From the NCBI RefSeq assembly GCF_024138715.1, contig NZ_CP092074.1, positions 4,588,001-4,652,000 on the forward strand: 64,000 nucleotides of DNA, read 5' to 3'. The stretch comes from Emticicia sp. 21SJ11W-3. GTDB lineage: Bacteria; Bacteroidota; Bacteroidia; Cytophagales; Spirosomataceae. Each line of letters starts with the position of its first letter. Positions within the stretch are counted from its first letter, which is position 1. A program made the translations under genes and the position numbers. Positions 1 to 64,000 of this stretch are shown in pieces. The notes beneath the pieces are model-generated. The model did no database searches. It saw nothing but the letters and a program-made list of their open reading frames with translations, and was not told the origin of the DNA.

Positions 1-839
1 AGAATCAAAACGCCGCCTATATAAAAACCGGTGGTCATACGCTCTTTCTCTCCAAAAATAATGTAGGCAAGCAGAATGCCATAGATGGGCTCCATGTTAA
101 TAGAGAGATTAAGCGTAAACGCCGAAATCTTCTTTAGTAATTTCAACATTTCATTGTATGGATACACCGTACACACCAGGCCCAGTATGGCAATCCATAT
201 CCAGTCGGTTGGGCTGGGTATCAGTTGGAAGTGCGTATCTGGTACGGCTAACATAATAAGAGGTATCAGCACCCAAGAGGCAACAAAGGCGCCTGTCATC
301 TCATAAAAAGTAATGGTTTGTGAGTCGTACTTTCTGGTTAGCTGTGCATTCAAAACAGAAAAGACAGTTGCCAGAAAAGCGCCGATTATACCAATAATAA
401 TGCCCGTCAGGTGGCGGTATTCAAACGTAAAAACAAAGTACATACCCATAACTACCAGCACACCAAGCAGCACCTCTACCCAGCTGATTTTGGTTTTATT
501 GACGAGCGGCTCCAGTATACTGGTAAAAAACGATGTTACTGAAAACGTAACCAGACTTATGGCAATGGTAGATGCCCTGGCCGAGCCAAAGAAGCACATC
601 CAGTGAAGGGCTATAATACCCCCTACTCCCAAAAGCGGCAGGCTGTCTTTCAATGATATCAGAATATTTCTTTTCTGAAAACGAGCCAGTAGAAACATGC
701 CCAGCGAAGCCAGAAAGGTGCGATAAAATACTACCCCTAACGCAGAGACATCAGTGAGCCTGCCCAGAATGGCCGTAAAGCCCAGAATAACAACAATCAG
801 GTGAAGTTTAAGGTAGTCTTTTGGCTGGGGATGAGTCAT
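1..839 (-). CDS. DMT superfamily (EamA) transporter, partial
   Basis: The reading frame starts at an ATG at 839 and runs leftwards off the window edge, so about 279 residues are visible and the C-terminus is missing. The translation is a chain of hydrophobic segments in the two-repeat EamA pattern of the drug/metabolite transporter superfamily, inner-membrane permeases with about ten helices. The substrate cannot be told from sequence. It is divergent from the epimerase gene at 975, with about 135 bases between them. A second EamA gene lies at 13260. Confidence is high for the family and nil for the substrate. Confidence 0.8.
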   Translation of the reverse strand, partial: MTHPQPKDYLKLHLIVVILGFTAILGRLTDVSALGVVFYRTFLASLGMFLLARFQKRNILISLKDSLPLLGVGGIIALHWMCFFGSARASTIAISLVTFSVTSFFTSILEPLVNKTKISWVEVLLGVLVVMGMYFVFTFEYRHLTGIIIGIIGAFLATVFSVLNAQLTRKYDSQTITFYEMTGAFVASWVLIPLIMLAVPDTHFQLIPSPTDWIWIAILGLVCTVYPYNEMLKLLKKISAFTLNLSINMEPIYGILLAYIIFGEKERMTTGFYIGGVLI

Positions 840-974
840 TTTTTAGGTTCTGGTATAACAACAAAACTGTTTATGGTGCTGAAAAACTGTCAAAGTTAAT
901 GAAATATGCCTTTAAAAATTAAACAATTTGATGGTTTTTGCTGTTGAAAGGACATAAACTAACCAACTGAACCA

Positions 975-1877
975 GTGAAAATTTTAATAACAGGTGGTAC
1001 CGGACTTATTGGCCGAAGGCTGACATTACTGCTCCAAAAAAAAGGGCATCAGGTTGTTTATCTGAGCCGTAAAAAAGAGAATATCAAAGACGTAATAGTT
1101 TATAAATGGGATATATCAGCCGGATACATTGAGCCGGAGGCCCTTGAAAATATTGACTATATTGTTCATCTGGCCGGGGCAGGCATTGCAGACAAACGCT
1201 GGACGGAGGAAAGAAAACAGGAAATTATTGATTCGCGCATTGAACCTATTGTGCTGCTCAAAAAACATCTGCAAGAAAAAAACATTAGCATAAAAGGATT
1301 TATTTCGGCCTCGGGCATCAGTTGTTATGGCACCGATACCGGTGAAACCCGGCTGGATGAGCATAGCCTTTTCGGAGATGATTTTCTGGCCTACTGCTGT
1401 AAGTTATGGGAAGAAGAAACCCGAAACTTTACCCCGGCCAGGCGCACGGCAAGTATAAGAACAGGTGTGGTATTGAGCCGGGAAGGCGGCGCTTTACCTA
1501 AAATGATGTTGCCCGTTAAGTGGGGCGTGGGCTCGCCCTTTGGCGACGGCAGGCAGTGGATGTCATGGATACACATTGATGACATCTGCCAACTATACCT
1601 GCAATGTATTGAAGATGAAAACATCAACGGTCCTTTTAATGCGGTGGCTCCTGCTCCGGTACGTAACGCAGCTTTTGTTGCAACCGCAGCAAAAGTATTA
1701 AAACGCCCTTTATGGGCGCCTGCTGTACCTGCTTTTGTGCTTAAATTGCTACTGGGTGAAATGTCTGCCGTATTACTGGGGGGCAATTATATCATTAACA
1801 AAAGAATGGCCGAGGAATTGTCATTTAATTATCAATATCCGGAGCTTGAGACGGCTTTGCAGGATTTACTGAAATAA
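975..1877 (+). CDS. TIGR01777 family NAD(P)-binding epimerase
   Basis: A 300-residue protein starting at a GTG. An N-terminal Rossmann glycine motif GGTGLIG is at residues 7-13, followed by the extended SDR (epimerase) fold. The last 50 or so residues have the hydrophobic-plus-helical character of the DUF1731 C-terminal domain typical of TIGR01777/YfcH proteins. Members are cytosolic putative nucleotide-sugar-type oxidoreductases of unproven substrate. The GTG start is chosen because it places the beta-strand and glycine motif exactly at the N-terminus as in the family; no upstream ATG fits. It may be read together with the HIT gene 86 bases downstream. Confidence 0.88.
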   Translation: MKILITGGTGLIGRRLTLLLQKKGHQVVYLSRKKENIKDVIVYKWDISAGYIEPEALENIDYIVHLAGAGIADKRWTEERKQEIIDSRIEPIVLLKKHLQEKNISIKGFISASGISCYGTDTGETRLDEHSLFGDDFLAYCCKLWEEETRNFTPARRTASIRTGVVLSREGGALPKMMLPVKWGVGSPFGDGRQWMSWIHIDDICQLYLQCIEDENINGPFNAVAPAPVRNAAFVATAAKVLKRPLWAPAVPAFVLKLLLGEMSAVLLGGNYIINKRMAEELSFNYQYPELETALQDLLK

Positions 1878-1963
1878 ACGGTAACATTAACCTAATTTTG
1901 TTTTCTTCTGAAAGTCAATCCTTCAAAATTTGTTACCTTGCACACAAATTTATTCAGACCATT

Positions 1964-2353
1964 ATGCCTTCTATCTTTTCGAAAATAGTTGCGGGAGAAA
2001 TCCCCTCTCACAAAATAGCAGAAACCGACCAGTACCTGGCATTTCTTGATGCTTTCCCGTGTGCGACTGGCCACACACTGGTGATTCCTAAAAAAGAAAT
2101 AGATTATCTGTTCGACCTCGACGATGAGTTATACACCGGCCTTATGCAATTTGCCAGACAGATAGAACCTGCCATCAGAAAAGCAGTGCCATGCAAGCGG
2201 ATTGGCGTAGCGGTTATAGGCCTGGAAGTGCCTCATGCACACGTGCATCTGATACCTATGAACAGCATGAGCGACATGAACTTTAATCATAAATTAAAAA
2301 TATCACAAGAAGAACTGGCCGCCATTGCTGCTAAAATCAGAAGTTTCTTATAA
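1964..2353 (+). CDS. HIT family (histidine triad) nucleotide hydrolase
   Basis: A 129-residue histidine-triad protein. The signature HxHxH is at residues 91-95 (His91, His93, His95), where the family holds its catalytic nucleophile. Members are cytosolic hydrolases of AMP-linked nucleotides (HINT/Fhit-like). An upstream in-frame start at 1898 would add 22 residues with no family counterpart, so the ATG at 1964 is preferred. The next gene begins 5 bases after its stop, suggesting co-transcription. The natural substrate is not determined. Confidence 0.93.
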   Translation: MPSIFSKIVAGEIPSHKIAETDQYLAFLDAFPCATGHTLVIPKKEIDYLFDLDDELYTGLMQFARQIEPAIRKAVPCKRIGVAVIGLEVPHAHVHLIPMNSMSDMNFNHKLKISQEELAAIAAKIRSFL

Positions 2354-2357
2354 GTAT

Positions 2358-2642
2358 ATGGAAATAGCCTACGCAGTAGTTATCTGCATTATACCCCTTT
2401 ATCTGAGCATCAGGTGTATCTATCTGGCAAGGAAGAGTCCAAGAGTTTCTGATTTCATGAAGAGCATCATTACAGCTATTCTCATTGGCATTATACTTGT
2501 GTCTATCAGTGTAACCGTCCATCATTTCATGACAGAGGGGATATCTGAGGCAACAAACATGAGTATGGGAGTATTAACCACCGTACAGGGTATTATATCA
2601 GGTGTGGTTTTTATGGTTACCCGATTGATGAGCAAGGCCTGA
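2358..2642 (+). CDS. Small three-helix membrane protein, unknown
   Basis: A 94-residue protein that I do not recognise. It has three hydrophobic segments (about residues 3-22, 36-58 and 70-90) separated by short basic or acidic loops, so it is probably a small inner-membrane protein. It starts 5 bases after the stop of the HIT gene and ends at the hairpin that serves as the shared terminator with the carbonic anhydrase gene. An alternative start at 2325 lies inside the HIT gene and is less likely. No function can be assigned. Confidence 0.6.
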   Translation: MEIAYAVVICIIPLYLSIRCIYLARKSPRVSDFMKSIITAILIGIILVSISVTVHHFMTEGISEATNMSMGVLTTVQGIISGVVFMVTRLMSKA

Positions 2643-2677
2643 ACCTGAAAGGCTCATTTACAGGCGCCTTTCGGGTT
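2642..2677. terminator. Bidirectional terminator hairpin
   Basis: Arms of 12 bases at 2642-2653 and 2666-2677 pair with one G-U wobble around a 12-base loop. They lie between the convergent membrane-protein gene and the carbonic anhydrase gene. The right arm reaches the first base of the carbonic anhydrase stop codon. Confidence 0.65.
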
Positions 2678-3312
2678 TAATCGCCCAGATAATATATTTC
2701 CTGTATTCCTTTTAGAAGTTTCACAAAATCAAGCTTCAGATCCTTCAAAAGCCCGGTTCTTATATCAAACACCCAGCCATGTACGGTAGGGTAACCTTTT
2801 TTAAGATATTGCTGCTGCACGCTGGCCAGTTTTATTACATTAATACACTGCTCCTGTACATTTAATTCAACCAGGCTGTCATAACGTTCTGGTACATTCT
2901 TAATGGCGTTCAGCTCTTCTTTATGCAGCCTGTACACGTCTCTTATGTTCCTGAGCCAGGGGTTCAGTAATCCCATATCAACGGGCTGCATGGCTGCTTT
3001 TACACCACCACAATTATAGTGGCCACATACAATAATGTGCTTTACCTCCAACGACCGCACGGCATATTCAATCACCGACATCACGTTTAAATCTGTAGCA
3101 TTTACCAGATTAGCTATATTTCTGTGCACAAAAACCTCACCCGGCCCGGCACCCATCAGATCCTCGGCCGTAACGCGGCTGTCGCTGCAACCAATATACA
3201 GGTAATCGGGTCGCTGTTCTTTTGCCAGATTTTCAAAAAAAGACTCATTACCTCCCTTTTTCTCTTTCAACCACGCCAGGTTGTTTTCAAATACTTGTTC
3301 ATAAGTTGGCAT
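2677..3312 (-). CDS. can: Beta-class carbonic anhydrase
   Basis: A 211-residue protein of the plant-type beta carbonic anhydrases, which interconvert CO2 and bicarbonate in the cytosol. The zinc site is complete: CSDSR at residues 42-46 supplies Cys42 and the Asp44/Arg46 dyad, and HYNC at 98-101 supplies His98 and Cys101. Length is typical for the family. It stands alone, with no SulP-type bicarbonate transporter beside it. Its 3' end converges on the small membrane protein gene and shares a hairpin with it. gpsA lies upstream on the same strand, 47 bases away. Confidence 0.95.
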   Translation of the reverse strand: MPTYEQVFENNLAWLKEKKGGNESFFENLAKEQRPDYLYIGCSDSRVTAEDLMGAGPGEVFVHRNIANLVNATDLNVMSVIEYAVRSLEVKHIIVCGHYNCGGVKAAMQPVDMGLLNPWLRNIRDVYRLHKEELNAIKNVPERYDSLVELNVQEQCINVIKLASVQQQYLKKGYPTVHGWVFDIRTGLLKDLKLDFVKLLKGIQEIYYLGD

Positions 3313-3359
3313 ATAGTGTCATTCAACAGGTGTAAGGTAAAACAAACCATACAGGCTTA

Positions 3360-4346
3360 TTATTTCAGACGGGCTTTTAATTCCTCAAACTCCTTCCGGA
3401 GCGGGGCTTGCTGGTATAATATCTTATAGGTAAATTCAGTTACCGGAATATCCAGCCTGTAATCCTGCAGCATTTCGTAAATGCTTCTGGTAGCATAATA
3501 GCCCTCGGCCACCATGTTCATTTCCAGTTGGGCTGCCTGCACGCTGTATCCACGGCCAATCATATTACCAAAAGTACGGTTACGGCTGAACTGAGAATAG
3601 GCAGTAACCAGTAAATCACCCAGATAGGCCGATGCGCTCAGGTCGCGTTCCATAGGGTTTATGGCTTGTACCACGCGGCTTATTTCCTGCATGGCATTGG
3701 CCACCATCACAGCCTGAAAATTATCTCCGCCACCCAGGCCATGTGTTATTCCGCAGGCCAGCGCTACTATATTTTTCATAACGGCAGCATACTCTACCCC
3801 ATATAAATCGCCCAGGGCAGAGGCACTCACAAAACGGCAACGCAGTAAATCAGCAAAATCGCCGGCCAGGTTTAGGTTAGGTGATGCAATGGTAAGATAC
3901 GAATGTTTCTCTAACGCTACCTCCTCTGCGTGGCAGGGGCCGGCTATTACGCCAATATTCTCTGCCGGCACCTCATAAGTTTCTTCAATCCAGTCGGTTA
4001 CAAGCTGGTTATTGGCCGGAATCATTCCTTTAATTGCCGATATAACCTTTTTACCATTCAGGTGGCTTTTATTGATATTCTTGAGGGCATCTGTCAGGAA
4101 AGCCGCCGGAACCGCCAGCACTACCCATTCTGTATCGCGCAATGCCTCTTTCAGGTTGGTATAAGGCTTTACTTTAGACGGGTGGATTTCAATACTGCTG
4201 AGGTAATGCGGATTATGATGCAGGCGCTTGATATGCTCTGCATCTTCGCTGTTTCGCATCCACCACTTAATATATACGTTGCTCTCGCTCAGAATCTTTA
4301 TGATAGCCGTAGCCCAACTTCCGCCACCAATTACTGTTATTTTCAT
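3360..4346 (-). CDS. gpsA: Glycerol-3-phosphate dehydrogenase (NAD(P)+)
   Basis: A 328-residue cytosolic enzyme that reduces dihydroxyacetone phosphate to sn-glycerol 3-phosphate for phospholipid synthesis. The N-terminal Rossmann motif GGGSWATA is at residues 7-14. The central block with IAGPCHAEEVA and the lysine-containing YAAVMKNIVALACG match the GpsA active-site region. Length is usual. It lies between the efflux adaptor gene (upstream, with a terminator between) and the carbonic anhydrase gene (downstream), without an obvious functional link to either. Confidence 0.95.
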   Translation of the reverse strand: MKITVIGGGSWATAIIKILSESNVYIKWWMRNSEDAEHIKRLHHNPHYLSSIEIHPSKVKPYTNLKEALRDTEWVVLAVPAAFLTDALKNINKSHLNGKKVISAIKGMIPANNQLVTDWIEETYEVPAENIGVIAGPCHAEEVALEKHSYLTIASPNLNLAGDFADLLRCRFVSASALGDLYGVEYAAVMKNIVALACGITHGLGGGDNFQAVMVANAMQEISRVVQAINPMERDLSASAYLGDLLVTAYSQFSRNRTFGNMIGRGYSVQAAQLEMNMVAEGYYATRSIYEMLQDYRLDIPVTEFTYKILYQQAPLRKEFEELKARLK

Positions 4347-4452
4347 ATTTTTTAACTAACCAGATGATGCAGCTGCCATACTATAGACTATTCTTTAACG
4401 TGTTTGCTGCAATAAAGTTTAAGATGCTAAATAAACCAAAAGGCCTGAAAAA

Positions 4453-4482
4453 ACAAAGAGACTACCCACGGGCAGCCTCTTT
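4453..4482 (-). terminator. Terminator of the efflux adaptor gene
   Basis: A 14-base-arm hairpin that pairs fully only in the leftward transcript: the two mispairs on the plus strand become G-U pairs on the minus strand. A run of U follows in that direction. It therefore terminates the 5908-4514 gene before gpsA. Confidence 0.7.
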
Positions 4483-4513
4483 GCAGAATGGTTAATGTTA
4501 TACTCAAAGGTAC

Positions 4514-5908
4514 TTATTCTTTCTTCTTCCCTTTGTCTTCCACTTTTTTTCCGACCAAATCACCGTCTTTCAGTTTTTTCGACACGGCAATAAATGGCCC
4601 AGATACTATAGACTCTCCTTCTTTCAGGCCTTCTTTTATTTCTATGGTTCCGGCTACAGTATCAGTAATACCGGTTTTTACCTCACGTGTTTTCACTTTG
4701 TTGTCGGCGCCTAACACAAAAACAACTTCTTTTGGCTGCTCTTTTTTCTTAGCCTTGGCTGGCTCATTGGTATTACTTTCACTGTCAGGGCCTTGCTGGT
4801 CTTTCTTCTCTTCATTGTTGGCGTCGCGGGTAGTAACGGCAGCAATAGGTACACTCAGAACTTTTTCTTTTTTCTCGGTTATGATATCAACAGTGGCTGT
4901 CATTCCGGGTTTGAATGGGTACACCTTCCTGGCTTTTCTGTCTACCAAATCTCGGTAAGACTCTGGCAGAATTCTGATTCTCACTTCAAATTCAGTTACA
5001 GCATCAGTAGCGCTAGACGCAGCCGCCAGTGTACCACCAGCCCCATTAGCGGTGTTGGCTATCTCTGTTACAACGCCTTTGAATTTCTTACCGGTAAGCG
5101 CGTAAGAGTCTACGTCAATATTGGCCGTATCGCCCAGGCTTACTCTTACAATATCGTTTTCGTTTACGTTTATTCTAACCTCCATGTTATTCAGGTTGGC
5201 AATACGTAGCATCTCTGTACCGGCCATCTGCGAGGTACCCACCACGCGTTCGCCCAGCTCTACACCCAGTTTAGATACTATGCCATTCATAGGTGCGTAG
5301 ATACTTGTTTTACGCAGGTTTTCAGAGGCGTCTTTTAAACCTGCTTCGGCACTTCTGATATTGTAGGTAGAGGCCTCCAGATTGGCCTTAGAAGCAGTTA
5401 CATCCTGTTTAGCTACTTTCAGGTTGGTTTCTGCAATCTCAAGGTCGGCGGCCGAAATCACTTTTTCTTCATACAGTTTTTTCTGACGGTTATACTCGGC
5501 CTGGGTTCTGATCAGTCTTGCTTCTGCCTGGGCAATGGCCGATTTGGCCTGCTCTGCACTGGCTCTTGACTGGTTCACTACGGCTTCAGCGCGCTGAGTA
5601 ATAGAGATATAGTTTTCGGGCTGAACCTTCAGTAAAAGCTGTCCTTTCTTTACAGAGTCTCCTTCTTTTACATACAAACCGATAATCTCGCCGGGTACGT
5701 CAGGTGTAATTTTCACTTCAACCTCGGGCTGGATTTTACCAGATGCCGAAACTGTTTCAATAATATCTGTTTTTCCTACTTTCACCAATTCAACTTCGGT
5801 AGGTTTTTCTTTACCTATCCAGCCGGCCGACTTTGCAATCAGTAGAAATATTACAAGCAGGGCTATTACACCGCCCAGAATCAACCAGATTCTATTTGAT
5901 TTTTTCAT
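4514..5908 (-). CDS. Efflux periplasmic adaptor (HlyD/MacA-like)
   Basis: A 464-residue membrane-fusion protein. A single N-terminal membrane anchor (about residues 7-26) is followed by a lipoyl/biotinyl-like half (about 62-95), a long alpha-helical hairpin rich in Ala, Gln and Lys (about 105-215), the second lipoyl half, a beta-barrel, and a membrane-proximal domain. A charged, probably disordered Lys/Glu/Gln-rich insert lies around residues 370-395. Such adaptors bridge an inner-membrane pump and a TolC channel. The TolC-like gene lies 63 bases upstream on the same strand, but no pump ATPase or permease follows: the next gene is gpsA behind a terminator. Confidence 0.9.
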   Translation of the reverse strand: MKKSNRIWLILGGVIALLVIFLLIAKSAGWIGKEKPTEVELVKVGKTDIIETVSASGKIQPEVEVKITPDVPGEIIGLYVKEGDSVKKGQLLLKVQPENYISITQRAEAVVNQSRASAEQAKSAIAQAEARLIRTQAEYNRQKKLYEEKVISAADLEIAETNLKVAKQDVTASKANLEASTYNIRSAEAGLKDASENLRKTSIYAPMNGIVSKLGVELGERVVGTSQMAGTEMLRIANLNNMEVRINVNENDIVRVSLGDTANIDVDSYALTGKKFKGVVTEIANTANGAGGTLAAASSATDAVTEFEVRIRILPESYRDLVDRKARKVYPFKPGMTATVDIITEKKEKVLSVPIAAVTTRDANNEEKKDQQGPDSESNTNEPAKAKKKEQPKEVVFVLGADNKVKTREVKTGITDTVAGTIEIKEGLKEGESIVSGPFIAVSKKLKDGDLVGKKVEDKGKKKE

Positions 5909-5971
5909 TGAGAAAATAAATTTGTAAACAATTAGTAATAAGGTAAGTATGCAAACTTCTAAGTGAGTGAC

Positions 5972-7462
5972 TTAGAAATTAAGTGGTTTATTCTGATAAT
6001 AATCTAAAATCTTAATTCTGAAAATGTAATCATATTTAGCCTGAATCTGGTTGGCTCTGGCGCGGTCCAGGTTGGTTTTAGAAATACTGTAATCAAGTGA
6101 GTTTAATGAGCCAACGTTAAATCTGGCTTCTGATGCCCTGAAGGCTTCTTCAAGCGCTCGTACCTGATTGCCCAAAGCTGAAAACTTCTTGGCCGAATTA
6201 CTCATGTTTACATAAGCTGTTTCAATATCCTGACGCAGGCGCAGGCGTACGTTCTCTGCCTGTACTTCTGCCTGTTTCTGCTGAATAACCGCGCCTGTGG
6301 TACGGAATTTGGCATTGTAACCGTTAAAGATTGGTACTCTTACGCTTAAACCAATTGATGTATTAACGTTGCTTCTGATCTGGCGCAGATAACCGATTTT
6401 CTCGGTGGTGGTGGTTGTACTGGGTATTTGGGCAAAAACGTCATACCTTGTATTTCCAATATCTACATAGCCTGCGCGTTGCTCAATAATACTTGGTGTT
6501 ACAATTAATTTCTCGGCAGCTGTGGTAGAGTTGGTGTTGGCGTTGGCAAAAGCCGTAACAACAGGGTATCTGAGTCCCTTGGCAATATCAACAGCTTTCT
6601 GGGCGGCTTTCACGCGCATATCTGCCGCCTGTACATCTGCCAGAAAACTCTGCGCTATTTCATATACTTCAGATGAAGAATTAGGATATGGCTGAATATT
6701 GGGGTTGGGCACTTCTATCCTAACCACGTCAATGTTTCTTTCCATAGCCGTATTCAAAAGTTGTTTCAGGGTCAGCTTTGCCGATAAAATTGCGTTTTCT
6801 GCATTTACTACCTGCACTTCGTCATTGGCCAGCTGGGCCTGGATGTCGAACAGATTGGTTTCCGGAACAGAGCCCGCATTTACCAGTTTCTGGGTGCGTT
6901 CCAGTTGTATTCTTGATACCTCTACCTGTCTTTGGGCTATAGCCAGCAGGTCTTCCTGCGACAGTACGTTCAGGTAAGCTACCACTACGTTGAGGGTAAT
7001 CTGGTTTTTCATGGCCTGCAAATCAAGTCTGGCCACTTCCATGTTGGTCTGGTTTAAAGCAATGTTGTTTCGGGTTTGAAAACCGTCAAAAACCGTAACA
7101 CCACTTGAAAGCCCGAAACCGTTTGACCCCACCGTATTGGTAATGATACCATTGGTGTAAGGGTTAATGTTACGGCCAGTAAAAAGGTTAAGGTTGGCGG
7201 TTCCGTTCAGGTTGGGGTATCTGGCCCACTTAGACTGGTCGAGGGCGTTCATGCTGCTCTCAACAGCAAGCCCGCTTTGCCTGATAGAAAGGTTGTTTTT
7301 CAGAGCTACATCAACGGCCTCCTGTAATCCGATTTTCTCAGATTCGGCTCTGCCGCCGCTGGTAGCTAAAGCCTGCGGTTGTTGTGCCTGAACAAAAGTA
7401 TTAACGAGTAATAGCGTAGGTAATAAAATACTTGAAAATTTCATGAGGAAAATTTTTTTCAT
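5972..7462 (-). CDS. TolC family outer membrane channel
   Basis: A 496-residue outer-membrane efflux protein. The N-terminus is a signal peptide ending near VQAQ (about residue 27). Two related OEP repeats follow, each with long helices of heptad character and beta segments; residues such as LQEAVDVALKNN mark the start of the first repeat. TolC-type trimers form the exit duct of tripartite efflux pumps. It is the promoter-proximal gene of a two-gene unit with the adaptor at 4514-5908. A second possible start 18 bases downstream would only shorten the signal peptide. Confidence 0.92.
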   Translation of the reverse strand: MKKIFLMKFSSILLPTLLLVNTFVQAQQPQALATSGGRAESEKIGLQEAVDVALKNNLSIRQSGLAVESSMNALDQSKWARYPNLNGTANLNLFTGRNINPYTNGIITNTVGSNGFGLSSGVTVFDGFQTRNNIALNQTNMEVARLDLQAMKNQITLNVVVAYLNVLSQEDLLAIAQRQVEVSRIQLERTQKLVNAGSVPETNLFDIQAQLANDEVQVVNAENAILSAKLTLKQLLNTAMERNIDVVRIEVPNPNIQPYPNSSSEVYEIAQSFLADVQAADMRVKAAQKAVDIAKGLRYPVVTAFANANTNSTTAAEKLIVTPSIIEQRAGYVDIGNTRYDVFAQIPSTTTTTEKIGYLRQIRSNVNTSIGLSVRVPIFNGYNAKFRTTGAVIQQKQAEVQAENVRLRLRQDIETAYVNMSNSAKKFSALGNQVRALEEAFRASEARFNVGSLNSLDYSISKTNLDRARANQIQAKYDYIFRIKILDYYQNKPLNF

Positions 7463-7668
7463 TTCGATGAACCTGTTCGATGAAACTTATAGGGCTTTAT
7501 ACGAGTTTTGGTATGACAATCTTACGAAACATTAGTATTAGGTTGCCACAAGAAATGGATAAACGGTTTTATTGAAGTTTAGAGTAAGTTCTTTAGGGTT
7601 TGAACTTCTTGAAAAATAGACTTAAGTTTGAACTGTATTTCGTTTTCAGTAAAATCATTGCTTTGCAA

Positions 7669-8442
7669 ATGAGCCACCAAACATCAAAAGATTTCCTCAA
7701 ACTGTTGAAAAACCCAGACTTTATTGACGGGATTTACAATTATTGCGATAGCTGGTGTGAGCGCTGCGGCTTTACAGAAAAATGCATGAATTTTGCCATG
7801 CGAAAATACAAAACCCCGGATTATGATGACCCCGGCGACAGCCTCTCGGATGTTTTCAGGCAAACAACTGATTTAATAAAGCAGGTTATTGAGGACAAAG
7901 GCCTGAACCGGGAAGAGGTAGTAAACCAGGCCGATGCACAGCCCCCAACCCGCGACCCACACCAGGAAGCCGACAAACACCGCAACGTAATAAACGCCCG
8001 CGAATATACCCGCCTGTATGGGTCTTTCCTGAGAGAAGAGCAGGGTTTTATGAAAGGCAAAGGCGTTGAATTTCAGAACGAATTGAACAAAGGGGCGTTG
8101 TCGGTTGAAGAAGCCGAAGAGGCGTTGTCGCAGATTGAAGATGCCTTTGAGGTAATCAACTGGTATCAAAGCCTGATTTATATAAAAATCAGAAATGCCT
8201 GCCAGTTGTTTTTTGAAGAAAACCTGAGCGACTTTATGACAGACTTCTATAATGGCAAGGCCAAACTAACGCTTATCAGTATTGACCGCAGTATAGCTGC
8301 CTGGCTGGTTTTGCAGGTACATTTCCCGGAAAAAGTAAATAAAATTACTGAAATATTGCTTCAGCTGGAAAAACTACGCCAATATATAGAGAAAGATTTC
8401 CCTAATGCTCGTAAATTTGTGAGACCAGGCTTCGACAAATAA
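7669..8442 (+). CDS. Unknown protein with N-terminal Cys cluster
   Basis: A 257-residue soluble protein that I do not recognise. The most distinctive part is near the N-terminus: Cys26, Cys30, Cys33 and Cys39 (C-x3-C-x2-C-x5-C) in an aromatic-rich stretch, suitable for a metal ion or Fe-S cluster. The rest is helical and acidic, with no membrane segment or signal peptide. An in-frame start at 7600 would add 23 residues, but the ATG at 7669 gives a more natural N-terminus. gatB follows 26 bases downstream, so the two may be co-transcribed. Confidence 0.75.
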   Translation: MSHQTSKDFLKLLKNPDFIDGIYNYCDSWCERCGFTEKCMNFAMRKYKTPDYDDPGDSLSDVFRQTTDLIKQVIEDKGLNREEVVNQADAQPPTRDPHQEADKHRNVINAREYTRLYGSFLREEQGFMKGKGVEFQNELNKGALSVEEAEEALSQIEDAFEVINWYQSLIYIKIRNACQLFFEENLSDFMTDFYNGKAKLTLISIDRSIAAWLVLQVHFPEKVNKITEILLQLEKLRQYIEKDFPNARKFVRPGFDK

Positions 8443-8468
8443 CAGCCTTCATATTTTAACCACTTTTC

Positions 8469-9914
8469 ATGCAATACGAAATCGTTATAGGGTTAGAAGT
8501 TCATTGCCAGCTTTCAACCGAAAGCAAAATTTTTGCTTCTGACTCTAACCGCTTTGGCAGCGAGCCAAACACCAATATAAGTGTTATTACATTGGGGCAT
8601 CCAGGTGTATTACCAAAACTGAACAAAAAAGCTGTTGAGTACGCCATAAGAATGGGTCTTGCCTGCGGCTGTGAAATAACCCGCAATAACTATTTCGACC
8701 GAAAGAATTATTTTTACCCCGATCTGCCGAAAGGTTATCAGGTATCGCAGGATAAATTCCCTATCTGCAAAGGTGGTGGGGTAACCGTGAGGCTGAAAGA
8801 CGGTAAACAATACAAAGAGCGGTTTCTTGAACTGCACCACATACATCTGGAAGAAGACGCCGGGAAGTCGGTACATGAAGGCGACAGCGAATATACCCGA
8901 CTGGACTACAACCGTGCGGGTACCCCGTTGATAGAGATAGTGTCTGAACCCTGCATGAAAAGCGCCGAAGAAGCAGGTGCGTATCTGACAGAAATTCGTA
9001 AGATGGTGCGTTATCTGGATATATGCGACGGCAACATGGAAGAAGGCTCCATGCGTGCCGATCTTAATATTTCTATCCGACCCGTTGGAACAGAAAAACT
9101 GGGTACCAAAGTAGAGGTAAAAAACATGAATTCTATACGTAACCTGCAACGAGCCGTAGAATTTGAGTTTAAGCGGCAGGTAAGAATGCTGGAAACCGGA
9201 GAAACCATTATTCAGGAAACACGGATGTTTGATGCCGACACCGGTGAAACCTACGGTATGCGGGTAAAAGAAACAATGAACGACTACCGGTATTTCCCTG
9301 AGCCAGACCTTGCGCCTATCCATATATCTGATGCCTGGCTTAATACGGTTAAGAACCAGATGCCTGCTCTTCCGCATCAGTTATTCAAACAATTTACACA
9401 GGAATATGGCCTGCCTGATGAACACGCCGCAGTACTGACCGACAATAAAGATACGGCTGGGTACTTTCTGGAAACAGCCCGGTTTACAAAAAACCACAGG
9501 GCTATTGCCAACTGGCTTACTTCTACCATAAAAGGCTACCTGAACGACAAAGGCATTGAAATTAACCAGCTGGTTTTGAAACCAACTCAGCTGGCAGAAC
9601 TCATTGCCCTGGTTGATGACAACAAAATCAGCAGTTCAACTGCTGCTCAGAAGCTCTTTCCGTTGTTGCTCGATAACCCCGCAGAAACAGCGCTGGCACT
9701 GGCAGAAGCCAATAATTTGATTCAGCAAAGCAATACAGATACCTTACAGGCGTTAATCAACGAGGTTCTGTCTGCTTATCCCGACAAAGTGAAAGAGTTT
9801 AAAAGCGGTAAAAAAGGCTTGTTGGGTATGTTTGTGGGTGAGGTAATGAAGAAATCGAAAGGTACGGCAGACCCTAAATTGACCAACCAGTTACTGATGG
9901 ACGCTCTGAAATAG
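8469..9914 (+). CDS. gatB: Asp/Glu-tRNA amidotransferase subunit B
   Basis: A 481-residue GatB, the kinase/transamidation subunit that converts Glu-tRNA(Gln) and Asp-tRNA(Asn) to the amidated forms in the GatCAB complex. The family opening (YEIVIGLEVHCQL) is at residues 3-15, and the metal- and tRNA-binding cradle follows with the DYNRAGTPLIEIVSEP block. The C-terminal YqeY-like tail is present (GKKGLLGMFVGEVMKKSKG). Length is standard. gatA and gatC are not in this window, so the subunits are dispersed here, as is common. Confidence 0.97.
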   Translation: MQYEIVIGLEVHCQLSTESKIFASDSNRFGSEPNTNISVITLGHPGVLPKLNKKAVEYAIRMGLACGCEITRNNYFDRKNYFYPDLPKGYQVSQDKFPICKGGGVTVRLKDGKQYKERFLELHHIHLEEDAGKSVHEGDSEYTRLDYNRAGTPLIEIVSEPCMKSAEEAGAYLTEIRKMVRYLDICDGNMEEGSMRADLNISIRPVGTEKLGTKVEVKNMNSIRNLQRAVEFEFKRQVRMLETGETIIQETRMFDADTGETYGMRVKETMNDYRYFPEPDLAPIHISDAWLNTVKNQMPALPHQLFKQFTQEYGLPDEHAAVLTDNKDTAGYFLETARFTKNHRAIANWLTSTIKGYLNDKGIEINQLVLKPTQLAELIALVDDNKISSSTAAQKLFPLLLDNPAETALALAEANNLIQQSNTDTLQALINEVLSAYPDKVKEFKSGKKGLLGMFVGEVMKKSKGTADPKLTNQLLMDALK

Positions 9915-9957
9915 TCTTCAAGGTCATTATTCTTTAAAAATCTGTACATTAACTTAT

Positions 9958-11154
9958 ATGAAACAATCTATTTTTGCCATATTTTTTCTGGCCTTTGGGT
10001 GGTCGTGCCAGTCGCAGCCCCAAAACAAGACTGCCGAAACCCCTGCAAAAGCTACAACAGGTAAACCATTTAGCATAAAAGGTAAAGTTACAAACGCGGT
10101 GTCGGGCAAGGCGTATCTTGAAAGAATGAACGACAGAAATATTGCGCTGAAAATAGATTCGGTGAATATTGCAGCCGACCGGACTTTTGCTTTTAAAGGT
10201 ATGTTGCCAGAACCGGGTATTTATCAGGTAAATATTGCTAACCAGCAGGTAATTGGTTTGATTCTGGATGGCGGCGAAGAAATAAGCCTGGTGGCTGACG
10301 GTATGAGTACGCCTGACAAGGCGGCGTCTTACAGCATTGAGGGTTCTACAAACATGAAGAAGTTCAATCAGATTCTGGCAGAAGCACAGAATTTCAGAAA
10401 AACGCAGTTGAATCTGAACGACCAGTTTGAAGCCGTTTCAAAGAAACGCGACGAAAAGAAAAAGAAAGAATTACAAACACAATACGTAACAGCCGAAGAG
10501 GCCTATTTTAATACAATTAAACCTATGATTGCCGAATTAGGCACCTCATTGGCTGGTATTATTGCGGTAAATAATTTTCTGAACCCTGAGAAAGACTTTG
10601 AGATTTTTGCCAACACGGCTGCTCAGTTGGAAAAAGAAGGTAAAAATTACTTTTTTGCCAAAATTTTTATTCAGGACGTAAAGCGTAGAAGTGCTGGCTC
10701 GGTAGGCGCTGATGCGCCTGATTTCAGCCTGCTTGATAAAGACGGCAAAACCGTTAAGTTGTCAGACCTGAAAGGCAAAGTTGTTATTCTTGATTTCTGG
10801 GCAACCTGGTGCGGGCCTTGTATTATGTCGTTTCCGGGCATGAAACAGGTGCAGGAGAAATATAAAAACAACACCGACGTGCAGTTTCTGTTTGTGAACA
10901 CATTTGAACGCATGGAGCCAAGCCAGGTGAAAGGGTCGGTAGTTAACTTCATGAGCCAGAGAGGCTACGGGTCTTTCCCGGTTGTTTTTGATGCCGAGGG
11001 CGACGTAGCCGGTGACTATGGCGTAAATGGTATACCAGCCAAATTCTGTATTGATAAACAAGGGAAAATCAAGTTTAAAAGTACAGGTTTTCTTGGCTCC
11101 AGTGACCTCGTAGTACAAGAAATGATAAAATGGATAGACGAAGCTGTTAAGTAA
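9958..11154 (+). CDS. TlpA-like thioredoxin lipoprotein (DUF4369-type)
   Basis: A 398-residue protein. A lipoprotein signal peptide with Cys17 as the acylation residue (WSCQSQ) is followed by a beta-rich N-terminal domain of the DUF4369 type (about residues 35-150), a helical linker, and a C-terminal AhpC/TSA-thioredoxin domain with the redox motif WCGPC at residues 284-288. Such proteins are periplasmic thiol-disulfide oxidoreductases common in Bacteroidota, involved in reducing cytochrome or other periplasmic cysteines. It ends at a strong terminator shared with the convergent glycogen synthase gene. Confidence 0.9.
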   Translation: MKQSIFAIFFLAFGWSCQSQPQNKTAETPAKATTGKPFSIKGKVTNAVSGKAYLERMNDRNIALKIDSVNIAADRTFAFKGMLPEPGIYQVNIANQQVIGLILDGGEEISLVADGMSTPDKAASYSIEGSTNMKKFNQILAEAQNFRKTQLNLNDQFEAVSKKRDEKKKKELQTQYVTAEEAYFNTIKPMIAELGTSLAGIIAVNNFLNPEKDFEIFANTAAQLEKEGKNYFFAKIFIQDVKRRSAGSVGADAPDFSLLDKDGKTVKLSDLKGKVVILDFWATWCGPCIMSFPGMKQVQEKYKNNTDVQFLFVNTFERMEPSQVKGSVVNFMSQRGYGSFPVVFDAEGDVAGDYGVNGIPAKFCIDKQGKIKFKSTGFLGSSDLVVQEMIKWIDEAVK

Positions 11155-11173
11155 AAGCAACAGCAAAACTGTT

Positions 11174-11220
11174 ATAAACAGAAAGGGGAAGATTCGGCAA
11201 ATCTTCCCCTTTCTGTTTAT
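11174..11220. terminator. 21-bp perfect bidirectional terminator
   Basis: Two perfectly complementary 21-base arms (11174-11194 and 11200-11220) around a 5-base loop. The right arm contains the stop codon of the leftward glycogen synthase gene (11217-11219). It should terminate both convergent genes. Confidence 0.85.
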
Positions 11221-13082
11221 AGCCTGGTAACACCTTTACGTTTAAGTGCCAGGTCATGAGCGGTGTCGTAATAGGACCGAAGATTGGTCCAGTCAAATAT
11301 CTCAGAGATATTCTCTACTCTGTTACGCTGCATAATGCGGTCGCGGCGATTCATGGTTACGAAATTAAACATGATATCTGCCAGTTGGTCAGCCGCATCG
11401 TCATAGGCTTTAGTCCGGCGGTTTACCACATATACCCCAACACTTTCATAATCTCTCATTAACTGAATCATGAAATCACCGAAGCCGGATAAATCGCTTG
11501 TTACCGTCGGAATACCCCTCACGACGCATTCAAGTGGTGTATAACCCCAAGGCTCATAATAGCTCGGGAAAACCCCCAGATGACAGCCACGTACAAACTG
11601 GCTGTATTCCATACCAAAAAGCGGATTGGTAGGAGAAATAAAATCAGGGTGATATACAAATTTTACACGGTCTTGCTGATGATTCTGCAGGTTTGTGAAT
11701 TTCAGATAATCGGTAACCTCGTCTTCCTGCTTTAACAAGTGTGTAACCGTATGTGGCAACTTCTTCGTTCTCCAGGTCTGTATGGTCCGTCTTAATCTCA
11801 GTCGCCAGTATTCATCAACAAAATCGTTCAGGTCTGGCAGATTAGGGTTCTCGTTAGCAGCAGAGGCATGAAAAAGGTTCTCGCCCACCTGCTTTTCAAT
11901 GGCCTCGCAGGTTTCTCTGATTTCTTCCATTACGGCTCTTGACTGCAGCACTTCAGGATTAATAGAATAAACCGGATTTTTAGTAATGATAAACATAACC
12001 ACGGTTGTATCAACCCCAGACTGAACCAACTTAAAGTTTAGCCTTTTAAGTGCTTCAAGGGTTATGTCATAGCCCTTGTTTCTGAACTCATAACGCCCCG
12101 AAGTAAAGAAGTACAAAGTATTGTCGAGGTCCCAGCTATAACTCTGAAAAAAGTGCCCCATTACAAACTGGTGTATTTTCTCTTTGTATTTCAGATGCAG
12201 ATTCTGAAACTCATGGGTGGCTGCAAAACGGGTAACATTCAGCCCATTGGGCAGAATCAGGTCGCAGCTTCTGCCAAAAAACACCTCGCATTCTTTGGCT
12301 GTTACATCGCTAACGGTTGTAAGCACATGGCTTTTCTGTGCAGCCAGCCGCTCTATTTTGGCCTGTGCATATATACCGTAGTGATGTGCCTCATGCTCCC
12401 AGTTATAGTAAGGCAACCGCTCATAGAAGTTCGGCTCGTTTCCGGCAATATAGCGCCCCAGCATTGTGGCATGGGTAGTAAACACGGTAGACACCGGCAC
12501 GTTGTCTGTCCTTATATCTATAAGGGCTGTTGCCACCATCCATTCATGAAAGTGCGCAACGATATCATTTTTATGGCCGTAGGCTTCGCCAAATTCGGTC
12601 AGAAATACCTTAATCATTTCGCCGAGGGCAATCACCTGGTCAACCAGAGGCTCGGCATTTATGGTAGAAATCTGGTGCCTGTTCCAGATATTATGCTTTA
12701 AATCGTTGGCTTTATATAAAAGGTTCTTGAAATCAAGCAAAACAATTTTGGGTTTTCCGGTTACCAGCCAGCGTCCATAATGCGCCTCAAAACCCAGTTC
12801 ACGCATTCTTTTAACTGTCTTACCAAAATATGATTCATCAAGGTCATCAATAGGCTCAAATTCAACTACCGCCGTATTCTGAAAATACGGTCCTATTAAA
12901 CAATAATTTTCTCCCCATTCTTCTACCATAGATGGCACCTTAGAACGGATTACCGTATAAATCCCACCTACCTGATTACATACCTCCCAGGCTATTTCTA
13001 TCAATAATGGTTTTTTCTGCTCACGTGGTTGAATACTAACTGTTTCTTCTGACTCTTTTCTTAGTTTTTTGGACGTTACCAT
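11217..13082 (-). CDS. Glycogen synthase, GT3 (eukaryote-like) family
   Basis: A 621-residue glycosyltransferase resembling animal and fungal glycogen synthase (CAZy GT3) rather than the ADP-glucose-dependent bacterial GlgA (GT5). Family landmarks are the N-terminal EVCNQVGGIYTVI segment, the TTHATMLGRY block, ETCEAIEKQVGENLF, and the C-terminal YYEPWGYTPLECVVRGIPT motif with the catalytic Glu pair. It builds alpha-1,4-glucan, probably from UDP- or ADP-glucose. It has no neighbouring branching enzyme or phosphorylase. The gene overlaps a terminator hairpin at its 3' end. The first 30 residues are Lys/Glu-rich and probably flexible. Confidence 0.93.
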   Translation of the reverse strand: MVTSKKLRKESEETVSIQPREQKKPLLIEIAWEVCNQVGGIYTVIRSKVPSMVEEWGENYCLIGPYFQNTAVVEFEPIDDLDESYFGKTVKRMRELGFEAHYGRWLVTGKPKIVLLDFKNLLYKANDLKHNIWNRHQISTINAEPLVDQVIALGEMIKVFLTEFGEAYGHKNDIVAHFHEWMVATALIDIRTDNVPVSTVFTTHATMLGRYIAGNEPNFYERLPYYNWEHEAHHYGIYAQAKIERLAAQKSHVLTTVSDVTAKECEVFFGRSCDLILPNGLNVTRFAATHEFQNLHLKYKEKIHQFVMGHFFQSYSWDLDNTLYFFTSGRYEFRNKGYDITLEALKRLNFKLVQSGVDTTVVMFIITKNPVYSINPEVLQSRAVMEEIRETCEAIEKQVGENLFHASAANENPNLPDLNDFVDEYWRLRLRRTIQTWRTKKLPHTVTHLLKQEDEVTDYLKFTNLQNHQQDRVKFVYHPDFISPTNPLFGMEYSQFVRGCHLGVFPSYYEPWGYTPLECVVRGIPTVTSDLSGFGDFMIQLMRDYESVGVYVVNRRTKAYDDAADQLADIMFNFVTMNRRDRIMQRNRVENISEIFDWTNLRSYYDTAHDLALKRKGVTRL

Positions 13083-13259
13083 GTGGGTTATTTATTTAAT
13101 CAATTCCGAACAGGTGAATTATGCAATAATTTTTAATAATTACAATAAATTGTTTAACTTTTCAAATATGCTTGAACTAAAAACAGAATCAGTACGTAAA
13201 AATGAAAAGCAAAACTATCATTTTTACCATTTGAGATGTCATAAGACAGGTTATTTTTT

Positions 13260-14165
13260 ATGTCAGACCGCACAAAGTATCTGATTGGCGCGTTAATGGT
13301 TTTTGGAGCGGCTTTCGGCTTTGCCCTTAAGGGCATTTTTATTAAATCTGCTTATCGCTATGGTATCGATTCCATTTCGCTTCTTGCTCTCAGGTTTCTG
13401 TTTTCTGCCCCGTTTTATCTGGTAACTATTTTTCGTACGCGCGTTACAGAAGTGGCACACCCGGTTATACCTCTTAAAATTTGGTGCCAGGTGGTTCTCA
13501 TAGGCTTTACCGGCTATTATGTGTCTGCCTATGTTAATTTTCTTGGTCTTGAATACATCTCTGCCAGCCTTGAGCGTATCCTGCTTTTTATTTATCCTAC
13601 CTTTGTTTTATTGATTAACTCATTTCTGGTTAAAAGAAAAGTAAACCGCCTGCAATGGCTGGCATTGCTCATTACTTATGCAGGTATAATAGTGGCGTTT
13701 ACCAGGCATTTTCAGGCACATCAGCAAAAAAACATAGCATTGGGGGCATTTCTGGTTATTCTGAGTGGTCTTACGTACTCGTTCTACTTAGTAGGTAGCG
13801 ACAAGCTGATTGGAAAACTGGGCACCGCACGCTTTACCTCCTGGGCCATGCTATCTGCGCTGGTACCCACTCTTATACACAGCTATATTTACAACGGCCT
13901 TGATATATTCGGTTTTTCGGCACCGGTTTATCTGATTTCCATATCTATGGCTATTTTTTCAACAGTACTACCCACATTTTTGTTTTCGGCGGGTATCAAA
14001 CGGGTTGGTTCCGGCAACGCCTCAATTATAGCCAGCATAGGGCCTATCTTTACCATTATACTGGCCACTGCTTTTCTGAATGAACCCGTCTGGCTTGAAC
14101 AGATAATAGGTACGGCACTGGTGCTGGCAGGGGTTTTTCTGATAAGCTGGAAAGGCGAAAAGTAA
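13260..14165 (+). CDS. DMT superfamily (EamA) transporter
   Basis: A 301-residue inner-membrane protein with about ten hydrophobic helices in two EamA repeats. The second repeat carries the usual VGSGNASIIASIGPI-type segment near residues 241-256. It is an exporter or importer of small metabolites whose substrate cannot be deduced. It is divergent from the glycogen synthase gene, with 177 AT-rich bases between. It is clearly different in sequence from the DMT gene at the left edge. Confidence 0.9.
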   Translation: MSDRTKYLIGALMVFGAAFGFALKGIFIKSAYRYGIDSISLLALRFLFSAPFYLVTIFRTRVTEVAHPVIPLKIWCQVVLIGFTGYYVSAYVNFLGLEYISASLERILLFIYPTFVLLINSFLVKRKVNRLQWLALLITYAGIIVAFTRHFQAHQQKNIALGAFLVILSGLTYSFYLVGSDKLIGKLGTARFTSWAMLSALVPTLIHSYIYNGLDIFGFSAPVYLISISMAIFSTVLPTFLFSAGIKRVGSGNASIIASIGPIFTIILATAFLNEPVWLEQIIGTALVLAGVFLISWKGEK

Positions 14166-14252
14166 AACCGGGGTGTTTGCTGATAATTATTTTATAGAGA
14201 TTCGTCAATTTATTTCTTAAGTTTGACGCTCGTTCATGCAAAACTATTGATT

Positions 14253-15170
14253 ATGAAAATTTCGTGCTTTGTGCTGGCAATACTGGTGTTTCTGCAATCA
14301 TGCAGCAAAGAAAAAACAGATTCACAACAACCTTATGACGACATTAATTTCAGAACCTACTGGAATCCGGGTACTGCTGAAATCAACAGCTATGCTTTGC
14401 AGGAAGCCCAATTCGGTAACCTGAATAATGGCGAGGCGATTATGGTTTTCAGCACCGAAGATTTCAGAAAAGACAAGCACGTAAAGCTGGAAACAGAAGA
14501 TAAAGAGAAAGCAGTAAAAGTACTGAAACTCAACTTTATTAAGAGATTTGTTACGGGTATTCATGATTTCTCTTTATACACATCGGTATTTACGCCTGTA
14601 CAAACCCAGGAGTACCCTTCTACACTTAAGGTTTCTAACACTAATCAGGACTGGAGCGGGCAAACTTTTCTACAACTCAATTTTCGCCAGAACGGTTATC
14701 AGGTTTTGGGTAAATCTTATTTTGATGAAGAAATAGAAGATGATTATCATATAGACAAAGCAGTGCTGGAAGACGAACTCTGGACGCGCGTACGCATGAA
14801 CCCCCTGAAACAGTTACCGGTTGGTAAAGTTATTCTGGTGCCGGGTTTATCTTCACTGCGGCTGAGACGCGAAAAACCGGCACCAGCCATTGCCGATGTT
14901 ACGCTGCAACCTTACAGGGGCGACTCAACCTTCAGGGGTGATTCTTTGTACGCCTACAAGGTAAAGTATGTTGAAAGCAAAAGAAGCATCAGCATTATAT
15001 TTGAGAAGAATTTCCCGCATAAAATTGCCGGCTGGGAAGAGAGCTACCTAGCTAACAACAAGGTGCTTACCAGCAGAGGTATTCTGAAGGGCTCCATTCA
15101 GAACCCATTCTGGCAGAAAAACATGCCATCTGACACCGTATATAGAAAAAAGTTAAATTTGAAGTATTGA
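14253..15170 (+). CDS. Lipoprotein of the family often mislabelled 'Maf'
   Basis: A 305-residue protein with a lipoprotein signal peptide (LQSC, acylated Cys at residue 17), so a periplasmic-facing or surface lipoprotein. The start of the mature part (YWNPGTAEINSY, then a phrase with GEAIMVFSTEDF) resembles from memory a Bacteroidota lipoprotein family that databases often call 'septum formation inhibitor Maf'. It has no similarity to true Maf nucleotide pyrophosphatases. Its function is unknown. A start at 14223 is possible but would put ten residues in front of the signal peptide. The next gene is also a lipoprotein. Confidence 0.8.
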   Translation: MKISCFVLAILVFLQSCSKEKTDSQQPYDDINFRTYWNPGTAEINSYALQEAQFGNLNNGEAIMVFSTEDFRKDKHVKLETEDKEKAVKVLKLNFIKRFVTGIHDFSLYTSVFTPVQTQEYPSTLKVSNTNQDWSGQTFLQLNFRQNGYQVLGKSYFDEEIEDDYHIDKAVLEDELWTRVRMNPLKQLPVGKVILVPGLSSLRLRREKPAPAIADVTLQPYRGDSTFRGDSLYAYKVKYVESKRSISIIFEKNFPHKIAGWEESYLANNKVLTSRGILKGSIQNPFWQKNMPSDTVYRKKLNLKY

Positions 15171-15175
15171 TTTCA

Positions 15176-15183
15176 TACTTTTG
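15176..15183 (+). promoter_or_regulatory. -7 element TACTTTTG
   Basis: A perfect match to the Bacteroidota -7 consensus TAnnTTTG, 63 bases before the start of the lipoprotein at 15246. A TTTG lies 14 bases upstream, which is closer than the usual 17-23. Confidence 0.5.
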
Positions 15184-15245
15184 TTTTGTATTTTTCGTTC
15201 AAGGTTCTGAATTATGAAAATATTCTGGAACAAAACCCCATTTTG

Positions 15246-16031
15246 ATGAAAAAGCCTCCGGTTACTTATTTTTTGCTTACTTTTCTGTTTTTAGTTCCTT
15301 CTCTTTTTTCCTGCGGAGATAAAGAAACCCAAAAAACTGATAATCAAACCAATAGCCCCATTGTACATACCCTGATTTTTATTGATAAAACGGCAAGTGT
15401 AGACGTAAAAAAAGCCTTTGTGGCACAAAAGTATCAACAGACACTTACGTCTATTATAGAGCAGAATTTCAGAAAAGCAGGCGATACCTTTGAGATATAT
15501 TATATACACGAAAACACATCGAAAGGCCGCACTTTGTCTCTTACCTGCCGCACTGAAATGGAAGACACAGAAGGTGTAAATGCCACTGATATGGAGGCCA
15601 TCAAGACAGCCTACGACTTGTCAATCCGTAAAGAAAGAAACTTTGTTATTCAGCAATCTTTAAACAGGTTGAAAACACAGAATGATAACGCATCAAATCT
15701 GGAAACCAATATTACTGCCAGCATACCGGTTATTGCGCGCCTGGCCGAAAGCCCGGGTATTACGAAAGTTTATTACCTGAGCGACATGGTAGAGAGCGTA
15801 AAGAATGGCAGGGATTTTCAGGTGAGCCCGCCTAAAGATGAAGCACAGGCCGAAGAATGGGCCAAAGTTGATGCTGAAAAGCTAAAAAACTACCAGCTGA
15901 ACGGACCCGACATTTCAATGATTCTGCCGTTTGAGCCTACCAGTTCTTCTAAAGAGAATAACCCCACCGTTACTTACTATTGGCAAAAGCTGTTTGAACA
16001 ACTGGGCGTAATGAATGTAACTGAAATGTAA
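15246..16031 (+). CDS. Lipoprotein with VWA-like domain, unknown
   Basis: A 261-residue protein with a lipoprotein signal peptide (LFSC, Cys near residue 23). The mature part begins with a beta-strand and IFIDKTAS, which looks like the start of a von Willebrand A-type fold with an altered MIDAS (DxTxS in place of DxSxS); a later strand reads VYYLSDMVES, matching the VWA pattern. This suggests a metal-dependent adhesion or assembly role in the envelope, but that is inference. The in-frame start at 15186 is rejected because it would precede the signal peptide. The gene converges on atpG. Confidence 0.75.
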   Translation: MKKPPVTYFLLTFLFLVPSLFSCGDKETQKTDNQTNSPIVHTLIFIDKTASVDVKKAFVAQKYQQTLTSIIEQNFRKAGDTFEIYYIHENTSKGRTLSLTCRTEMEDTEGVNATDMEAIKTAYDLSIRKERNFVIQQSLNRLKTQNDNASNLETNITASIPVIARLAESPGITKVYYLSDMVESVKNGRDFQVSPPKDEAQAEEWAKVDAEKLKNYQLNGPDISMILPFEPTSSSKENNPTVTYYWQKLFEQLGVMNVTEM

Positions 16032-16138
16032 TAACCTTCCATTAGCGCCTGTAATGGCAATTACTATAGCATTGGTTAAATGCTGGGTTTCTACGGCCTA
16101 AAAGTTTATAACAGCTAACCAGGCATGCAATAAAACAA

Positions 16139-16168
16139 AAAATGGCGAGCCGTCTGGCTCACCATTTT
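16139..16168 (-). terminator. atpG terminator
   Basis: 13-base arms (16139-16151 and 16156-16168) with a 4-base loop. The single mispair on the plus strand becomes G-U in the leftward transcript, and a U-rich tail follows in that direction. Confidence 0.7.
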
Positions 16169-16193
16169 CATTTGTATATCTGCTTATATTAAA

Positions 16194-17078
16194 TTAATCT
16201 CCTTTCAAAGCTTCGGCACCACCCACAATCTCCAGAATCTCTTTGGTAATTGCGGCCTGACGGCTACGGTTGTACTCAATTTTCAAAGAGCGCAACAACT
16301 CGTTGGCATTGTCTGTTGCTTTGTCCATGGCTGTCATACGAGCGCCATGCTCTGATGCGTTCGATTCCAACACAGCCTTAAATAACTGCATTTTAATGGC
16401 CTTTGGTATCAGTTCCAAAACAATCTCTTCTTCTGAAGGCTCAAAAATGTAATCAATCTTGCTGGCTGCTGATTCATCAGCTTTTTTATCAACCAACGGA
16501 AGCATCTGTTCAACTCTGATGATTTGAGTAGCAACGTTTTTAAACTCGTTATAAACAAGCTCCACAACATCGTACTTCCCTTCTTCAAAGGCTGTCATGA
16601 TTGATTCTGCAGCTGAACGTGCATGCGCAAAATTCAGGTTCTGGAAGATAGTCATGAATGATTCGTTCACTTTATAACTGCGACGAGCCAGTGCTTCACC
16701 ACCTTTTTTACCCAGTGCCAGAATCTCAACATTACCTTTAGCTGCCTGAGAAGCATACTTTTCATTAATAACAGCCAAAGCTGCTTTAATGATATTTGAA
16801 TTAAATGCACCGCAAAGACCTCTGTCTGATGTAACCAGAACAACCAGAACTTTCTCTACCGCACGTACACTGGTATAAGGGCTGGTAGCGCCTACTTCAG
16901 TATTGGCTGATACGGTAGCAATCAGTTCGTTAAGCTTGGTAGCATACGGACGCATCTGAAGGATAGCATCTTGCGCTCTGCGTAACTTAGCTGCAGACAC
17001 CATTTTCATGGCTTTTGTAATCTGCGTCGTTGAGTTTACCGAGACAATTCTATTTCTTACTTCTTTTAATGAAGGCAT
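16194..17078 (-). CDS. atpG: ATP synthase F1 gamma subunit
   Basis: A 294-residue gamma subunit, the central rotor shaft of F1. The N-terminal helix (SLKEVRNRIVSVNSTTQITK) and the C-terminal helix, with NRSRQAAITKEILEIVGGAEA, that together form the coiled-coil shaft are both present. The central Rossmann-like region has the SDRGLCGAFN motif. It follows atpA by 55 bases on the same strand. No other ATP synthase subunit gene is present in the window. Confidence 0.97.
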   Translation of the reverse strand: MPSLKEVRNRIVSVNSTTQITKAMKMVSAAKLRRAQDAILQMRPYATKLNELIATVSANTEVGATSPYTSVRAVEKVLVVLVTSDRGLCGAFNSNIIKAALAVINEKYASQAAKGNVEILALGKKGGEALARRSYKVNESFMTIFQNLNFAHARSAAESIMTAFEEGKYDVVELVYNEFKNVATQIIRVEQMLPLVDKKADESAASKIDYIFEPSEEEIVLELIPKAIKMQLFKAVLESNASEHGARMTAMDKATDNANELLRSLKIEYNRSRQAAITKEILEIVGGAEALKGD

Positions 17079-17133
17079 CTTTATAAAAAATTAAGAATGA
17101 AGAGAGAGAGAACCCACTCTTCATTCTATATTA

Positions 17134-18708
17134 TTATGCATATTTTTCAGCTAATTCTTTACCAACTTTCTTGATGGTATCGGCGGCGTCATCCAGCTTT
17201 CCGGCTGCAAGCGCTTTCAAAACCTCAGGATTCTGTGCTTTCAACAGGGTAACAAACTCATCTTCGTATTCTTTTACTCTGTTTACCGGAACTTTGTCTA
17301 ACACACCATTGATCGAAGCATAGATGATAGCCACCTGCTCAGCAACCGGCGATGGAGAGAACTGCCCTTGTTTCAGGATTTCCTGGTTACGACGGCCACG
17401 TTCGATAGTCAATTTGGTAGCGGCGTCAAGGTCTGAACCAAACTTGGCGAAGGCTTCCAACTCGCGGAACTGCGCCTGGTCTAGTTTCAGGGTACCTGCT
17501 ACTTTTTTCATTGATTTGATCTGAGCATTACCACCCACGCGTGATACCGAGATACCTACGTTGATAGCAGGACGGATACCGGCGTTGAAAAGGTTTGACT
17601 CAAGGAATATCTGACCGTCAGTAATTGAAATTACGTTGGTAGGGATATAAGCAGACACGTCGCCGGCCTGTGTTTCAATAATTGGAAGCGCCGTTAATGA
17701 ACCGCCACCTTTCACTTTACCTTTCAATGACGGAGGCAGGTCGTTCATATCTTGCGCAATTGAATCATTGGCATTGATTTTAGCGGCACGCTCCAGCAAA
17801 CGGCTGTGAAGATAGAAAACGTCTCCAGGATAAGCCTCACGTCCCGGAGGGCGACGAAGCAACAATGACACCTCGCGGTAAGCAACAGCTTGTTTCGACA
17901 AGTCATCATACACAACCAATGCCGGACGACCGGTGTCACGGAAATACTCACCAATAGCGGCACCGGTAAACGGCGCAAAGAACTGCATTGGAGATGGGTC
18001 TGAAGCACCGGCAGCTACAACTACTGTGTAATCCATGGCGCCGTATTTACGAAGGGTTTGCTCAACCGCTTTGATGGTTGATGCTTTCTGGCCGCAAGCT
18101 ACATAAATACAGAATACAGGTTCGCCTTTGTCATAAAACTCTTTCTGGTTAATGATGGCATCAATACAAACCGCGGTTTTTCCGGTCTGACGGTCACCAA
18201 TTACCAACTCACGTTGTCCGCGTCCAATCGGAATCATCGCATCAATCGCTTTAATACCAGTTTGAAGCGGCTCAGTTACAGGCTGACGATAGATAACACC
18301 GGGGGCTTTACGCTCCAAAGGCATTTCGAAAGTTTCACCCTGAATCGGGCCGTTACCATCAATTGGTTCAGCCAATGTATTTACAACACGCCCAATGATA
18401 CCGTCACCTACTTTCACCGAAGCGATTTCGCCGGTACGTTTAACGGTTGCACCTTCTTTAATTCCTGTTGCGTCTCCTAAAAGTACTGCTCCTACGTTAT
18501 CTTCTTCAAGGTTAAGTGCTAGTGCTTTTAAACCGTTTTCAAAAGCCAACAATTCACCGGCCTGTACTTTTGATAAACCATATATACGTGCCACACCGTC
18601 TCCGATTTGTAGCACTGTACCTACTTCTTCGAGTTCCGCTTCGGTTTTTGAACCTGCTAGTTGTTCACGCAGAATAGCCGAAACTTCATCTGGTCTAACT
18701 GATGCCAT
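17134..18708 (-). CDS. atpA: ATP synthase F1 alpha subunit
   Basis: A 524-residue alpha subunit, the non-catalytic nucleotide-binding subunit of F1. The Walker A sequence GDRQTGKT is at residues 171-178; the Walker B strand ([10 protein letters not shown]) and the arginine-finger region (SISVSRVGG) are present. It is promoter-proximal in an atpA-atpG unit. The subunits atpB, atpE, atpF and atpH, which usually precede atpA, are not upstream; the neighbour there is an unrelated oxidoreductase behind about 340 bases. Confidence 0.97.
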
Positions 18709-19045
18709 ATTTATTTTGATGAGTTTTTAAATGTAGATCCGAAAATAGGTAGTACACCTTCATTTTTCGGGTGCAAAAGTACTACACAATTTTCACAATT
18801 CCGATGTTTTTGGCAAAAAAAGACAAAAAAGGTAGGACTATTTTTAGAAAACCACCTAAAAGGCCTCTGCAAGCCCCAATTTGCCCGCTTTTACTGCTCA
18901 CAGACATGTATTTTTACACTGGTTTTCAGCTCAAAAAACAACATAAAACGGTGGTTTTCACGAGCTTAGCCAGGTAAGCATATTATTTTGAAAAGCTAAG
19001 GGTACGTCTTTAAACATACCCTCAACTGTAAAACTCCTGAGAGGC
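18709..19045. other. Intergenic region with the atpA promoter
   Basis: This 337-base gap has no convincing gene. It contains the atpA -7 element at 18774-18781 and poly-A-rich stretches. Small frames at 18771-18977 and 18958-19245 have no family features and cross into real genes. Confidence 0.6.
18774..18781 (-). promoter_or_regulatory. atpA -7 element TACTTTTG
   Basis: Read leftwards, a perfect TAnnTTTG element 66 bases before the atpA start. A TTG lies 14 bases further upstream, short of the usual spacing. Confidence 0.55.
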
Positions 19046-20296
19046 CTATTTGGCCCCCTTATAACTAATTTTATAGATGGTTCCGCCAAGGTCGTCAGAC
19101 ACATAAATTGAGCCGTCAGGGCCTTGAGCCAGTCCGCAGGGGCGGTGTTGTACCGGGCCGGTTGGTTTAGCCAGGTCAATGCCAGCAAAGTTATCGGCAA
19201 AAATCTCCCAGGGGCCAGATGGCTTGCCATTCTTGAAAGGCACAAAAGCCACCATATACCCTTTTTTCAATTCAGGCGATTGGCCATGGAAAGCAACGAA
19301 TGCTCCATTTTTATACTTAGCCGGAAACGCATTGCCCGTGTAAAACAACAATCCGTTGGGGCCCAGGTGGGCAGGAAACGCAGCAGCAGGATTAATGGCT
19401 TTTTCGCCACCAGTCTTTTTGCCGTCGCCGCCGTATTCAGGGCACAAGATTTTCTTTTTCTGAAACTGGTCATAATACACATAAGGCCAGCCGGCATCTG
19501 CACCTTCATGTAACTCATACATGGTTTCGGCAGGTAACTTGGTACTCATTTCAGGCGTATAATAATTCGGGAAAGCCTCATGAAACTGGCCCCTGCCGTG
19601 CATCATCACAAACAATTTATTGGTTTTGGTGTTCCAGTCAAGCCCTACAACGTTTTTCAGCCCTGTGGCATATTTTACACCATCACTATAAGTCTGGTTC
19701 AGTTTATTGGTCTTGAAACGCCAGACTCCGCCAACCGAATCAAGCAATGCACAAGGATAAACACCCTTGTTGGTGCCTTTTTCTTTACAGGTTTCATCTG
19801 GTGACCCAACAGAAACATAAATATTACCGTTGTTATCCAGTGCAATGCCTTTGGCTTCGTCGCGGCCTTTGGCAACCAGCCCGGTTACAATCTGTTCCGG
19901 GTTGTCAATATTGGTAATTTCGCCGTTGGCATCCAGCTGATAACGATACACTCCGGTGTTAGACGAAGAATACAGGTAGTTGTCTTTAATAACAATACCT
20001 GTGCCTTTATAATCTAGCAGGTTTTTCCGGGCATCCAGCTTACCGTCAGCATCAGAGTCGTACAAATAAACAAGACCTTTGCCATCTTTTAGTTTAGAAA
20101 GTTTGGCATAAACACCGCCTTTGCCGTTAACAGCTATATGACGGGTAGCGCCGAGGTCGTTACCTAATACAGAAACAGAAAATCCGGCAGGCACTTTAAT
20201 GGCCGGTGCGGGGGTTTCATCAAAAACAAAGGCAGAAAGTAGAGCCACTCCTGCCACAGCCGTGAGCCATGAGTGAATCCGTGAAATTTTACGCAT
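19046..20296 (-). CDS. Sorbosone dehydrogenase-like beta-propeller protein
   Basis: A 416-residue exported protein. The signal peptide covers about residues 1-25. The mature part has the repeated propeller blades of the PQQ-type glucose/sorbosone dehydrogenase family: phrases such as GFSVSVLGNDLGATRHIAV, YVSVGSPDE, GLKNVVGLDW, and a C-terminal GLAQGPDGSIYVSDDLGG. Family members oxidise sugar aldehydes in the periplasm using PQQ; others have lost cofactor binding, so activity is not certain. It is divergent from the SMP-30-like gene at 20526, which is also a sugar-acid-type propeller. Confidence 0.85.
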   Translation of the reverse strand: MRKISRIHSWLTAVAGVALLSAFVFDETPAPAIKVPAGFSVSVLGNDLGATRHIAVNGKGGVYAKLSKLKDGKGLVYLYDSDADGKLDARKNLLDYKGTGIVIKDNYLYSSSNTGVYRYQLDANGEITNIDNPEQIVTGLVAKGRDEAKGIALDNNGNIYVSVGSPDETCKEKGTNKGVYPCALLDSVGGVWRFKTNKLNQTYSDGVKYATGLKNVVGLDWNTKTNKLFVMMHGRGQFHEAFPNYYTPEMSTKLPAETMYELHEGADAGWPYVYYDQFQKKKILCPEYGGDGKKTGGEKAINPAAAFPAHLGPNGLLFYTGNAFPAKYKNGAFVAFHGQSPELKKGYMVAFVPFKNGKPSGPWEIFADNFAGIDLAKPTGPVQHRPCGLAQGPDGSIYVSDDLGGTIYKISYKGAK

Positions 20297-20525
20297 GATT
20301 GAAAGTTTAGATTTTGGTTATGAATTGAATAGGGCCTGTAGCCATCAGACGGCAAATATATAAGTATGCCGATGATTCTTTGTTAATGTTTTATTTATTT
20401 TAACTCAATAATCTGATTATGAATAAAGCAGCTAGCGTTCTTGAATCAATCTTTCTTGTGCGGTTTGGTTAGACTTTGCAAAAATTCAATTAAATTCGTT
20501 TATCAACCTGTAACTATAGCTTCCT

Positions 20526-21527
20526 ATGAAAACCGTATTACTATTTGCCCTTTTAATAATGATGAACAACCTGACAACAGCGCAACAAAAAACATTGGGA
20601 AAGGTGAACCGCCTTGACCCAGCCATTGATAATCTGATAGATAAAGATGCAAAAATTGAGATTCTGAGCGAAGGATACGACTGGGCTGAAGGCCCGGCCT
20701 GGGTTAAAGATGGCAATTATCTGTTGTTTTCTGATGTACCCGCCAACACGGTTTATCAATGGAAAGAAGGAGCAGGTGCCAGGCCTTTTCTGAAACCGTC
20801 TGGCTATACCGGGCTTGGGGTATATAGTGATGAACCCGGCAGCAATGGCTTAATTATTAATAAAGATGGCATGCTGGTTTCTTGCGAACACGGCGACCGC
20901 CGTATCTCAGTAATGCCGCTTAGCATAGGCGGCAAACACACACTGGCCGATAACTACGCGGGTAAGCGTTTCAACAGCCCGAATGATATTGTGCAGAAAT
21001 CAAACGGCGATTATTATTTTACCGACCCTCCGTATGGTTTGATGAAGAAAGAAAATGACCCGACCCGGGAAACGGAGCTATTCGGCGTTTACAGAAGAGG
21101 AACCGACGGGAAAGTTACTTTAATAATAAAAGACCTTACACGCCCTAACGGCCTGGCTTTTTCGCCGGATGAAAAGACTTTGTATGTGGCACAGTCAGAC
21201 CCCGACAGAGCCTACCTAATGGCCTACCCTGTGCTGGCAGACGGGAAAGTAGGTAAAGGTAAAATTCTGTTTGATACCACTCCTATGGTAAAAGAAGGGT
21301 TGCAGGGTTTACCTGACGGACTGAAAATTGATAAAAAAGGGAATATATTCACCACCGGCCCCGGTGGTATTTTGATACTGACGCCGAAAGGAAAGTTGCT
21401 GGGCCGCATTGAAACCGGGGTACCCACAGCCAATTGTGCCTGGGGTAATGATGGTTCAACGCTCTATATAACGGCCGATATGTATTTATTGCGGATACAA
21501 ACCAAAACGGTTGGGGTTGGGTTTTAA
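20526..21527 (+). CDS. SMP-30/gluconolactonase-like exported protein
   Basis: A 333-residue six-bladed propeller of the SMP-30/gluconolactonase/LRE type, hydrolysing sugar lactones. A signal peptide ends near TTAQQ (residue 20), so it acts outside the cytosol. The metal-site glutamate and catalytic regions are recognisable in EGPAWV (about residue 56), SPNDIV, and PNGLAFSPDEKTLYVAQ (about 215). It is divergent from the sorbosone dehydrogenase-like gene; together they could oxidise a sugar and open the lactone, but that is inference. It ends at a hairpin shared with the M16 gene. Confidence 0.9.
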   Translation: MKTVLLFALLIMMNNLTTAQQKTLGKVNRLDPAIDNLIDKDAKIEILSEGYDWAEGPAWVKDGNYLLFSDVPANTVYQWKEGAGARPFLKPSGYTGLGVYSDEPGSNGLIINKDGMLVSCEHGDRRISVMPLSIGGKHTLADNYAGKRFNSPNDIVQKSNGDYYFTDPPYGLMKKENDPTRETELFGVYRRGTDGKVTLIIKDLTRPNGLAFSPDEKTLYVAQSDPDRAYLMAYPVLADGKVGKGKILFDTTPMVKEGLQGLPDGLKIDKKGNIFTTGPGGILILTPKGKLLGRIETGVPTANCAWGNDGSTLYITADMYLLRIQTKTVGVGF

Positions 21528-21533
21528 AAACAA

Positions 21534-21558
21534 GGGGCAGGTCTCTCTCTCCTGCCTC
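21534..21558. terminator. Bidirectional terminator
   Basis: 8-base GC-rich arms (21534-21541 and 21551-21558) with one mispair that is a wobble in one direction, between convergent genes. Confidence 0.6.
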
Positions 21559-21565
21559 TTATCAT

Positions 21566-22849
21566 TTATTTTCCCCCTACTACTACTTCAAATAAATTTT
21601 CGGGTTTAAAATAGGTATTGGCCATTTCAAGTACATCCATTGGTGTAACGGCACGTACTTTCTGAATATAATTATCGTAGAAATCGGCTGGTAAATCGTC
21701 CAGTATAATTATTTTCTGCCTGTCGGCTATTTCAAAAGGTGTGTTTAACGACCCCACAAAAGACCCAATCATGTAATTTTTGGCGGTTTCAAGCTCTTCT
21801 TCTTCTACCGGCACCGTTTGTAGCAGGTTTATTTCCTTTAATATTTCGTCTAAAGTCTGCTGCGTAAATTCTTTCTTTACATCGGTACCCATTACCAGAT
21901 AACCGCCTTCTTTCTGAGGTACCAGCCCTGACGAAATACCATAGGTAAAGCCTTTTTCTTCGCGGATATTTTTCATGAGTCTGCTGCCAAAATAACCACC
22001 GAAAACAGTATTGGTAACCATAAACTTGAAATAATTAGGGTGGGTGCGGCCAAATAACTTTTTGCCCAGGCGAATGGATGACTGCAGGTTTTCGGAGCGT
22101 TCAACCAATATGCTTTCGGGATGTGTAATGTTGGCACTGGTATCAATCAAATGCTGATGCTGCTGAAATTCAACCGGGGTTTTGCCCAGGTATCTGTTCA
22201 GGGCCTGCACTTCTTCATTACCAAACTTACCAGATATAAATATTTTAAAACCTTTGCCCTTAATATGCTTTTCATAAAAATCTGTAACGTCGTTTCGGGT
22301 GATATCGTCTATCAACGCCAGCGTAAGCGATTTACCATAGGGGTGATTAACGCCGTAAATCTGCTCTCTGAACACCTGACCGGCTACATAAGAGCTTTTT
22401 TCGAGGTTAATTTTCAGATTCTGCGAGGTAATATTTTTTTGTACCTGCAATTCACTTTCAGGAATTACAGAATCTGTAATCATTTCAAGTAAAAGCGGCA
22501 GAAGTTCGGGTAAATGTCTGGTAAGGCCATGTACGGTTATTGTGAGTCTTTCTACGGCCTGGCTTATTTCAAGAAATGCGCCGAAGGAATCAAAATGCTC
22601 GCTTATTCCGGTTGCAGTATGCTTAGATGTACCTTCTGAAAGCATTTTTGCTGCAAAGAACGACTCCCCGGTTTTATTCTCAAATCTGCTGCCGGCATCA
22701 AAAATTAATTCCAGACGCATTACCGGTTGTTCGCCGGCTTTAATCATGTAAACTGGTATCTGGTTATCGAGCAGTGTTTTTTCAGCTTTCGGGATACTTA
22801 CCTGTTCTATCGTTTGTGAGGGCGGAGCAATTGTTCGGTCTAATATCAT
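21566..22849 (-). CDS. M16-family peptidase-like, zinc motif lost
   Basis: A 427-residue protein with the M16 (insulinase/mitochondrial processing peptidase) fold in two halves. The zinc-binding inverted motif HxxEH is replaced: alignment with the family phrase 'DAGSR...TG..' puts Phe64, Ala67 and Lys68 where His, Glu and His belong. The C-terminal half keeps the Arg/Tyr substrate-binding pair in REEKGFTYG (about residues 295-303). This is the pattern of the non-catalytic partner in heterodimeric M16 peptidases. No signal peptide is seen. A catalytic M16 partner is not beside it; the next gene upstream is ftsZ. Confidence 0.88.
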   Translation of the reverse strand: MILDRTIAPPSQTIEQVSIPKAEKTLLDNQIPVYMIKAGEQPVMRLELIFDAGSRFENKTGESFFAAKMLSEGTSKHTATGISEHFDSFGAFLEISQAVERLTITVHGLTRHLPELLPLLLEMITDSVIPESELQVQKNITSQNLKINLEKSSYVAGQVFREQIYGVNHPYGKSLTLALIDDITRNDVTDFYEKHIKGKGFKIFISGKFGNEEVQALNRYLGKTPVEFQQHQHLIDTSANITHPESILVERSENLQSSIRLGKKLFGRTHPNYFKFMVTNTVFGGYFGSRLMKNIREEKGFTYGISSGLVPQKEGGYLVMGTDVKKEFTQQTLDEILKEINLLQTVPVEEEELETAKNYMIGSFVGSLNTPFEIADRQKIIILDDLPADFYDNYIQKVRAVTPMDVLEMANTYFKPENLFEVVVGGK

Positions 22850-22970
22850 TGATTTATGGGTATAATCTTAACAGTTGTATACAGAAAAAGTAAAACAAAT
22901 AATGATTCGGGCAGGAATAACATCATTCGTTTTACTTTAACAAACTTAAATATAAATAGATAACAAAAAA

Positions 22971-24263
22971 TTATCTGCTTGATTCCATCATGCCCAACAA
23001 ATAATCAAGGTCATACTCAAGAACTTTACCACTTTGCCGCAGTTTTTTCACATCCTGTAATTCAATTCCGTTACGGACATAAGTAGGTGTGCTTAAAGCC
23101 GGATTCCGGTATCCCTCTCTCATAAAACGCTGAATCATGTTTTTAATTCGTTCACTGTCATCCGTTTTCTGATGCTCAGCCACAGCTGAAACCGCGTTTT
23201 TTGTCCTGACAGCCTCTCCGGTTTTCCGCTCCCCGTTTTTGTCTTTCACTTCTGGTTCCTGCGGCTCATTTTCAATTCCCAAATCAAAGCCGGCAGCTAC
23301 AATTGTTACCCTAACTTTAGACTTCAGGTTTTCGTCAATAGCAAAACCATGCTTGAAAAGCCTTGCCTTGGTCTGAATCTGGCTTTCAATAAACTTGGTA
23401 ACCAGTGTCTGGTCTGAAAGCTTGATTTTATGCTCGGTGCTATAGGCAATACTTACCAGTACTCTTTGTGCCCCGCCTATACCGTTGCTCTCAAGCAATG
23501 GTGACGAAAGCGCCGATTTAATGGCATCTTCGGCCCGTCTTTCTCCCTCTGCCTCTGCTGTACCCATTACAGCCTGACCCGCATTACCTAAAACTTTTTT
23601 CACATCGGCAAAGTCAAGGTTTATAATACCCGGCCGTGTAATAAGCTCTGCAATACTTTTTACGCCATTGGCCAGCACATCATCTGCCTTGGCGTAGGCT
23701 TCTTCTATATCCATATCGCCGTATTGTTGTTCAAGACGCTCATTCTTGATAATCAGTACGGTATCACTGCAATTTTTAAGTTCTTCAATTCCGGCACGTG
23801 CCTGCACAATTTTGTCTTCTCCTTCAAAAGTAAAAGGGTCTGTAACAACGGCAACGGTAAGCAGGCCCATCTCTTTGGCAATGCGCGCTATTACAGGGGC
23901 TGCACCTGTACCGGTACCGCCACCCATACCCGCAGTGATGAAAACCATCTCAGTAGGCGCTTTTAATACTTCCCGAATCACTTTTTCGCTTTCTTCAGCA
24001 GCCTTTTTACCCATTGCCGCTTCAGTACCGGCACCTAACCCCTTGGTTAGTTCTATGCCAATCTGCAACCTGTGGATACCCGACGGAGCCGATTCAAGCG
24101 CCTGCAAATCTGTATTACAAATAACCAGACCAATATCAGTTACACCCAGCTTGTGCATGTGTTTAACGGCATTACAGCCGGCACCACCCACACCAATTAC
24201 CTTAATGATGTTCTTGAATTTGTTTTTACTTGTAACGATTTCGAAGTCTGGTTCTGGCGACAT
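22971..24263 (-). CDS. ftsZ: Cell division GTPase
   Basis: A 430-residue tubulin homologue that polymerises into the division ring. The GTP-binding signature GGGTGTG is at residues 114-120 and the early GVGGAGCNAV at about 24-33. A variable linker (about 330-390) leads to the C-terminal peptide near TPTYVRNGIEL, which probably contacts FtsA, followed by about 27 more residues. It is the last gene of the ftsW-murG-x-ftsQ-ftsA-ftsZ run, separated from ftsA by 199 bases that may hold additional control. Confidence 0.97.
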   Translation of the reverse strand: MSPEPDFEIVTSKNKFKNIIKVIGVGGAGCNAVKHMHKLGVTDIGLVICNTDLQALESAPSGIHRLQIGIELTKGLGAGTEAAMGKKAAEESEKVIREVLKAPTEMVFITAGMGGGTGTGAAPVIARIAKEMGLLTVAVVTDPFTFEGEDKIVQARAGIEELKNCSDTVLIIKNERLEQQYGDMDIEEAYAKADDVLANGVKSIAELITRPGIINLDFADVKKVLGNAGQAVMGTAEAEGERRAEDAIKSALSSPLLESNGIGGAQRVLVSIAYSTEHKIKLSDQTLVTKFIESQIQTKARLFKHGFAIDENLKSKVRVTIVAAGFDLGIENEPQEPEVKDKNGERKTGEAVRTKNAVSAVAEHQKTDDSERIKNMIQRFMREGYRNPALSTPTYVRNGIELQDVKKLRQSGKVLEYDLDYLLGMMESSR

Positions 24264-24372
24264 AATAAGAAAGAATTTATGTAGATTAGGAAAGTATTTT
24301 TCAAAGAAATATAAATACTAAGGCAATTGCTTTTGGAAAACAGTTGCTTTAATGTACATCTCTGCCAAATAT

Positions 24373-24424
24373 GGTATCGGTGCGTTTAGCCATTGGCTAC
24401 AAAGGGCTTTAAATGCCTGATACC
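24373..24424 (-). promoter_or_regulatory. Structured leader between ftsA and ftsZ
   Basis: Nested inverted repeats in the ftsA-ftsZ gap: outer GGTATC/GATACC at 24373-24378 and 24419-24424, and an inner TAGCCA-T-TGGCTA palindrome at 24387-24399. It could be an RNA structure, a partial terminator or a protein site in the ftsZ leader. No function is shown. Confidence 0.35.
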
Positions 24425-24462
24425 AGAAAATATCTGCTCTTTATAAATAATATAATTGAATA

Positions 24463-25884
24463 CTAGTTTGTATAATTTTTGTCGTCTCCCATGTCAATCT
24501 TACCAGCTGATGAGACTTTCTTTTTTAACCAGCCAAAGAGACCTCCACTAGTGGGCTCGTCATCCTGTGGCTCTTCTCTTTTTCCGCTATTACGACTCAC
24601 CGAAGGTGTATCGACGCCATTCATGTAACCGCTTTGTGACTGGCTCTCAGGCAAATCACCCCATATAACCTCTTGCGGTACACGTTCATCGAGCGGCAAA
24701 AAGCCTGATAGCACCAGGCCAACAACAGTGGCATACTTGGGGTCGGTGATTTTACTTATCGCACTTTCTCCTATGTTTCTGATAGTGTTGCCTACGCGGA
24801 TGTTCATGCCATTGGTTACCTGAGCAAACACATCTTTTATCATGGCAATATTAGAGGTACCTCCGGTTAGTACTACACCGCTAATCAACTGCCCATCATA
24901 ACCCGAATGCATGATCTCGGCCATTACCATGGTGGCTATTTCTTTCAGACGCTCTTCAATGATGATACTCACATTTTGCGCCACAATTTCTTTATCTGGC
25001 AGCCCCTCAATACCCGGAATCTTAATTATCTCATTTTTTCCTACCTCATTAGGTGGCACTGCCCCCATAATAAGTTTCAGTTTTTCGGCGTGGTCTGGCA
25101 GAATCTGAAAGGCCTTTACCAAATCGTTGGTAATGCTTTTACCGGCAAACGGTATTACGGCAATGTGGCGTAGGCCACTCTCCTGAAAAATAGCAATCTC
25201 GGTTGTGTCGCCACCGATGTTAACCACTACCACACCCAGTTTACGGTCAATCTCACTTAACACGGCCATTGCATCGGCCAGGGGTGTAAACAGTGTATGA
25301 ACTATTTTAAGCGGAATAAATCTGCGGTTGTTCTGTACTTTTACACCCACGCTTTCGATGGTCCGGCGTAAGGCCAGATGCGGGTCATTGGGTGTAGAAA
25401 CCAAAAAGAAATTGCCACCCAGTATAATGCCAAAACGGCCTACGGGATTATCAGGCACAGTGGTTTTGTCAACTAAAAACTCCTGAGGAAATGTATGGAT
25501 GATGACGTTACCTGCCGTTGGCCGGAACGATTTCCGGATATCAACTGCTAATCTTTCTATTTCTTCTTTGCGTATGGTACTTCGGCTGTCATTACGTGTA
25601 ATTGAACTCTGATGTGACCGCCCCTCTACGTTTTCGCCGGATATATTGACAATTACGTTGTTAATATTGATATCGGCCTTGTCAGACAAAACTGTCAGTA
25701 TACGGTCTATGTCTTTTGCTGTAAACTCAAGATTTACAACCGTGCCATTAGAGACACGACCCCTTTGGGTAGGTTCTTCCACGATGTCAAGAATCTTCAC
25801 TTTCTCAACACCATCCATTATTCCTGCAACGGCACAAATTTTTGTGCTGCCAATATCAATACCTACTATTACGCCTTTACTCAT
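24463..25884 (-). CDS. ftsA: Cell division protein FtsA
   Basis: An actin-like ATPase of about 473 residues that tethers FtsZ to the membrane. The phosphate-1 motif GIDIGSTKICAV follows directly after the chosen ATG, and VVNIGGDTTEIAIF (phosphate-2) and VVLTGGTSNI (adenosine motif) are present. The C-terminus ends in a Gly/Ser/Lys-rich linker with an FGWLKKKV amphipathic segment, the likely membrane anchor. A longer form starting at 25956 would overlap the ftsQ stop in a TAATG arrangement and add 24 residues not seen at the family N-terminus; translational coupling from there cannot be excluded. Confidence 0.95.
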   Translation of the reverse strand: MSKGVIVGIDIGSTKICAVAGIMDGVEKVKILDIVEEPTQRGRVSNGTVVNLEFTAKDIDRILTVLSDKADININNVIVNISGENVEGRSHQSSITRNDSRSTIRKEEIERLAVDIRKSFRPTAGNVIIHTFPQEFLVDKTTVPDNPVGRFGIILGGNFFLVSTPNDPHLALRRTIESVGVKVQNNRRFIPLKIVHTLFTPLADAMAVLSEIDRKLGVVVVNIGGDTTEIAIFQESGLRHIAVIPFAGKSITNDLVKAFQILPDHAEKLKLIMGAVPPNEVGKNEIIKIPGIEGLPDKEIVAQNVSIIIEERLKEIATMVMAEIMHSGYDGQLISGVVLTGGTSNIAMIKDVFAQVTNGMNIRVGNTIRNIGESAISKITDPKYATVVGLVLSGFLPLDERVPQEVIWGDLPESQSQSGYMNGVDTPSVSRNSGKREEPQDDEPTSGGLFGWLKKKVSSAGKIDMGDDKNYTN

Positions 25885-25955
25885 TTCATTAGTTTTTAGG
25901 ACATCATTCACTGCTCTTTGCCTTGTGAACGTATTTTCAATGCCGTTTTCATGCA

Positions 25956-26723
25956 TTATTTACAAACCAGTTGCCCGTCATATTTTACACTTACCCGTGT
26001 AAATTTATCCCATCCCTGCACAGGCAATATCTGCTTATAGAATATCTTTAGTCTGTTTAATCTGTTCTGAATATTCTCTGGCGCGCCAAACTCAATGGTG
26101 TGGTTTCCTAAAAGTGGCACAATACTGATATTACCGGCCTGGTCTATATCCAGCTGGGTAAACTGGGCTTTCAAGAAACTGTCTTCATTAATTAAATTAA
26201 TAAAGCTCATCAACTTTTGCTGACGTTTTTGCTTTAAACTTGGCAAATTTCGGAAATATTCGCCCGAAAGCAATACAATTCTTGCGGAATATCTTTCAGA
26301 GAGCGGGAAAAAGCTGCCCTCATTATCTACATATACATCTTCACGGCCGTCAGAACCAAGAATACGGGCAATGGGTATGTGCTGCTCAATATCAATGTTC
26401 AGGTTTCCCTCAATACCTCTAAAAACCTGACAACTCTTGATTTGTTTATTCTTTAAGACTCTTTTTTCAATCTCCTGTAAGTCTATCTCCTTAAAAAGCT
26501 TACCCTTCAGTTGGTCGGTACCGTAATTGGTAGCCAGTTCTTCAACTTCGTGTCTGTCAATAAAAAACTGATCGTCGGCGTTTTTGATTTTAACTTCTAT
26601 TTTCTTGCAGCGGTCAGTTGAAAAAGTATTGCTTGAAAACACGATAAGCGCAACAACCGCTATGATGGCAACACCTGCCATTAGCCACCGGCCGATTTTC
26701 ATTATGTTTAATTTCTTTTCCAT
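25956..26723 (-). CDS. ftsQ: Cell division protein FtsQ/DivIB
   Basis: A 255-residue bitopic membrane protein. A short cytosolic N-terminus and one transmembrane helix (about residues 12-28) precede the extracytoplasmic POTRA and beta domains; the POTRA region includes FFIDRHEVEELA. It links early and late divisome proteins (FtsL/FtsB partners). Its stop codon overlaps an ATG in the ftsA frame. In most relatives murC lies directly upstream; here an aminoacyltransferase-like gene takes that place, with 66 bases between. Confidence 0.9.
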   Translation of the reverse strand: MEKKLNIMKIGRWLMAGVAIIAVVALIVFSSNTFSTDRCKKIEVKIKNADDQFFIDRHEVEELATNYGTDQLKGKLFKEIDLQEIEKRVLKNKQIKSCQVFRGIEGNLNIDIEQHIPIARILGSDGREDVYVDNEGSFFPLSERYSARIVLLSGEYFRNLPSLKQKRQQKLMSFINLINEDSFLKAQFTQLDIDQAGNISIVPLLGNHTIEFGAPENIQNRLNRLKIFYKQILPVQGWDKFTRVSVKYDGQLVCK

Positions 26724-26789
26724 TTCAGGCTGTACTTAAAAATAAGGTTTGCATTGTAGCAGAATCAGTGCTGAGCTGATTCCGGCACT

Positions 26790-27566
26790 TTAAAGGTTTT
26801 TAAGAAACGTATTTCTATCCGGCATTAACTTAAACTGGTCGGCTTCTTTGGCCTCCAGGTCAGTTTTGCATAGTTCCTTAAGGCGCTCCACATCTTTGCT
26901 CCACTGGTGGCCGTTAAAATAAGACAGGCCCTTGTGGTCTCTTATTTTATACAAAGCCGAAGGCTTGTAGGCAGTACCCAGATACACATATTTAAGGCCG
27001 TTATCTTTTGCCCATCTGATAGCCCGCCACATCATCCATTTGCCTAAAGAGTGGGTACGCATATATTCGGTATCAAAAAATGCAAACCAGTAATGCAGAA
27101 AACTGTCACCCATAGCGCCCAGTATAAAGCCTAAGAACTTTCCCTCTGAGGTAAATCTAAGGATATGCGTTCCTGTCTCTCTTGATAATATATACTGCCA
27201 GCGTTCAAGGCTCATGTTGTCGTCACCGATTCGCTGCGAAATATAGGCCTGGCAAAAATCAGTAAAGGCGGGGTCGTCCAGGTTAAAGTCTTCTTTTCTG
27301 ATAACTTCCAACTCTATTCTAAGAGGCTCCACCAGCCTGTTGACCCTGCGGTTTTCTGAGGTATCATCAAAGTTTTCAAGCTCAACTCTCAGGCTTCTGG
27401 CCAGATAAAATATATCTCCTTCAATACTCAGATCACCGGTATAGGGTAAAAAACCTTTTTCATAAATTCCGGCCAGCTCTTCCTGTGTTTCTTTCAGGCA
27501 ATAAATGGCGTAGTCGAAAGTATAATTAGAGTAATCAACTCTGTTTTCAGAAAAGAAAATTTTCAT
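26790..27566 (-). CDS. GNAT-fold Arg/Leu-tRNA-protein transferase-like
   Basis: A 258-residue protein whose second half has an acyltransferase (GNAT) pattern: GKFLGFILGAM, then GKWMMWRAIRWAKDNGLKYV and YLGTAYKPSALYK. The phrases ARSLRVELENF and SENRRV in the first half and GLKYVYLG near the end resemble the N-end-rule aminoacyl-tRNA-protein transferases (Ate/Bpt). Its substrate is unknown. It lies between murG (25 bases upstream) and ftsQ, where most Bacteroidota carry murC, and is likely co-transcribed with the division genes. Family assignment is from recalled motifs and is moderate. Confidence 0.65.
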   Translation of the reverse strand: MKIFFSENRVDYSNYTFDYAIYCLKETQEELAGIYEKGFLPYTGDLSIEGDIFYLARSLRVELENFDDTSENRRVNRLVEPLRIELEVIRKEDFNLDDPAFTDFCQAYISQRIGDDNMSLERWQYILSRETGTHILRFTSEGKFLGFILGAMGDSFLHYWFAFFDTEYMRTHSLGKWMMWRAIRWAKDNGLKYVYLGTAYKPSALYKIRDHKGLSYFNGHQWSKDVERLKELCKTDLEAKEADQFKLMPDRNTFLKNL

Positions 27567-27590
27567 AGGGTGATGGTGTGTCCGGTAATT

Positions 27591-28691
27591 TTAAATCAAA
27601 GCCAGAACTTCTTCTGCTATTTCCTGCCCTGCGTTGGGCTTTCCTAAAGTTTTTATGTTTCTGCTTAATTCGTTCATGGTTTTGGGGTCATCAGCCAGAG
27701 CTATCACCTGATCAACCAGTTTTTCTCTCGCCTCTGCATCTTTTACCCACCAGGCGGCATTTGCATTTACCAGGTTTAGCGCATTATGTGTCTGGTGGTC
27801 TTCGGCAGCTGCCGGAAACGGCACCAGTATTGACGGCTTGGCCGTAAGACATAACTCAGAAACCGACAAGGCTCCTGCGCGAGACACCACGAGGTCGGCC
27901 GCTGCATAAGCCAGATCCATTTCATAAATAAAGTCTGACACATACACACGGCTGGTCTGTAAGGCATCTACTGCCGCCCTGGCTTTATCAATAAACAATT
28001 TACCTGTTTGCCAGATAATCTGTAAATCATTTGAAATCAAATCGTTCAACCCCGCCAGTATTGATTCATTAATGGTTCTTGCACCCTGGCTGCCCCCAAT
28101 AATGAGTAACACCTTCCTGTCGTCGTTCAACTTGAAATACGCCAGCGCCTGTTGGCGTTTAGAGGCTGTTTCGAGGATATCTTTTCTGACAGGGTTACCT
28201 GTAAGCACAATTTTTTCTTTCGGAAAAAACCGCTCCATGCCCGGATACGCCACGCATATCTTTCTGGCTTTTTTAGCCAGGTTTTTATTGGTTACGCCTG
28301 CAAATGAATTCTGTTCCTGAATCAACGTTGGCACGTTCAGAAAATTGGCCATTATCAAAGTTGGGCCGCTTGCATAACCCCCCACGCCAATAGCGGCATC
28401 GGGCTTAAAGTCTTTTATTATCTGATAGGTTTTCCATAAGCTGCGCAGCAGCTTAAACGGTAAACCCAGATTGGCCAGCATATTTGAACGGTTAATGCCG
28501 GCAATGGGAAGCCCAATAATTTTGTAGCCTGCTTTGGGTACCTTTTCCATTTCCATTTTTCCTTCGGCGCCTACAAACAAGATTTCAATGCCCGGGTCTT
28601 TGGCTTTCAACTCATTGGCAATTGCCACCGCAGGGTAGATATGCCCCCCTGTGCCGCCACCAGAAATAATTATTTTTGCGCCTTTGCTCAT
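27591..28691 (-). CDS. murG: Lipid II synthase (GlcNAc transferase)
   Basis: A 366-residue membrane-associated GT28 glycosyltransferase that adds GlcNAc from UDP-GlcNAc to lipid I, making lipid II. The family glycine loop GGGTGGHIYPA is at residues 11-21, the second G-loop IGGSQGART at about 197-205, and the donor-binding AAEDHQTHNA segment near 293. Length is standard. It lies between ftsW and the GNAT-like gene in a leftward operon. Confidence 0.97.
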   Translation of the reverse strand: MSKGAKIIISGGGTGGHIYPAVAIANELKAKDPGIEILFVGAEGKMEMEKVPKAGYKIIGLPIAGINRSNMLANLGLPFKLLRSLWKTYQIIKDFKPDAAIGVGGYASGPTLIMANFLNVPTLIQEQNSFAGVTNKNLAKKARKICVAYPGMERFFPKEKIVLTGNPVRKDILETASKRQQALAYFKLNDDRKVLLIIGGSQGARTINESILAGLNDLISNDLQIIWQTGKLFIDKARAAVDALQTSRVYVSDFIYEMDLAYAAADLVVSRAGALSVSELCLTAKPSILVPFPAAAEDHQTHNALNLVNANAAWWVKDAEAREKLVDQVIALADDPKTMNELSRNIKTLGKPNAGQEIAEEVLALI

Positions 28692-28730
28692 CCGGAAAAT
28701 AGCTGTAAATGGTTAGGTTAATACAATAAA

Positions 28731-29909
28731 TCAGGCCACTACTTTGCCCTCATCGTGTTCGCCCTTGGTAACACTCAACACAATACCAATGGCTACTGAT
28801 GTAAATAAAATGGAGGTACCCCCCATGCTCATCAGAGGTAATGTCTGCCCGGTTACCGGGCCTAGCCCCACATTAATAAACATGTGTACAAATGCCTGAA
28901 AAACAATGCTGAACGTTAGGCCAACACATAAAAGCCCGCCAAATGCCCTGTTGGTGTATTCTACATTCTTGAGGCCTCTGTACAATAGCCATAGATACAT
29001 AAACATAACAAGCACCGCCCCTACAAGACCGTACTCCTCTACTACAATAGCATATATATAGTCAGAAAAAGCATCCGGCAGGTAGTTTCTCTGAAAACTC
29101 TTACCCGGGCCAATACCCACTGTCCCACCCCGGGCAATGGCTATCATGGCCTGGTCTCTCTGGTAAGTATCATCTCTGTCGGGGCTACCGATTATTTTGT
29201 CGTTATTTAAATCTACTTTGGCAAAAGCTTCAATACGCTCTAAAACCACCTGACCACGGCCAAAATCAATTCCTTTGTTATAAAGAAAAATACTAATGCT
29301 CAGCACTATCACAATTGCACTGATTACAAAAGTGGCCATCCGGAAAAGATAACGGCTCGGTACACGACCCACCCACATAATAATGAAACAGGTAATGCCC
29401 AGAATAACCGCCGTTGAAAAGTTGGTTACTGCCAGCATTCCACATAACAGGCCGCACCAGAAAATAAGACCCAACAGCGTTTTAGGATTATACTCCACAT
29501 TTTGTCGGCGGGCCAGCATGGCAGCCAGATTGGTGATAAGCACCAACCGAACCAGATCTGACGACTGAAAAGACACCCCAAAGATGTTTATCCAGCGTTT
29601 GGTACCCCCAACGGTAGTTCCGAAAAAATACGTGTACAACAAAATGATGGGTGTAACCCAGAGCAAAAGTCTTGAAATAACTGCGAAATTGGTATAGTTT
29701 ATGCGATGCATGAACCAGATAACCATAATTCCCAGCACCAAATGACCCGTATGCGAGAGCAGGTAACTTTCGGTGTTACCGCCGGCACGTTTATAGGCAA
29801 GAGCTGAGCTGGCGCTATAAACCACCAGCATACTGAATAACGATAGCACGGCAATAATAAACCATATTTGCCAGTCGCCACGCAGTTTATCTTTTAACCA
29901 CGTTTCCAT
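28731..29909 (-). CDS. ftsW: Septal peptidoglycan polymerase (SEDS)
   Basis: A 392-residue inner-membrane protein of the SEDS family with about ten helices. FtsW polymerises septal peptidoglycan from lipid II together with FtsI. Landmarks are the KRWINIFGVSFQSSD block, the RGGTVGIGPGKSFQR loop, the conserved DFIYAIVVEE-like segment (DAFSDYIYAIVVEEYG) with its Asp, and GQTLPLMSMGGTS near the C-terminus. It is promoter-proximal in the division operon. ftsI, mraY and murD are not upstream in this window, which instead shows mscL. Confidence 0.95.
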   Translation of the reverse strand: METWLKDKLRGDWQIWFIIAVLSLFSMLVVYSASSALAYKRAGGNTESYLLSHTGHLVLGIMVIWFMHRINYTNFAVISRLLLWVTPIILLYTYFFGTTVGGTKRWINIFGVSFQSSDLVRLVLITNLAAMLARRQNVEYNPKTLLGLIFWCGLLCGMLAVTNFSTAVILGITCFIIMWVGRVPSRYLFRMATFVISAIVIVLSISIFLYNKGIDFGRGQVVLERIEAFAKVDLNNDKIIGSPDRDDTYQRDQAMIAIARGGTVGIGPGKSFQRNYLPDAFSDYIYAIVVEEYGLVGAVLVMFMYLWLLYRGLKNVEYTNRAFGGLLCVGLTFSIVFQAFVHMFINVGLGPVTGQTLPLMSMGGTSILFTSVAIGIVLSVTKGEHDEGKVVA

Positions 29910-30217
29910 GAAATAACAGAGCGGGTATCCGCAGGATTATAAGGTAAAGCACAAATTAAATTTCGGTAAGGCTATTATAAGCCTAAACTAAAATTCGATA
30001 ACAAATGTAATTTATTTAGGATTGAAAGAAAAACAAAAATTTTAAATTTTATTAAGGGGCATTTCCGGTGGTTTTTGATACAGATAATACTTTTAATATG
30101 CCTGCCAGACTCAATAGCTGATTGAAAAAATAAGGATATACAGACCTTTATAAAAACCAAAAGCTAATCATCATGCCCCCGGTTAAAGGCTGGAAAAAAG
30201 CTTAAGAATGCAGAAGA
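29910..30217. other. Intergenic region upstream of ftsW
   Basis: A 308-base AT-rich gap between ftsW and mscL. It contains the ftsW promoter (30002-30009 with a CAAA at 30034-30037 as -33). I see no gene in it. Confidence 0.6.
30002..30037 (-). promoter_or_regulatory. ftsW promoter
   Basis: Leftward -7 element TACATTTG (30002-30009) and -33 TTTG (30034-30037), with 24 bases between, one more than the usual upper limit. The leader to the ftsW start is about 90 bases. Confidence 0.5.
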
Positions 30218-30547
30218 TTATTTCGGCTCGGTTAACTTCAGTTTGTTGGCTGCTTTTACAATCAGGAATAGCACCCAGGCTATAATAAAGAAATTAATAA
30301 CCACACTCAAGAAATTACCGTAGTTAATAACAATGGCAGGAATCTGCTGACCGGCGGCATCAACAGTGGCTTTTTTAAGCACTATGCCCCCTGTAATACC
30401 ACCACTGGTAAAAACATTGACGATAGGCATAATGATATCTTCAACCAAAGAGGTAGTAATTTTGCCAAAGGCTGCACCAATCACAACTCCAATGGCCAGG
30501 TCAAGTACATTGCCTTTGGCAATAAAAGTTCTAAATTCTTGAAACAT
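30218..30547 (-). CDS. mscL: Large-conductance mechanosensitive channel
   Basis: A 109-residue MscL, a pentameric inner-membrane channel that releases solutes upon hypo-osmotic shock. The N-terminal amphipathic helix and first membrane helix ([20 protein letters not shown]) are near residues 5-24 and are followed by the [16 protein letters not shown] pore-region segment. The periplasmic loop and second helix follow. Length is slightly short of the E. coli type but normal for this phylum. It lies 30 bases downstream of the DUF3078 gene on the same strand. Confidence 0.95.
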
Positions 30548-30576
30548 AATTTTCAGGCGTTTATAAAGTTAAAAAT

Positions 30577-31575
30577 TTACAGTTTAAATAATAACCCGGC
30601 AGCAAAGGCCTGGCTTATCTGAAATTTATCTATCTGGTCTTTATCATATATGGCCAGCATCGTGAAATTAAGATTCAGGTATCTGTTTACCTTGGCTGTG
30701 GCAATAAGGTTAATGTTATGGTCGATAGTGTTTTTATTGGGCAACAATTTTCTGGTTACATAGGCCTGAAAGGCTTGATAACGGCACTTAAGATTAACGT
30801 TTTTTATAATATCTTTATCCAATGAGGCCACCATCTGAAAGCCCATCTCGGTAAGCACTTTTTTACCCGGAGCAATACCGTAGGCATCAGTAGATTTGTT
30901 AAACTCAGTAAAATCAGTATAAATTTTATCGTTTAGCACAAATGTATGGCGTAAGGTTGCACCCCCTAACTGCACTAAAAAGTAACTTACCGGCTTGTAC
31001 TCAACCCCGAAGCCTTCTGACAAATAACCGGGAGCCAGAAACCCTGAAATCGTTCGTCTCTGCTCAGTAGGCAGGCCGTCGTCCTGATACACCACGCCTT
31101 TGGCAAACTGTGTTAAGAAGTTGACTGTCCCAAACCAGTTTATTTTAGGATTTAACTTATGCGAATACTTGGTTTCCATAAAAAGACGGTCAATACTTTT
31201 GGCCGGTCTCTGGCCTCTGTTATTGACAGTTCCCAGTTGAAACTGAACCTCGCCTGTAAAAGCTCCCTTATTTTTGTAATATTCAGACCTGTTATTAAAC
31301 AATGCACCGATGCTCCAGTTATTGGTACCCCCACCCTGCCAGTTGTTAAATGACGCCTGACTAAAATTGATACCAAATTGCGCATTTCGCGGTTTCCAGA
31401 AACCAATTTTTAGCGAATCTGCCCTGTTTTTTGCTTCTCTCAGTAACTGTTTTTTGTCTTTTATAGTCAGCGTATCATTCGCATTAAAAGCAAGGCTATC
31501 ATTTTTTATTTTACTTTGCCCGGCCACCTGATAAACCCAAAAAATACAGGCAAATATGGCTATTACTCTTTTCAT
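30577..31575 (-). CDS. DUF3078 outer-membrane-type protein
   Basis: A 332-residue exported protein. The signal peptide ends near VAGQ (residue 19). The mature part matches the DUF3078 family of Bacteroidota, with a phrase FGINFSQASFNNWQGGGTNNW near residues 66-88, and then alternating aromatic beta-strands (LFMETKYSHKLNP, INWFGTVNFLTQ) that suggest a beta-barrel. The C-terminal residues FAAGLLFKL fit the closing strand of an outer-membrane protein. Its function is not known. Confidence 0.85.
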   Translation of the reverse strand: MKRVIAIFACIFWVYQVAGQSKIKNDSLAFNANDTLTIKDKKQLLREAKNRADSLKIGFWKPRNAQFGINFSQASFNNWQGGGTNNWSIGALFNNRSEYYKNKGAFTGEVQFQLGTVNNRGQRPAKSIDRLFMETKYSHKLNPKINWFGTVNFLTQFAKGVVYQDDGLPTEQRRTISGFLAPGYLSEGFGVEYKPVSYFLVQLGGATLRHTFVLNDKIYTDFTEFNKSTDAYGIAPGKKVLTEMGFQMVASLDKDIIKNVNLKCRYQAFQAYVTRKLLPNKNTIDHNINLIATAKVNRYLNLNFTMLAIYDKDQIDKFQISQAFAAGLLFKL

Positions 31576-31927
31576 TTATTCTTTGGTTTTTCAATTAAAC
31601 GCCATTTGCTTTCAGCGGTATATGTACCGGCAAAAGCAAATAAGCTATCATCTGCAATTATTGGGCAGGCATTTGCCAGAACTAACTACGGGGTTCAGGA
31701 GGCTTATCTTAATACGGCTTCCTGAAGATAATTAAACACCTGAAAACGACCGGAAATCTGGTTTTTGACCAATAAAATTGTTGCCAATTTGATTGTATCA
31801 AGTTTCAAATATTTCAAGTCTTTTTCAAAAAATCAAATTTTTGACAAAAAAATTAGTATGCTTGCATAATATCAGTCTAATTTTATTAACTTTCGACTTT
31901 CTATTTTTACCTCAAAAATACAAGACA
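31576..31927. other. Intergenic region upstream of the SCP2 operon
   Basis: A 352-base region without a convincing gene. It holds the operator at 31855-31870, a weak -7 element at 31887-31894, and a 10-base-arm hairpin (31694-31703 and 31717-31726) with a 13-base loop and no U run. An in-frame start at 31793 for the SCP2 gene lies here but is not credible. Confidence 0.6.
31855..31870. promoter_or_regulatory. MarR-type operator, SCP2/acyl-CoA dehydrogenase
   Basis: The 16-mer AGTATGCTTGCATAAT with core TATGC-TT-GCATA at 31857-31868. It is identical to the site at 44825. Its centre is about 24 bases before a -7-like TAACTTTC (31887-31894), so it covers the -33 region of the presumed promoter of the SCP2 gene. 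Confidence 0.65.
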
Positions 31928-32236
31928 ATGACCGCAAAAGAATATTTACAAAACACAACAGCCAAGTTAAACGAGTCTGAAATTGAAGATGTAAACACAA
32001 CTTTGCATTTTGATTTTGGCAGCGAAACCTACACCATGAACGTAGCAGCCGGCAAAGCAGTGTTAAAAGAGGGCTTTGAAGGAACCGCAGAATGTGTGAT
32101 TAAGGCCAATGAAGCAGACTTTGTGAAAATTGCAACCGGCGATATGAACCCGATGATGGCAATGATGATGGGGAAACTGAAAATATCTAACCCGGGCGCC
32201 ATGATGAAATATGCCAAAATGCTAGGCCTGATGTAA
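31928..32236 (+). CDS. SCP2 sterol-carrier domain protein
   Basis: A 102-residue small protein made of one SCP2 domain (a lipid-binding alpha/beta fold that carries fatty acyl-CoA or sterols). The pattern LHFDFGSETYTMNVAAGK and the later IKANEADFVKIATGDMNPMMAMMMGKLK segment match SCP2 members. The Met-rich MNPMMAMMMGK segment is a family feature. It precedes an acyl-CoA dehydrogenase by 52 bases, so it may deliver acyl-CoA to that enzyme or protect it. A start at 31793 is rejected because it adds 45 residues outside the domain. The operator site upstream points to regulated expression. Confidence 0.9.
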   Translation: MTAKEYLQNTTAKLNESEIEDVNTTLHFDFGSETYTMNVAAGKAVLKEGFEGTAECVIKANEADFVKIATGDMNPMMAMMMGKLKISNPGAMMKYAKMLGLM

Positions 32237-32288
32237 CCGGCTGTGTGCTTTTTATTTCAGCATCTTAAAACTTTTCAATGAGCGTATC

Positions 32289-34079
32289 ATGGCAAAGAAT
32301 TTCTTCAGTAAAAGAAACGTGAATTTTCTACTTTATGAAGTACATGACGTAGAGTCACTGACAGGGCATAGCTATTTTGCAGACCACAACAGGGAAACCT
32401 TCGATATGACCATCGACACGGCCACTCAGATAGCCGAAAACCTGATGTTTCCGTTTCTGAAAGACGTTGATAAAAACCAGCCGGAGCTAAAAGATGGCCA
32501 GGTGCAGGTGCATCCCTCTATCAGAAATTACCTGAAAGCAGTAGGGGAATCTGGTATTATCGGAGCAGACTTCGATTACGAAAACGGAGGCGCCCAAATG
32601 CCGGTAACTATCACAAGCACAGTAGGATACATTCTGATGTCGGCCAATAACGGTATGATGTATACAGGCCTTACCGCCGGTGGTGCAAGGCTAATTGCCA
32701 GCTTTGGCTCTGATGAACTGAAAAAGCAGTATATAGAAAACATGATTACCGGCAAATGGCAGGGAACCATGTGCCTTACCGAGCCACAGGCGGGTAGTTC
32801 GCTCTCTGACATTACCTCTTCTGCCGAGCCTCTGGAAAATGGCGCTTACAAAATAAGAGGGCAAAAGGTTTTTATTTCTGCCGGAGACCATAATGCAACC
32901 GAAAACATTATACATCTGTTTCTGGCCCGTATTAAAGGCGCGCCAAAGGGCACCAAAGGAATATCTTTATTTGTAGTACCCAAATACAGGCTGGATGGCA
33001 CCGATAATGATGTTACCTCTATGGGTATTTATCATAAATTAGGCCAAAAAGGAGTACCCGCCATGCACTTGGGCTTTGGCGACAGAAACGACGATTGTAT
33101 CGGGTATCTGGTAGGTGAACCCAATAAAGGGTTGTCTTATATGTTTCAGATGATGAATGAAGCACGTATAGGCGTGGGCCTTACCGGGGTTTCTATTACT
33201 TCTGCTGCTTATTATGCTGCCCTAGAGTATGCACACGAAAGGCCGCAAAGCCGCAGGTTAAATGCCAAAACCGCATTAGACACACCTCAGGTACCGATAA
33301 TTCAGCACCCTGACGTGAAAAGGATGCTGCTATTCCAGAAATCGGTAGTAGAAGGCGGCTTGTCTTTGTTGCTGGAAACCTCTAAGTATTTCGACCTGTC
33401 GGAAGCAAGTGATGACCCTGAAGAAAAAGAGAACGCTCACCTGATGGTTGAGTTGCTGACACCGATTGCCAAGACTTTCCCATGTGAATACGGTGTGTTG
33501 TCTATCAGCAATGCGGTTCAATGCTTTGGCGGATATGGCTTTACTGAGGATTTCCCGGTTGAACAATACTACCGTGATATCCGCATTACGCCTATCTATG
33601 AAGGTACAACCGGGATACAGTCGCAGGATTTACTGGGTAGAAAAATAATGCTTGCGGGCGGAAAACCCCTGCAACTGCTTGCTGCTGAAATAGGCAAAAC
33701 AATTGAAACAGCCAACCAATACGATGGCTTAATAAAATATGCTCAGCTGCTTACAGAAAGCACCGGGCAATTATCGAAGGTAACAAAACATCTGTTGGGT
33801 ATTGCAGGCACCGGTGATATTGAAAGATTCTTGTCTGATGCCACACTTTATATGGAGCTTTTCAGCCTGAATGTAATTGCATGGCAATGGCTGAAACAAG
33901 GCGTTGTGGCGCAGCAAAAACTATTGGCAGGCACCAATGATGCCGACTTCTACGAAAGTAAAATTCATACCATGAAATATTTCTTTCATTATGAACTACC
34001 CAAAACACAAGGGCTGGCAACACGCCTTACAGATACGGAAGTACTGACGATAATGACAGAAAAAGAAATAGTAATGTAA
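32289..34079 (+). CDS. Acyl-CoA dehydrogenase, long form
   Basis: A 596-residue FAD-dependent acyl-CoA dehydrogenase that introduces the first double bond in fatty-acid beta-oxidation. The N-terminal helical domain, the FAD-binding beta domain (MCLTEPQAGSSLSDI around residues 161-176) and the C-terminal helical domain (QCFGGYGFTEDFPVEQYYRD, then EGTTGIQ) are all present. The C-terminal extension of about 150 residues is typical of the long FadE-like and Bacteroidota forms. It follows the SCP2 gene by 52 bases and is likely driven by the same operator-controlled promoter. A terminator follows at 34084. Confidence 0.93.
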   Translation: MAKNFFSKRNVNFLLYEVHDVESLTGHSYFADHNRETFDMTIDTATQIAENLMFPFLKDVDKNQPELKDGQVQVHPSIRNYLKAVGESGIIGADFDYENGGAQMPVTITSTVGYILMSANNGMMYTGLTAGGARLIASFGSDELKKQYIENMITGKWQGTMCLTEPQAGSSLSDITSSAEPLENGAYKIRGQKVFISAGDHNATENIIHLFLARIKGAPKGTKGISLFVVPKYRLDGTDNDVTSMGIYHKLGQKGVPAMHLGFGDRNDDCIGYLVGEPNKGLSYMFQMMNEARIGVGLTGVSITSAAYYAALEYAHERPQSRRLNAKTALDTPQVPIIQHPDVKRMLLFQKSVVEGGLSLLLETSKYFDLSEASDDPEEKENAHLMVELLTPIAKTFPCEYGVLSISNAVQCFGGYGFTEDFPVEQYYRDIRITPIYEGTTGIQSQDLLGRKIMLAGGKPLQLLAAEIGKTIETANQYDGLIKYAQLLTESTGQLSKVTKHLLGIAGTGDIERFLSDATLYMELFSLNVIAWQWLKQGVVAQQKLLAGTNDADFYESKIHTMKYFFHYELPKTQGLATRLTDTEVLTIMTEKEIVM

Positions 34080-34083
34080 CAAC

Positions 34084-34110
34084 CGGGGGGACTGCTAAGG
34101 CGTCCCCCCG
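34084..34110. terminator. Bidirectional terminator
   Basis: Perfect 9-base GC-rich arms (34084-34092 and 34102-34110) with a 9-base loop, between the convergent acyl-CoA dehydrogenase and DUF2807 genes. Confidence 0.75.
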
Positions 34111-34127
34111 ATGCTTTTAATACCGAA

Positions 34128-34811
34128 TCAATTTGCCGATTTTACTGTTCCTGCACCTGAAGTATTGGCAACAACAGAGGTAGCGCCGCCTTTGTACCGC
34201 ACACTGCTTGCTCCGCTGGCTTCTGCTACTATTCTACTGGTAACATATACTTTGGCTCCACTTGAACCCGAGGCATCAATTGTAGCCGTAGATACCTTAA
34301 AGTCATAAGCATTGACGCTTGAAGCGCCTGAGACATCGGCAGTGAGCTTCTGTCCGTCGCCAACAATAGCAACACTTGAAGCGCCTGAACAATCAAGGGC
34401 TAAATTTTTTGCATCAATATCAAAGGTAGCGCTCGACGCGCCCGACAAATCAATACCAAAAGATTCGCTGCTGAAACCCGATACTTTTGCTTTGCTGGCG
34501 CCTGAAAAACTGACAGCCACCAGTTTGGGCATGGTTATGTTGATGTACACTTCCTTGCGGTTTTTCCAGCCAGACCAGTTAGACGGATAGCCAATCCGGA
34601 GTTCACCGTTTGATACTTTCACAACCAGGTCTTCCAAATCCTGCTCACGTCCTGAAGTTTCTATCTTGTAATTGTTAGACTGCGTAACCGTAATAATAAA
34701 GGCGTTGCCCATATCGAGTTTATCGAAACCACTTAAACTGAATGAACGCTTAGATTCCTGTGCGGTAGCAGCAGTTGCAATGAATAGGAGTAAAATGAAT
34801 AGCTTTTTCAT
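34128..34811 (-). CDS. DUF2807 (GIN domain) exported protein
   Basis: A 227-residue protein with a signal peptide ending near AATAQ (residue 18). The mature part matches the DUF2807 'head GIN domain' family, a right-handed beta-helix in which each turn repeats a short phrase of the type SGASS(V/A); at least five such phrases are visible between about residues 110 and 215. Members are cell-envelope proteins of unknown role in Bacteroidota, sometimes described as putative adhesins. No sorting domain is seen. Ends near the terminator shared with the acyl-CoA dehydrogenase gene. Confidence 0.88.
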   Translation of the reverse strand: MKKLFILLLFIATAATAQESKRSFSLSGFDKLDMGNAFIITVTQSNNYKIETSGREQDLEDLVVKVSNGELRIGYPSNWSGWKNRKEVYINITMPKLVAVSFSGASKAKVSGFSSESFGIDLSGASSATFDIDAKNLALDCSGASSVAIVGDGQKLTADVSGASSVNAYDFKVSTATIDASGSSGAKVYVTSRIVAEASGASSVRYKGGATSVVANTSGAGTVKSAN

Positions 34812-34921
34812 GATTTTGTATTTGTTATTGTATCTATATCCATAAGATGAAAAAAAACTTTAAACGTTGCATAGCAGGGCTTAAATTTTTGCATTTATTT
34901 ATTTGGGTTATTTCAAAAACA

Positions 34922-34950
34922 AAAAAGCTGCCCAGAACAGGCAGCTTTTT
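34922..34950. terminator. Terminator of the T9SS-cargo gene
   Basis: Perfect 11-base arms (34922-34932 and 34940-34950) with a 7-base loop and A/T runs at both ends. It terminates the leftward gene that ends at 34974. Confidence 0.75.
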
Positions 34951-34973
34951 CAATATCAATACTTAACCGGTTG

Positions 34974-36038
34974 TTACTTGTTTAATATCATTTTCTGATA
35001 CAAAGGCTTTTTTGAGTCTCCACGCACTACTCTCACTGTCAGCTCAGTTGCAGGCAGGTGTTCAGGCAATACATATGCTTTACGTAAGTCTTTTACGGTT
35101 CCTGTTTTTTGCAGTACCCTGGTGCCATCCTGGTTGACGACATCAACTGTTATCAGTTCAGTTTCATTCATTCCTGATAATTTCAGGAAAAACTCACCGT
35201 CAGTAGGGTTCGGATACACCCCGATAGCCGGTTGGATATTACGACTTTTGGCTCTGGTGAAAAGCGTACCACTGGCGAGGTCAGTGGTTGCAGAGAGACT
35301 GGCATCTTCACTTATTGACCAGGTGCCTTTATCAAGAAACGCTATTCCGTCTAAATCAGACCCATTGGCTAAAGATATTTTTGCTGAACCTTTGGCCGAT
35401 TCAGATTTCAGTGTCCAGTATTCATTCTGGTTGATAGCGTCAACATTTTCTGAAACCTTCTCAGAAATAGTCAAGGGGCTTCTGTAAAGGTACGATGCCG
35501 TTAAGGTCTGATTGCTATGATTACCCGCTACCCTGAAAGAGCGATAATTGCTGCCGTCTCCCAGCGGAAATTCAAAAGATTCACTACCTTCTTTACTGAT
35601 TACACCTTTGATATGAGAAAAATCCGAGGCTCCGTCATATCTGCTGCCAGCACTGAATATCAGCGGACTCTGCAAAGAAGATTCAATCACCCCTCTACGG
35701 AAAGACAACGCACCGTCAACCCGCAAGGGGGCTTCCAGCTTTAAATCGTTATCGAGCATTAACTGCCCGAAAGACAATTCCTTTGGACTTCTCAGAACCT
35801 GCATACTGTTACCGTCGAAAACAACTGTTCCGTTCGATTTCAGCAAACTCAGGTTATCAAAATTCTTCTGAAAATGTACCTTACCGTTATTAGTGATTTT
35901 CCCGTCGTTTACTACATCAGTATTAAAGCTCACAACGGCACCTTCGCTCACAAAGAGTTCAGCACCATTATTATACACTTGTGCCTGTATTTGCGTAGCC
36001 ATCAGGCATACGCCAAAAGAGTAGATAATTTTCTTCAT
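34974..36038 (-). CDS. Type IX secretion cargo with sorting domain
   Basis: A 354-residue exported protein. The signal peptide ends near IQAQ (residue 19). A beta-rich passenger region follows (NNGKVHFQKN, GTVVFDGNS and similar strands). The last 80 or so residues form a type A C-terminal sorting domain (IGVYPNPTDGEFFLKLSG, then VDVVNQDGTRVLQKTG, ending in YQKMILNK), the signal for export through the type IX secretion (Por) system and anchoring or release at the surface. The passenger function is not recognisable. A terminator follows. Confidence 0.88.
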   Translation of the reverse strand: MKKIIYSFGVCLMATQIQAQVYNNGAELFVSEGAVVSFNTDVVNDGKITNNGKVHFQKNFDNLSLLKSNGTVVFDGNSMQVLRSPKELSFGQLMLDNDLKLEAPLRVDGALSFRRGVIESSLQSPLIFSAGSRYDGASDFSHIKGVISKEGSESFEFPLGDGSNYRSFRVAGNHSNQTLTASYLYRSPLTISEKVSENVDAINQNEYWTLKSESAKGSAKISLANGSDLDGIAFLDKGTWSISEDASLSATTDLASGTLFTRAKSRNIQPAIGVYPNPTDGEFFLKLSGMNETELITVDVVNQDGTRVLQKTGTVKDLRKAYVLPEHLPATELTVRVVRGDSKKPLYQKMILNK

Positions 36039-36160
36039 AACAACACCCTTTTAATTTTACACGCTAAATGTAAATAATATTCATTAGAAGAAAAAGAATT
36101 TAATGCAAATTCTATTAATTGGTTTAAAAAATAAAGGCTGGCAGTATCCTGAAAAACAAA

Positions 36161-37318
36161 TCAGTAAAGCTTTACTTTATTAACCAGCAATACCCACACC
36201 AAAGCCAGAGAGGCAATCAGAGCAAAAGCAAAAGGCAGGCTTATGCTTTCAGAAACAAAGCCTATCAGAACCGGCCCGGCCAGAAATCCGGCCATGCTAA
36301 AGGTATTCATGGTTGCCAAACCCGCACCTTTGGCCATGCCGGGTACCCTTGCCGAGCTGCCGTAAAGAATAGGCGCCCCGCATGAAACCCCTGCCCCCAC
36401 TAAGGCAAAACCTAAAATGGCCGTGGCTGTGTAGGGCAATAGAATAGATATAATAATACCGGCGGCAGCAATAATACCACCTATTTTAAGCACCTGATTT
36501 CCGCCATAACGCGGAATAAGGGCATCGCCGGCAAAACGACCCAGTGACATACAAAGTGAGTATCCGGCCAGCCCCCAACCAATAAAGTAATCTTGTGTTT
36601 GTACTACATCGCGCATATAAACGGCTGTCCAGTCGGCCATGGTACCTTCGGTAATATTGGTACACAGGCTTATCAGTATCATCAATAGTAAGGCGCCTTT
36701 CGGAAAAACAAATTTTGCGCCTTCGCCAGCTTCTATCTTTTCTTCATGAATACTCATAACCGTGGGCCGGATAAAAAATGCAAGACCTATAAAGCAGACG
36801 GTTATCAGCCACATATGGTAAGTTGGGGGTATTTTCATACCCTGTGTAAAACTTGCCAGAATAGAGCCCAGCATTAGCCCGGCACTAAACATACCATGAC
36901 AGGTAGACATGATGTTGATGCTATATTGATGCTCAAGACTGGTAACACAGGTGTTCATGGCCACATTGGTGGTAGAAATGCTGATACCCACCAGAAACAA
37001 ACTAAAGGCTACCAGCGGCAGGTAGTTCATGGTTACAGGCATGGCATACACCACCGACATAAAAATCAGACCGGCAATGGTGGTGTTTCTCATACCAAAA
37101 CGGTTAATGAGAATCGTAGTAAAGGGGTTCATACCTGCGGCACCCAGAGGCATAAAAAGCAGCAGTAAGCCCAGTTGGGCATCATCTAATGCATATTTTT
37201 GCTTTACAAACGGAATAAGCGTAGCCCAACTGCCAAACAACATGCCCATGGCTGTAAAAACCATGGCAACAGCCAGACTCTGGCGATGAAAGAAAAATGT
37301 TGATAAATGCTTAAACAT
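36161..37318 (-). CDS. MFS transporter
   Basis: A 385-residue inner-membrane protein with about twelve hydrophobic helices, in the major facilitator superfamily. The family loop between helices 2 and 3 is recognisable (ILINRFGMRNTTIAGLI). It most resembles the fucose/sugar-type or FucP-like and drug-exporter-like MFS permeases, but the substrate cannot be deduced. It stands alone between the sorting-domain gene and the VOC-HAD pair. Confidence 0.9.
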   Translation of the reverse strand: MFKHLSTFFFHRQSLAVAMVFTAMGMLFGSWATLIPFVKQKYALDDAQLGLLLLFMPLGAAGMNPFTTILINRFGMRNTTIAGLIFMSVVYAMPVTMNYLPLVAFSLFLVGISISTTNVAMNTCVTSLEHQYSINIMSTCHGMFSAGLMLGSILASFTQGMKIPPTYHMWLITVCFIGLAFFIRPTVMSIHEEKIEAGEGAKFVFPKGALLLMILISLCTNITEGTMADWTAVYMRDVVQTQDYFIGWGLAGYSLCMSLGRFAGDALIPRYGGNQVLKIGGIIAAAGIIISILLPYTATAILGFALVGAGVSCGAPILYGSSARVPGMAKGAGLATMNTFSMAGFLAGPVLIGFVSESISLPFAFALIASLALVWVLLVNKVKLY

Positions 37319-37397
37319 AAAATAAGAGAGCCAACAGGATGTATTTTAAACAATACTGACCTGATGGCTGATAATACAATTCAATTACAAAATATTT

Positions 37398-37787
37398 TTA
37401 TGCCGTAATTTCTATACGGTTCTTTTCAGGGTCCAGAATCACACTTTCATAGTAGCCGTCGCCTGTCCATCGGGGCTCTCCAACAACCTCAAAACCAGCT
37501 TTTCTGAATAGCTCCGTCATTTCATCAACTTTTGCTTTGCTCCCTACTGAAAAAGCCAGGTGCGTAAGACCCATAAACTGTTCATGCCCACTATTTGTGG
37601 TATCGGTAATACCGGGCATCTGCATCAGCTCAAGCCTTGCGCCTGAATAAAAAGCAATAAAGTATGACTCATAGTTTTTCTTCTCATTTCTATACTTCTC
37701 ATTGGCTACCCCACCGAAATAAGTAACGTAAAACTCGCGCATCAAATCCAGGTTTCTTACCCAAACAGCCACGTGCTCAATTGTCAT
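37398..37787 (-). CDS. VOC family glyoxalase-like protein
   Basis: A 129-residue protein of the vicinal oxygen chelate fold. The two beta-alpha-beta modules are clear: the first starts IEHVAVWVRNLDLMREFY, with the metal-site His at residue 4, and the second ends with ESVILDPEKNRIEI, where the conserved Glu lies. Members include glyoxalases and dioxygenases; the reaction here is not known. Its start codon overlaps the last four bases of the HAD gene stop (ATGA), so the two are translationally coupled. Confidence 0.88.
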   Translation of the reverse strand: MTIEHVAVWVRNLDLMREFYVTYFGGVANEKYRNEKKNYESYFIAFYSGARLELMQMPGITDTTNSGHEQFMGLTHLAFSVGSKAKVDEMTELFRKAGFEVVGEPRWTGDGYYESVILDPEKNRIEITA

Positions 37788-38446
37788 AGCTCAAAAAATG
37801 ATTTAATATGCTGGTACGTCAGCCCTCTGTAATCTGCAATGTAGTGGGTGCAAACCGGTAATTCTTCCTTTTTATAGGTTGTTAAAACCCCAATAACTTT
37901 GGCACCGGCAGCTTTACCGGCCGTAACGCCTGAATGCGAATCTTCAAAAACAAGACAGTTTTCAGGCAGTATACCCAGATTAGCCGCCGATTTTATATAA
38001 ACCTCAGGGTGGGGCTTATGATGGGTTACATCTGCACTAGATAACAGCGACTGCATTTTATCTGCCAATGGCAGTTTGTTTAAAATCATTTCAAGGTTCT
38101 CGACAGGCGCAGAGGTGGCAATACCCGTTTTGATGCCATTGGCTTTCAGGTCGTCAATAAAATCCAGAAGGCCCTCAATAGCAACTACTTCTGGTTCATA
38201 GAGTTGTCTGAACAGCGCCTCCTTCTCAAACTCCATCAGGTTAAACTCGTCGCCGGTTACCTCTCTTTTAAGAAAGTATTTCAGAATATAGCTGTTGCTT
38301 TTGCCATACATGTGGGCTATAAATTCTTCTTCTGTGGCCTCAATATCATATTTTTTCAAGAATGCCTTCCAGGCCAGCGAATGGTGAGGGTTGGTGTGGC
38401 AAATAACCCCGTCCATATCAAAAATTACTGCAAATGGTGTTTCCAA
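37784..38446 (-). CDS. HAD phosphatase, beta-phosphoglucomutase-like
   Basis: A 220-residue HAD-superfamily enzyme. The nucleophile motif FDMDGVI is at residues 9-15, the cap helices follow, then the second motif (GIATSAPVENLEM, Thr/Ser near residue 117) and the last acidic motif LVFEDSHSGVTAGKAAGA near residues 165-182. It resembles beta-phosphoglucomutase and sugar-phosphate phosphatases of this superfamily. It starts with TTG, chosen because the family begins within two or three residues of it. The downstream VOC gene overlaps it by 4 bases. Confidence 0.88.
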   Translation of the reverse strand: METPFAVIFDMDGVICHTNPHHSLAWKAFLKKYDIEATEEEFIAHMYGKSNSYILKYFLKREVTGDEFNLMEFEKEALFRQLYEPEVVAIEGLLDFIDDLKANGIKTGIATSAPVENLEMILNKLPLADKMQSLLSSADVTHHKPHPEVYIKSAANLGILPENCLVFEDSHSGVTAGKAAGAKVIGVLTTYKKEELPVCTHYIADYRGLTYQHIKSFFEL

Positions 38447-38759
38447 TAGTAGATATCTGATTTTTAACGCAAAATTACGGCTTTTGCCCGGCGTTTACCA
38501 GTTATTTATTTGCTAATTCTGATGCCTGATTGACCAGCCGGCCATCAACAAAAAGAATACCGTCAAAGCAAGCCCTGAAACATATTTAAAAGCCTGATTT
38601 CAAGAAATTGACGGGCCAAATTATTAGTATTGCAGAAAAGAACTATCTCTTTAATTATTTGGTTACATGATTTGAGACTTTTCTCTCTTAATGAAAGATT
38701 TACCAATTCCAACAATATAAATACCCGAATCTGTACGAAGGACACCGGGCTTTTTCTGC
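38447..38759. other. Intergenic region upstream of uvrA
   Basis: A 313-base AT-rich gap between the divergent HAD and uvrA genes. I see no gene and no clear perfect TAnnTTTG promoter. A LexA-type box cannot be recognised by eye. Confidence 0.55.
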
Positions 38760-41648
38760 ATGGACAATTCTGCGCTTAATTTAATAAAATACCCCGATGT
38801 TGATGCCCTTGACCCTAAGCAATTCATCATCATTAAAGGAGCCAAAGTAAATAATTTAAAAAATATTGATGTTGCCATTCCGCGCAACAAACTGGTGGTG
38901 GTAACGGGGCTTTCAGGCAGTGGAAAATCGTCTCTGGCGTTTGATACCCTCTTTGCCGAAGGCCAGCGTATGTATGTAGAGAGTCTCAGCTCTTATGCAC
39001 GCCAGTTTCTGGGCCGTATGGAAAAACCCGAGGTAGAGTACATCAAAGGTGTTTCGCCGGCTATTGCCATAGAACAGAAGGTAGCCACCAAAAACCCGCG
39101 CTCTACTGTGGGTACTACCACCGAAATCTACGACTACCTGAAGCTCTTGTTTGCCCGCATAGGCATTACCTATTCGCCGGTTTCAGGCAAAGAGGTAAAA
39201 AAAGATACGGTAACTGATGTTGTGAATTTTATTCTGTCAAAAGAAGAAGGAACCAGAGTAATGGTACTGACCCCGCTGAAAATAAAAGACAACCGGAATG
39301 TAAAAAAAGAACTTGACCTGCTGCTTCAGAAAGGATACACCCGTGTGGTGGTTGACGGAGAAATAAAACAGATTGAAGAAATAGTTGAAGGAACTGAGAT
39401 TATAGACGAAAAACAGCACAACATTGAAATTCTGATAGACCGGAACGTGGTAAAATATGATGAAGATACGCAGTTCCGTTTCTCAGATTCTATACAAACT
39501 GCTTTTTTTGAAGGAGAAGGCGAATGTATTGTAGATGTAATTGGCCAGGGGAAACATACTTTCTCTGACAGGTTTGAGTTAGATGGCATAGCCTTTGAAG
39601 AACCAAGCGTTAATCTATTTACTTTTAATAATCCGTATGGCGCCTGTAAGCGCTGCGAGGGATTCGGGAAAATTCTGGGTTTAGACCCTGACCTGGTGAT
39701 TCCGGATAAAAATCTTTCGGTATTTGAAGGAGCCATTGCTCCCTGGAGAACCGAACGCATGAGCGAGTGGGTAGCGCCGTTACTCAAAAACGGCATCCGT
39801 TTCGACTTCCCCATTCACAGGGCTTATAAAGACCTTACCCAGGAGCAAAAAGACCTGCTCTGGACAGGCAATTCTTATTTTGAAGGCCTGGACGCATTCT
39901 TTCGGGATATAGAAAGCCAGGTACACAAGGTTCAGTACCGGGTAATGCTTTCACGCTATCGGGGGCGTACCGATTGCCCTGAATGCCGGGGCTCGCGACT
40001 GCGTAAAGATGCAGCTTATGTAAAAGTAGGTGGCGCTTCTATTACCGACCTTGTACTGATGCCGATATCAGATGTATCACAATTCTTTAATAATCTTGAG
40101 CTGCCTGATTATCAGCAAGGCATAGCCAAAAGAATACTGATTGAAATTAACAGCCGTCTGGATTTTATGGAACGGGTTGGTTTAGGATACCTGACACTCA
40201 ACCGATTAACCTCCAGTCTGTCAGGCGGCGAGTTTCAACGTATTAAACTGGCCACCTCTCTGGGTAGTGCTCTGGTTGGTTCAATGTACATTTTAGATGA
40301 GCCAAGCATCGGCCTGCACCCGAGAGATACGCGCCGTTTGGTAAGTGTGCTGGAATCATTAAGAGATTTAGGTAACACCGTAGTTGTGGTAGAGCATGAG
40401 GAAGAGGTAATGCTGGCAGCTGATGAGATAATTGACATTGGCCCCGAAGCAGGAACCCTGGGCGGTAACCTGATGTTTCAGGGGAATTGGGAAGATATTA
40501 TGCGGTTGAAAACAACCCCACCCCTAACCCTCCGCGACGGCGGCCGCCCCAACAGTGGGGAGGGAGTCGTAAGCCACACTATCCGCTTCCTGACAGGTGA
40601 AGACCATGTGCCTGTGCCTCAGAAAAGAAGAAAACCAGCCGACTTTATTGAACTAAAAGGTGCCAGAGAGAATAATTTAAAAGAGGTAGATGTAAAATTT
40701 CCGCTAGGTACACTTACCGTGGTAACGGGTGTGAGTGGTTCGGGAAAATCTACACTGGTTCGCAAAATCCTTTTCCCGGCCATTGCCAGGCTAAAAGGAG
40801 AATACAGTGAAGAAGCCGGAAAATACAGCGAGTTGATTGGCTCTCTCGACAGAATTACGCAGATCGAAATGGTTGACCAGAACCCAATAGGTAAGTCGTC
40901 GCGTTCTAACCCTGTTACCTATATTAAGGCCTACGATGCTATCAGGCAGTTGATGTCAGACCAGCCCCTGTCTAAAGCCCGCGACTACAAACCGGCTTTC
41001 TTCTCATTCAACGTTGATGGCGGCCGTTGTGAGGCATGCCAGGGAGAAGGAGAACAAACCATAGAGATGCAGTTTATGGCTGATGTACGCCTGAAATGCG
41101 AAAGTTGCGGTGGCAAGCGCTTCAAACAGGAGATTCTGGAAGTGAAATATAAAGATAAAGACATTGCCGATATACTGGCCATGACGGTGGATGAAGCTCT
41201 TGAGTTTTTCAGGGAAAGTGACCCGAAACTGGCCGAGAAACTTCAACCTTTGCAGGATGTGGGCTTGGGTTACATTGGTTTGGGACAGTCGTCAAGCACT
41301 TTGTCGGGTGGTGAGGCACAAAGGGTTAAACTGGCATTCTTCTTAAGCAAAGGCAATGCCGATAAAGGTAAAACCTTGTTTGTGTTTGATGAACCAACAA
41401 CCGGGCTACATTTTCATGACATCAAGAAGCTGCTGAAAGCCATTAATGCCTTGGTTGACCAGGGAGACTCGGTTATTATTATTGAACACAACATGGAAAT
41501 CATTAAGTCGGCCGACTGGATAATTGACTTAGGCCCTGAAGGCGGAGAAAAAGGTGGCTATCTGACTTTTGAAGGCACGCCAGAAGATATGGTAAAGCTG
41601 GAAAATAACTATACAGCTGAGTTCCTTAAAGATAAGATAAAGGTCTGA
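38760..41648 (+). CDS. uvrA: Excinuclease ABC subunit A
   Basis: A 962-residue DNA-damage recognition ATPase of nucleotide excision repair. Both ABC modules are complete: Walker A GLSGSGKS at residues 50-57 and GVSGSGKS at 657-664, the signature LSGGE motifs in each half (SLSGGEFQR and TLSGGEAQR), and zinc-finger Cys pairs ([32 protein letters not shown]). Unusual: residues 587-605 (40518-40574) in the linker between the two ABC modules are a short GC-rich insert encoded by a REP-like palindromic repeat. The gene ends at a hairpin shared with the marR gene. Confidence 0.97.
40513..40574. repeat. REP-like GC-rich repeat inside uvrA
   Basis: The stretch from about 40513 to 40574 carries AACCCCACCCCTAACCCTCC, then a GC-rich GCGACGGCGGCCGCC core, then CCAACAGTGGGGAGGGAG. 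The outer arms (CCCTCC and GGGGAGGG) are complementary. Similar CCCCACCCCTAACCC/GTGGGGAGGG palindromes are widespread short interspersed repeats in Bacteroidota and other phyla. It adds 57 bases (19 codons), keeping the uvrA frame. Its base composition differs strongly from the flanking gene. Confidence 0.7.
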
Positions 41649-41670
41649 ACTAAGTTCAGACCTTTATCTT
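41634..41670. terminator. 17-bp perfect bidirectional terminator
   Basis: Perfect arms of 17 bases (41634-41650 and 41654-41670) with a loop of 3 bases. The left arm contains the uvrA stop codon (41646-41648), and the right arm overlaps the marR stop at 41669-41671. Confidence 0.85.
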
Positions 41671-42136
41671 AATGCATTATTTCAAATATAATATTGTCTT
41701 TTACCTTGCTGTTTTCTTCATCAACCAAAGCATTAATATCTTTAATTACCTCAAAAAAAACAGCCAGTTTTTCAGCAGGGATAGTCTCCTGAATCTTCTT
41801 GTTGAAGATAATCACTCCTTCGCGGGCAAAATTCCTCTTTTTCTTCCCTTCCTCTGTCAGGTACACCTTTACAAAACGCTTGTCGTCGGCATCTGTTTCT
41901 CTGTAAATCCAGCCTTTTTCTTCAAGGGTTTTCAGCATGCGCGTCAGACTTCTGGGCTCCATACCTATCGACGGCCCAATTTTAGTTGCCGGCGTACCTT
42001 TCTCTGAATCAATATTAAGCAAGACATACCCAATGGCCATGGTAATATCATATTGCCCTGCATAAGTATTATACATACGCGAAATGGCATGCCAGGCCCA
42101 TTTAATGTAAAAATCAATAGTCTTTTCCTTCCTCAT
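41669..42136 (-). CDS. MarR-family transcriptional regulator
   Basis: A 155-residue winged-helix regulator of the MarR family, which acts as a dimer and commonly represses genes until a small phenolic or acyl-CoA ligand is bound. The recognition and wing regions are visible around TKIGPSIGMEPRSLTRMLKTLEEKGWI and RETDADDKRFVKVYLTEEGKK (about residues 56-110). The promoter carries an 18-base palindrome (42179-42196) directly upstream, and the same palindrome core is in front of two acyl-CoA dehydrogenase genes. I infer an autoregulated fatty-acid-catabolism repressor or activator. Confidence 0.93.
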   Translation of the reverse strand: MRKEKTIDFYIKWAWHAISRMYNTYAGQYDITMAIGYVLLNIDSEKGTPATKIGPSIGMEPRSLTRMLKTLEEKGWIYRETDADDKRFVKVYLTEEGKKKRNFAREGVIIFNKKIQETIPAEKLAVFFEVIKDINALVDEENSKVKDNIIFEIMH

Positions 42137-42161
42137 TGGTGTTTTTTGCTTCGGGTAACCA

Positions 42162-42169
42162 CAAATGTA
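42162..42169 (-). promoter_or_regulatory. marR -7 element TACATTTG
   Basis: Read leftwards, a perfect TAnnTTTG element 26 bases before the marR start codon. The operator palindrome lies 10 bases upstream of it, over the -33 region. Confidence 0.65.
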
Positions 42170-42178
42170 GAAAAAAAT

Positions 42179-42196
42179 CAGTATGCAGGCATACTG
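42179..42196. promoter_or_regulatory. MarR autoregulatory operator
   Basis: Perfect palindrome with 8-base arms, CAGTATGC-AG-GCATACTG, centred at 42187.5, between the marR start and the -33 region of its promoter. Core TATGC-2-GCATA is shared with the sites at 31857, 44827 and 44870. Confidence 0.75.
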
Positions 42197-42334
42197 TTCG
42201 GAAAATTATTTTGAGAAACAGAAACCTTCTTCTTTTTTAATTGATATACAATATTTCTAAAATGTAAATTTTGTTTTCTTTCGTGCCTGCATTCTTCATA
42301 AATACCTACGTATCTTTGAGTTATGAAAAAAAAA

Positions 42335-42354
42335 GCGACCGGTTGCCCGGTCGC
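42335..42354 (-). terminator. ilvE terminator
   Basis: Perfect 8-base arms (42335-42342 and 42347-42354) with a 4-base loop, followed in the leftward transcript by a run of nine U. Confidence 0.8.
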
Positions 42355-42384
42355 CTATATCATACATTAAGTAATTTGCTATAA

Positions 42385-43455
42385 TCAGGCATTTACTTTC
42401 CAAACCCAGCCAAAAGTATCTTCTACTTTACCTGTGCGTAAATCATTCAAAGCATTTTTCAGTTTAGAAGAAACCGACGATTCGGTTATGGCAGGTAAAT
42501 CGTAATCTTCACCATTGTAGCCAATAGCTGCAAACGGAGAAACCACAACCGCTGTACCGGCGCCAAAAACCTCGGTTACCTTACCGCTTTTTATACCGGA
42601 AATCACCTCATCTACAGATACTTTTCTTTCTTCAACTTCAATATTCATCGATTTCGCCAATTGCAACAGCGAATCGCGGGTGATACCTTTCAGAATTGTG
42701 CTGCTTACGGCAGGGGTTACCAGTTTACCATCAATCACAAACATCACGTTCATCGTGCCAGACTCCTCAAAATACTTGTGTTCAATGGCATCTGTCCATA
42801 ACAATTGGGTATAGCCTTGCTCCTGCGCCAACTTGGCCGGATACAAAGAGGCTGCGTAGTTACCTGCACATTTGGCATAACCCACACCACCCGGAGCAGC
42901 ACGGATAAACTCGGTCTCTACTTTCACTTTTGGCGGTGTAGAGTAGTATTTACCGGCAGGGCTCATAATAATCATGAACCGGTAGCTCTGAGAAGGGCGA
43001 ACACCCAGGTAAACATCACTAGAGAACATAAACGGACGTAGGTACAATGAGTTATCTTCACCTTTAGGAACCCAGGCCGCATCTAAACGCAACAACTCTT
43101 CCAACCCGCCTACAAATATATCTTCAGGTACCTGTGCCATACACATACGTTCTGCCGAAATATTGAAACGTTTCCAGTTTTCCTGCGGACGGAACATCAA
43201 AACTTCGTCATTATCATTCTTGAAAGCCTTCATACCTTCAAAAATGGCTTGTCCGTAATGCAGCACTGCAAGCGCCGGATTATAGCTGATATCGCCATAA
43301 GGTAAAATTTTTGGTGTCTGCCACGCGCCGTTTATATAGTCGGCCACGAGCATGTGGTCTGTAAAGAGTGAGCCAAACTGAATATTATTGGGGTCAAGCT
43401 GATGTATCCTGCTTTCAGCTACTGTGGTCACGTCGAAGTTTAATGTCTCTGTCAT
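42385..43455 (-). CDS. ilvE: Branched-chain amino acid aminotransferase
   Basis: A 356-residue fold-type IV PLP enzyme, interconverting Leu, Ile and Val with their 2-keto acids. The PLP lysine lies in GYAKCAGNYAAS, and the family phrase EESGTMNVMFV supplies the glutamate. The length and order of motifs match the eukaryotic/BCAT2-like type found in many Bacteroidota, somewhat longer than the E. coli IlvE. It stands alone with its own terminator, about 300 bases from the marR gene on the same strand and without other branched-chain genes nearby. Confidence 0.95.
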   Translation of the reverse strand: MTETLNFDVTTVAESRIHQLDPNNIQFGSLFTDHMLVADYINGAWQTPKILPYGDISYNPALAVLHYGQAIFEGMKAFKNDNDEVLMFRPQENWKRFNISAERMCMAQVPEDIFVGGLEELLRLDAAWVPKGEDNSLYLRPFMFSSDVYLGVRPSQSYRFMIIMSPAGKYYSTPPKVKVETEFIRAAPGGVGYAKCAGNYAASLYPAKLAQEQGYTQLLWTDAIEHKYFEESGTMNVMFVIDGKLVTPAVSSTILKGITRDSLLQLAKSMNIEVEERKVSVDEVISGIKSGKVTEVFGAGTAVVVSPFAAIGYNGEDYDLPAITESSVSSKLKNALNDLRTGKVEDTFGWVWKVNA

Positions 43456-43943
43456 GGTAAACCTTTTTTAATAACTCAAATAAAATTTCTTTTGCGAAGC
43501 AACAAAGAATATACCACATTGTCAAGGAAAAATGCAAAAATAGTTGTTAAGACAAGTTTTCTTTTCCTGATACCCCTTTAAGTAGTTTTGTCTGATAATA
43601 AAAACTCATATTCTGGCGCAATTAAAAGCTGCCGGCAAAGCTTTGAAGCTATACGTACTACCCATACAACCGGCATATACGCACAGCTGAAAAAATGAGG
43701 GATCTTCATTAAAACCATTCTTACAAAACGTACACTCTTAAACCCGGGCAAATGGCAAAACAGGTGGTAATAAAAGGCATTAAATGGCATAAGTTTACCA
43801 GGGATTTTGCCTGTTATGCTTTTTTCAGTTTTCTTTGCCAACTGCCCTGATATAAACTAATTCAAGTGTCTGACTGAAACAATCTTTTAATTGAATGGTT
43901 CTTAATTGTTAAACGGGTGTAACCTTTCTGAAGATTGAGTACT
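43456..43943. other. Intergenic region upstream of ilvE and the phosphatase
   Basis: A 488-base region between two divergent genes. A perfect rightward -7 element (TAGTTTTG, 43583-43590) is present but far from the phosphatase start (over 350 bases). A small leftward frame of 87 codons at 43578-43841 is rejected as a gene. I see no RNA gene. It may hold decayed sequence. Confidence 0.5.
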
Positions 43944-44678
43944 ATGAAACCACGTACACTAGTTGTTGGCGATATACATGGCGGGCTGAAAGCATTAAAG
44001 CAGGTGATGGAACGTGCCGCTGTGAGTAAAGATGACACCCTCGTATTTCTGGGTGACTATGTAGATGGCTGGAGCGAGTCGGCACAGGTGATACAGTTTC
44101 TGATAGAGCTTAACGAAACCCGGAATTGCGTTTTTGTGAAGGGGAATCATGATGTATGGTGCGAAGAGTGGCTGCGCGAAAAAGAATGGGATAAAGTTTG
44201 GGGCTTTCACGGTGGTTTTCTGACAGTGAAAAGCTATGAATCAATAAATGATGCAGAACGGCTGGAACATCTGAATTTTTTTGAACGCATGAAGATGTAT
44301 CATATCGACGACAACAACCGCCTATTTATACACGCCGGGTTTACTTCTATGCACGGGCCGATGCAGGAGTTCCACCCATCTAATTTTAACTGGGACAGAA
44401 CCCTTTGGGAAATGGCGCTGACGATGGATAAGCACATCAGGAGAGACTCAAAACTGTTTCCTAAAAGGCTTTTGATATTTGATGAAATATACATTGGGCA
44501 TACCCCTACCCTGAACTATGACACAACCGTACCTATGAACGGCTGCAATGTTTGGAACATAGACACCGGGGCGGCGTTCTGGGGTAGCCTTAGTATATTA
44601 GATGCCGACACCAAGCAATTCTGGCAAAGTGACCCCCTGCCCCAATTATATCCCAACGAAAAAGGAAGGAACAGATAA
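43944..44678 (+). CDS. PPP-type metallophosphoesterase
   Basis: A 244-residue calcineurin-like metallophosphatase of the bacterial serine/threonine protein phosphatase/diadenosine tetraphosphatase type. The metal-site motifs are all there: GDIHGG at residues 9-14, GDYVDGW at about 40-46, GNHD near 70, and later HAGF (about 133) and IGHTPT (about 189). Substrate is unknown. An alternative TTG start at 43935 adds three residues; the ATG at 43944 is preferred. Confidence 0.92.
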   Translation: MKPRTLVVGDIHGGLKALKQVMERAAVSKDDTLVFLGDYVDGWSESAQVIQFLIELNETRNCVFVKGNHDVWCEEWLREKEWDKVWGFHGGFLTVKSYESINDAERLEHLNFFERMKMYHIDDNNRLFIHAGFTSMHGPMQEFHPSNFNWDRTLWEMALTMDKHIRRDSKLFPKRLLIFDEIYIGHTPTLNYDTTVPMNGCNVWNIDTGAAFWGSLSILDADTKQFWQSDPLPQLYPNEKGRNR

Positions 44679-44824
44679 TAACCTTACTGGCACGCTACTG
44701 ATTTGCCTGTAGACCTGTTCTGCTTCTACAAAAGCAACAAATACACTGCCCGGTAAAAGATCGGCCCTCTATACCTCTTTTAGCAGTAACAAAACCTTAA
44801 CGGGACCGGTTAAAAAAAACTAAT

Positions 44825-44840
44825 AGTATGCTTGCATAAT
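44825..44840. promoter_or_regulatory. MarR-type operator 1, acyl-CoA dehydrogenase
   Basis: The 16-mer AGTATGCTTGCATAAT, identical to the site at 31855, with core at 44827-44838. It lies over the -33 region of the promoter whose -7 element is at 44856. Confidence 0.75.
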
Positions 44841-44855
44841 ATTTTCAAAAAATAT

Positions 44856-44863
44856 TATCTTTG
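44856..44863 (+). promoter_or_regulatory. -7 element TATCTTTG, acyl-CoA dehydrogenase
   Basis: A perfect TAnnTTTG element 64 bases before the preferred start of the acyl-CoA dehydrogenase gene, framed by two operator palindromes whose centres are 43 bases apart. Confidence 0.7.
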
Positions 44864-44869
44864 TAACAG

Positions 44870-44881
44870 TATGCGCGCATA
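44870..44881. promoter_or_regulatory. MarR-type operator 2, acyl-CoA dehydrogenase
   Basis: A perfect 12-base palindrome TATGCGCGCATA with the same TATGC/GCATA half-sites, at the presumed transcription start, just downstream of the -7 element. Confidence 0.7.
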
Positions 44882-44926
44882 ACAATGGCCTGCATTTTCA
44901 AAAGACGAATTTCAACTCATAATACT

Positions 44927-46726
44927 ATGTTAGCAACTGAAAATAAAGCATCAATTAAAGGAGGAGAATTCCTGATAAAAGATGTGGAAGCACATCAGAT
45001 TTTTATTCCGGAAGAGTTTTCAGAAGAACAAAAATTGATTGCCGACACCTGTCGCGATTTCTTGCGTACAGAAATCCACCCACGGCTGAACGAAATTGAC
45101 AATGCCAAGTCGCCGGAGCTTATGTCATCTCTCATGACCAAAGCGGGTGAATTGGGTTTGTTGGGTACTGCCGTGCCGGAAGAATACGGCGGGTTTGGCA
45201 TGAGTTTTAATACCTCAATGCTGGTAGCAGAAGCACTGGGGCAAGGCCACTCGTTTTCAGTTGCGCAGTCGGCCCATACAGGTATTGGTACCTTACCTAT
45301 AGTATATTACGGAAACGAAGAACAAAAAGCTAAATATCTCCCGCTACTAGCCACAGGCGAATGGAAAGCCGCTTATTGCTTAACAGAGCCGGATTCAGGG
45401 TCTGATGCCAACTCTGGCAAAACCAAAGCAGCTTTGTCGGAAGATGGCACACACTATATCATTAACGGACAAAAGATGTGGATAACCAACGGCGGTTTCG
45501 CCGATTTATTCATTGTCTTTGCCAAAATTGATGATGACAAAAACCTGACGGCATTCATTATTGAGAAATCTTTCGGTGGTATTACCATGAACGAACCAGA
45601 GCACAAGCTGGGCATTAAAGGCTCAGACACCCGCCAGATTTTCTTTAACGATTGCCATGTACCTGTTGAAAACATGTTGTCGTCTCGCGGTAATGGTTTC
45701 AAAATAGCAGTAAACATACTCAACGTTGGGCGTATTAAACTGGGCATAGCCGTAATAGGCGGGTCTAAAGGCTCTCTTGGCCATGCTATTAACTACGCCA
45801 ACGAGCGCAAGCAATTTGGTGTTTCTATTGCCACATTTGGCGCTATTAAATATAAACTGGCCGAAATGGCTACGCGCATTTTTGCCTCGGAGTCTGCCAA
45901 CTACAGAGCCGGACAAAACATTGACGACGCCATAGAAGACCTGAAAGCCCAGGGCTTAACAGATGCCGAAGCCAAGCTGAAAGCACTGGAGCAGTTCTCT
46001 ATTGAGTGTGCTATTATGAAAGTGCACAGCTCTGAAGTGCTGGATTATACCGTTGACGAAAGCCTGCAGGTGTATGGCGGTATGGGTTATTCGGCCGATG
46101 CACCTATGGAGCGAGCTTACAGAGATGCGCGTATCAACCGGATTTTTGAAGGCACCAACGAAATCAACCGTATGTTGATTATTGACATGCTTTTGAAACG
46201 TGCGTTGAAAGGCGAGATAGACCTGATGACCCCCGCAATGGCCGTTGCCAAAGAAATTATGTCTGTGCCTGATTTTGGTGGCGCCGACGACGAAAGCGTA
46301 TTTGCCGTTGAAAAGAAAGTGTTGAAAAACCTGAAAAAAGCAGCGCTGATGGTAGCAGGTGCAGCCGTGCAAAAATTCATGATGTCGTTGTCTGAAGAAC
46401 AGGAAATACTAATGAACCTGGCAGATATGGCCATTGAAATTTATGTGGCTGAGTCAATATTGTTAAGAGTTGAGAAATTGATTGGCGTTAAAGGAGAAGC
46501 TAACGTGGCACTGCAAAAAGATATGGCTCTTATTTATCTGCACGAAGCCGTAAACAAAGTAAACATTGCAGGCAAAGAAGCCATTGCGTCTTTTGCTGAA
46601 GCCGATGAGCTGCGAGTAATGCTGATGGGTCTGAAACGATTTACCAAGATTGAACCATTTAACCTCAAAGCTGCGCGCCGCAGAGTGGCCGAAGCCATGA
46701 TTGAGGAGAATAAATATATTTTTTAA
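44927..46726 (+). CDS. Acyl-CoA dehydrogenase
   Basis: A 599-residue acyl-CoA dehydrogenase of the medium/long-chain type with a C-terminal extension. The FAD-binding region YCLTEPDSGSDANSG is near residues 148-162, the substrate-side WITNGG follows, and the later QVYGGMGYSADAPMERAYRDAR and EGTNEINR motifs are the family signatures. The ATG at 44927 is preferred to 44885; the latter would add 14 residues and would start only about 15 bases from the presumed transcription start. Its promoter is bracketed by two MarR-type operators. It has no thiolase or hydratase gene beside it. Confidence 0.95.
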   Translation: MLATENKASIKGGEFLIKDVEAHQIFIPEEFSEEQKLIADTCRDFLRTEIHPRLNEIDNAKSPELMSSLMTKAGELGLLGTAVPEEYGGFGMSFNTSMLVAEALGQGHSFSVAQSAHTGIGTLPIVYYGNEEQKAKYLPLLATGEWKAAYCLTEPDSGSDANSGKTKAALSEDGTHYIINGQKMWITNGGFADLFIVFAKIDDDKNLTAFIIEKSFGGITMNEPEHKLGIKGSDTRQIFFNDCHVPVENMLSSRGNGFKIAVNILNVGRIKLGIAVIGGSKGSLGHAINYANERKQFGVSIATFGAIKYKLAEMATRIFASESANYRAGQNIDDAIEDLKAQGLTDAEAKLKALEQFSIECAIMKVHSSEVLDYTVDESLQVYGGMGYSADAPMERAYRDARINRIFEGTNEINRMLIIDMLLKRALKGEIDLMTPAMAVAKEIMSVPDFGGADDESVFAVEKKVLKNLKKAALMVAGAAVQKFMMSLSEEQEILMNLADMAIEIYVAESILLRVEKLIGVKGEANVALQKDMALIYLHEAVNKVNIAGKEAIASFAEADELRVMLMGLKRFTKIEPFNLKAARRRVAEAMIEENKYIF

Positions 46727-47107
46727 AGCTCAAATAATCAATAACTAAGAACCAACAAACCGTCTTCCGCTTGGAGGACGGTTTTTTATTTGCCACTATT
46801 GTGGCAAAACTCTGATAAACACTATTAAATGCCAATAACCACAAATTCCCCAACTACCTCTTTTAGAAACTATTATGTTTTTGCCAACCAAATGGTTAAC
46901 TTTAAAATGTATAGAACGGTGTTACCAAAAAAACCAAAGTATTTTGAGTTGCAAGTGGGAGAAAGCCTTAATCATATATGCAGTTACAGAGATAACTGCC
47001 GGCATCCAACAGACAAAGCATGACCCTTTTATTATAATCCGCAATACTAATAGCCAGATGGTATGATGCTGGCAGCTTAAAATATCATTCTAAAAAGAAC
47101 CAAACCT
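46727..47107. other. Intergenic region, 381 bases
   Basis: Contains the acyl-CoA dehydrogenase terminator at 46760-46781. The remainder has only short overlapping frames (46829-47066) without family features. I see nothing else in it. Confidence 0.55.
46760..46787 (+). terminator. Acyl-CoA dehydrogenase terminator
   Basis: 9-base arms (46760-46768 and 46773-46781) with one G-U pair and a 4-base loop, followed by six T. Confidence 0.8.
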
Positions 47108-47572
47108 ATGGAAAAGGAGCAGAAAATAACGCCTTTCTTATGGTTCAATGGCAACATTGCAGAAGCTATTGAATTGTACACTTCGGTTTTTAAAAACACC
47201 AAAGTGCATTACACCAATAAAGTAGGCGATAAAATTATGAATGCCAAATTTGAGCTGGAAGGACAGGTGTTGCTGGCTCTGGATGGTGGCCCTCATTTTG
47301 CATTTACACCGGCCATATCTATGTTTATTGATTGCAAAACCCAGGAAGAGATTGATTATTACTGGGATAATCTGATAGCCAACGGTGGAAAGCCAAGCAG
47401 ATGTGGCTGGCTGGTAGATAAATTCGGGTTGTCGTGGCAGGTTGTACCAGATGTGCTCGGTCAATTGCTGGGCGACCCGGACCCTGCAAAGGCACAAAGA
47501 GCCATGAACGCCATGCTAAAGATGGATAAGCTGGATATTGAGACACTTAAAAAAGCCCATGCAGGAATTTAA
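47108..47572 (+). CDS. PhnB-like VOC family protein
   Basis: A 154-residue protein of the PhnB/YjdN subgroup of the vicinal oxygen chelate fold (sometimes called 3-demethylubiquinone methyltransferase-like, without proof of that function). The opening ITPFLWFNGNIAEAIELYTSVF is at residues 7-28, then the second module with DGGPHFAFTPAISMFIDCKTQEEIDYYWD and CGWLVDKFGLSWQVVPDVL. No substrate is known. It stands alone; no promoter of the strict consensus is visible. Confidence 0.9.
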   Translation: MEKEQKITPFLWFNGNIAEAIELYTSVFKNTKVHYTNKVGDKIMNAKFELEGQVLLALDGGPHFAFTPAISMFIDCKTQEEIDYYWDNLIANGGKPSRCGWLVDKFGLSWQVVPDVLGQLLGDPDPAKAQRAMNAMLKMDKLDIETLKKAHAGI

Positions 47573-47710
47573 CGTAAAGAAAACAAACAACACCACAAAC
47601 AGGCCAAACCAGCTTTTGAAATAATATCCATCCATCTACACACGCTCTTTTTATTGCGGTATTGTGTGCGCAAAAAATTGGGATGGTTTTTTATTTTTTT
47701 TGAAATTAAC

Positions 47711-47718
47711 TACCTTTG
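47711..47718 (+). promoter_or_regulatory. fabI -7 element TACCTTTG
   Basis: A perfect TAnnTTTG element 68 bases before the fabI start. No convincing -33 TTTG lies at the usual distance. Confidence 0.6.
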
Positions 47719-47785
47719 GCACTCTAAAAACTATTATGACATTATCGTAGTGAATGCTACGGACTCAGATTTAAACTTACATATC

Positions 47786-48595
47786 ATGGCATACGGATTA
47801 CTAAAGGGTAAAAAGGGAATTATTTCTGGCGCATTAGACGAAAAATCTATCGCATGGAAAGTGGCACTGAAAGCAAAAGAAGAAGGTGCTTCTATTGTAT
47901 TAACCAACGCTCCTATTGCTATGCGCATGGGCGAAATCAAGAAACTGGCCGAAGCCTGCGAAGCCGAGATTATTCCTGCAGATGCTACTGTTGTAGAAGA
48001 AATCGAAAATCTTTACACCAAATCAATGGACGTGCTAGGTGGTAAAGTTGACTTCGTATTGCACTCAATCGGTATGTCGCCAAACATTCGCAAAGGAAAA
48101 GCCTACGGCGATTTGAACTACGACTGGTTTCTGAAGAGTGTTGATGTATCGGCCTTATCATTCCATAAATTCTTACAGGTAGCCGAAAAAATGGATGCTA
48201 TCAACGAGTGGGGGTCGGTAGTTGCTTTATCTTACATGGCGGCACAACGCACGTTTCCGTTCTATACTGATATGGCAGAAGCAAAAGCCATGTTAGAATC
48301 AATTGCACGCAGCTACGGCTACCGTTATGGCAAATTGAAGAATGTACGTGTAAACACGGTGTCGCAGTCTCCAACCAAAACTACTGCCGGTACTGGTATT
48401 GGCGGTTTTGATAAATTCTATGACTTTGCCGATAAAATTGCTCCGCTGGGTAATGCCTCGGCTGATGCCTGTGCAGACTATGTAATCACGCTTTTCTCTG
48501 ACCTTACCAAAATGGTAACCATGCAGAACCTTTTCCACGATGGCGGTTTTGTGAATACCGGTATCTCAGAAGACGTAATGAATCTGTTGGGTTAA
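47786..48595 (+). CDS. fabI: Enoyl-ACP reductase
   Basis: A 269-residue NADH-dependent enoyl-[acyl-carrier-protein] reductase, the last step of each fatty-acid elongation cycle. After a short N-terminus the strand KGIISGALDEKSIAW carries the family glycine/serine signature; VLHSIGMSPN holds the NAD motif; the catalytic Tyr-x6-Lys is YTDMAEAK (plus the upstream YMAAQRTFPF tyrosine). FabI is the target of triclosan-type inhibitors in other bacteria. A start at 47654 would add 44 residues and precede the promoter element, so the ATG at 47786 is preferred. Confidence 0.96.
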   Translation: MAYGLLKGKKGIISGALDEKSIAWKVALKAKEEGASIVLTNAPIAMRMGEIKKLAEACEAEIIPADATVVEEIENLYTKSMDVLGGKVDFVLHSIGMSPNIRKGKAYGDLNYDWFLKSVDVSALSFHKFLQVAEKMDAINEWGSVVALSYMAAQRTFPFYTDMAEAKAMLESIARSYGYRYGKLKNVRVNTVSQSPTKTTAGTGIGGFDKFYDFADKIAPLGNASADACADYVITLFSDLTKMVTMQNLFHDGGFVNTGISEDVMNLLG

Positions 48596-48613
48596 TCGCT
48601 CATCAGACCACAT

Positions 48614-48649
48614 AAAAAAAAGAGGAACGTTGTCGTCCCTCTTTTTTTT
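48614..48649. terminator. Bidirectional terminator
   Basis: 12-base arms of the A8-AGAGG/CCTCT-T8 type between the convergent fabI and aldehyde dehydrogenase genes. The distal end touches the dehydrogenase stop codon. Confidence 0.75.
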
Positions 48650-50211
48650 TACTTCTTCCATTCTCCTTCTACCAATCTCCAGATATTCAAAGGGTTATCA
48701 CTTTTCAGTTCATCCGGCAGTAATTCATCAGGGAAATCCTGAAAGCTTACCGGGCGCGTAAAGCGTGTAATGGCTTTTGTACCTACAGAAGTAGAGCGCG
48801 AGTCAGTAGTTGCAGGGAAAGGCCCTCCGTGTATCATGGCATGATTTACCTCAACCCCTGTCGGGAATCCGTTTATAATCAATCGACCCACTTTCTGCTC
48901 CAGTATATCTAATAAGTCAGAATATTCAATTAAATCCTCAGGCGTACCATGAACAGTAGCCGTCAGGTGGCCGTCCAGATTACTGGCAGCTATCAGAATT
49001 TCTTCTTTTGTATTGGCTTCAACAATAAGGCTGGTTGGCCCGAATATCTCTTCTGCCAGTTCCGGCTTGGCATTTAACGACGCAATATCAGTGCGAAGAA
49101 ATACAGGCTCAACAGCGGTAAAGCCTTCAGGTGCTTTGCCTACACCCATTACCTGTGTAAATTGCTTCGAGTGCTCGGTACCTCTCACATAGGCATCTTT
49201 TATACCCGGTGTAAGCATAATGCCCCCTTGTGTATGCGGCGCATTTTTCTCAATTTCATCAATAAAATCCTGGTTGTTTTCCAGAAACAGCATACCAGGG
49301 TTTGTACAGAACTGCCCTACCCCCAGCGTTACCGATGCCAGATAGCTGTTGGCAATTGCACGGCCTTTTTCTGCCAGAATCTTAGGTAAAACAAAAACCG
49401 GGTTTACACTTCCCATCTCGGCATATACCGGTATAGGTTCAGGGCGACGAACCGCCGCATCAAACAACGCTTTACCACCCTTCAGCGAGCCGGTAAACCC
49501 TACTGCTTTTATAACCGGATGTTTCACCAAAGCCATCCCGATTTCGTGTCCGTCATCAAATAACAAAGAGAAAACGCCGTCAGGCATACCTGTTGCCTGC
49601 GCTGCTTTCTGCACTGCCAGACCTACCAACTCTGAAGTACCCAGGTGGGCAGGATGCGCCTTCACAATTACACAGCAACCTGCTGCAAATGCCGAGGTGG
49701 TGTCGCCCCCGGCTACAGAAAACGCCAGTGGAAAATTACTGGCTCCAAAAACGCCAACCACACCCAGAGGGCGTTCCATTGAGCGTAAATCGGGGCGGGG
49801 CGCCGGCTGACGGTCAGGCATAGCGGCATCAATGCGGGCATCAACCCATGAGCCTTCTCTTAACAAATGAGCATATAACCTGAGCTGACCAACGGTTCGG
49901 CCTCTTTCACCCATGGCTCTTGCATTAGGTAAGCCTGACTCCAGCATGTATCTTTCCAGCAGGGTGTCGCCCAGATTCTCAATTTCTTCAGCTATTTTTT
50001 CTAAAAAATTAGCTTTTTCAAAGCCTGATTTTTTTCGATAAACCTGAAAAGCCTTTTCTGCTTTTTCGGTGGCCAGCTCAAGCTCGTCTAATGTGGCTTT
50101 AAAAAAAAGCGGAGACAAAGCCTCGCCTGTCGCCGGATTAACTCCTTGAATGGCTACTGTTCCTTCAGAGAAAGATTCATAGCCAATAATATTTCTACCA
50201 GTAAGTTGCAT
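48649..50211 (-). CDS. 2-oxoglutarate semialdehyde dehydrogenase-like
   Basis: An NADP-type aldehyde dehydrogenase of about 520 residues. Family motifs: the fixing sequence GVFGASNFPLAFS, the glycine loop GFTGSLKGGKAL, the general-base glutamate in EMGSVNPVFV, and the catalytic Cys in GQFCTNPGML. The overall phrase (NPATGEAL near the N-terminus, EEIFGPTSLIVEA) matches the alpha-ketoglutaric semialdehyde dehydrogenases. The upstream FAH-family gene fits the preceding dehydratase step of the non-phosphorylating pentose pathway. The ATG at 50211 is preferred over a TTG at 50229, which lies within a hairpin. Confidence 0.92.
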   Translation of the reverse strand: MQLTGRNIIGYESFSEGTVAIQGVNPATGEALSPLFFKATLDELELATEKAEKAFQVYRKKSGFEKANFLEKIAEEIENLGDTLLERYMLESGLPNARAMGERGRTVGQLRLYAHLLREGSWVDARIDAAMPDRQPAPRPDLRSMERPLGVVGVFGASNFPLAFSVAGGDTTSAFAAGCCVIVKAHPAHLGTSELVGLAVQKAAQATGMPDGVFSLLFDDGHEIGMALVKHPVIKAVGFTGSLKGGKALFDAAVRRPEPIPVYAEMGSVNPVFVLPKILAEKGRAIANSYLASVTLGVGQFCTNPGMLFLENNQDFIDEIEKNAPHTQGGIMLTPGIKDAYVRGTEHSKQFTQVMGVGKAPEGFTAVEPVFLRTDIASLNAKPELAEEIFGPTSLIVEANTKEEILIAASNLDGHLTATVHGTPEDLIEYSDLLDILEQKVGRLIINGFPTGVEVNHAMIHGGPFPATTDSRSTSVGTKAITRFTRPVSFQDFPDELLPDELKSDNPLNIWRLVEGEWKK

Positions 50212-50227
50212 AGCAGGGGTATTTAAC

Positions 50228-50257
50228 AAAGAGCTTTACTTTTAGGTAAAGCTCTTT
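50228..50257. promoter_or_regulatory. Hairpin between FAH and dehydrogenase genes
   Basis: Perfect 12-base arms (AAAGAGCTTTAC with its complement) around a 6-base loop just upstream of the dehydrogenase start. It resembles a terminator and could lower expression of the dehydrogenase relative to the FAH gene. Confidence 0.45.
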
Positions 50258-50271
50258 TTGTATCTGAATAA

Positions 50272-51114
50272 TTACTTAACTTCTACAGTGTTAATTAAAG
50301 TTCCGATTCCCTCAATAGTAATACGTATTTCATCGTCCACTTCAAGAGTGAAATCATCGGGCGGTACTATGCCGGTGCCTGTCATCAGGAAACATCCGGA
50401 CGGAAACGACATTTCTCTGAACAGGAATTCAGCCAATTCGGTATGATTTCTCTTCATACGGCTGATAGCCACAGAATCGGTAAAATAAGGAATTCCGAAA
50501 CGAAAAATCTCAAGTTTGATTTGCGTATCTGAAGAAATAGGCTCGTCAAGTATAGTAATGCAGGGCCCAATGGCAGCGCTTTTGTCGTATGATTTGGCCT
50601 GTGGCAGATACAAGGGGTTTTCGCCCTCTATATCTCTTGAGCTCATATCATTACCAACGGTATAACCAGATATCTGTCCTTTAGAATTGATAAACAGCGT
50701 CAGTTCAGGCTCAGGCACATTCCATTTAGAGTCGCGGCGTATACGTACTTTTTGCCCGGAACCAACAACACGGCCAGGCGCAGACTTAAAGAACAGCTCG
50801 GGGCGCTCTGCGTCATATACTCTGTCATAAAAGTTATCTCCACCAGAGTTCTTAGACTCTTCCATGCGGGCATCACGGCTTCTGAGGTAGGTAACTCCTG
50901 ATGCCCATACTTCCTGCGACTGGATAGGTGGCTGTAAACCATTTTCAATAAGCGATTGATACTCACTTACCGGTTCAAGCAGTTGTATTTCACGGAGCAG
51001 CTCGAAGAACAGATTTTCGCGGTTAATGAATAAATCCCAGTCATGATGACGTGAAAGAAAGTACTGATTCTGGTGTTCAATAACGAATCCCTGTGAGGTT
51101 TTGTAGGCTTTCAT
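50272..51114 (-). CDS. FAH-family hydrolase/dehydratase
   Basis: A 280-residue member of the fumarylacetoacetate hydrolase superfamily. The metal-binding fold is recognisable in SGVTYLRSRDARMEESKNSG, PEPELTLFINSKGQISGYTVGNDMSSRDIEGENPLY and the C-terminal GTGIVPP. The combination with a neighbouring ketoglutarate semialdehyde dehydrogenase resembles the 2-keto-3-deoxy-arabonate/xylonate dehydratases of non-phosphorylating pentose pathways; other FAH reactions are possible. An in-frame start at 51162 adds 16 residues ahead of the family N-terminus and is less likely. Confidence 0.9.
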   Translation of the reverse strand: MKAYKTSQGFVIEHQNQYFLSRHHDWDLFINRENLFFELLREIQLLEPVSEYQSLIENGLQPPIQSQEVWASGVTYLRSRDARMEESKNSGGDNFYDRVYDAERPELFFKSAPGRVVGSGQKVRIRRDSKWNVPEPELTLFINSKGQISGYTVGNDMSSRDIEGENPLYLPQAKSYDKSAAIGPCITILDEPISSDTQIKLEIFRFGIPYFTDSVAISRMKRNHTELAEFLFREMSFPSGCFLMTGTGIVPPDDFTLEVDDEIRITIEGIGTLINTVEVK

Positions 51115-51343
51115 TGAATAATAGTATGGTGTTTCTCTTTTGTTTAAATGACGTACGGTCATTACCCCATAAGTCTGTTTTTGAATGCCACAGATAATAC
51201 CTTACATATTACCTGCGCAAATTTTGTTAAAAACTATCAATTAAGCAACGAACCCAACTGATATTCATTATTACTTAAAAATGTTGCCTGAGTACTACGA
51301 TTTTTTCTCTTAACTTAGCGGCATTAAAATAAAAAGTAAGTTT

Positions 51344-51805
51344 ATGTTCAGGAAACTACTCTGTATCAGTGTTTTTGTTGTAATCACCAGCCGGGGCTTT
51401 TCGCAGGCTTTTACATATTACCCGTTCAACTCAGTTTTTTCTATTGCATCCAACCCAAATCAACCCGTATGGGCCGACTTCCGGTTTCAGATGAACTCCT
51501 ATTTTTCTTCGCTCAGCACCGAGATATCGCCCATGGTAAATGTCATTAAACATGATAAAGCCAGGTTTTACGTTGGTGCGGGGCTAAAAGCCAATTTTTT
51601 GAATTACCTGAACGACGACCCAAAAAACAGGAATCCACTGGAAGGCTATTTTATGAATCTGGGTGTGCGTGTATCTCCGTTTAGTAAAATGCCACAGTTT
51701 CAGGGTATCTTTGAGCTATCTCCCTATGCCAATAAAAAGTTTGACCTTGGCGTTTTCAGGGCCAATCTGGGTATTGGTTATGTATTTATGAAGAGAAAGA
51801 AATGA
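51344..51805 (+). CDS. Small outer-membrane beta-barrel-like protein
   Basis: A 153-residue exported protein. The signal peptide ends near GFSQ (residue 21). The mature part is a series of alternating aromatic strands (WADFRFQMNSYFSSL, FYVGAGLKANFL, YFMNLGVRVSPF, FQGIFELSPY) and ends in YVFMKRKK, not in a perfect terminal aromatic residue. It may be a small outer-membrane barrel. I do not recognise the family. It converges on the dgt gene with 8 bases between the stops. Confidence 0.7.
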   Translation: MFRKLLCISVFVVITSRGFSQAFTYYPFNSVFSIASNPNQPVWADFRFQMNSYFSSLSTEISPMVNVIKHDKARFYVGAGLKANFLNYLNDDPKNRNPLEGYFMNLGVRVSPFSKMPQFQGIFELSPYANKKFDLGVFRANLGIGYVFMKRKK

Positions 51806-51813
51806 TTATTCTC

Positions 51814-53175
51814 CTACAGCTGTGGGATCTGGATCCCCATAATTTTCCTGTACAAATCAATGGCGAAGAGGTCTGTCATACCTGATATGAAATCTACAAC
51901 CGCCAGCAGGTTTTCGTATAGGGTTCTCTCTTTGCCAATCATAAATTGCTTCGGAATCAGCTTCAGCAGCTTTTTTGACTTGGGCGTATCCGGCGAAAGC
52001 ACAGCCGACACAAACTCTTTCAGCAAACCACCTATTACATGGTAACCCGCTATTTCAATCTCAATTACTGACTTATCGTTATATATTTTTTTGACTGATA
52101 TTTCATCAATCTTCTTAATCAGGCCAATCGTTTTTTCATCAAGCAAATCAATCAGAGGTTTGTTAAGGGTTCCAGCCAGTAATGCTTCTTCATGTTCAAA
52201 AAACACTTCAGTGCATTTACTTGTCAACTGACCTATCAGCATTGCTCGTAAAAACGATAATTTCTGTTTGTCGTCTTCAATGTTGTCTACGGTTTCGGTT
52301 ATATCAGGCTTTCCCTCCCGTTTTTCAAAGAATGGCTCCAATAGTTGCCGGGCTTCATGTGTTGATAAAATTCCTAAGCGGTGGGCATCTTCCAGATCAA
52401 TAATTCTGTAACAGATATCGTCTGCGGCTTCTACCAGAAACACAAATGGGTGGCGTGCATAAATGTGAGCCGTGTCGTCTAAGCGGTTAAGCCCCAGTTC
52501 TGTTGCAATACGCCGAAAAAAATCATTCTCAGAATCAAAAAAACCTGACTTTTTAGTTGATATCAATCCGCCCTTTCTGAATCCTGAGGTGGAATCAGAC
52601 GGATACTTAACTATCGAAGCCAGGGTGGCATAGGTAAGGTTCAGGCTGCTTTGATTAAAAATGGTGGTCAGAATCCTGAACGCATTGGCATTGCCCTCAA
52701 AATTCCTGAAGTCGTTAAACTGGTTTTCTGTCAGGCCTTCTTCAAGAAGTTTACGTTTATCTTCGTCCAGTTCTTTAAAGTACGTACGGATGGCATCTTC
52801 ACCCGAATGCCCGAACGGAGGGTTACCGATATCATGGGCAATACAGGCCGTCATCACTACTGCCGACAGCTCAAATTTATAAAACTCCTTTGCCTCCTGG
52901 CTTAGCCCGGCATCATATTTGGCCACAATCTTTTCGCCTATGGCTTTACCAAGCGAACGCCCGACAGACGCTACCTCGAGACTATGCGTAAGGCGATTGT
53001 GTACAAAAACTGCTCCGGGTAATGGAAATACCTGCGTTTTGTTTTGCAAACGCCTGAATTGCGACGAGAAAATCAGACGGTCGTAGTCGCGCATGTAATC
53101 ATTACGGAATATATCCTGCCCCGGTTTGTCTTCCTTGCCTAAGCGTTTATTAGAAAAAAGCGTTTGCCAGTTCAT
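51814..53175 (-). CDS. dgt: dGTP triphosphohydrolase
   Basis: A 453-residue HD-domain enzyme that splits dGTP into deoxyguanosine and triphosphate, limiting the dNTP pool. Metal ligands are visible: His64 in RLTHS, His114-Asp115 in AHDIGNPPFGHSGE, and a further Asp in EAADDICYRI. The N-terminal arginine-rich segment (FRNDYMRDYDRLIF, SSQFRRLQNKTQVF) is typical of the type-1 dGTPases. The usual role in nucleotide balance and phage defence is known for the family. It is divergent from hisH. Confidence 0.95.
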   Translation of the reverse strand: MNWQTLFSNKRLGKEDKPGQDIFRNDYMRDYDRLIFSSQFRRLQNKTQVFPLPGAVFVHNRLTHSLEVASVGRSLGKAIGEKIVAKYDAGLSQEAKEFYKFELSAVVMTACIAHDIGNPPFGHSGEDAIRTYFKELDEDKRKLLEEGLTENQFNDFRNFEGNANAFRILTTIFNQSSLNLTYATLASIVKYPSDSTSGFRKGGLISTKKSGFFDSENDFFRRIATELGLNRLDDTAHIYARHPFVFLVEAADDICYRIIDLEDAHRLGILSTHEARQLLEPFFEKREGKPDITETVDNIEDDKQKLSFLRAMLIGQLTSKCTEVFFEHEEALLAGTLNKPLIDLLDEKTIGLIKKIDEISVKKIYNDKSVIEIEIAGYHVIGGLLKEFVSAVLSPDTPKSKKLLKLIPKQFMIGKERTLYENLLAVVDFISGMTDLFAIDLYRKIMGIQIPQL

Positions 53176-53388
53176 TTATTACTTCAAATTTTGCTGCAAG
53201 ATACAAATGCCGGTTTATAATCGGGTACAAAATGTTTGTTCTCTGGCCGGCCATTTAAAGCACAAACAAATAAATTAAACAAAGCAAAGAAATAGTAGTA
53301 CATTTTCAGCAAATCTGTATAATTGTTGGCAGATAGAAGTAGATTTGTATAAACAACACCAAAGTTATTATCTTCAATTTTTTCTGAT

Positions 53389-53976
53389 TTGAAAGTCATC
53401 ATAATTAAATACAATGCAGGCAATGTACAGTCGGTTATGTATGCGCTTGAGCGTATTGGCGTAGCCTATGAATTGTCTGACAACCCCGAAACAATCCGTG
53501 CCGCCGAAAAGATTATTTTTCCGGGTGTAGGTGAGGCCAGTACCGCCATGAAAAGCCTGCGTGAAAACGGCCTTGACCAATTGATACCCACACTGAAACA
53601 ACCTTTTCTGGGTACCTGTGTAGGTATGCAATTGCTCTGCCGGTCGTCGGAAGAAAACAATACCGATTGTCTGGGTGTGTTTGATGTACCCATTCTGCGT
53701 TTTCCGCAAATAAAAGGCTTTAAAGTACCCCAAACCGGCTGGAACGACATTTACGATTATGCTTGCCCTTTAACCGACGGATTAAACAGCAATGCTTATG
53801 TATATTATAATCACGGGTATTATGCGCCCTTGTGCGACTTTACCGTAGCTAAAACCACCTATATGCTTGAGTATTCGGCCATGTTGCAGAAAGACAATTT
53901 TTATGCGGCGCAGTTTCACTCAGAAATAAGCGGAGACGTGGGGCAGAAAATCTTTGAGAACTTTCTGAAATTGTAA
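53389..53976 (+). CDS. hisH: Imidazole glycerol phosphate synthase, HisH
   Basis: A 195-residue class I glutamine amidotransferase subunit that feeds ammonia to HisF in histidine synthesis. The nucleophile is Cys77 (LGTCVGMQ), with His177 and Glu179 in QFHSEIS. The gene starts with TTG because the first residues (MKVIII) match the family and no upstream ATG is available. Downstream come a small-protein/HNH cassette and then hisA; the other histidine genes are not in the window. Confidence 0.95.
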   Translation: MKVIIIKYNAGNVQSVMYALERIGVAYELSDNPETIRAAEKIIFPGVGEASTAMKSLRENGLDQLIPTLKQPFLGTCVGMQLLCRSSEENNTDCLGVFDVPILRFPQIKGFKVPQTGWNDIYDYACPLTDGLNSNAYVYYNHGYYAPLCDFTVAKTTYMLEYSAMLQKDNFYAAQFHSEISGDVGQKIFENFLKL

Positions 53977-54003
53977 TTCGCATGATTTTCCTGGCAAATG
54001 CGT

Positions 54004-54011
54004 TATATTTG
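54004..54011 (+). promoter_or_regulatory. -7 element TATATTTG
   Basis: A perfect TAnnTTTG element 18 bases before the start of the small protein at 54029. It lets the small-protein/HNH cassette be transcribed independently of hisH. Confidence 0.55.
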
Positions 54012-54028
54012 TATAAAACAGTACGACC

Positions 54029-54268
54029 ATGACTATCTACAATACATATGATCAATTGGCAGAATTAATTGCAGGTCTTGACCCGGCAAAGGTTTTGGCA
54101 TTAAAGGCCACTGATGAAATGCAGACTCGTCTGGAAAATCTAATTGAAAAGTCAAAAGAAAGTAGTCTGGATAGAAGAGAGAAAGACGAATTGGATCATT
54201 ATATAGTATTGGAAAGACTTATCCGCTTGGCTAAGATTCGTGCTCAATCTCCTGAACAAGCCTCATGA
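54029..54268 (+). CDS. Small helical protein before HNH gene
   Basis: A 79-residue soluble protein, helical throughout and rich in Leu, Glu and Lys, with a phrase (LDPAKVLALKATDEMQTRLENLIEK) that recalls small proteins often found immediately before HNH endonucleases in cyanobacteria and Bacteroidota. It may bind or restrain the nuclease; whether it is an antitoxin is not shown. Its stop overlaps the HNH start by four bases (ATGA). It has its own -7 element. Confidence 0.75.
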   Translation: MTIYNTYDQLAELIAGLDPAKVLALKATDEMQTRLENLIEKSKESSLDRREKDELDHYIVLERLIRLAKIRAQSPEQAS

Positions 54269-54618
54269 GTCGTTATATATCTGAAGCGCTCCGTAATAAA
54301 GTTGCTAAAAGAGCCCTATTTCGATGTGAGTATTGTCGAATCCATTCCGGAAATTCATTCTTTGTCTTTCATATTGACCATATTGTAAGTCTGAAACACG
54401 GCGGACCTACGACAGCCGAGAATCTGGCATATACCTGTCAGATTTGTAATAACAACAAAGGCTCTGATATAGCTACTTTTTTAGAAGAGCCCAATATTCC
54501 GGTACGTTTTTTCAATCCCCGCATCGATAATTGGAATGACCATTTTATAGCAGGCGATTCAGGCTTACTTGAGGCAAAACCGACATTGGTACAGCTACTA
54601 TTAAAATTCTGGATTTAA
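54265..54618 (+). CDS. HNH endonuclease, C-terminus frameshifted
   Basis: A 117-residue HNH nuclease. The zinc/catalytic residues are intact: Cys21-x2-Cys24, His36, Asp38-His39, and Cys58-x2-Cys61. After Lys105 the reading frame leaves the family sequence and stops at 54618. The neighbouring frame continues to a stop at 54672-54674 and reads TDIGTATIKILDLNHPDS and RRGIF, exactly the usual C-terminus. One A seems missing in the four-A run at 54576-54579. It is in the histidine cluster between hisH and hisA. Truncation, a sequencing slip or a -1 frameshift are all possible. Confidence 0.85.
   Translation: MSRYISEALRNKVAKRALFRCEYCRIHSGNSFFVFHIDHIVSLKHGGPTTAENLAYTCQICNNNKGSDIATFLEEPNIPVRFFNPRIDNWNDHFIAGDSGLLEAKPTLVQLLLKFWI
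54576..54579 (+). other. Frameshift site in HNH gene
   Basis: The four-A run is where the HNH reading frame would have to shift back by one base to regain its conserved C-terminus. A lysyl-tRNA on the in-frame AAA (54577-54579) could re-pair on the preceding AAA (54576-54578). Confidence 0.7.
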
Positions 54619-54690
54619 ATCATCCCGATTCAATTATTGAAAGACGTGAGATGATTCGCCGGGGTATTTTCTAACAATTAACAAAATTTT

Positions 54691-55413
54691 ATGCTACAAA
54701 TTATACCAGCCATTGACATTATAGAAGGTAAATGTGTACGCCTCACACAGGGAGACTACTCACAAAAGAAAACGTATAATGAAAACCCTCTCGAAGTAGC
54801 CAAAATGTTTGAAGATGCGGGTATTAAACGCCTGCACCTGGTTGACTTAGATGGCGCCAAACAGAAGAAAATCATTAACGCCAAAGTACTGGAAACATTA
54901 GCTTCTAAAACTAATCTGCACATTGATTTTGGTGGAGGGGTGCAGTCTGATACAGATATTAAACTGGCTTTTGATTGCGGTGCCAGACAAATTACCGGAG
55001 GCAGTATTGCGGTTAAAAATCCTGAGTTGTTTGAGTCCTGGATACAAACCTACGGCAGTGAAGCCATTATTCTGGGCGCTGATGCTAAAGGAGAAAAAAT
55101 TGCCGTAAGCGGTTGGGAAGAAGAAACCAGTGTTTGGGTATATGATTTTGTAGGCGAGTGGATTCAGAAGGGTATCCAATACACCATCAGCACCGATGTG
55201 GCCAAAGATGGCCTGCTGCAGGGGCCATCTGTAGATTTATACAAAAAAATGCAGGAGCAATTCCCGGACCTGAAAGTGATTGCCAGCGGCGGAGTTAGCT
55301 CGATGCAAGATCTGGAAGAATTGGCCGAACTGAATATTTTTGGTGTAATTGTAGGCAAAGCCATTTACGAAAACCGTATCAGCCTGAAAGATATAGAACG
55401 CAGATTTATATGA
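54691..55413 (+). CDS. hisA: ProFAR isomerase (HisA)
   Basis: A 240-residue TIM-barrel isomerase of histidine synthesis. The general acid/base Asp9 is in AIDIIEGK, the phosphate-binding GGGVQSD and ASGGVSSM segments are near residues 79-86 and 192-200, and the second catalytic Asp lies in the STDVAKDG stretch. It is followed by an overlapping GNAT gene (ATGA at 55410-55413). It is preceded by the HNH cassette, so the hisH-hisA unit is interrupted. Confidence 0.96.
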
Positions 55414-55874
55414 TTCACGAGTTCAGAAAAGACGGGTTTATTTTAAGTACTGATAAACAGCTGTTGCAGTTTAATGTGATTCATGATTTTCTGAAAACCA
55501 GCTATTGGTCGCCCGGCATCCCGCTTGATGTAGTAAAACGTGCAGCAGAAGGCTCTATTGCTTTTGGTATTTATAAAGAAAGCGGTGAACAGGTCGGTTA
55601 TGCACGGGTGATTTCTGACTGTGCTACTTTTGCCTATCTGGCAGATGTATTTGTGCTGGAAACTGAGCGAGGCAGGGGGCTATCAAAATGGTTGATGGAA
55701 TGCCTATTTCAACTGCCCGAACTTCAGGGACTTAGACGGTGGTCGTTGGCTACAAGAGATGCGCACGGTTTATATGCTCAATTCGGGTTTACGCCTTTAG
55801 ATAACCCCGACATCATGATGCAAATAGCCAGACCTAATATTTATATGGAGATGAAAGAAGCAAATGGTAAATGA
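55410..55874 (+). CDS. GNAT family acetyltransferase
   Basis: A 154-residue acetyltransferase of the GNAT fold. The acetyl-CoA loop is in [18 protein letters not shown] (about residues 86-103), the end motif [12 protein letters not shown] follows. Substrate unknown. It overlaps hisA by four bases and lies 96 bases before hisF; it is probably part of the same transcript, though the link to histidine synthesis is only positional. Confidence 0.9.
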
Positions 55875-55970
55875 TGAATGGCGAATAATATTAAATTTTG
55901 CCGGGATGGCTCAGTTCAAGATTAATTACTTAACCACTCTTTCACTAAATCACTAAATACATTACCAAAC

Positions 55971-56741
55971 ATGCTTACCAAACGAATTATTCCTTGTTTA
56001 GATATAAAAGACGGACGCACAGTTAAGGGTACAAATTTTGTAAACCTGCGTGATGCCGGCGACCCCGTTGAACTAGGCGCTGCCTATGCTGAACAAGGTG
56101 CCGACGAACTGGTGTTTCTGGATATTACCGCAACTGTTGAAGAGCGAAAGACGCTCATTGAATTGGTAAAAAGAGTAGCCAGAACTGTCAATATTCCGTT
56201 TTGTGTAGGTGGTGGTATAGGCTCGGTATCTGACGTATCAAAACTGCTTAATGCCGGGGCTGACAAGGTCTCTATCAATTCTTCTGCCGTTCGTAATCCT
56301 GACCTGATTAATGAACTGGCTCTTGAGTTTGGTTCGCAGTGTATAGTGGTTGCCATAGATACCCGATACATAACACTCGAAAACGGTTTACAGGAACATA
56401 TCGTACATACGCATGGTGGCCGCAAGCCAACCGAATTAAGAACCATTGCCTGGGCAAAAGAAGTAGAAAACAGAGGAGCCGGAGAGATACTGCTTACCTC
56501 AATGGATACCGACGGCACCAAAGCAGGATTCGCCCTTGAATTAACAGCCTTGATTTCAGACAATGCCAATATACCTGTTATAGCCTCGGGTGGTGCCGGA
56601 ACAATGGAACATTTTTATGAGGTATTCACAGGCGGTAAAGCAGACGCAGGTCTGGCAGCCAGTATTTTCCACTTCAAAGAAATCGGTATTCCTGAATTAA
56701 AACATTACCTGCGCGACAAAGGCATCTCTATGAGGATCTAG
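55971..56741 (+). CDS. hisF: Imidazole glycerol phosphate synthase, HisF
   Basis: A 256-residue TIM-barrel cyclase that combines with HisH to make imidazole glycerol phosphate and AICAR. Catalytic Asp11 is in PCLDIKDGR, the second Asp in VVAIDTRY (about residue 130), and the phosphate loops GGGIGSVSD and [10 protein letters not shown] are present. The partner hisH lies 2 kb upstream in the same direction. hisIE is not found next to it. Confidence 0.96.
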
Positions 56742-56793
56742 TCTTTTCATATCTCGATAATGGTTTCCCAATTATTCCACAGCCTCTGGCCGG

Positions 56794-57939
56794 TTAATCT
56801 CTCTGACGCTCAATCAGGTTTTCAAGAATCAACACCAGTTCATGGGCTTCGCATTCCCAGTACATGTGGGTAATGGCCAAAGGCGCCAAAAAACGCAAGA
56901 CCGGATTTTCATAAGCCCCCAGTAAAGCGGCTCTGAAATAGTAAAACGGAGCCTTAAAGGTCGTATCAAGCCGGGGTTCGGATAAAGTCCGTTCTATTGC
57001 TTTCTCAAAGCCAGAATGCCCCTTTCTGCTCAACCTGAGTAAGGCTGTCTGTAGTATTACTCTATTCATGCCCCATTTGTGTTCTTCAAGCAACGTAAGC
57101 GTATCTTCTATGAGTTTGCTTCGGTAAGCCTCCAGATGAGGCACTTCGAAGTCTCCCAGCAAACGCGCAAAATGATAAATAATCAAAGGGGCGGTTGCAT
57201 AGTTACGTGCTACCACAAACGGTTTGCTGAGGTATTCGTTATGTTCAATAATGCCGCTTAGATAAGCATACGTATCTGCATCATACTCATTGTAAGGCAA
57301 CCTATGCCATTCAAACAAATACATGAGGTTACATAAAGCACAGGCATCAAACTCTATACCCATATTTTTACCAAACCAGGTTGAGTACCCCCTCAGATGT
57401 TTATAATGGCTGAAAGTATTCTTTATCTGCCGCACCTTTGCAGCCCCGGGCGACAAATTGGCATGCTGTTGTAGTTTTTCTTTCAGCCAGAGCGCCTCCT
57501 TTTTATTTGCAGGTTGTGTAAGATATACCAACGCAGTATCATCAATATCATCAGGTATCCTGAAATGCTCCATCCTATGGAAAACATATCCACCCGAAAA
57601 ATGGCCTGAAAGTCTGCCGTCTTTAGGTGTTTGCCAGAAATTGTAAGTACCCAGCCCGTTTTTGTTCTGATGAGCCGGATAATTGTTGATTGCTTTTGCG
57701 GTAATAGTCTCAATTACCGCCTGGTTATCTGTACTCAGGTAAGACTTTAGCTGATTCAGTACAAAAACAATAGTAGCAGTGTAAAATATATTATTGTCGG
57801 GCCGTCGGTATCTCAGGTAGGAATTCTGACGGTAAGAAGGGAAAATGCCCTCAGGGAAGTATGCATCGCCCCGCGATTGAAGCGAGGCGATGCTCTGAAT
57901 AATGGAATCTATTGAATTAACTGAAACTGCCTGGCGCAT
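56794..57939 (-). CDS. Unknown protein with DDIDDTA motif
   Basis: A 381-residue, mainly helical soluble protein that I do not recognise with certainty. Residues 130-136 read DDIDDTA, the acidic motif (DxDD, then T-A) typical of class II terpene cyclases, and surrounding phrases (DNNIFYTATIVFVLNQL, GTYNFWQ, DACALCNLMYLF) fit an alpha/alpha toroid of repeating helix pairs. At 381 residues it is shorter than most such cyclases. It may instead be a related helical-barrel family without cyclase activity. It starts 3 bases downstream of the stop of the MDR oxidoreductase, so the two form an operon. Confidence 0.7.
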   Translation of the reverse strand: MRQAVSVNSIDSIIQSIASLQSRGDAYFPEGIFPSYRQNSYLRYRRPDNNIFYTATIVFVLNQLKSYLSTDNQAVIETITAKAINNYPAHQNKNGLGTYNFWQTPKDGRLSGHFSGGYVFHRMEHFRIPDDIDDTALVYLTQPANKKEALWLKEKLQQHANLSPGAAKVRQIKNTFSHYKHLRGYSTWFGKNMGIEFDACALCNLMYLFEWHRLPYNEYDADTYAYLSGIIEHNEYLSKPFVVARNYATAPLIIYHFARLLGDFEVPHLEAYRSKLIEDTLTLLEEHKWGMNRVILQTALLRLSRKGHSGFEKAIERTLSEPRLDTTFKAPFYYFRAALLGAYENPVLRFLAPLAITHMYWECEAHELVLILENLIERQRD

Positions 57940-57942
57940 GGT

Positions 57943-58944
57943 CTACTGAATTTTCAGAACCAGCTTGCCTGTGTTTTCACCTTTAAACAATTTCATGAGT
58001 GTATCCTGAAATGCTTTCACACCACCATCGGCAATATCAACCTTGGCATTGAGCTTGCCTTCAGCTACCCAACCGGCCATTTCTTTTATAGCTTTGCCAT
58101 AATTGGCTGCATTATCAAAAACAACGATGCCTTCCATACGTGCCCGGTTTACCAATAACGACATATAATTACTTGGCCCTACAGGTTTTTGAATGACATT
58201 GTATTGCGATATGGCCCCGCAAATAACAATTCTGGCTTTCATGTTTATCAGTGTCAGGGCGGTGTCCAGTATTTCGCCTCCAACGTTATCAAAATATACA
58301 TCTACTCCATCCGGGCAAGCCTCTTTCATGTTTCTTCTCAGGTTTCCGGTCTTATAATCCACACAGGCATCAAAGCCTAGCTCTTCTACCACATATCTGC
58401 ATTTTTCCTCTCCGCCTGCAATGCCCACAGCCCTGCAGCCTTTAATTTTTGCTATCTGGCCCACTACACTTCCAACAGCACCCGCCGCGCCAGAAACCAG
58501 CACGGTTTCGCCGGGTTTGGGCTGGCCGGTCTCCAACAAACCAAAATACGCCGTAAGACCAGACATACCCAGTGTACCCAGATAAGCAGGCAAAGGCACA
58601 AAGGCGGGGTCAACCTTTACCAGATGCTTACCATCCAGCACGGCGTATTCCTGCACACCGGTAATACCAGTTACGGAGTCTCCGGCGGCAAAATCCGGAT
58701 GCTTTGAATCAATCACCAAACCTGCCCCCAAGGCACGCATTACTTCGCCTATATTTACAGGTCTTACGTATGACTTCCCCTCGTTCATCCACCCGCGCAT
58801 GGCTGGGTCTATTGAAAGATACTGTACTTTTACAAGAACTTCATTATCCTGTAAATCGGGTACATCTACGTCTTCAATCTCCCAACATTCAGGAGTTGGG
58901 TTACCAATCGGGCGGGCCAGTAAATTAATGCGTGTATTTTTCAT
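57943..58944 (-). CDS. NADP-dependent MDR oxidoreductase
   Basis: A 333-residue zinc-free medium-chain reductase of the prostaglandin-reductase/CurA (leukotriene B4 dehydrogenase-like) subgroup that reduces alpha,beta-unsaturated ketones. The NADP-binding motif is VSGAAGAVGSVVGQIAK near residues 148-164, and the opening NLLARPIGNPTPECWEIED and LSIDPAMRGWM are characteristic. It shares a promoter with the unknown DDIDDTA protein that starts 3 bases after its stop. No terpene gene is otherwise present, so a link to terpenes is speculative. Confidence 0.93.
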   Translation of the reverse strand: MKNTRINLLARPIGNPTPECWEIEDVDVPDLQDNEVLVKVQYLSIDPAMRGWMNEGKSYVRPVNIGEVMRALGAGLVIDSKHPDFAAGDSVTGITGVQEYAVLDGKHLVKVDPAFVPLPAYLGTLGMSGLTAYFGLLETGQPKPGETVLVSGAAGAVGSVVGQIAKIKGCRAVGIAGGEEKCRYVVEELGFDACVDYKTGNLRRNMKEACPDGVDVYFDNVGGEILDTALTLINMKARIVICGAISQYNVIQKPVGPSNYMSLLVNRARMEGIVVFDNAANYGKAIKEMAGWVAEGKLNAKVDIADGGVKAFQDTLMKLFKGENTGKLVLKIQ

Positions 58945-59096
58945 AAACTATCAGGTTGATTTTATCTCCATTTTTCAAAACTATTACATTAAAACAAATT
59001 ATTATCATTTTTTATGGACGAATTCTCGCGCTTGTGTATAAATTTACGTTTACAAGTAAAAAAACTAAGAAATATTTAAAAAACTTTTGCAGGATT

Positions 59097-59128
59097 TTTG
59101 GTTAATAATCAGGAGTTTAGTATCTTTG
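59097..59128 (+). promoter_or_regulatory. rpmG promoter
   Basis: A full Bacteroidota promoter: TTTG at 59097-59100, 20 bases, then TATCTTTG at 59121-59128. It is the best-matching promoter in the window. Confidence 0.8.
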
Positions 59129-59171
59129 CAGCCCGAAATTAGATTAGCAAAGATATTAAATACATAAAACA

Positions 59172-59354
59172 ATGGCGAAGAAAGGCAATCGTGTACAAGT
59201 CATTTTAGAGTGCACTGAGCAAAAAACAAGCGGTGTAGCAGGTATGTCTCGCTACGTAACTACCAAAAATCGTAAGAACACTACCAGTCGTTTGGAGTTA
59301 AAGAAATATAACCCATTCCTGAAAAAACATACAGTACATAAAGAAATTAAATAA
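59172..59354 (+). CDS. rpmG: 50S ribosomal protein L33
   Basis: A 60-residue ribosomal protein with the usual start ([20 protein letters not shown]) and the [18 protein letters not shown] core. It has one cysteine and lacks the CxxC pairs of the zinc-binding version. rpmB (L28), which usually precedes rpmG in this phylum, is absent upstream; the promoter lies directly in front. Confidence 0.95.
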
Positions 59355-59425
59355 TTTTTGATTGCAGGGGTTCATCAGATTTTATCAGAATCCTGAGAAT
59401 CAATACATCATAAAACGATACTAAA

Positions 59426-59581
59426 ATGGCAAAGAAAGTAGTCGCTACGCTTCGTGATAAAACCGCAGGTAAGAACTTCGCAAAAGTTATCAAGGCTGTG
59501 AAGTCTCCAAAAACCGGTGCATATACTTTCAAGGAAGAAATGGTTCCTATGGAAGAATTGCAAAGTGCTTTAAAAGCATAA
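59426..59581 (+). CDS. DUF4295 small protein
   Basis: A 51-residue basic protein that begins MAKKVVATLRDKTAGKNFAK. This tiny conserved DUF4295 protein occurs next to rpmG in Bacteroidota and is presumably ribosome-associated; its function is unproven. It is too short for most automatic tracks. It follows rpmG by 71 bases, and the terminator at 59603 closes the unit. Confidence 0.88.
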   Translation: MAKKVVATLRDKTAGKNFAKVIKAVKSPKTGAYTFKEEMVPMEELQSALKA

Positions 59582-59602
59582 TTCCGATAAAAATATTGGT
59601 TG

Positions 59603-59634
59603 AAGCCTTCTTGCATACAAGAGGGCTTTTTTGT
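59603..59634 (+). terminator. rpmG-DUF4295 terminator
   Basis: 11-base arms (59603-59613 and 59618-59628) with one wobble pair and a 4-base loop, followed by a T run. Confidence 0.75.
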
Positions 59635-59703
59635 TTTGGCAACCAAGGCAGGTAATATTGCCTCTGTTTTGTGAATAACCTTCTAACACTTTAGCTGAAC
59701 AAA

Positions 59704-60117
59704 TTGGAAACCCCGCACAGTAATGAGCACCTCTTCCCGATTAAGGTGATTGCCAGTGACATCGACGAACTCAACCATGTGAACAACATTGTTTATTTGC
59801 GCTATGTGCAGGAGGCCGCCGGCAACCACTGGCACACAACAGTGCCAGAAAACTTAAGCGTGCAGATTATCTGGGTGGTGCGCAGGCATGAAATAGATTA
59901 CCTGAAGCCCGCTTTTCTGGGCGATGAACTGACAGTAAAAACCTGGGTCGATAATTTTACAGGCGTAACCAGCGACCGCCACTGCGAAATATGGAGAGGG
60001 GCTGAGCTACTGGCGCGGTCAAGAACTATATGGGTGTCGCTTGATGCAGGCACGTTTCGCCCCAAGCGCATAGGCGAAGAAATTGCCGGTTTATTTTTTG
60101 GTTCAGCAAAGGAATAA
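59704..60117 (+). CDS. Hotdog-fold acyl-CoA thioesterase
   Basis: A 137-residue hotdog protein of the 4-hydroxybenzoyl-CoA thioesterase type. The family motif DIDELNHVNNIVYLRY is at residues 19-34 (catalytic Asp), followed by the WVRRHEIDYLKPA-like strands. It begins with TTG, since no ATG occurs upstream or within the first 30 residues. It lies between the rpmG-DUF4295 unit and ftsY, which are adjacent in most relatives, so it may be an insertion there. The acyl substrate is unknown. Confidence 0.88.
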   Translation: METPHSNEHLFPIKVIASDIDELNHVNNIVYLRYVQEAAGNHWHTTVPENLSVQIIWVVRRHEIDYLKPAFLGDELTVKTWVDNFTGVTSDRHCEIWRGAELLARSRTIWVSLDAGTFRPKRIGEEIAGLFFGSAKE

Positions 60118-60226
60118 AAGTCAGATTATATTGAAAATTAAACTGAATGTATAACAAAATTGTTATAGTTTTGTCCTGATTCACACAATCTTAGCCGATT
60201 GTTCATTTTTATACTATTGTTATTAA

Positions 60227-61183
60227 ATGGGATTATTTGACTTCTTTTCAAAAGAAAAAAAACAGACACTTGATAAAGGACTGGAGAAATCAAAAACAAG
60301 TATTTTTGATAAACTCTCGCGTGCCATTGTAGGTAAGTCGAAAGTAGATGATGAGATTCTGGACGAATTGGAAGAGATTCTGATTAGCTCAGATGTGGGC
60401 GTTGAAACAACCGTGAAGATTATCAGAAGAATTGAAGCCAGAGTAGAAAGAGATAAATATACTAACGTTGAAGAATTAGACAGAATTCTGCGTGAAGAGA
60501 CTGCCGCATTACTGGCCGAAAACAACTCGCAGGATGTAAAAGATAGTTTTGAAACAGAGCACCTGCCCAAGCCGTATGTACTGATGGTTGTGGGTGTAAA
60601 CGGCGTAGGTAAAACCACCACCATTGGCAAGCTGGCTTATCAGTTTCAGAAAAGAGGCAAAAAAGTGGTTTTGGGTGCTGCAGATACCTTTAGGGCGGCT
60701 GCCGTTGACCAGTTGAAATTATGGGGACAACGCGTGGGTGTAATGGTAGTTGACCACGGAATGAACACTGACCCTTCGTCAGTTGCTTACGATGCCGTAA
60801 AAAAAGGAATGGAGCTAAACGCCGACGTAATTATTATTGATACTGCCGGGCGTTTGCATACCAAGGTAAACCTGATGAACGAGCTGGGTAAAATCAAGCG
60901 GGTAGTTCAGAAGTTTTTGCCTGAGGCACCACATGAAGTGATGCTTGTGCTGGACGGCAGCACCGGCCAGAACGCTGTAATTCAGGCGCGTGAGTTTACG
61001 AAAGTAACAGAGATAGATTCATTAAGTATCACCAAGTTAGACGGAACCGCCAAAGGTGGGGTAGTAATTGGCATTTCAGACGAATTCAAGATTCCTGTAA
61101 AATACATTGGTGTTGGCGAGCAAATGGACGACCTGCAGGTATTTAACAAAATGGAGTTTGTGGATTCTTTGTTTAAGAAGTAG
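60227..61183 (+). CDS. ftsY: Signal recognition particle receptor
   Basis: A 318-residue SRP receptor GTPase that docks the SRP-ribosome complex at the inner membrane. The G-domain motifs are in order: GVNGVGKT at residues 123-130, the DTFRAAAVDQL segment, DTAGR (about 206-210), and TKLDGTAKGG (about 270). A helical N domain precedes it. The N-terminal acidic extension of E. coli FtsY is missing, as in most Bacteroidota. A strong bidirectional hairpin follows. Confidence 0.97.
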   Translation: MGLFDFFSKEKKQTLDKGLEKSKTSIFDKLSRAIVGKSKVDDEILDELEEILISSDVGVETTVKIIRRIEARVERDKYTNVEELDRILREETAALLAENNSQDVKDSFETEHLPKPYVLMVVGVNGVGKTTTIGKLAYQFQKRGKKVVLGAADTFRAAAVDQLKLWGQRVGVMVVDHGMNTDPSSVAYDAVKKGMELNADVIIIDTAGRLHTKVNLMNELGKIKRVVQKFLPEAPHEVMLVLDGSTGQNAVIQAREFTKVTEIDSLSITKLDGTAKGGVVIGISDEFKIPVKYIGVGEQMDDLQVFNKMEFVDSLFKK

Positions 61184-61239
61184 CACAATTGTTTTGCCAC
61201 AAAGTACACAACAGACACGAATTCTCAGAATCATAGACA

Positions 61240-61273
61240 ACTACAAAAGCCGCTTTTCAGCGGCTTTTGTAGT
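61240..61273. terminator. Bidirectional terminator
   Basis: Perfect 14-base arms (61240-61253 and 61260-61273) with a 6-base loop, between the convergent ftsY and the isomerase gene. Confidence 0.85.
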
Positions 61274-61290
61274 ATATAAAGAGCAGCTGA

Positions 61291-62181
61291 TTAAGCTACA
61301 TCACAAATTTTCACACTTTGCTTGAGAGAAGCTATCTGGTCTGCACGTTTCGGTACAAACTCCTGCCCTACAAAACCTTTATAGCCTGTGTCTACAATGG
61401 CTTTCATAATTGCCGGGTAGTTCAGCTCCTGCGTATCATCAATTTCTGCACGGCCTGGCACGCCACCAGTATGATAATGCGCAAAATATGGGTGATACTT
61501 TTTGATGGTAGCTATTACGTCACCTTCCATAATCTGCATGTGGTAGATGTCATATAACAACTTGAATTTATCTGAGCCCACCTTATCGCACAATTCAACG
61601 CCCCATTTGGTGTGATCGCACATATAGTCTTTATGGTTTACTTTGCTGTTTAGGAGCTCCATTACCATGGTAATACCATATTTCTCGGCCGATGGCATCA
61701 GTTTTTTCAAACCTACGGTACAGTTTTCCAATCCTTGTTCGTCAGACATACCTCTGCGGTTACCTGAAAAACAAATTACTTTATCGTATCCGGCAGCTTT
61801 CAATTTCGGAAAAATACCTTCAAAACTGGCTATCAGTTCAGGATGAAGGGCAGGGTCGTTAAAGCCTTTCTCAATACCAAGCCCGGCACCCCATGGCAAA
61901 GCACAGGTAAGGCCGAATTTCCTGATAGTAGGCCATTCATCAGGGCCTTGCAACTCTACCGATTTCATACCCATATTGGCGGCTTCGCGGCATAGGTCTT
62001 CCAAAGGTATTTTGCTATAACACCAACGTGCAACCGAGTGGTTAATTTTACCGTTCAGTTCGGTGCCTAATACTTTTTCATTAGCCGCAAAAGCTTCTGT
62101 AAGGGTCACAGGTGCCGATAATATTGCCGCACTGCCTATGATGTTTTTCAGGGCCGAACGACGAGATGAGTTAGCTTCCAT
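61291..62181 (-). CDS. Exported sugar isomerase/epimerase-like protein
   Basis: A 296-residue TIM-barrel protein of the xylose-isomerase-like family. The N-terminus is a Tat-type signal (SRRSALKNIIGSAAILSAPV, twin arginine at residues 6-7), so it is probably exported folded. Mature phrases such as GTELNGKINHSVARWCYSKIPLE and LLYDIYHMQIMEGD resemble hydroxypyruvate isomerase. The substrate is not known. It is followed upstream by the ThuA gene on the same strand (30-base gap), suggesting a sugar-degradation unit. Confidence 0.9.
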   Translation of the reverse strand: MEANSSRRSALKNIIGSAAILSAPVTLTEAFAANEKVLGTELNGKINHSVARWCYSKIPLEDLCREAANMGMKSVELQGPDEWPTIRKFGLTCALPWGAGLGIEKGFNDPALHPELIASFEGIFPKLKAAGYDKVICFSGNRRGMSDEQGLENCTVGLKKLMPSAEKYGITMVMELLNSKVNHKDYMCDHTKWGVELCDKVGSDKFKLLYDIYHMQIMEGDVIATIKKYHPYFAHYHTGGVPGRAEIDDTQELNYPAIMKAIVDTGYKGFVGQEFVPKRADQIASLKQSVKICDVA

Positions 62182-62210
62182 TGATTATGTAAATTAAATT
62201 GAATAGTTTT

Positions 62211-63134
62211 TTAGTCTCTGATACTTACACTTTGAGCCGTCGGGAAATCTTTCGGAACAGCCTGTGTTACTTTACCCGTAGCCGCCCACTCGGTACCTCT
62301 CTGAAGGGTAGTAATAAATCCATTGCATTTCTGAGAATAGTTGCCATGCCCCAGAGTGGTATGAAATACCCTGCCTTTACCATAAGAGATGGTCATAAGC
62401 ATTGGTTCTATTCTGCCAGAGCCTCGTTTTTCTTTGTCGCTGTAGGCGGTTGCTAATACCTCCATGTTTTCAGCAGGGCCTCTCAATCTGTCATACAACT
62501 CGTCTTTTTCGTGCAGCCATGCTTCCGGTAAACCCTTGGTTATGGGGTGTTTTGTATTATGTACTTTTACCAGAAACTGGTGTTCTACTCCATGACTCCC
62601 CCCCAGGCCGGCACTTTTATCATGCACGAAGTTATGCTTTTCCTGGTCATAATACACATAAGGGCCAGATTTTTCGGTGCGATTACCCCAGCCGCCCAAG
62701 CCTATCATTTTATTGTAGGCGTCCCACTCCGGAAAAGCGTTGTCGGCAGCATGCACCACCACAAAGCCTCCACCATTACTTACAAACTTTTCAAAAGCTG
62801 CTTTGGTGGCATCAGACCAGGAATCACCGTTGTAATTAGACAATACTACCTGATACGCTGAAAAATCAGGCTTAAAGGTACTCATATCGCCTTTTTCGGG
62901 CGGAGTGGTTGCCACATCTACTTTAAAAAGCCCTGTTTCTTCCAGGTACCCCTTCATCATGCTGGTGGTCTGCGGCCAGTTTTTGTGGTTATTCTGTCCG
63001 TCAATAATCAAAACATTCACAGGCTGCTTTGCTTTCTTCTGTCCCCAAGCCTGGCCTGTTAGTATATTTGAGAAAACCGCCAGAATTACGAGGAATTTTC
63101 CGGCAAAACTTCGCTTGATTAATGCTGTTTTCAT
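62211..63134 (-). CDS. ThuA domain protein
   Basis: A 307-residue protein with a ThuA (trehalose-utilisation, class I amidotransferase-like) fold. A signal peptide runs to about GQAWGQ near residue 30. Typical phrases: VLIIDGQNNHKNWPQT near the start, FVVVHAADNAFPEWDAYNKMIGLGGWG, and the C-terminal GKGRVFHTTLGHG. Such proteins are found with sugar dehydrogenases and c-type cytochromes in this phylum. A start at 63161 would add nine residues before the signal; the ATG at 63134 is preferred. Confidence 0.9.
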   Translation of the reverse strand: MKTALIKRSFAGKFLVILAVFSNILTGQAWGQKKAKQPVNVLIIDGQNNHKNWPQTTSMMKGYLEETGLFKVDVATTPPEKGDMSTFKPDFSAYQVVLSNYNGDSWSDATKAAFEKFVSNGGGFVVVHAADNAFPEWDAYNKMIGLGGWGNRTEKSGPYVYYDQEKHNFVHDKSAGLGGSHGVEHQFLVKVHNTKHPITKGLPEAWLHEKDELYDRLRGPAENMEVLATAYSDKEKRGSGRIEPMLMTISYGKGRVFHTTLGHGNYSQKCNGFITTLQRGTEWAATGKVTQAVPKDFPTAQSVSIRD

Positions 63135-63164
63135 TATTTCAGATTTTATAGAATACCTCAAAAA

Positions 63165-64000
63165 CTATTTTCTGCTTTTACGGGTATAAACCTCATGATT
63201 TTCGTTTCCACCTGATTTCAGATAAGCAATCAGATCTTTCAGTTCATCTTCGTTCAAACTGTTTATCAGACCCGGAAGCATGACCGATACCGACGAATAC
63301 TTGCTTGAAACCACATCTTTTTTGGCTACTTTCATCAGTACGTCCGGCGCATAAGGATTCTGCGAAATGTAATAGAACGTTTTATCTTCATTAGCCAACC
63401 GGCCCACAACTGAATCACCGTTTTTAAGTATCAGCTGTGTTGCAGCATACTGGTCAGACACCGCCTTGCTTGGGTCTATGATAGCCTCAAGAATATCTTT
63501 GGTAGAGAAGCGGGTACCCAGCTGTGTTAAATCAGGGCCAACGTTACCGCCTTCGCCCTGAATACTATGGCAGCGGCTACAGGTAATGGCATTATACATA
63601 TCTTTACCCTGCTGGAAATTCCGCGCACCTGCGTCTTTATCTACCACTTCTACGGCGTTTTCAAGTTTCCAGTTTTTCCCCGGGCCTTTCGGATAATTCT
63701 GTATTACCAGGTCATTGCCCGATTTAGACAGCATGTCTGCCCCCGATAGTTTTTCATAATAAGCTACCTGTTGCTTCGGCACGTTCTCCAAAGCTAGTTT
63801 ACGCATTCTGTCTATGAAACCAATGTAGCTTACGCCACCCTTATAGTTAAGCGCATTGCGCAACCATTTAAAGTATTTTTCTCTCAGCGGTGGTGTCCAA
63901 CCTGTTTTGGCCGATGTAAGCACCGTGGCAATGTAGGTTTGTTGCACCGGAGGTGTTTTCTCTAACATTTTGGCAATATCAAGACCATACTGAGGGTTTC
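63165..64000 (-). CDS. Cytochrome c-domain protein, partial
   Basis: The C-terminal part of a larger protein; the reading frame is open to the right window edge. The visible about 278 residues start with helical HEAT-like sequence, then a heme c motif CSRCHS (CxxCH) with the usual GNVGPDLTQLG stretch and a DLIAYLKSGG end, as in the heme-binding domain of periplasmic sugar-oxidation complexes. It precedes ThuA and the isomerase gene on the same strand, with about 30-base gaps, so the three form one operon. The N-terminus lies beyond the window. Confidence 0.88.
   Translation of the reverse strand, partial: NPQYGLDIAKMLEKTPPVQQTYIATVLTSAKTGWTPPLREKYFKWLRNALNYKGGVSYIGFIDRMRKLALENVPKQQVAYYEKLSGADMLSKSGNDLVIQNYPKGPGKNWKLENAVEVVDKDAGARNFQQGKDMYNAITCSRCHSIQGEGGNVGPDLTQLGTRFSTKDILEAIIDPSKAVSDQYAATQLILKNGDSVVGRLANEDKTFYYISQNPYAPDVLMKVAKKDVVSSKYSSVSVMLPGLINSLNEDELKDLIAYLKSGGNENHEVYTRKSRK

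Follow-up and report, generated by a model that had tools for sequence, protein, structure and literature searches.

A palindrome shared by a marR-family gene and fatty-acid breakdown promoters points to a probable autoregulated repressor of beta-oxidation in Emticicia sp. 21SJ11W-3 and many relatives

How do members of the Bacteroidota control the breakdown of fatty acids? Such control has been described for Proteobacteria, Bacillus, Thermus and one archaeon (PMC5343134, PMC6449355), and the open-access literature searched yielded no description of it for Bacteroidota. The question is raised by a 64,000-nucleotide stretch of the Emticicia sp. 21SJ11W-3 genome (NZ_CP092074.1, positions 4,588,001 to 4,652,000; the window hereafter), in which the core TATGCNNGCATA lies in front of a marR-family gene and of genes for acyl-CoA oxidation. 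The core occurs four times, at 31857-31868, 42182-42193 (a start first placed at 42183), 44827-44838 and 44870-44881, against 0.05 expected, and none of 100 dinucleotide shuffles reaches four. The 16-mers around 31857 and 44827 are identical, as the original prediction had it, and the identical stretch is longer than 16 bases. The marR site, CAGTATGC-AG-GCATACTG, had been called an 18-base perfect palindrome, which is slightly overstated because the symmetry of its two perfect 8-base arms is broken by a non-palindromic 2-base centre, AG.

A scan of the whole 5.18-Mb genome, proposed at the outset, finds the core 20 times against 4 for a reversed control, and 13 of these sites belong to marR or fatty-acid genes, which together contribute 12 promoters. 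Apart from marR itself, the targets comprise FadE, two further acyl-CoA dehydrogenases (one with SCP2), two hydratase/dehydrogenase operons (fadB- and fadJ-like), a thiolase, EtfBA, two Fe-S electron-transfer proteins, an FA_hydroxylase-family protein and a TonB-dependent receptor. Only three of the 12 promoters are in the window and nine lie elsewhere on the chromosome, so the idea of one local regulon does not hold. On neither strand does a -7 box lie within 50 bases of the genomic sites at 1295717, 4028812 and 4199078, and these are taken as chance occurrences. One-mismatch sites were considered as additional targets and rejected: 22 places carry a mismatch in the core, 12 of them were covered by 11 chosen regions, and of these 12 ten are inside reading frames, two lie beyond any frame of 90 aa in L324, and none is upstream of a reference target.

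Profile searches bear out the gene assignments in the window (MarR family, SCP2 and two acyl-CoA dehydrogenases). The site at 31857-31868, an exact match and a putative operator, precedes a forward-strand gene for a 102-aa SCP2-domain protein (31928..32236; Pfam SCP2, E 3.9e-14), followed 52 bases downstream by a 596-aa acyl-CoA dehydrogenase identified by profile match (32289..34079, forward); the two presumably form one operon, and orthologues of the dehydrogenase in the genomes G005 and G030 have a site at their own promoter. The two sites at 44827 and 44870 precede a fadE-type acyl-CoA dehydrogenase gene (44885..46726, forward; NCBIfam NF058590, 797 bits against a cut-off of 600), whose start may instead be at 44927, since residue 15 of this frame, the longer one, is where the orthologue in G021 starts. 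Six of the nine acyl-CoA dehydrogenases of the genome have no site, and none of its eight AMP-binding genes, the candidate acyl-CoA ligases, has one within one mismatch; both results count against a MarR-controlled beta-oxidation regulon. A search for the FadL family (PF03349) found no member in this genome.

The position of the sites within promoters suggests how they may act. The predicted -7 boxes of marR (TACATTTG, 42162..42169, reverse strand), fadE (TATCTTTG, 44856..44863, forward) and, more weakly, the SCP2 gene (TAACTTTC, 31887..31894, forward, one mismatch from TANNTTTG) are all present as sequence matches, and the near-equal distance from site to box noted earlier is confirmed, with the box beginning 29 (FadE) and 30 (SCP2) bases past the start of the site. 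An exact -7 box lies between -20 and +29 of the site for 12 of the 13 marR and lipid sites, versus none of three other intergenic sites. The first putative fadE operator (44827-44838) covers the -33 region with its central TTG; the second (44870-44881), 43 bases from the first, lies just downstream of the -7 box. Pairs 42-43 bases apart also precede fadE in G014 and G021, but a fixed spacing is weakened as a rule because only five of ten exact pairs fit it, the others being 29, 30, 46, 48 and 51 bases apart.

Overall, seven of the 13 sites lie over the start region, past the -7 box, and six more are inside the core promoter. This is the usual position for a repressor, and makes it improbable, by our estimate at somewhat under one chance in ten, that the MarR protein is an activator or combines both roles, even though some MarR proteins activate and some of the sites span the -33 region, where an activator might also work. 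We favor, with considerable confidence, an autoregulated MarR-family repressor of beta-oxidation that would act as a dimer on TATGCNNGCATA sites and would be freed by a fatty-acid-derived ligand. The dimer would occupy sites overlapping the core promoter, either over the -33 region or immediately downstream of the -7 box, and would block RNA polymerase access to the promoter of marR and to 11 others until released by the ligand, most likely a long-chain acyl-CoA. We infer the binding by the MarR protein, repression over activation, and the ligand; the tie of the palindrome to both MarR and beta-oxidation (SCP2 included), which was the core of the original prediction, is strongly supported by the genome-wide targets, the promoter geometry and conservation.

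The regulator gene (41669..42136, reverse strand) encodes 155 aa and passes the cut-off of the MarR winged-helix family (PF01047, E 4.9e-12, 46 bits versus 24.6), and the predicted model of the protein resembles MarR-family structures. Thiol-switch sensing of the OhrR/SarZ type is excluded, because the 155 residues hold no cysteine. The MarR fold is common to the regulator and, among its sequence and fold matches, to SlyA/RovA and CouR. Like TATGCNNGCATA, the operator of SlyA, TTAGC-AA-GCTAA, consists of two 5-base arms around a 2-base centre, and CouR responds to a CoA thioester, although the targets and ligands of these proteins differ. FabT of streptococci is likewise a lipid-related MarR-family protein, and its DNA complex (6jbx) is among the sequence and fold matches; it is, however, distant from the regulator (E 2.5e-6), which scores 27.1 bits against the FabT equivalog NF050133, far under the cut-off of 200, and is not FabT by that model. 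FabT controls fatty-acid synthesis, with acyl-ACP as co-repressor. YusO of B. subtilis (1s3j) also appears among the matches to the regulator; it is presumably encoded near fadNAE, and offers a lead.

Is the system peculiar to this strain? It is not, because the marR operator and the marR-fadB pair are found in several families of the class Bacteroidia. An orthologue of the regulator is present in 148 of 150 family genomes, and Dyadobacter is one genus that carries orthologues. The exact site, matched in Emticicia at 42182-42193, lies upstream of marR at 69 of 80 named Spirosomataceae loci (seven of the remaining 11 are one mismatch away) and, among 28 loci from other families, at 25. The gene directly after marR is fadB at all 28 outside loci and at 44 of the 80 Spirosomataceae loci, with one small intervening frame in 11 more. 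Residues E60, S63, L64, R66, L68, E72, D85 and R87 are identical in the Emticicia protein and all 28 outside-family orthologues. These observations bear on whether a real beta-oxidation regulon is read mainly by some other DNA-binding protein, with marR just one of the targets of that protein. The genome does hold three MarR-type matches, the next best at 29% identity, but the recurrence of the site upstream of marR, the pairing with fadB in several families, and the joint conservation of DNA-reading residues and operator leave that reading perhaps one chance in ten.

The motif itself recurs at the same kinds of genes. In four other genera, sites at marR or lipid genes account for 14 of 21 in G005 (16 if two SDR genes are counted), 10 of 17 in G014, 9 of 16 in G021 and 4 of 13 in G030. 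Summed over 11 genus members, the motif occurs 198 times versus 33 for the control. A point against the proposed regulon is that the excess is weak or absent in some lineages: in 17 of the 150 family genomes the count is no higher than the control. Across the class, 44 genomes with the regulator outside its own family hold 263 sites versus 98 for the control, and 15 without it hold 55 versus 32, a weak separation (p 0.03). The motif count is weakened as a marker of regulator presence across the class. The excess in regulator-less genomes (for example 11 versus 3 in G275, 8 versus 2 in G378) is what chance or a general sequence bias, devoid of regulatory role, would lead one to expect; against the excess of 20 over 4 in Emticicia, that over the genus members, the return of the same target genes in other genera, and the site ahead of marR at most loci inside and outside the family, such an origin is very hard to credit. 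The best reading is that the proposed switch is widespread in the class Bacteroidia.

Among known systems, the proposed repressor resembles the TetR-family FadR in being dedicated to scattered beta-oxidation operons. In B. subtilis and Thermus thermophilus, that FadR is reported to be released by acyl-CoA (PMC6449355). The target fadE here fits the Bacillus FadE model (NF058590), whereas the regulator belongs to the MarR and not the TetR family. The FadR of Bacillus and Thermus uses a different operator. In Proteobacteria, FadR (GntR), PsrA and FadP (TetR) govern genome-wide fatty-acid-degradation regulons, as reported in a study that covers Proteobacteria only (PMC5343134). The Emticicia system is similar in that one operator is shared by scattered beta-oxidation operons, at 12 promoters here and also in other genera, and differs in its regulator, to which Pfam assigns a MarR domain rather than GntR or TetR. 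A broader proposal, to which we give somewhat less than even weight, is that the protein is a class-wide, non-orthologous counterpart of FadR: its operator and fadB neighbor would be kept over several Bacteroidia families, many promoters would have their -33 TTG inside the operator itself, and the TonB-dependent receptor, under its control, would import fatty acids across the outer membrane instead of FadL.

In Emticicia and many relatives, then, the palindrome is found at the promoters of the gene for the likely regulator and of most of the fatty-acid breakdown pathway. The TonB-dependent receptor becomes a candidate lipid importer, the search for the FadL family in this genome having found none, and the putative 12-base operator, kept over several families, makes lipid use in Bacteroidota directly open to testing.

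The core TATGC-NN-GCATA, a 12-base predicted operator, occurs in the window at 31857, 42182, 44827 and 44870, as originally observed. Shuffled windows average 0.05 cores, and none of 100 contained four. The genome is a single contig of 5,177,490 bases, with the window at 4588001-4652000, and the whole of it holds 20 cores vs 4 for the control, the same pattern read backward. A local beta-oxidation regulon had been proposed, but the core is spread genome-wide, with 16 of the 20 sites outside the window. The scan also bears on enrichment at fatty-acid genes: with neighbours annotated in 9-19 kb around each of the 16 outlying sites, 13 of the 20 cores lie at 12 promoters of marR or lipid genes.

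In contig coordinates, cores are found at marR itself, encoding the MarR-family regulator (4630182), at the acyl-CoA dehydrogenase gene fadE (two sites, 4632827 and 4632870), at an SCP2 gene joined to a 596-aa acyl-CoA dehydrogenase (4619857), and at a 387-aa acyl-CoA dehydrogenase, ACAD387 (4808479). Others precede etfBA (2404785), a thiolase (4231384), a FA_hydroxylase-family protein (4088050), a TonB-dependent receptor (5092056; L017:4557-7747), and DUF4442 followed by an 802-aa dehydrogenase/hydratase and a second thiolase (fadB operon, 4239820). The core at 1390141 precedes a fadJ-like operon, in which a 164-aa frame overlaps a 714-aa hydratase/3-hydroxyacyl-CoA dehydrogenase; this first frame (L021:5160-5651) has no Pfam match. 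The remaining two lie at separate loci encoding a 444-aa 4Fe-4S protein (536060; L018:3684-5015) and a 284-aa CCG iron-sulfur protein, CCG284 (4282172; L030:5174-6025), which share the predicted operator and are perhaps the two halves of an ETF electron-transfer partner. Three other cores stand between genes with no lipid gene beside them (1295717, 4028812, 4199078) and four are inside coding frames (819025, 2812214, 3255385, 3279202); judged by the control, chance would give nearly as many as this total of seven.

Nine Acyl-CoA_dh_M and four Thiolase_N matches exceed the cut-off in the genome; a core precedes three of the nine dehydrogenases (one via the SCP2 operon) and one thiolase directly. 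Assuming 4300 genes and 21 site-adjacent genes, the hypergeometric value is 8e-6 for dehydrogenases and 3e-7 for dehydrogenases and thiolases together. None of the eight AMP-binding genes in this genome has a site, even with one mismatch allowed. An extended pattern allowing one mismatch occurs at 33 places vs 16 for its own control, the mismatch falling within the core in 22. Eleven chosen regions, covering 12 of these 22 places, gave no support for one-mismatch sites as extra targets: 10 of the 12 fall within open reading frames, and in no case does a match to a reference target follow.

The -7 promoter box of Bacteroidota is TANNTTTG. An exact box starts -20 to +29 from the core start in 12 of the 13 marR/lipid sites, and the SCP2 site has one with a single mismatch; no box lies within 50 bases, on either strand, of the three non-lipid intergenic cores. 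Two main geometries are seen. The core starts 14-20 bases past the box start in seven sites (second fadE, 444-aa Fe-S protein, fadJ-like, etfB, FA hydroxylase, thiolase, fadB operon), and the box starts 24-30 bases downstream of the core start in five (marR, first fadE, ACAD387, TonB receptor, SCP2), so that in these five the core covers the -33 region; at CCG284 the box is at +13. Among 256 distinct sites in the loci then available, 51 cores have a box starting at +26 to +29, and all but one of these (50) carry TT at the centre, most of the 51 being marR loci of one family. This places TTG, the -33 element, inside the predicted operator, 18-21 bases before the -7 box. TT occurs in 11 of the 12 cores of this geometry classed as away from marR vs 6 of 32 that are arranged differently (p 1.6e-5, kinship ignored), the lone exception being CA at an intragenic site in L119. 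Removal of two misassigned marR loci (L215, L220) leaves 9 of 10 vs 6 of 32 (p 9e-5, kinship ignored). Exact pairs of the predicted operator, 42-43 bases or about four helical turns apart, occur at fadE/fadB promoters in the window (44827 and 44870) and in loci L117, L118, L157 and L165.

Emticicia sp. C21 and BO119 carry the regulator at 94% identity, and an orthologue (57-100% identity, E < 1e-49) is present in 148 of 150 Spirosomataceae genomes, our own included; it is missing from G129, and G092 gives no more than a weak match. Core counts exceed the control in 133 of the 150 and in all 11 genomes of the genus (198 vs 33 summed). When all 67 cores in four other genera were read individually, those at marR/lipid genes were 14 of 21 (G005; 16 counting two SDR genes), 10 of 17 (G014), 9 of 16 (G021) and 4 of 13 (G030). 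In G005 the sites also mark FadD, a second thiolase and more hydratases; TonB receptors in the other three, 27-30% identical to that of L017, were left out. Among the best 80 of the named family loci listed, an exact core lies within 250 bases upstream of marR in 69, and one with a single mismatch in 7 of the other 11. In small-genome relatives (L091-L095, L104) a variant palindrome, GGATGC-NN-GCATCC, lies upstream of the usual marR site. Against the regulon reading, the core is not above control in 17 of the 150 genomes, including five of six in genus g21 and several in g5, and an exact core before marR is absent in g21 and several Runella loci. Two g21 loci (L102, L103) keep the marR orthologue without an upstream core, and another inverted repeat seems present there.

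In 247 genomes sampled across the phylum, the regulator profile matches 46 at E < 1e-20, all within Bacteroidia and in families f1-f4, f6, f7 (which may, at a guess, be Flavobacteriaceae) and f10; at that threshold the sample gave no match in f5, f8, f9 or f11. Loci from 28 of the 44 matching genomes outside the family were examined, and the core upstream of marR is exact in 25 and has one mismatch in 3. In two f7 genomes cores also precede etfB, NMO-family genes and a TonB receptor sharing 41% identity with that of L017; one f7 genome has a core before a flavin oxidoreductase with 2,4-dienoyl-CoA reductase domains, and one before a FabH-like gene. In the f4 genome G248, cores occur at ACAD387 and the 444-aa Fe-S protein, with two or three of ten sites clear. 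Also against the regulon reading, genome-wide totals outside the family differ only weakly between genomes that have the regulator and those that lack it, f2 genomes with it have no core excess (12 vs 12), and G275 and G378 have an excess in its absence.

Gene order is also conserved. In all 28 outside loci a fadB orthologue in the same orientation lies no more than 145 bases 3' of marR, and no frame of 60 aa intervenes. It is downstream in 55 of the 80 Spirosomataceae loci listed (44 directly, 11 after a single small frame); in 20 further family loci, fadE is directly behind marR in 8 and fadB in 5. Since fadB follows marR both within and outside the family, the pair looks, from gene order, like an ancestral arrangement. 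In Emticicia, marR adjoins uvrA and the cores are still kept.

The predicted structure of the regulator is a MarR fold (mean pLDDT 87.8), with MepR, AbfR, SarZ, MarR, FabT and SlyA among the closest solved folds. All 28 outside orthologues share with our protein E60, S63, L64, R66, L68, E72, D85 and R87, which lie in and around the recognition helix and wing. W15, M21, Y22, N23, F111, N112 and F127 are conserved in at least 90% and may line a pocket. The regulator has no cysteine.

Published accounts name FadR, PsrA and FadP as regulators of fatty-acid degradation in Proteobacteria (PMC5343134); for Bacillus and Thermus, TetR-family FadR is cited, and a Sulfolobus regulator of this kind is described (PMC6449355). 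In a Riemerella Fur study, a MarR protein (RAYM_03869) and a 3-hydroxyacyl-CoA dehydrogenase (RAYM_03864), close by locus tag, are among the changed genes (PMC5609570), possibly an independent sign of co-expression. Searches of an open-access library turned up no account of beta-oxidation being controlled by a MarR protein in Bacteroidota. The FadL family (PF03349) was not found in our genome, and the TonB-dependent receptor is a candidate lipid importer. The pattern is genuine, extends over the whole genome and is conserved. This type of protein is already known, as is the concept of a fatty-acid regulon; what appear to be new are a TonB receptor inside the regulon of a genome without a detected FadL-family gene, the link of a MarR regulator to beta-oxidation across Bacteroidia, and the predicted operator of that regulator.
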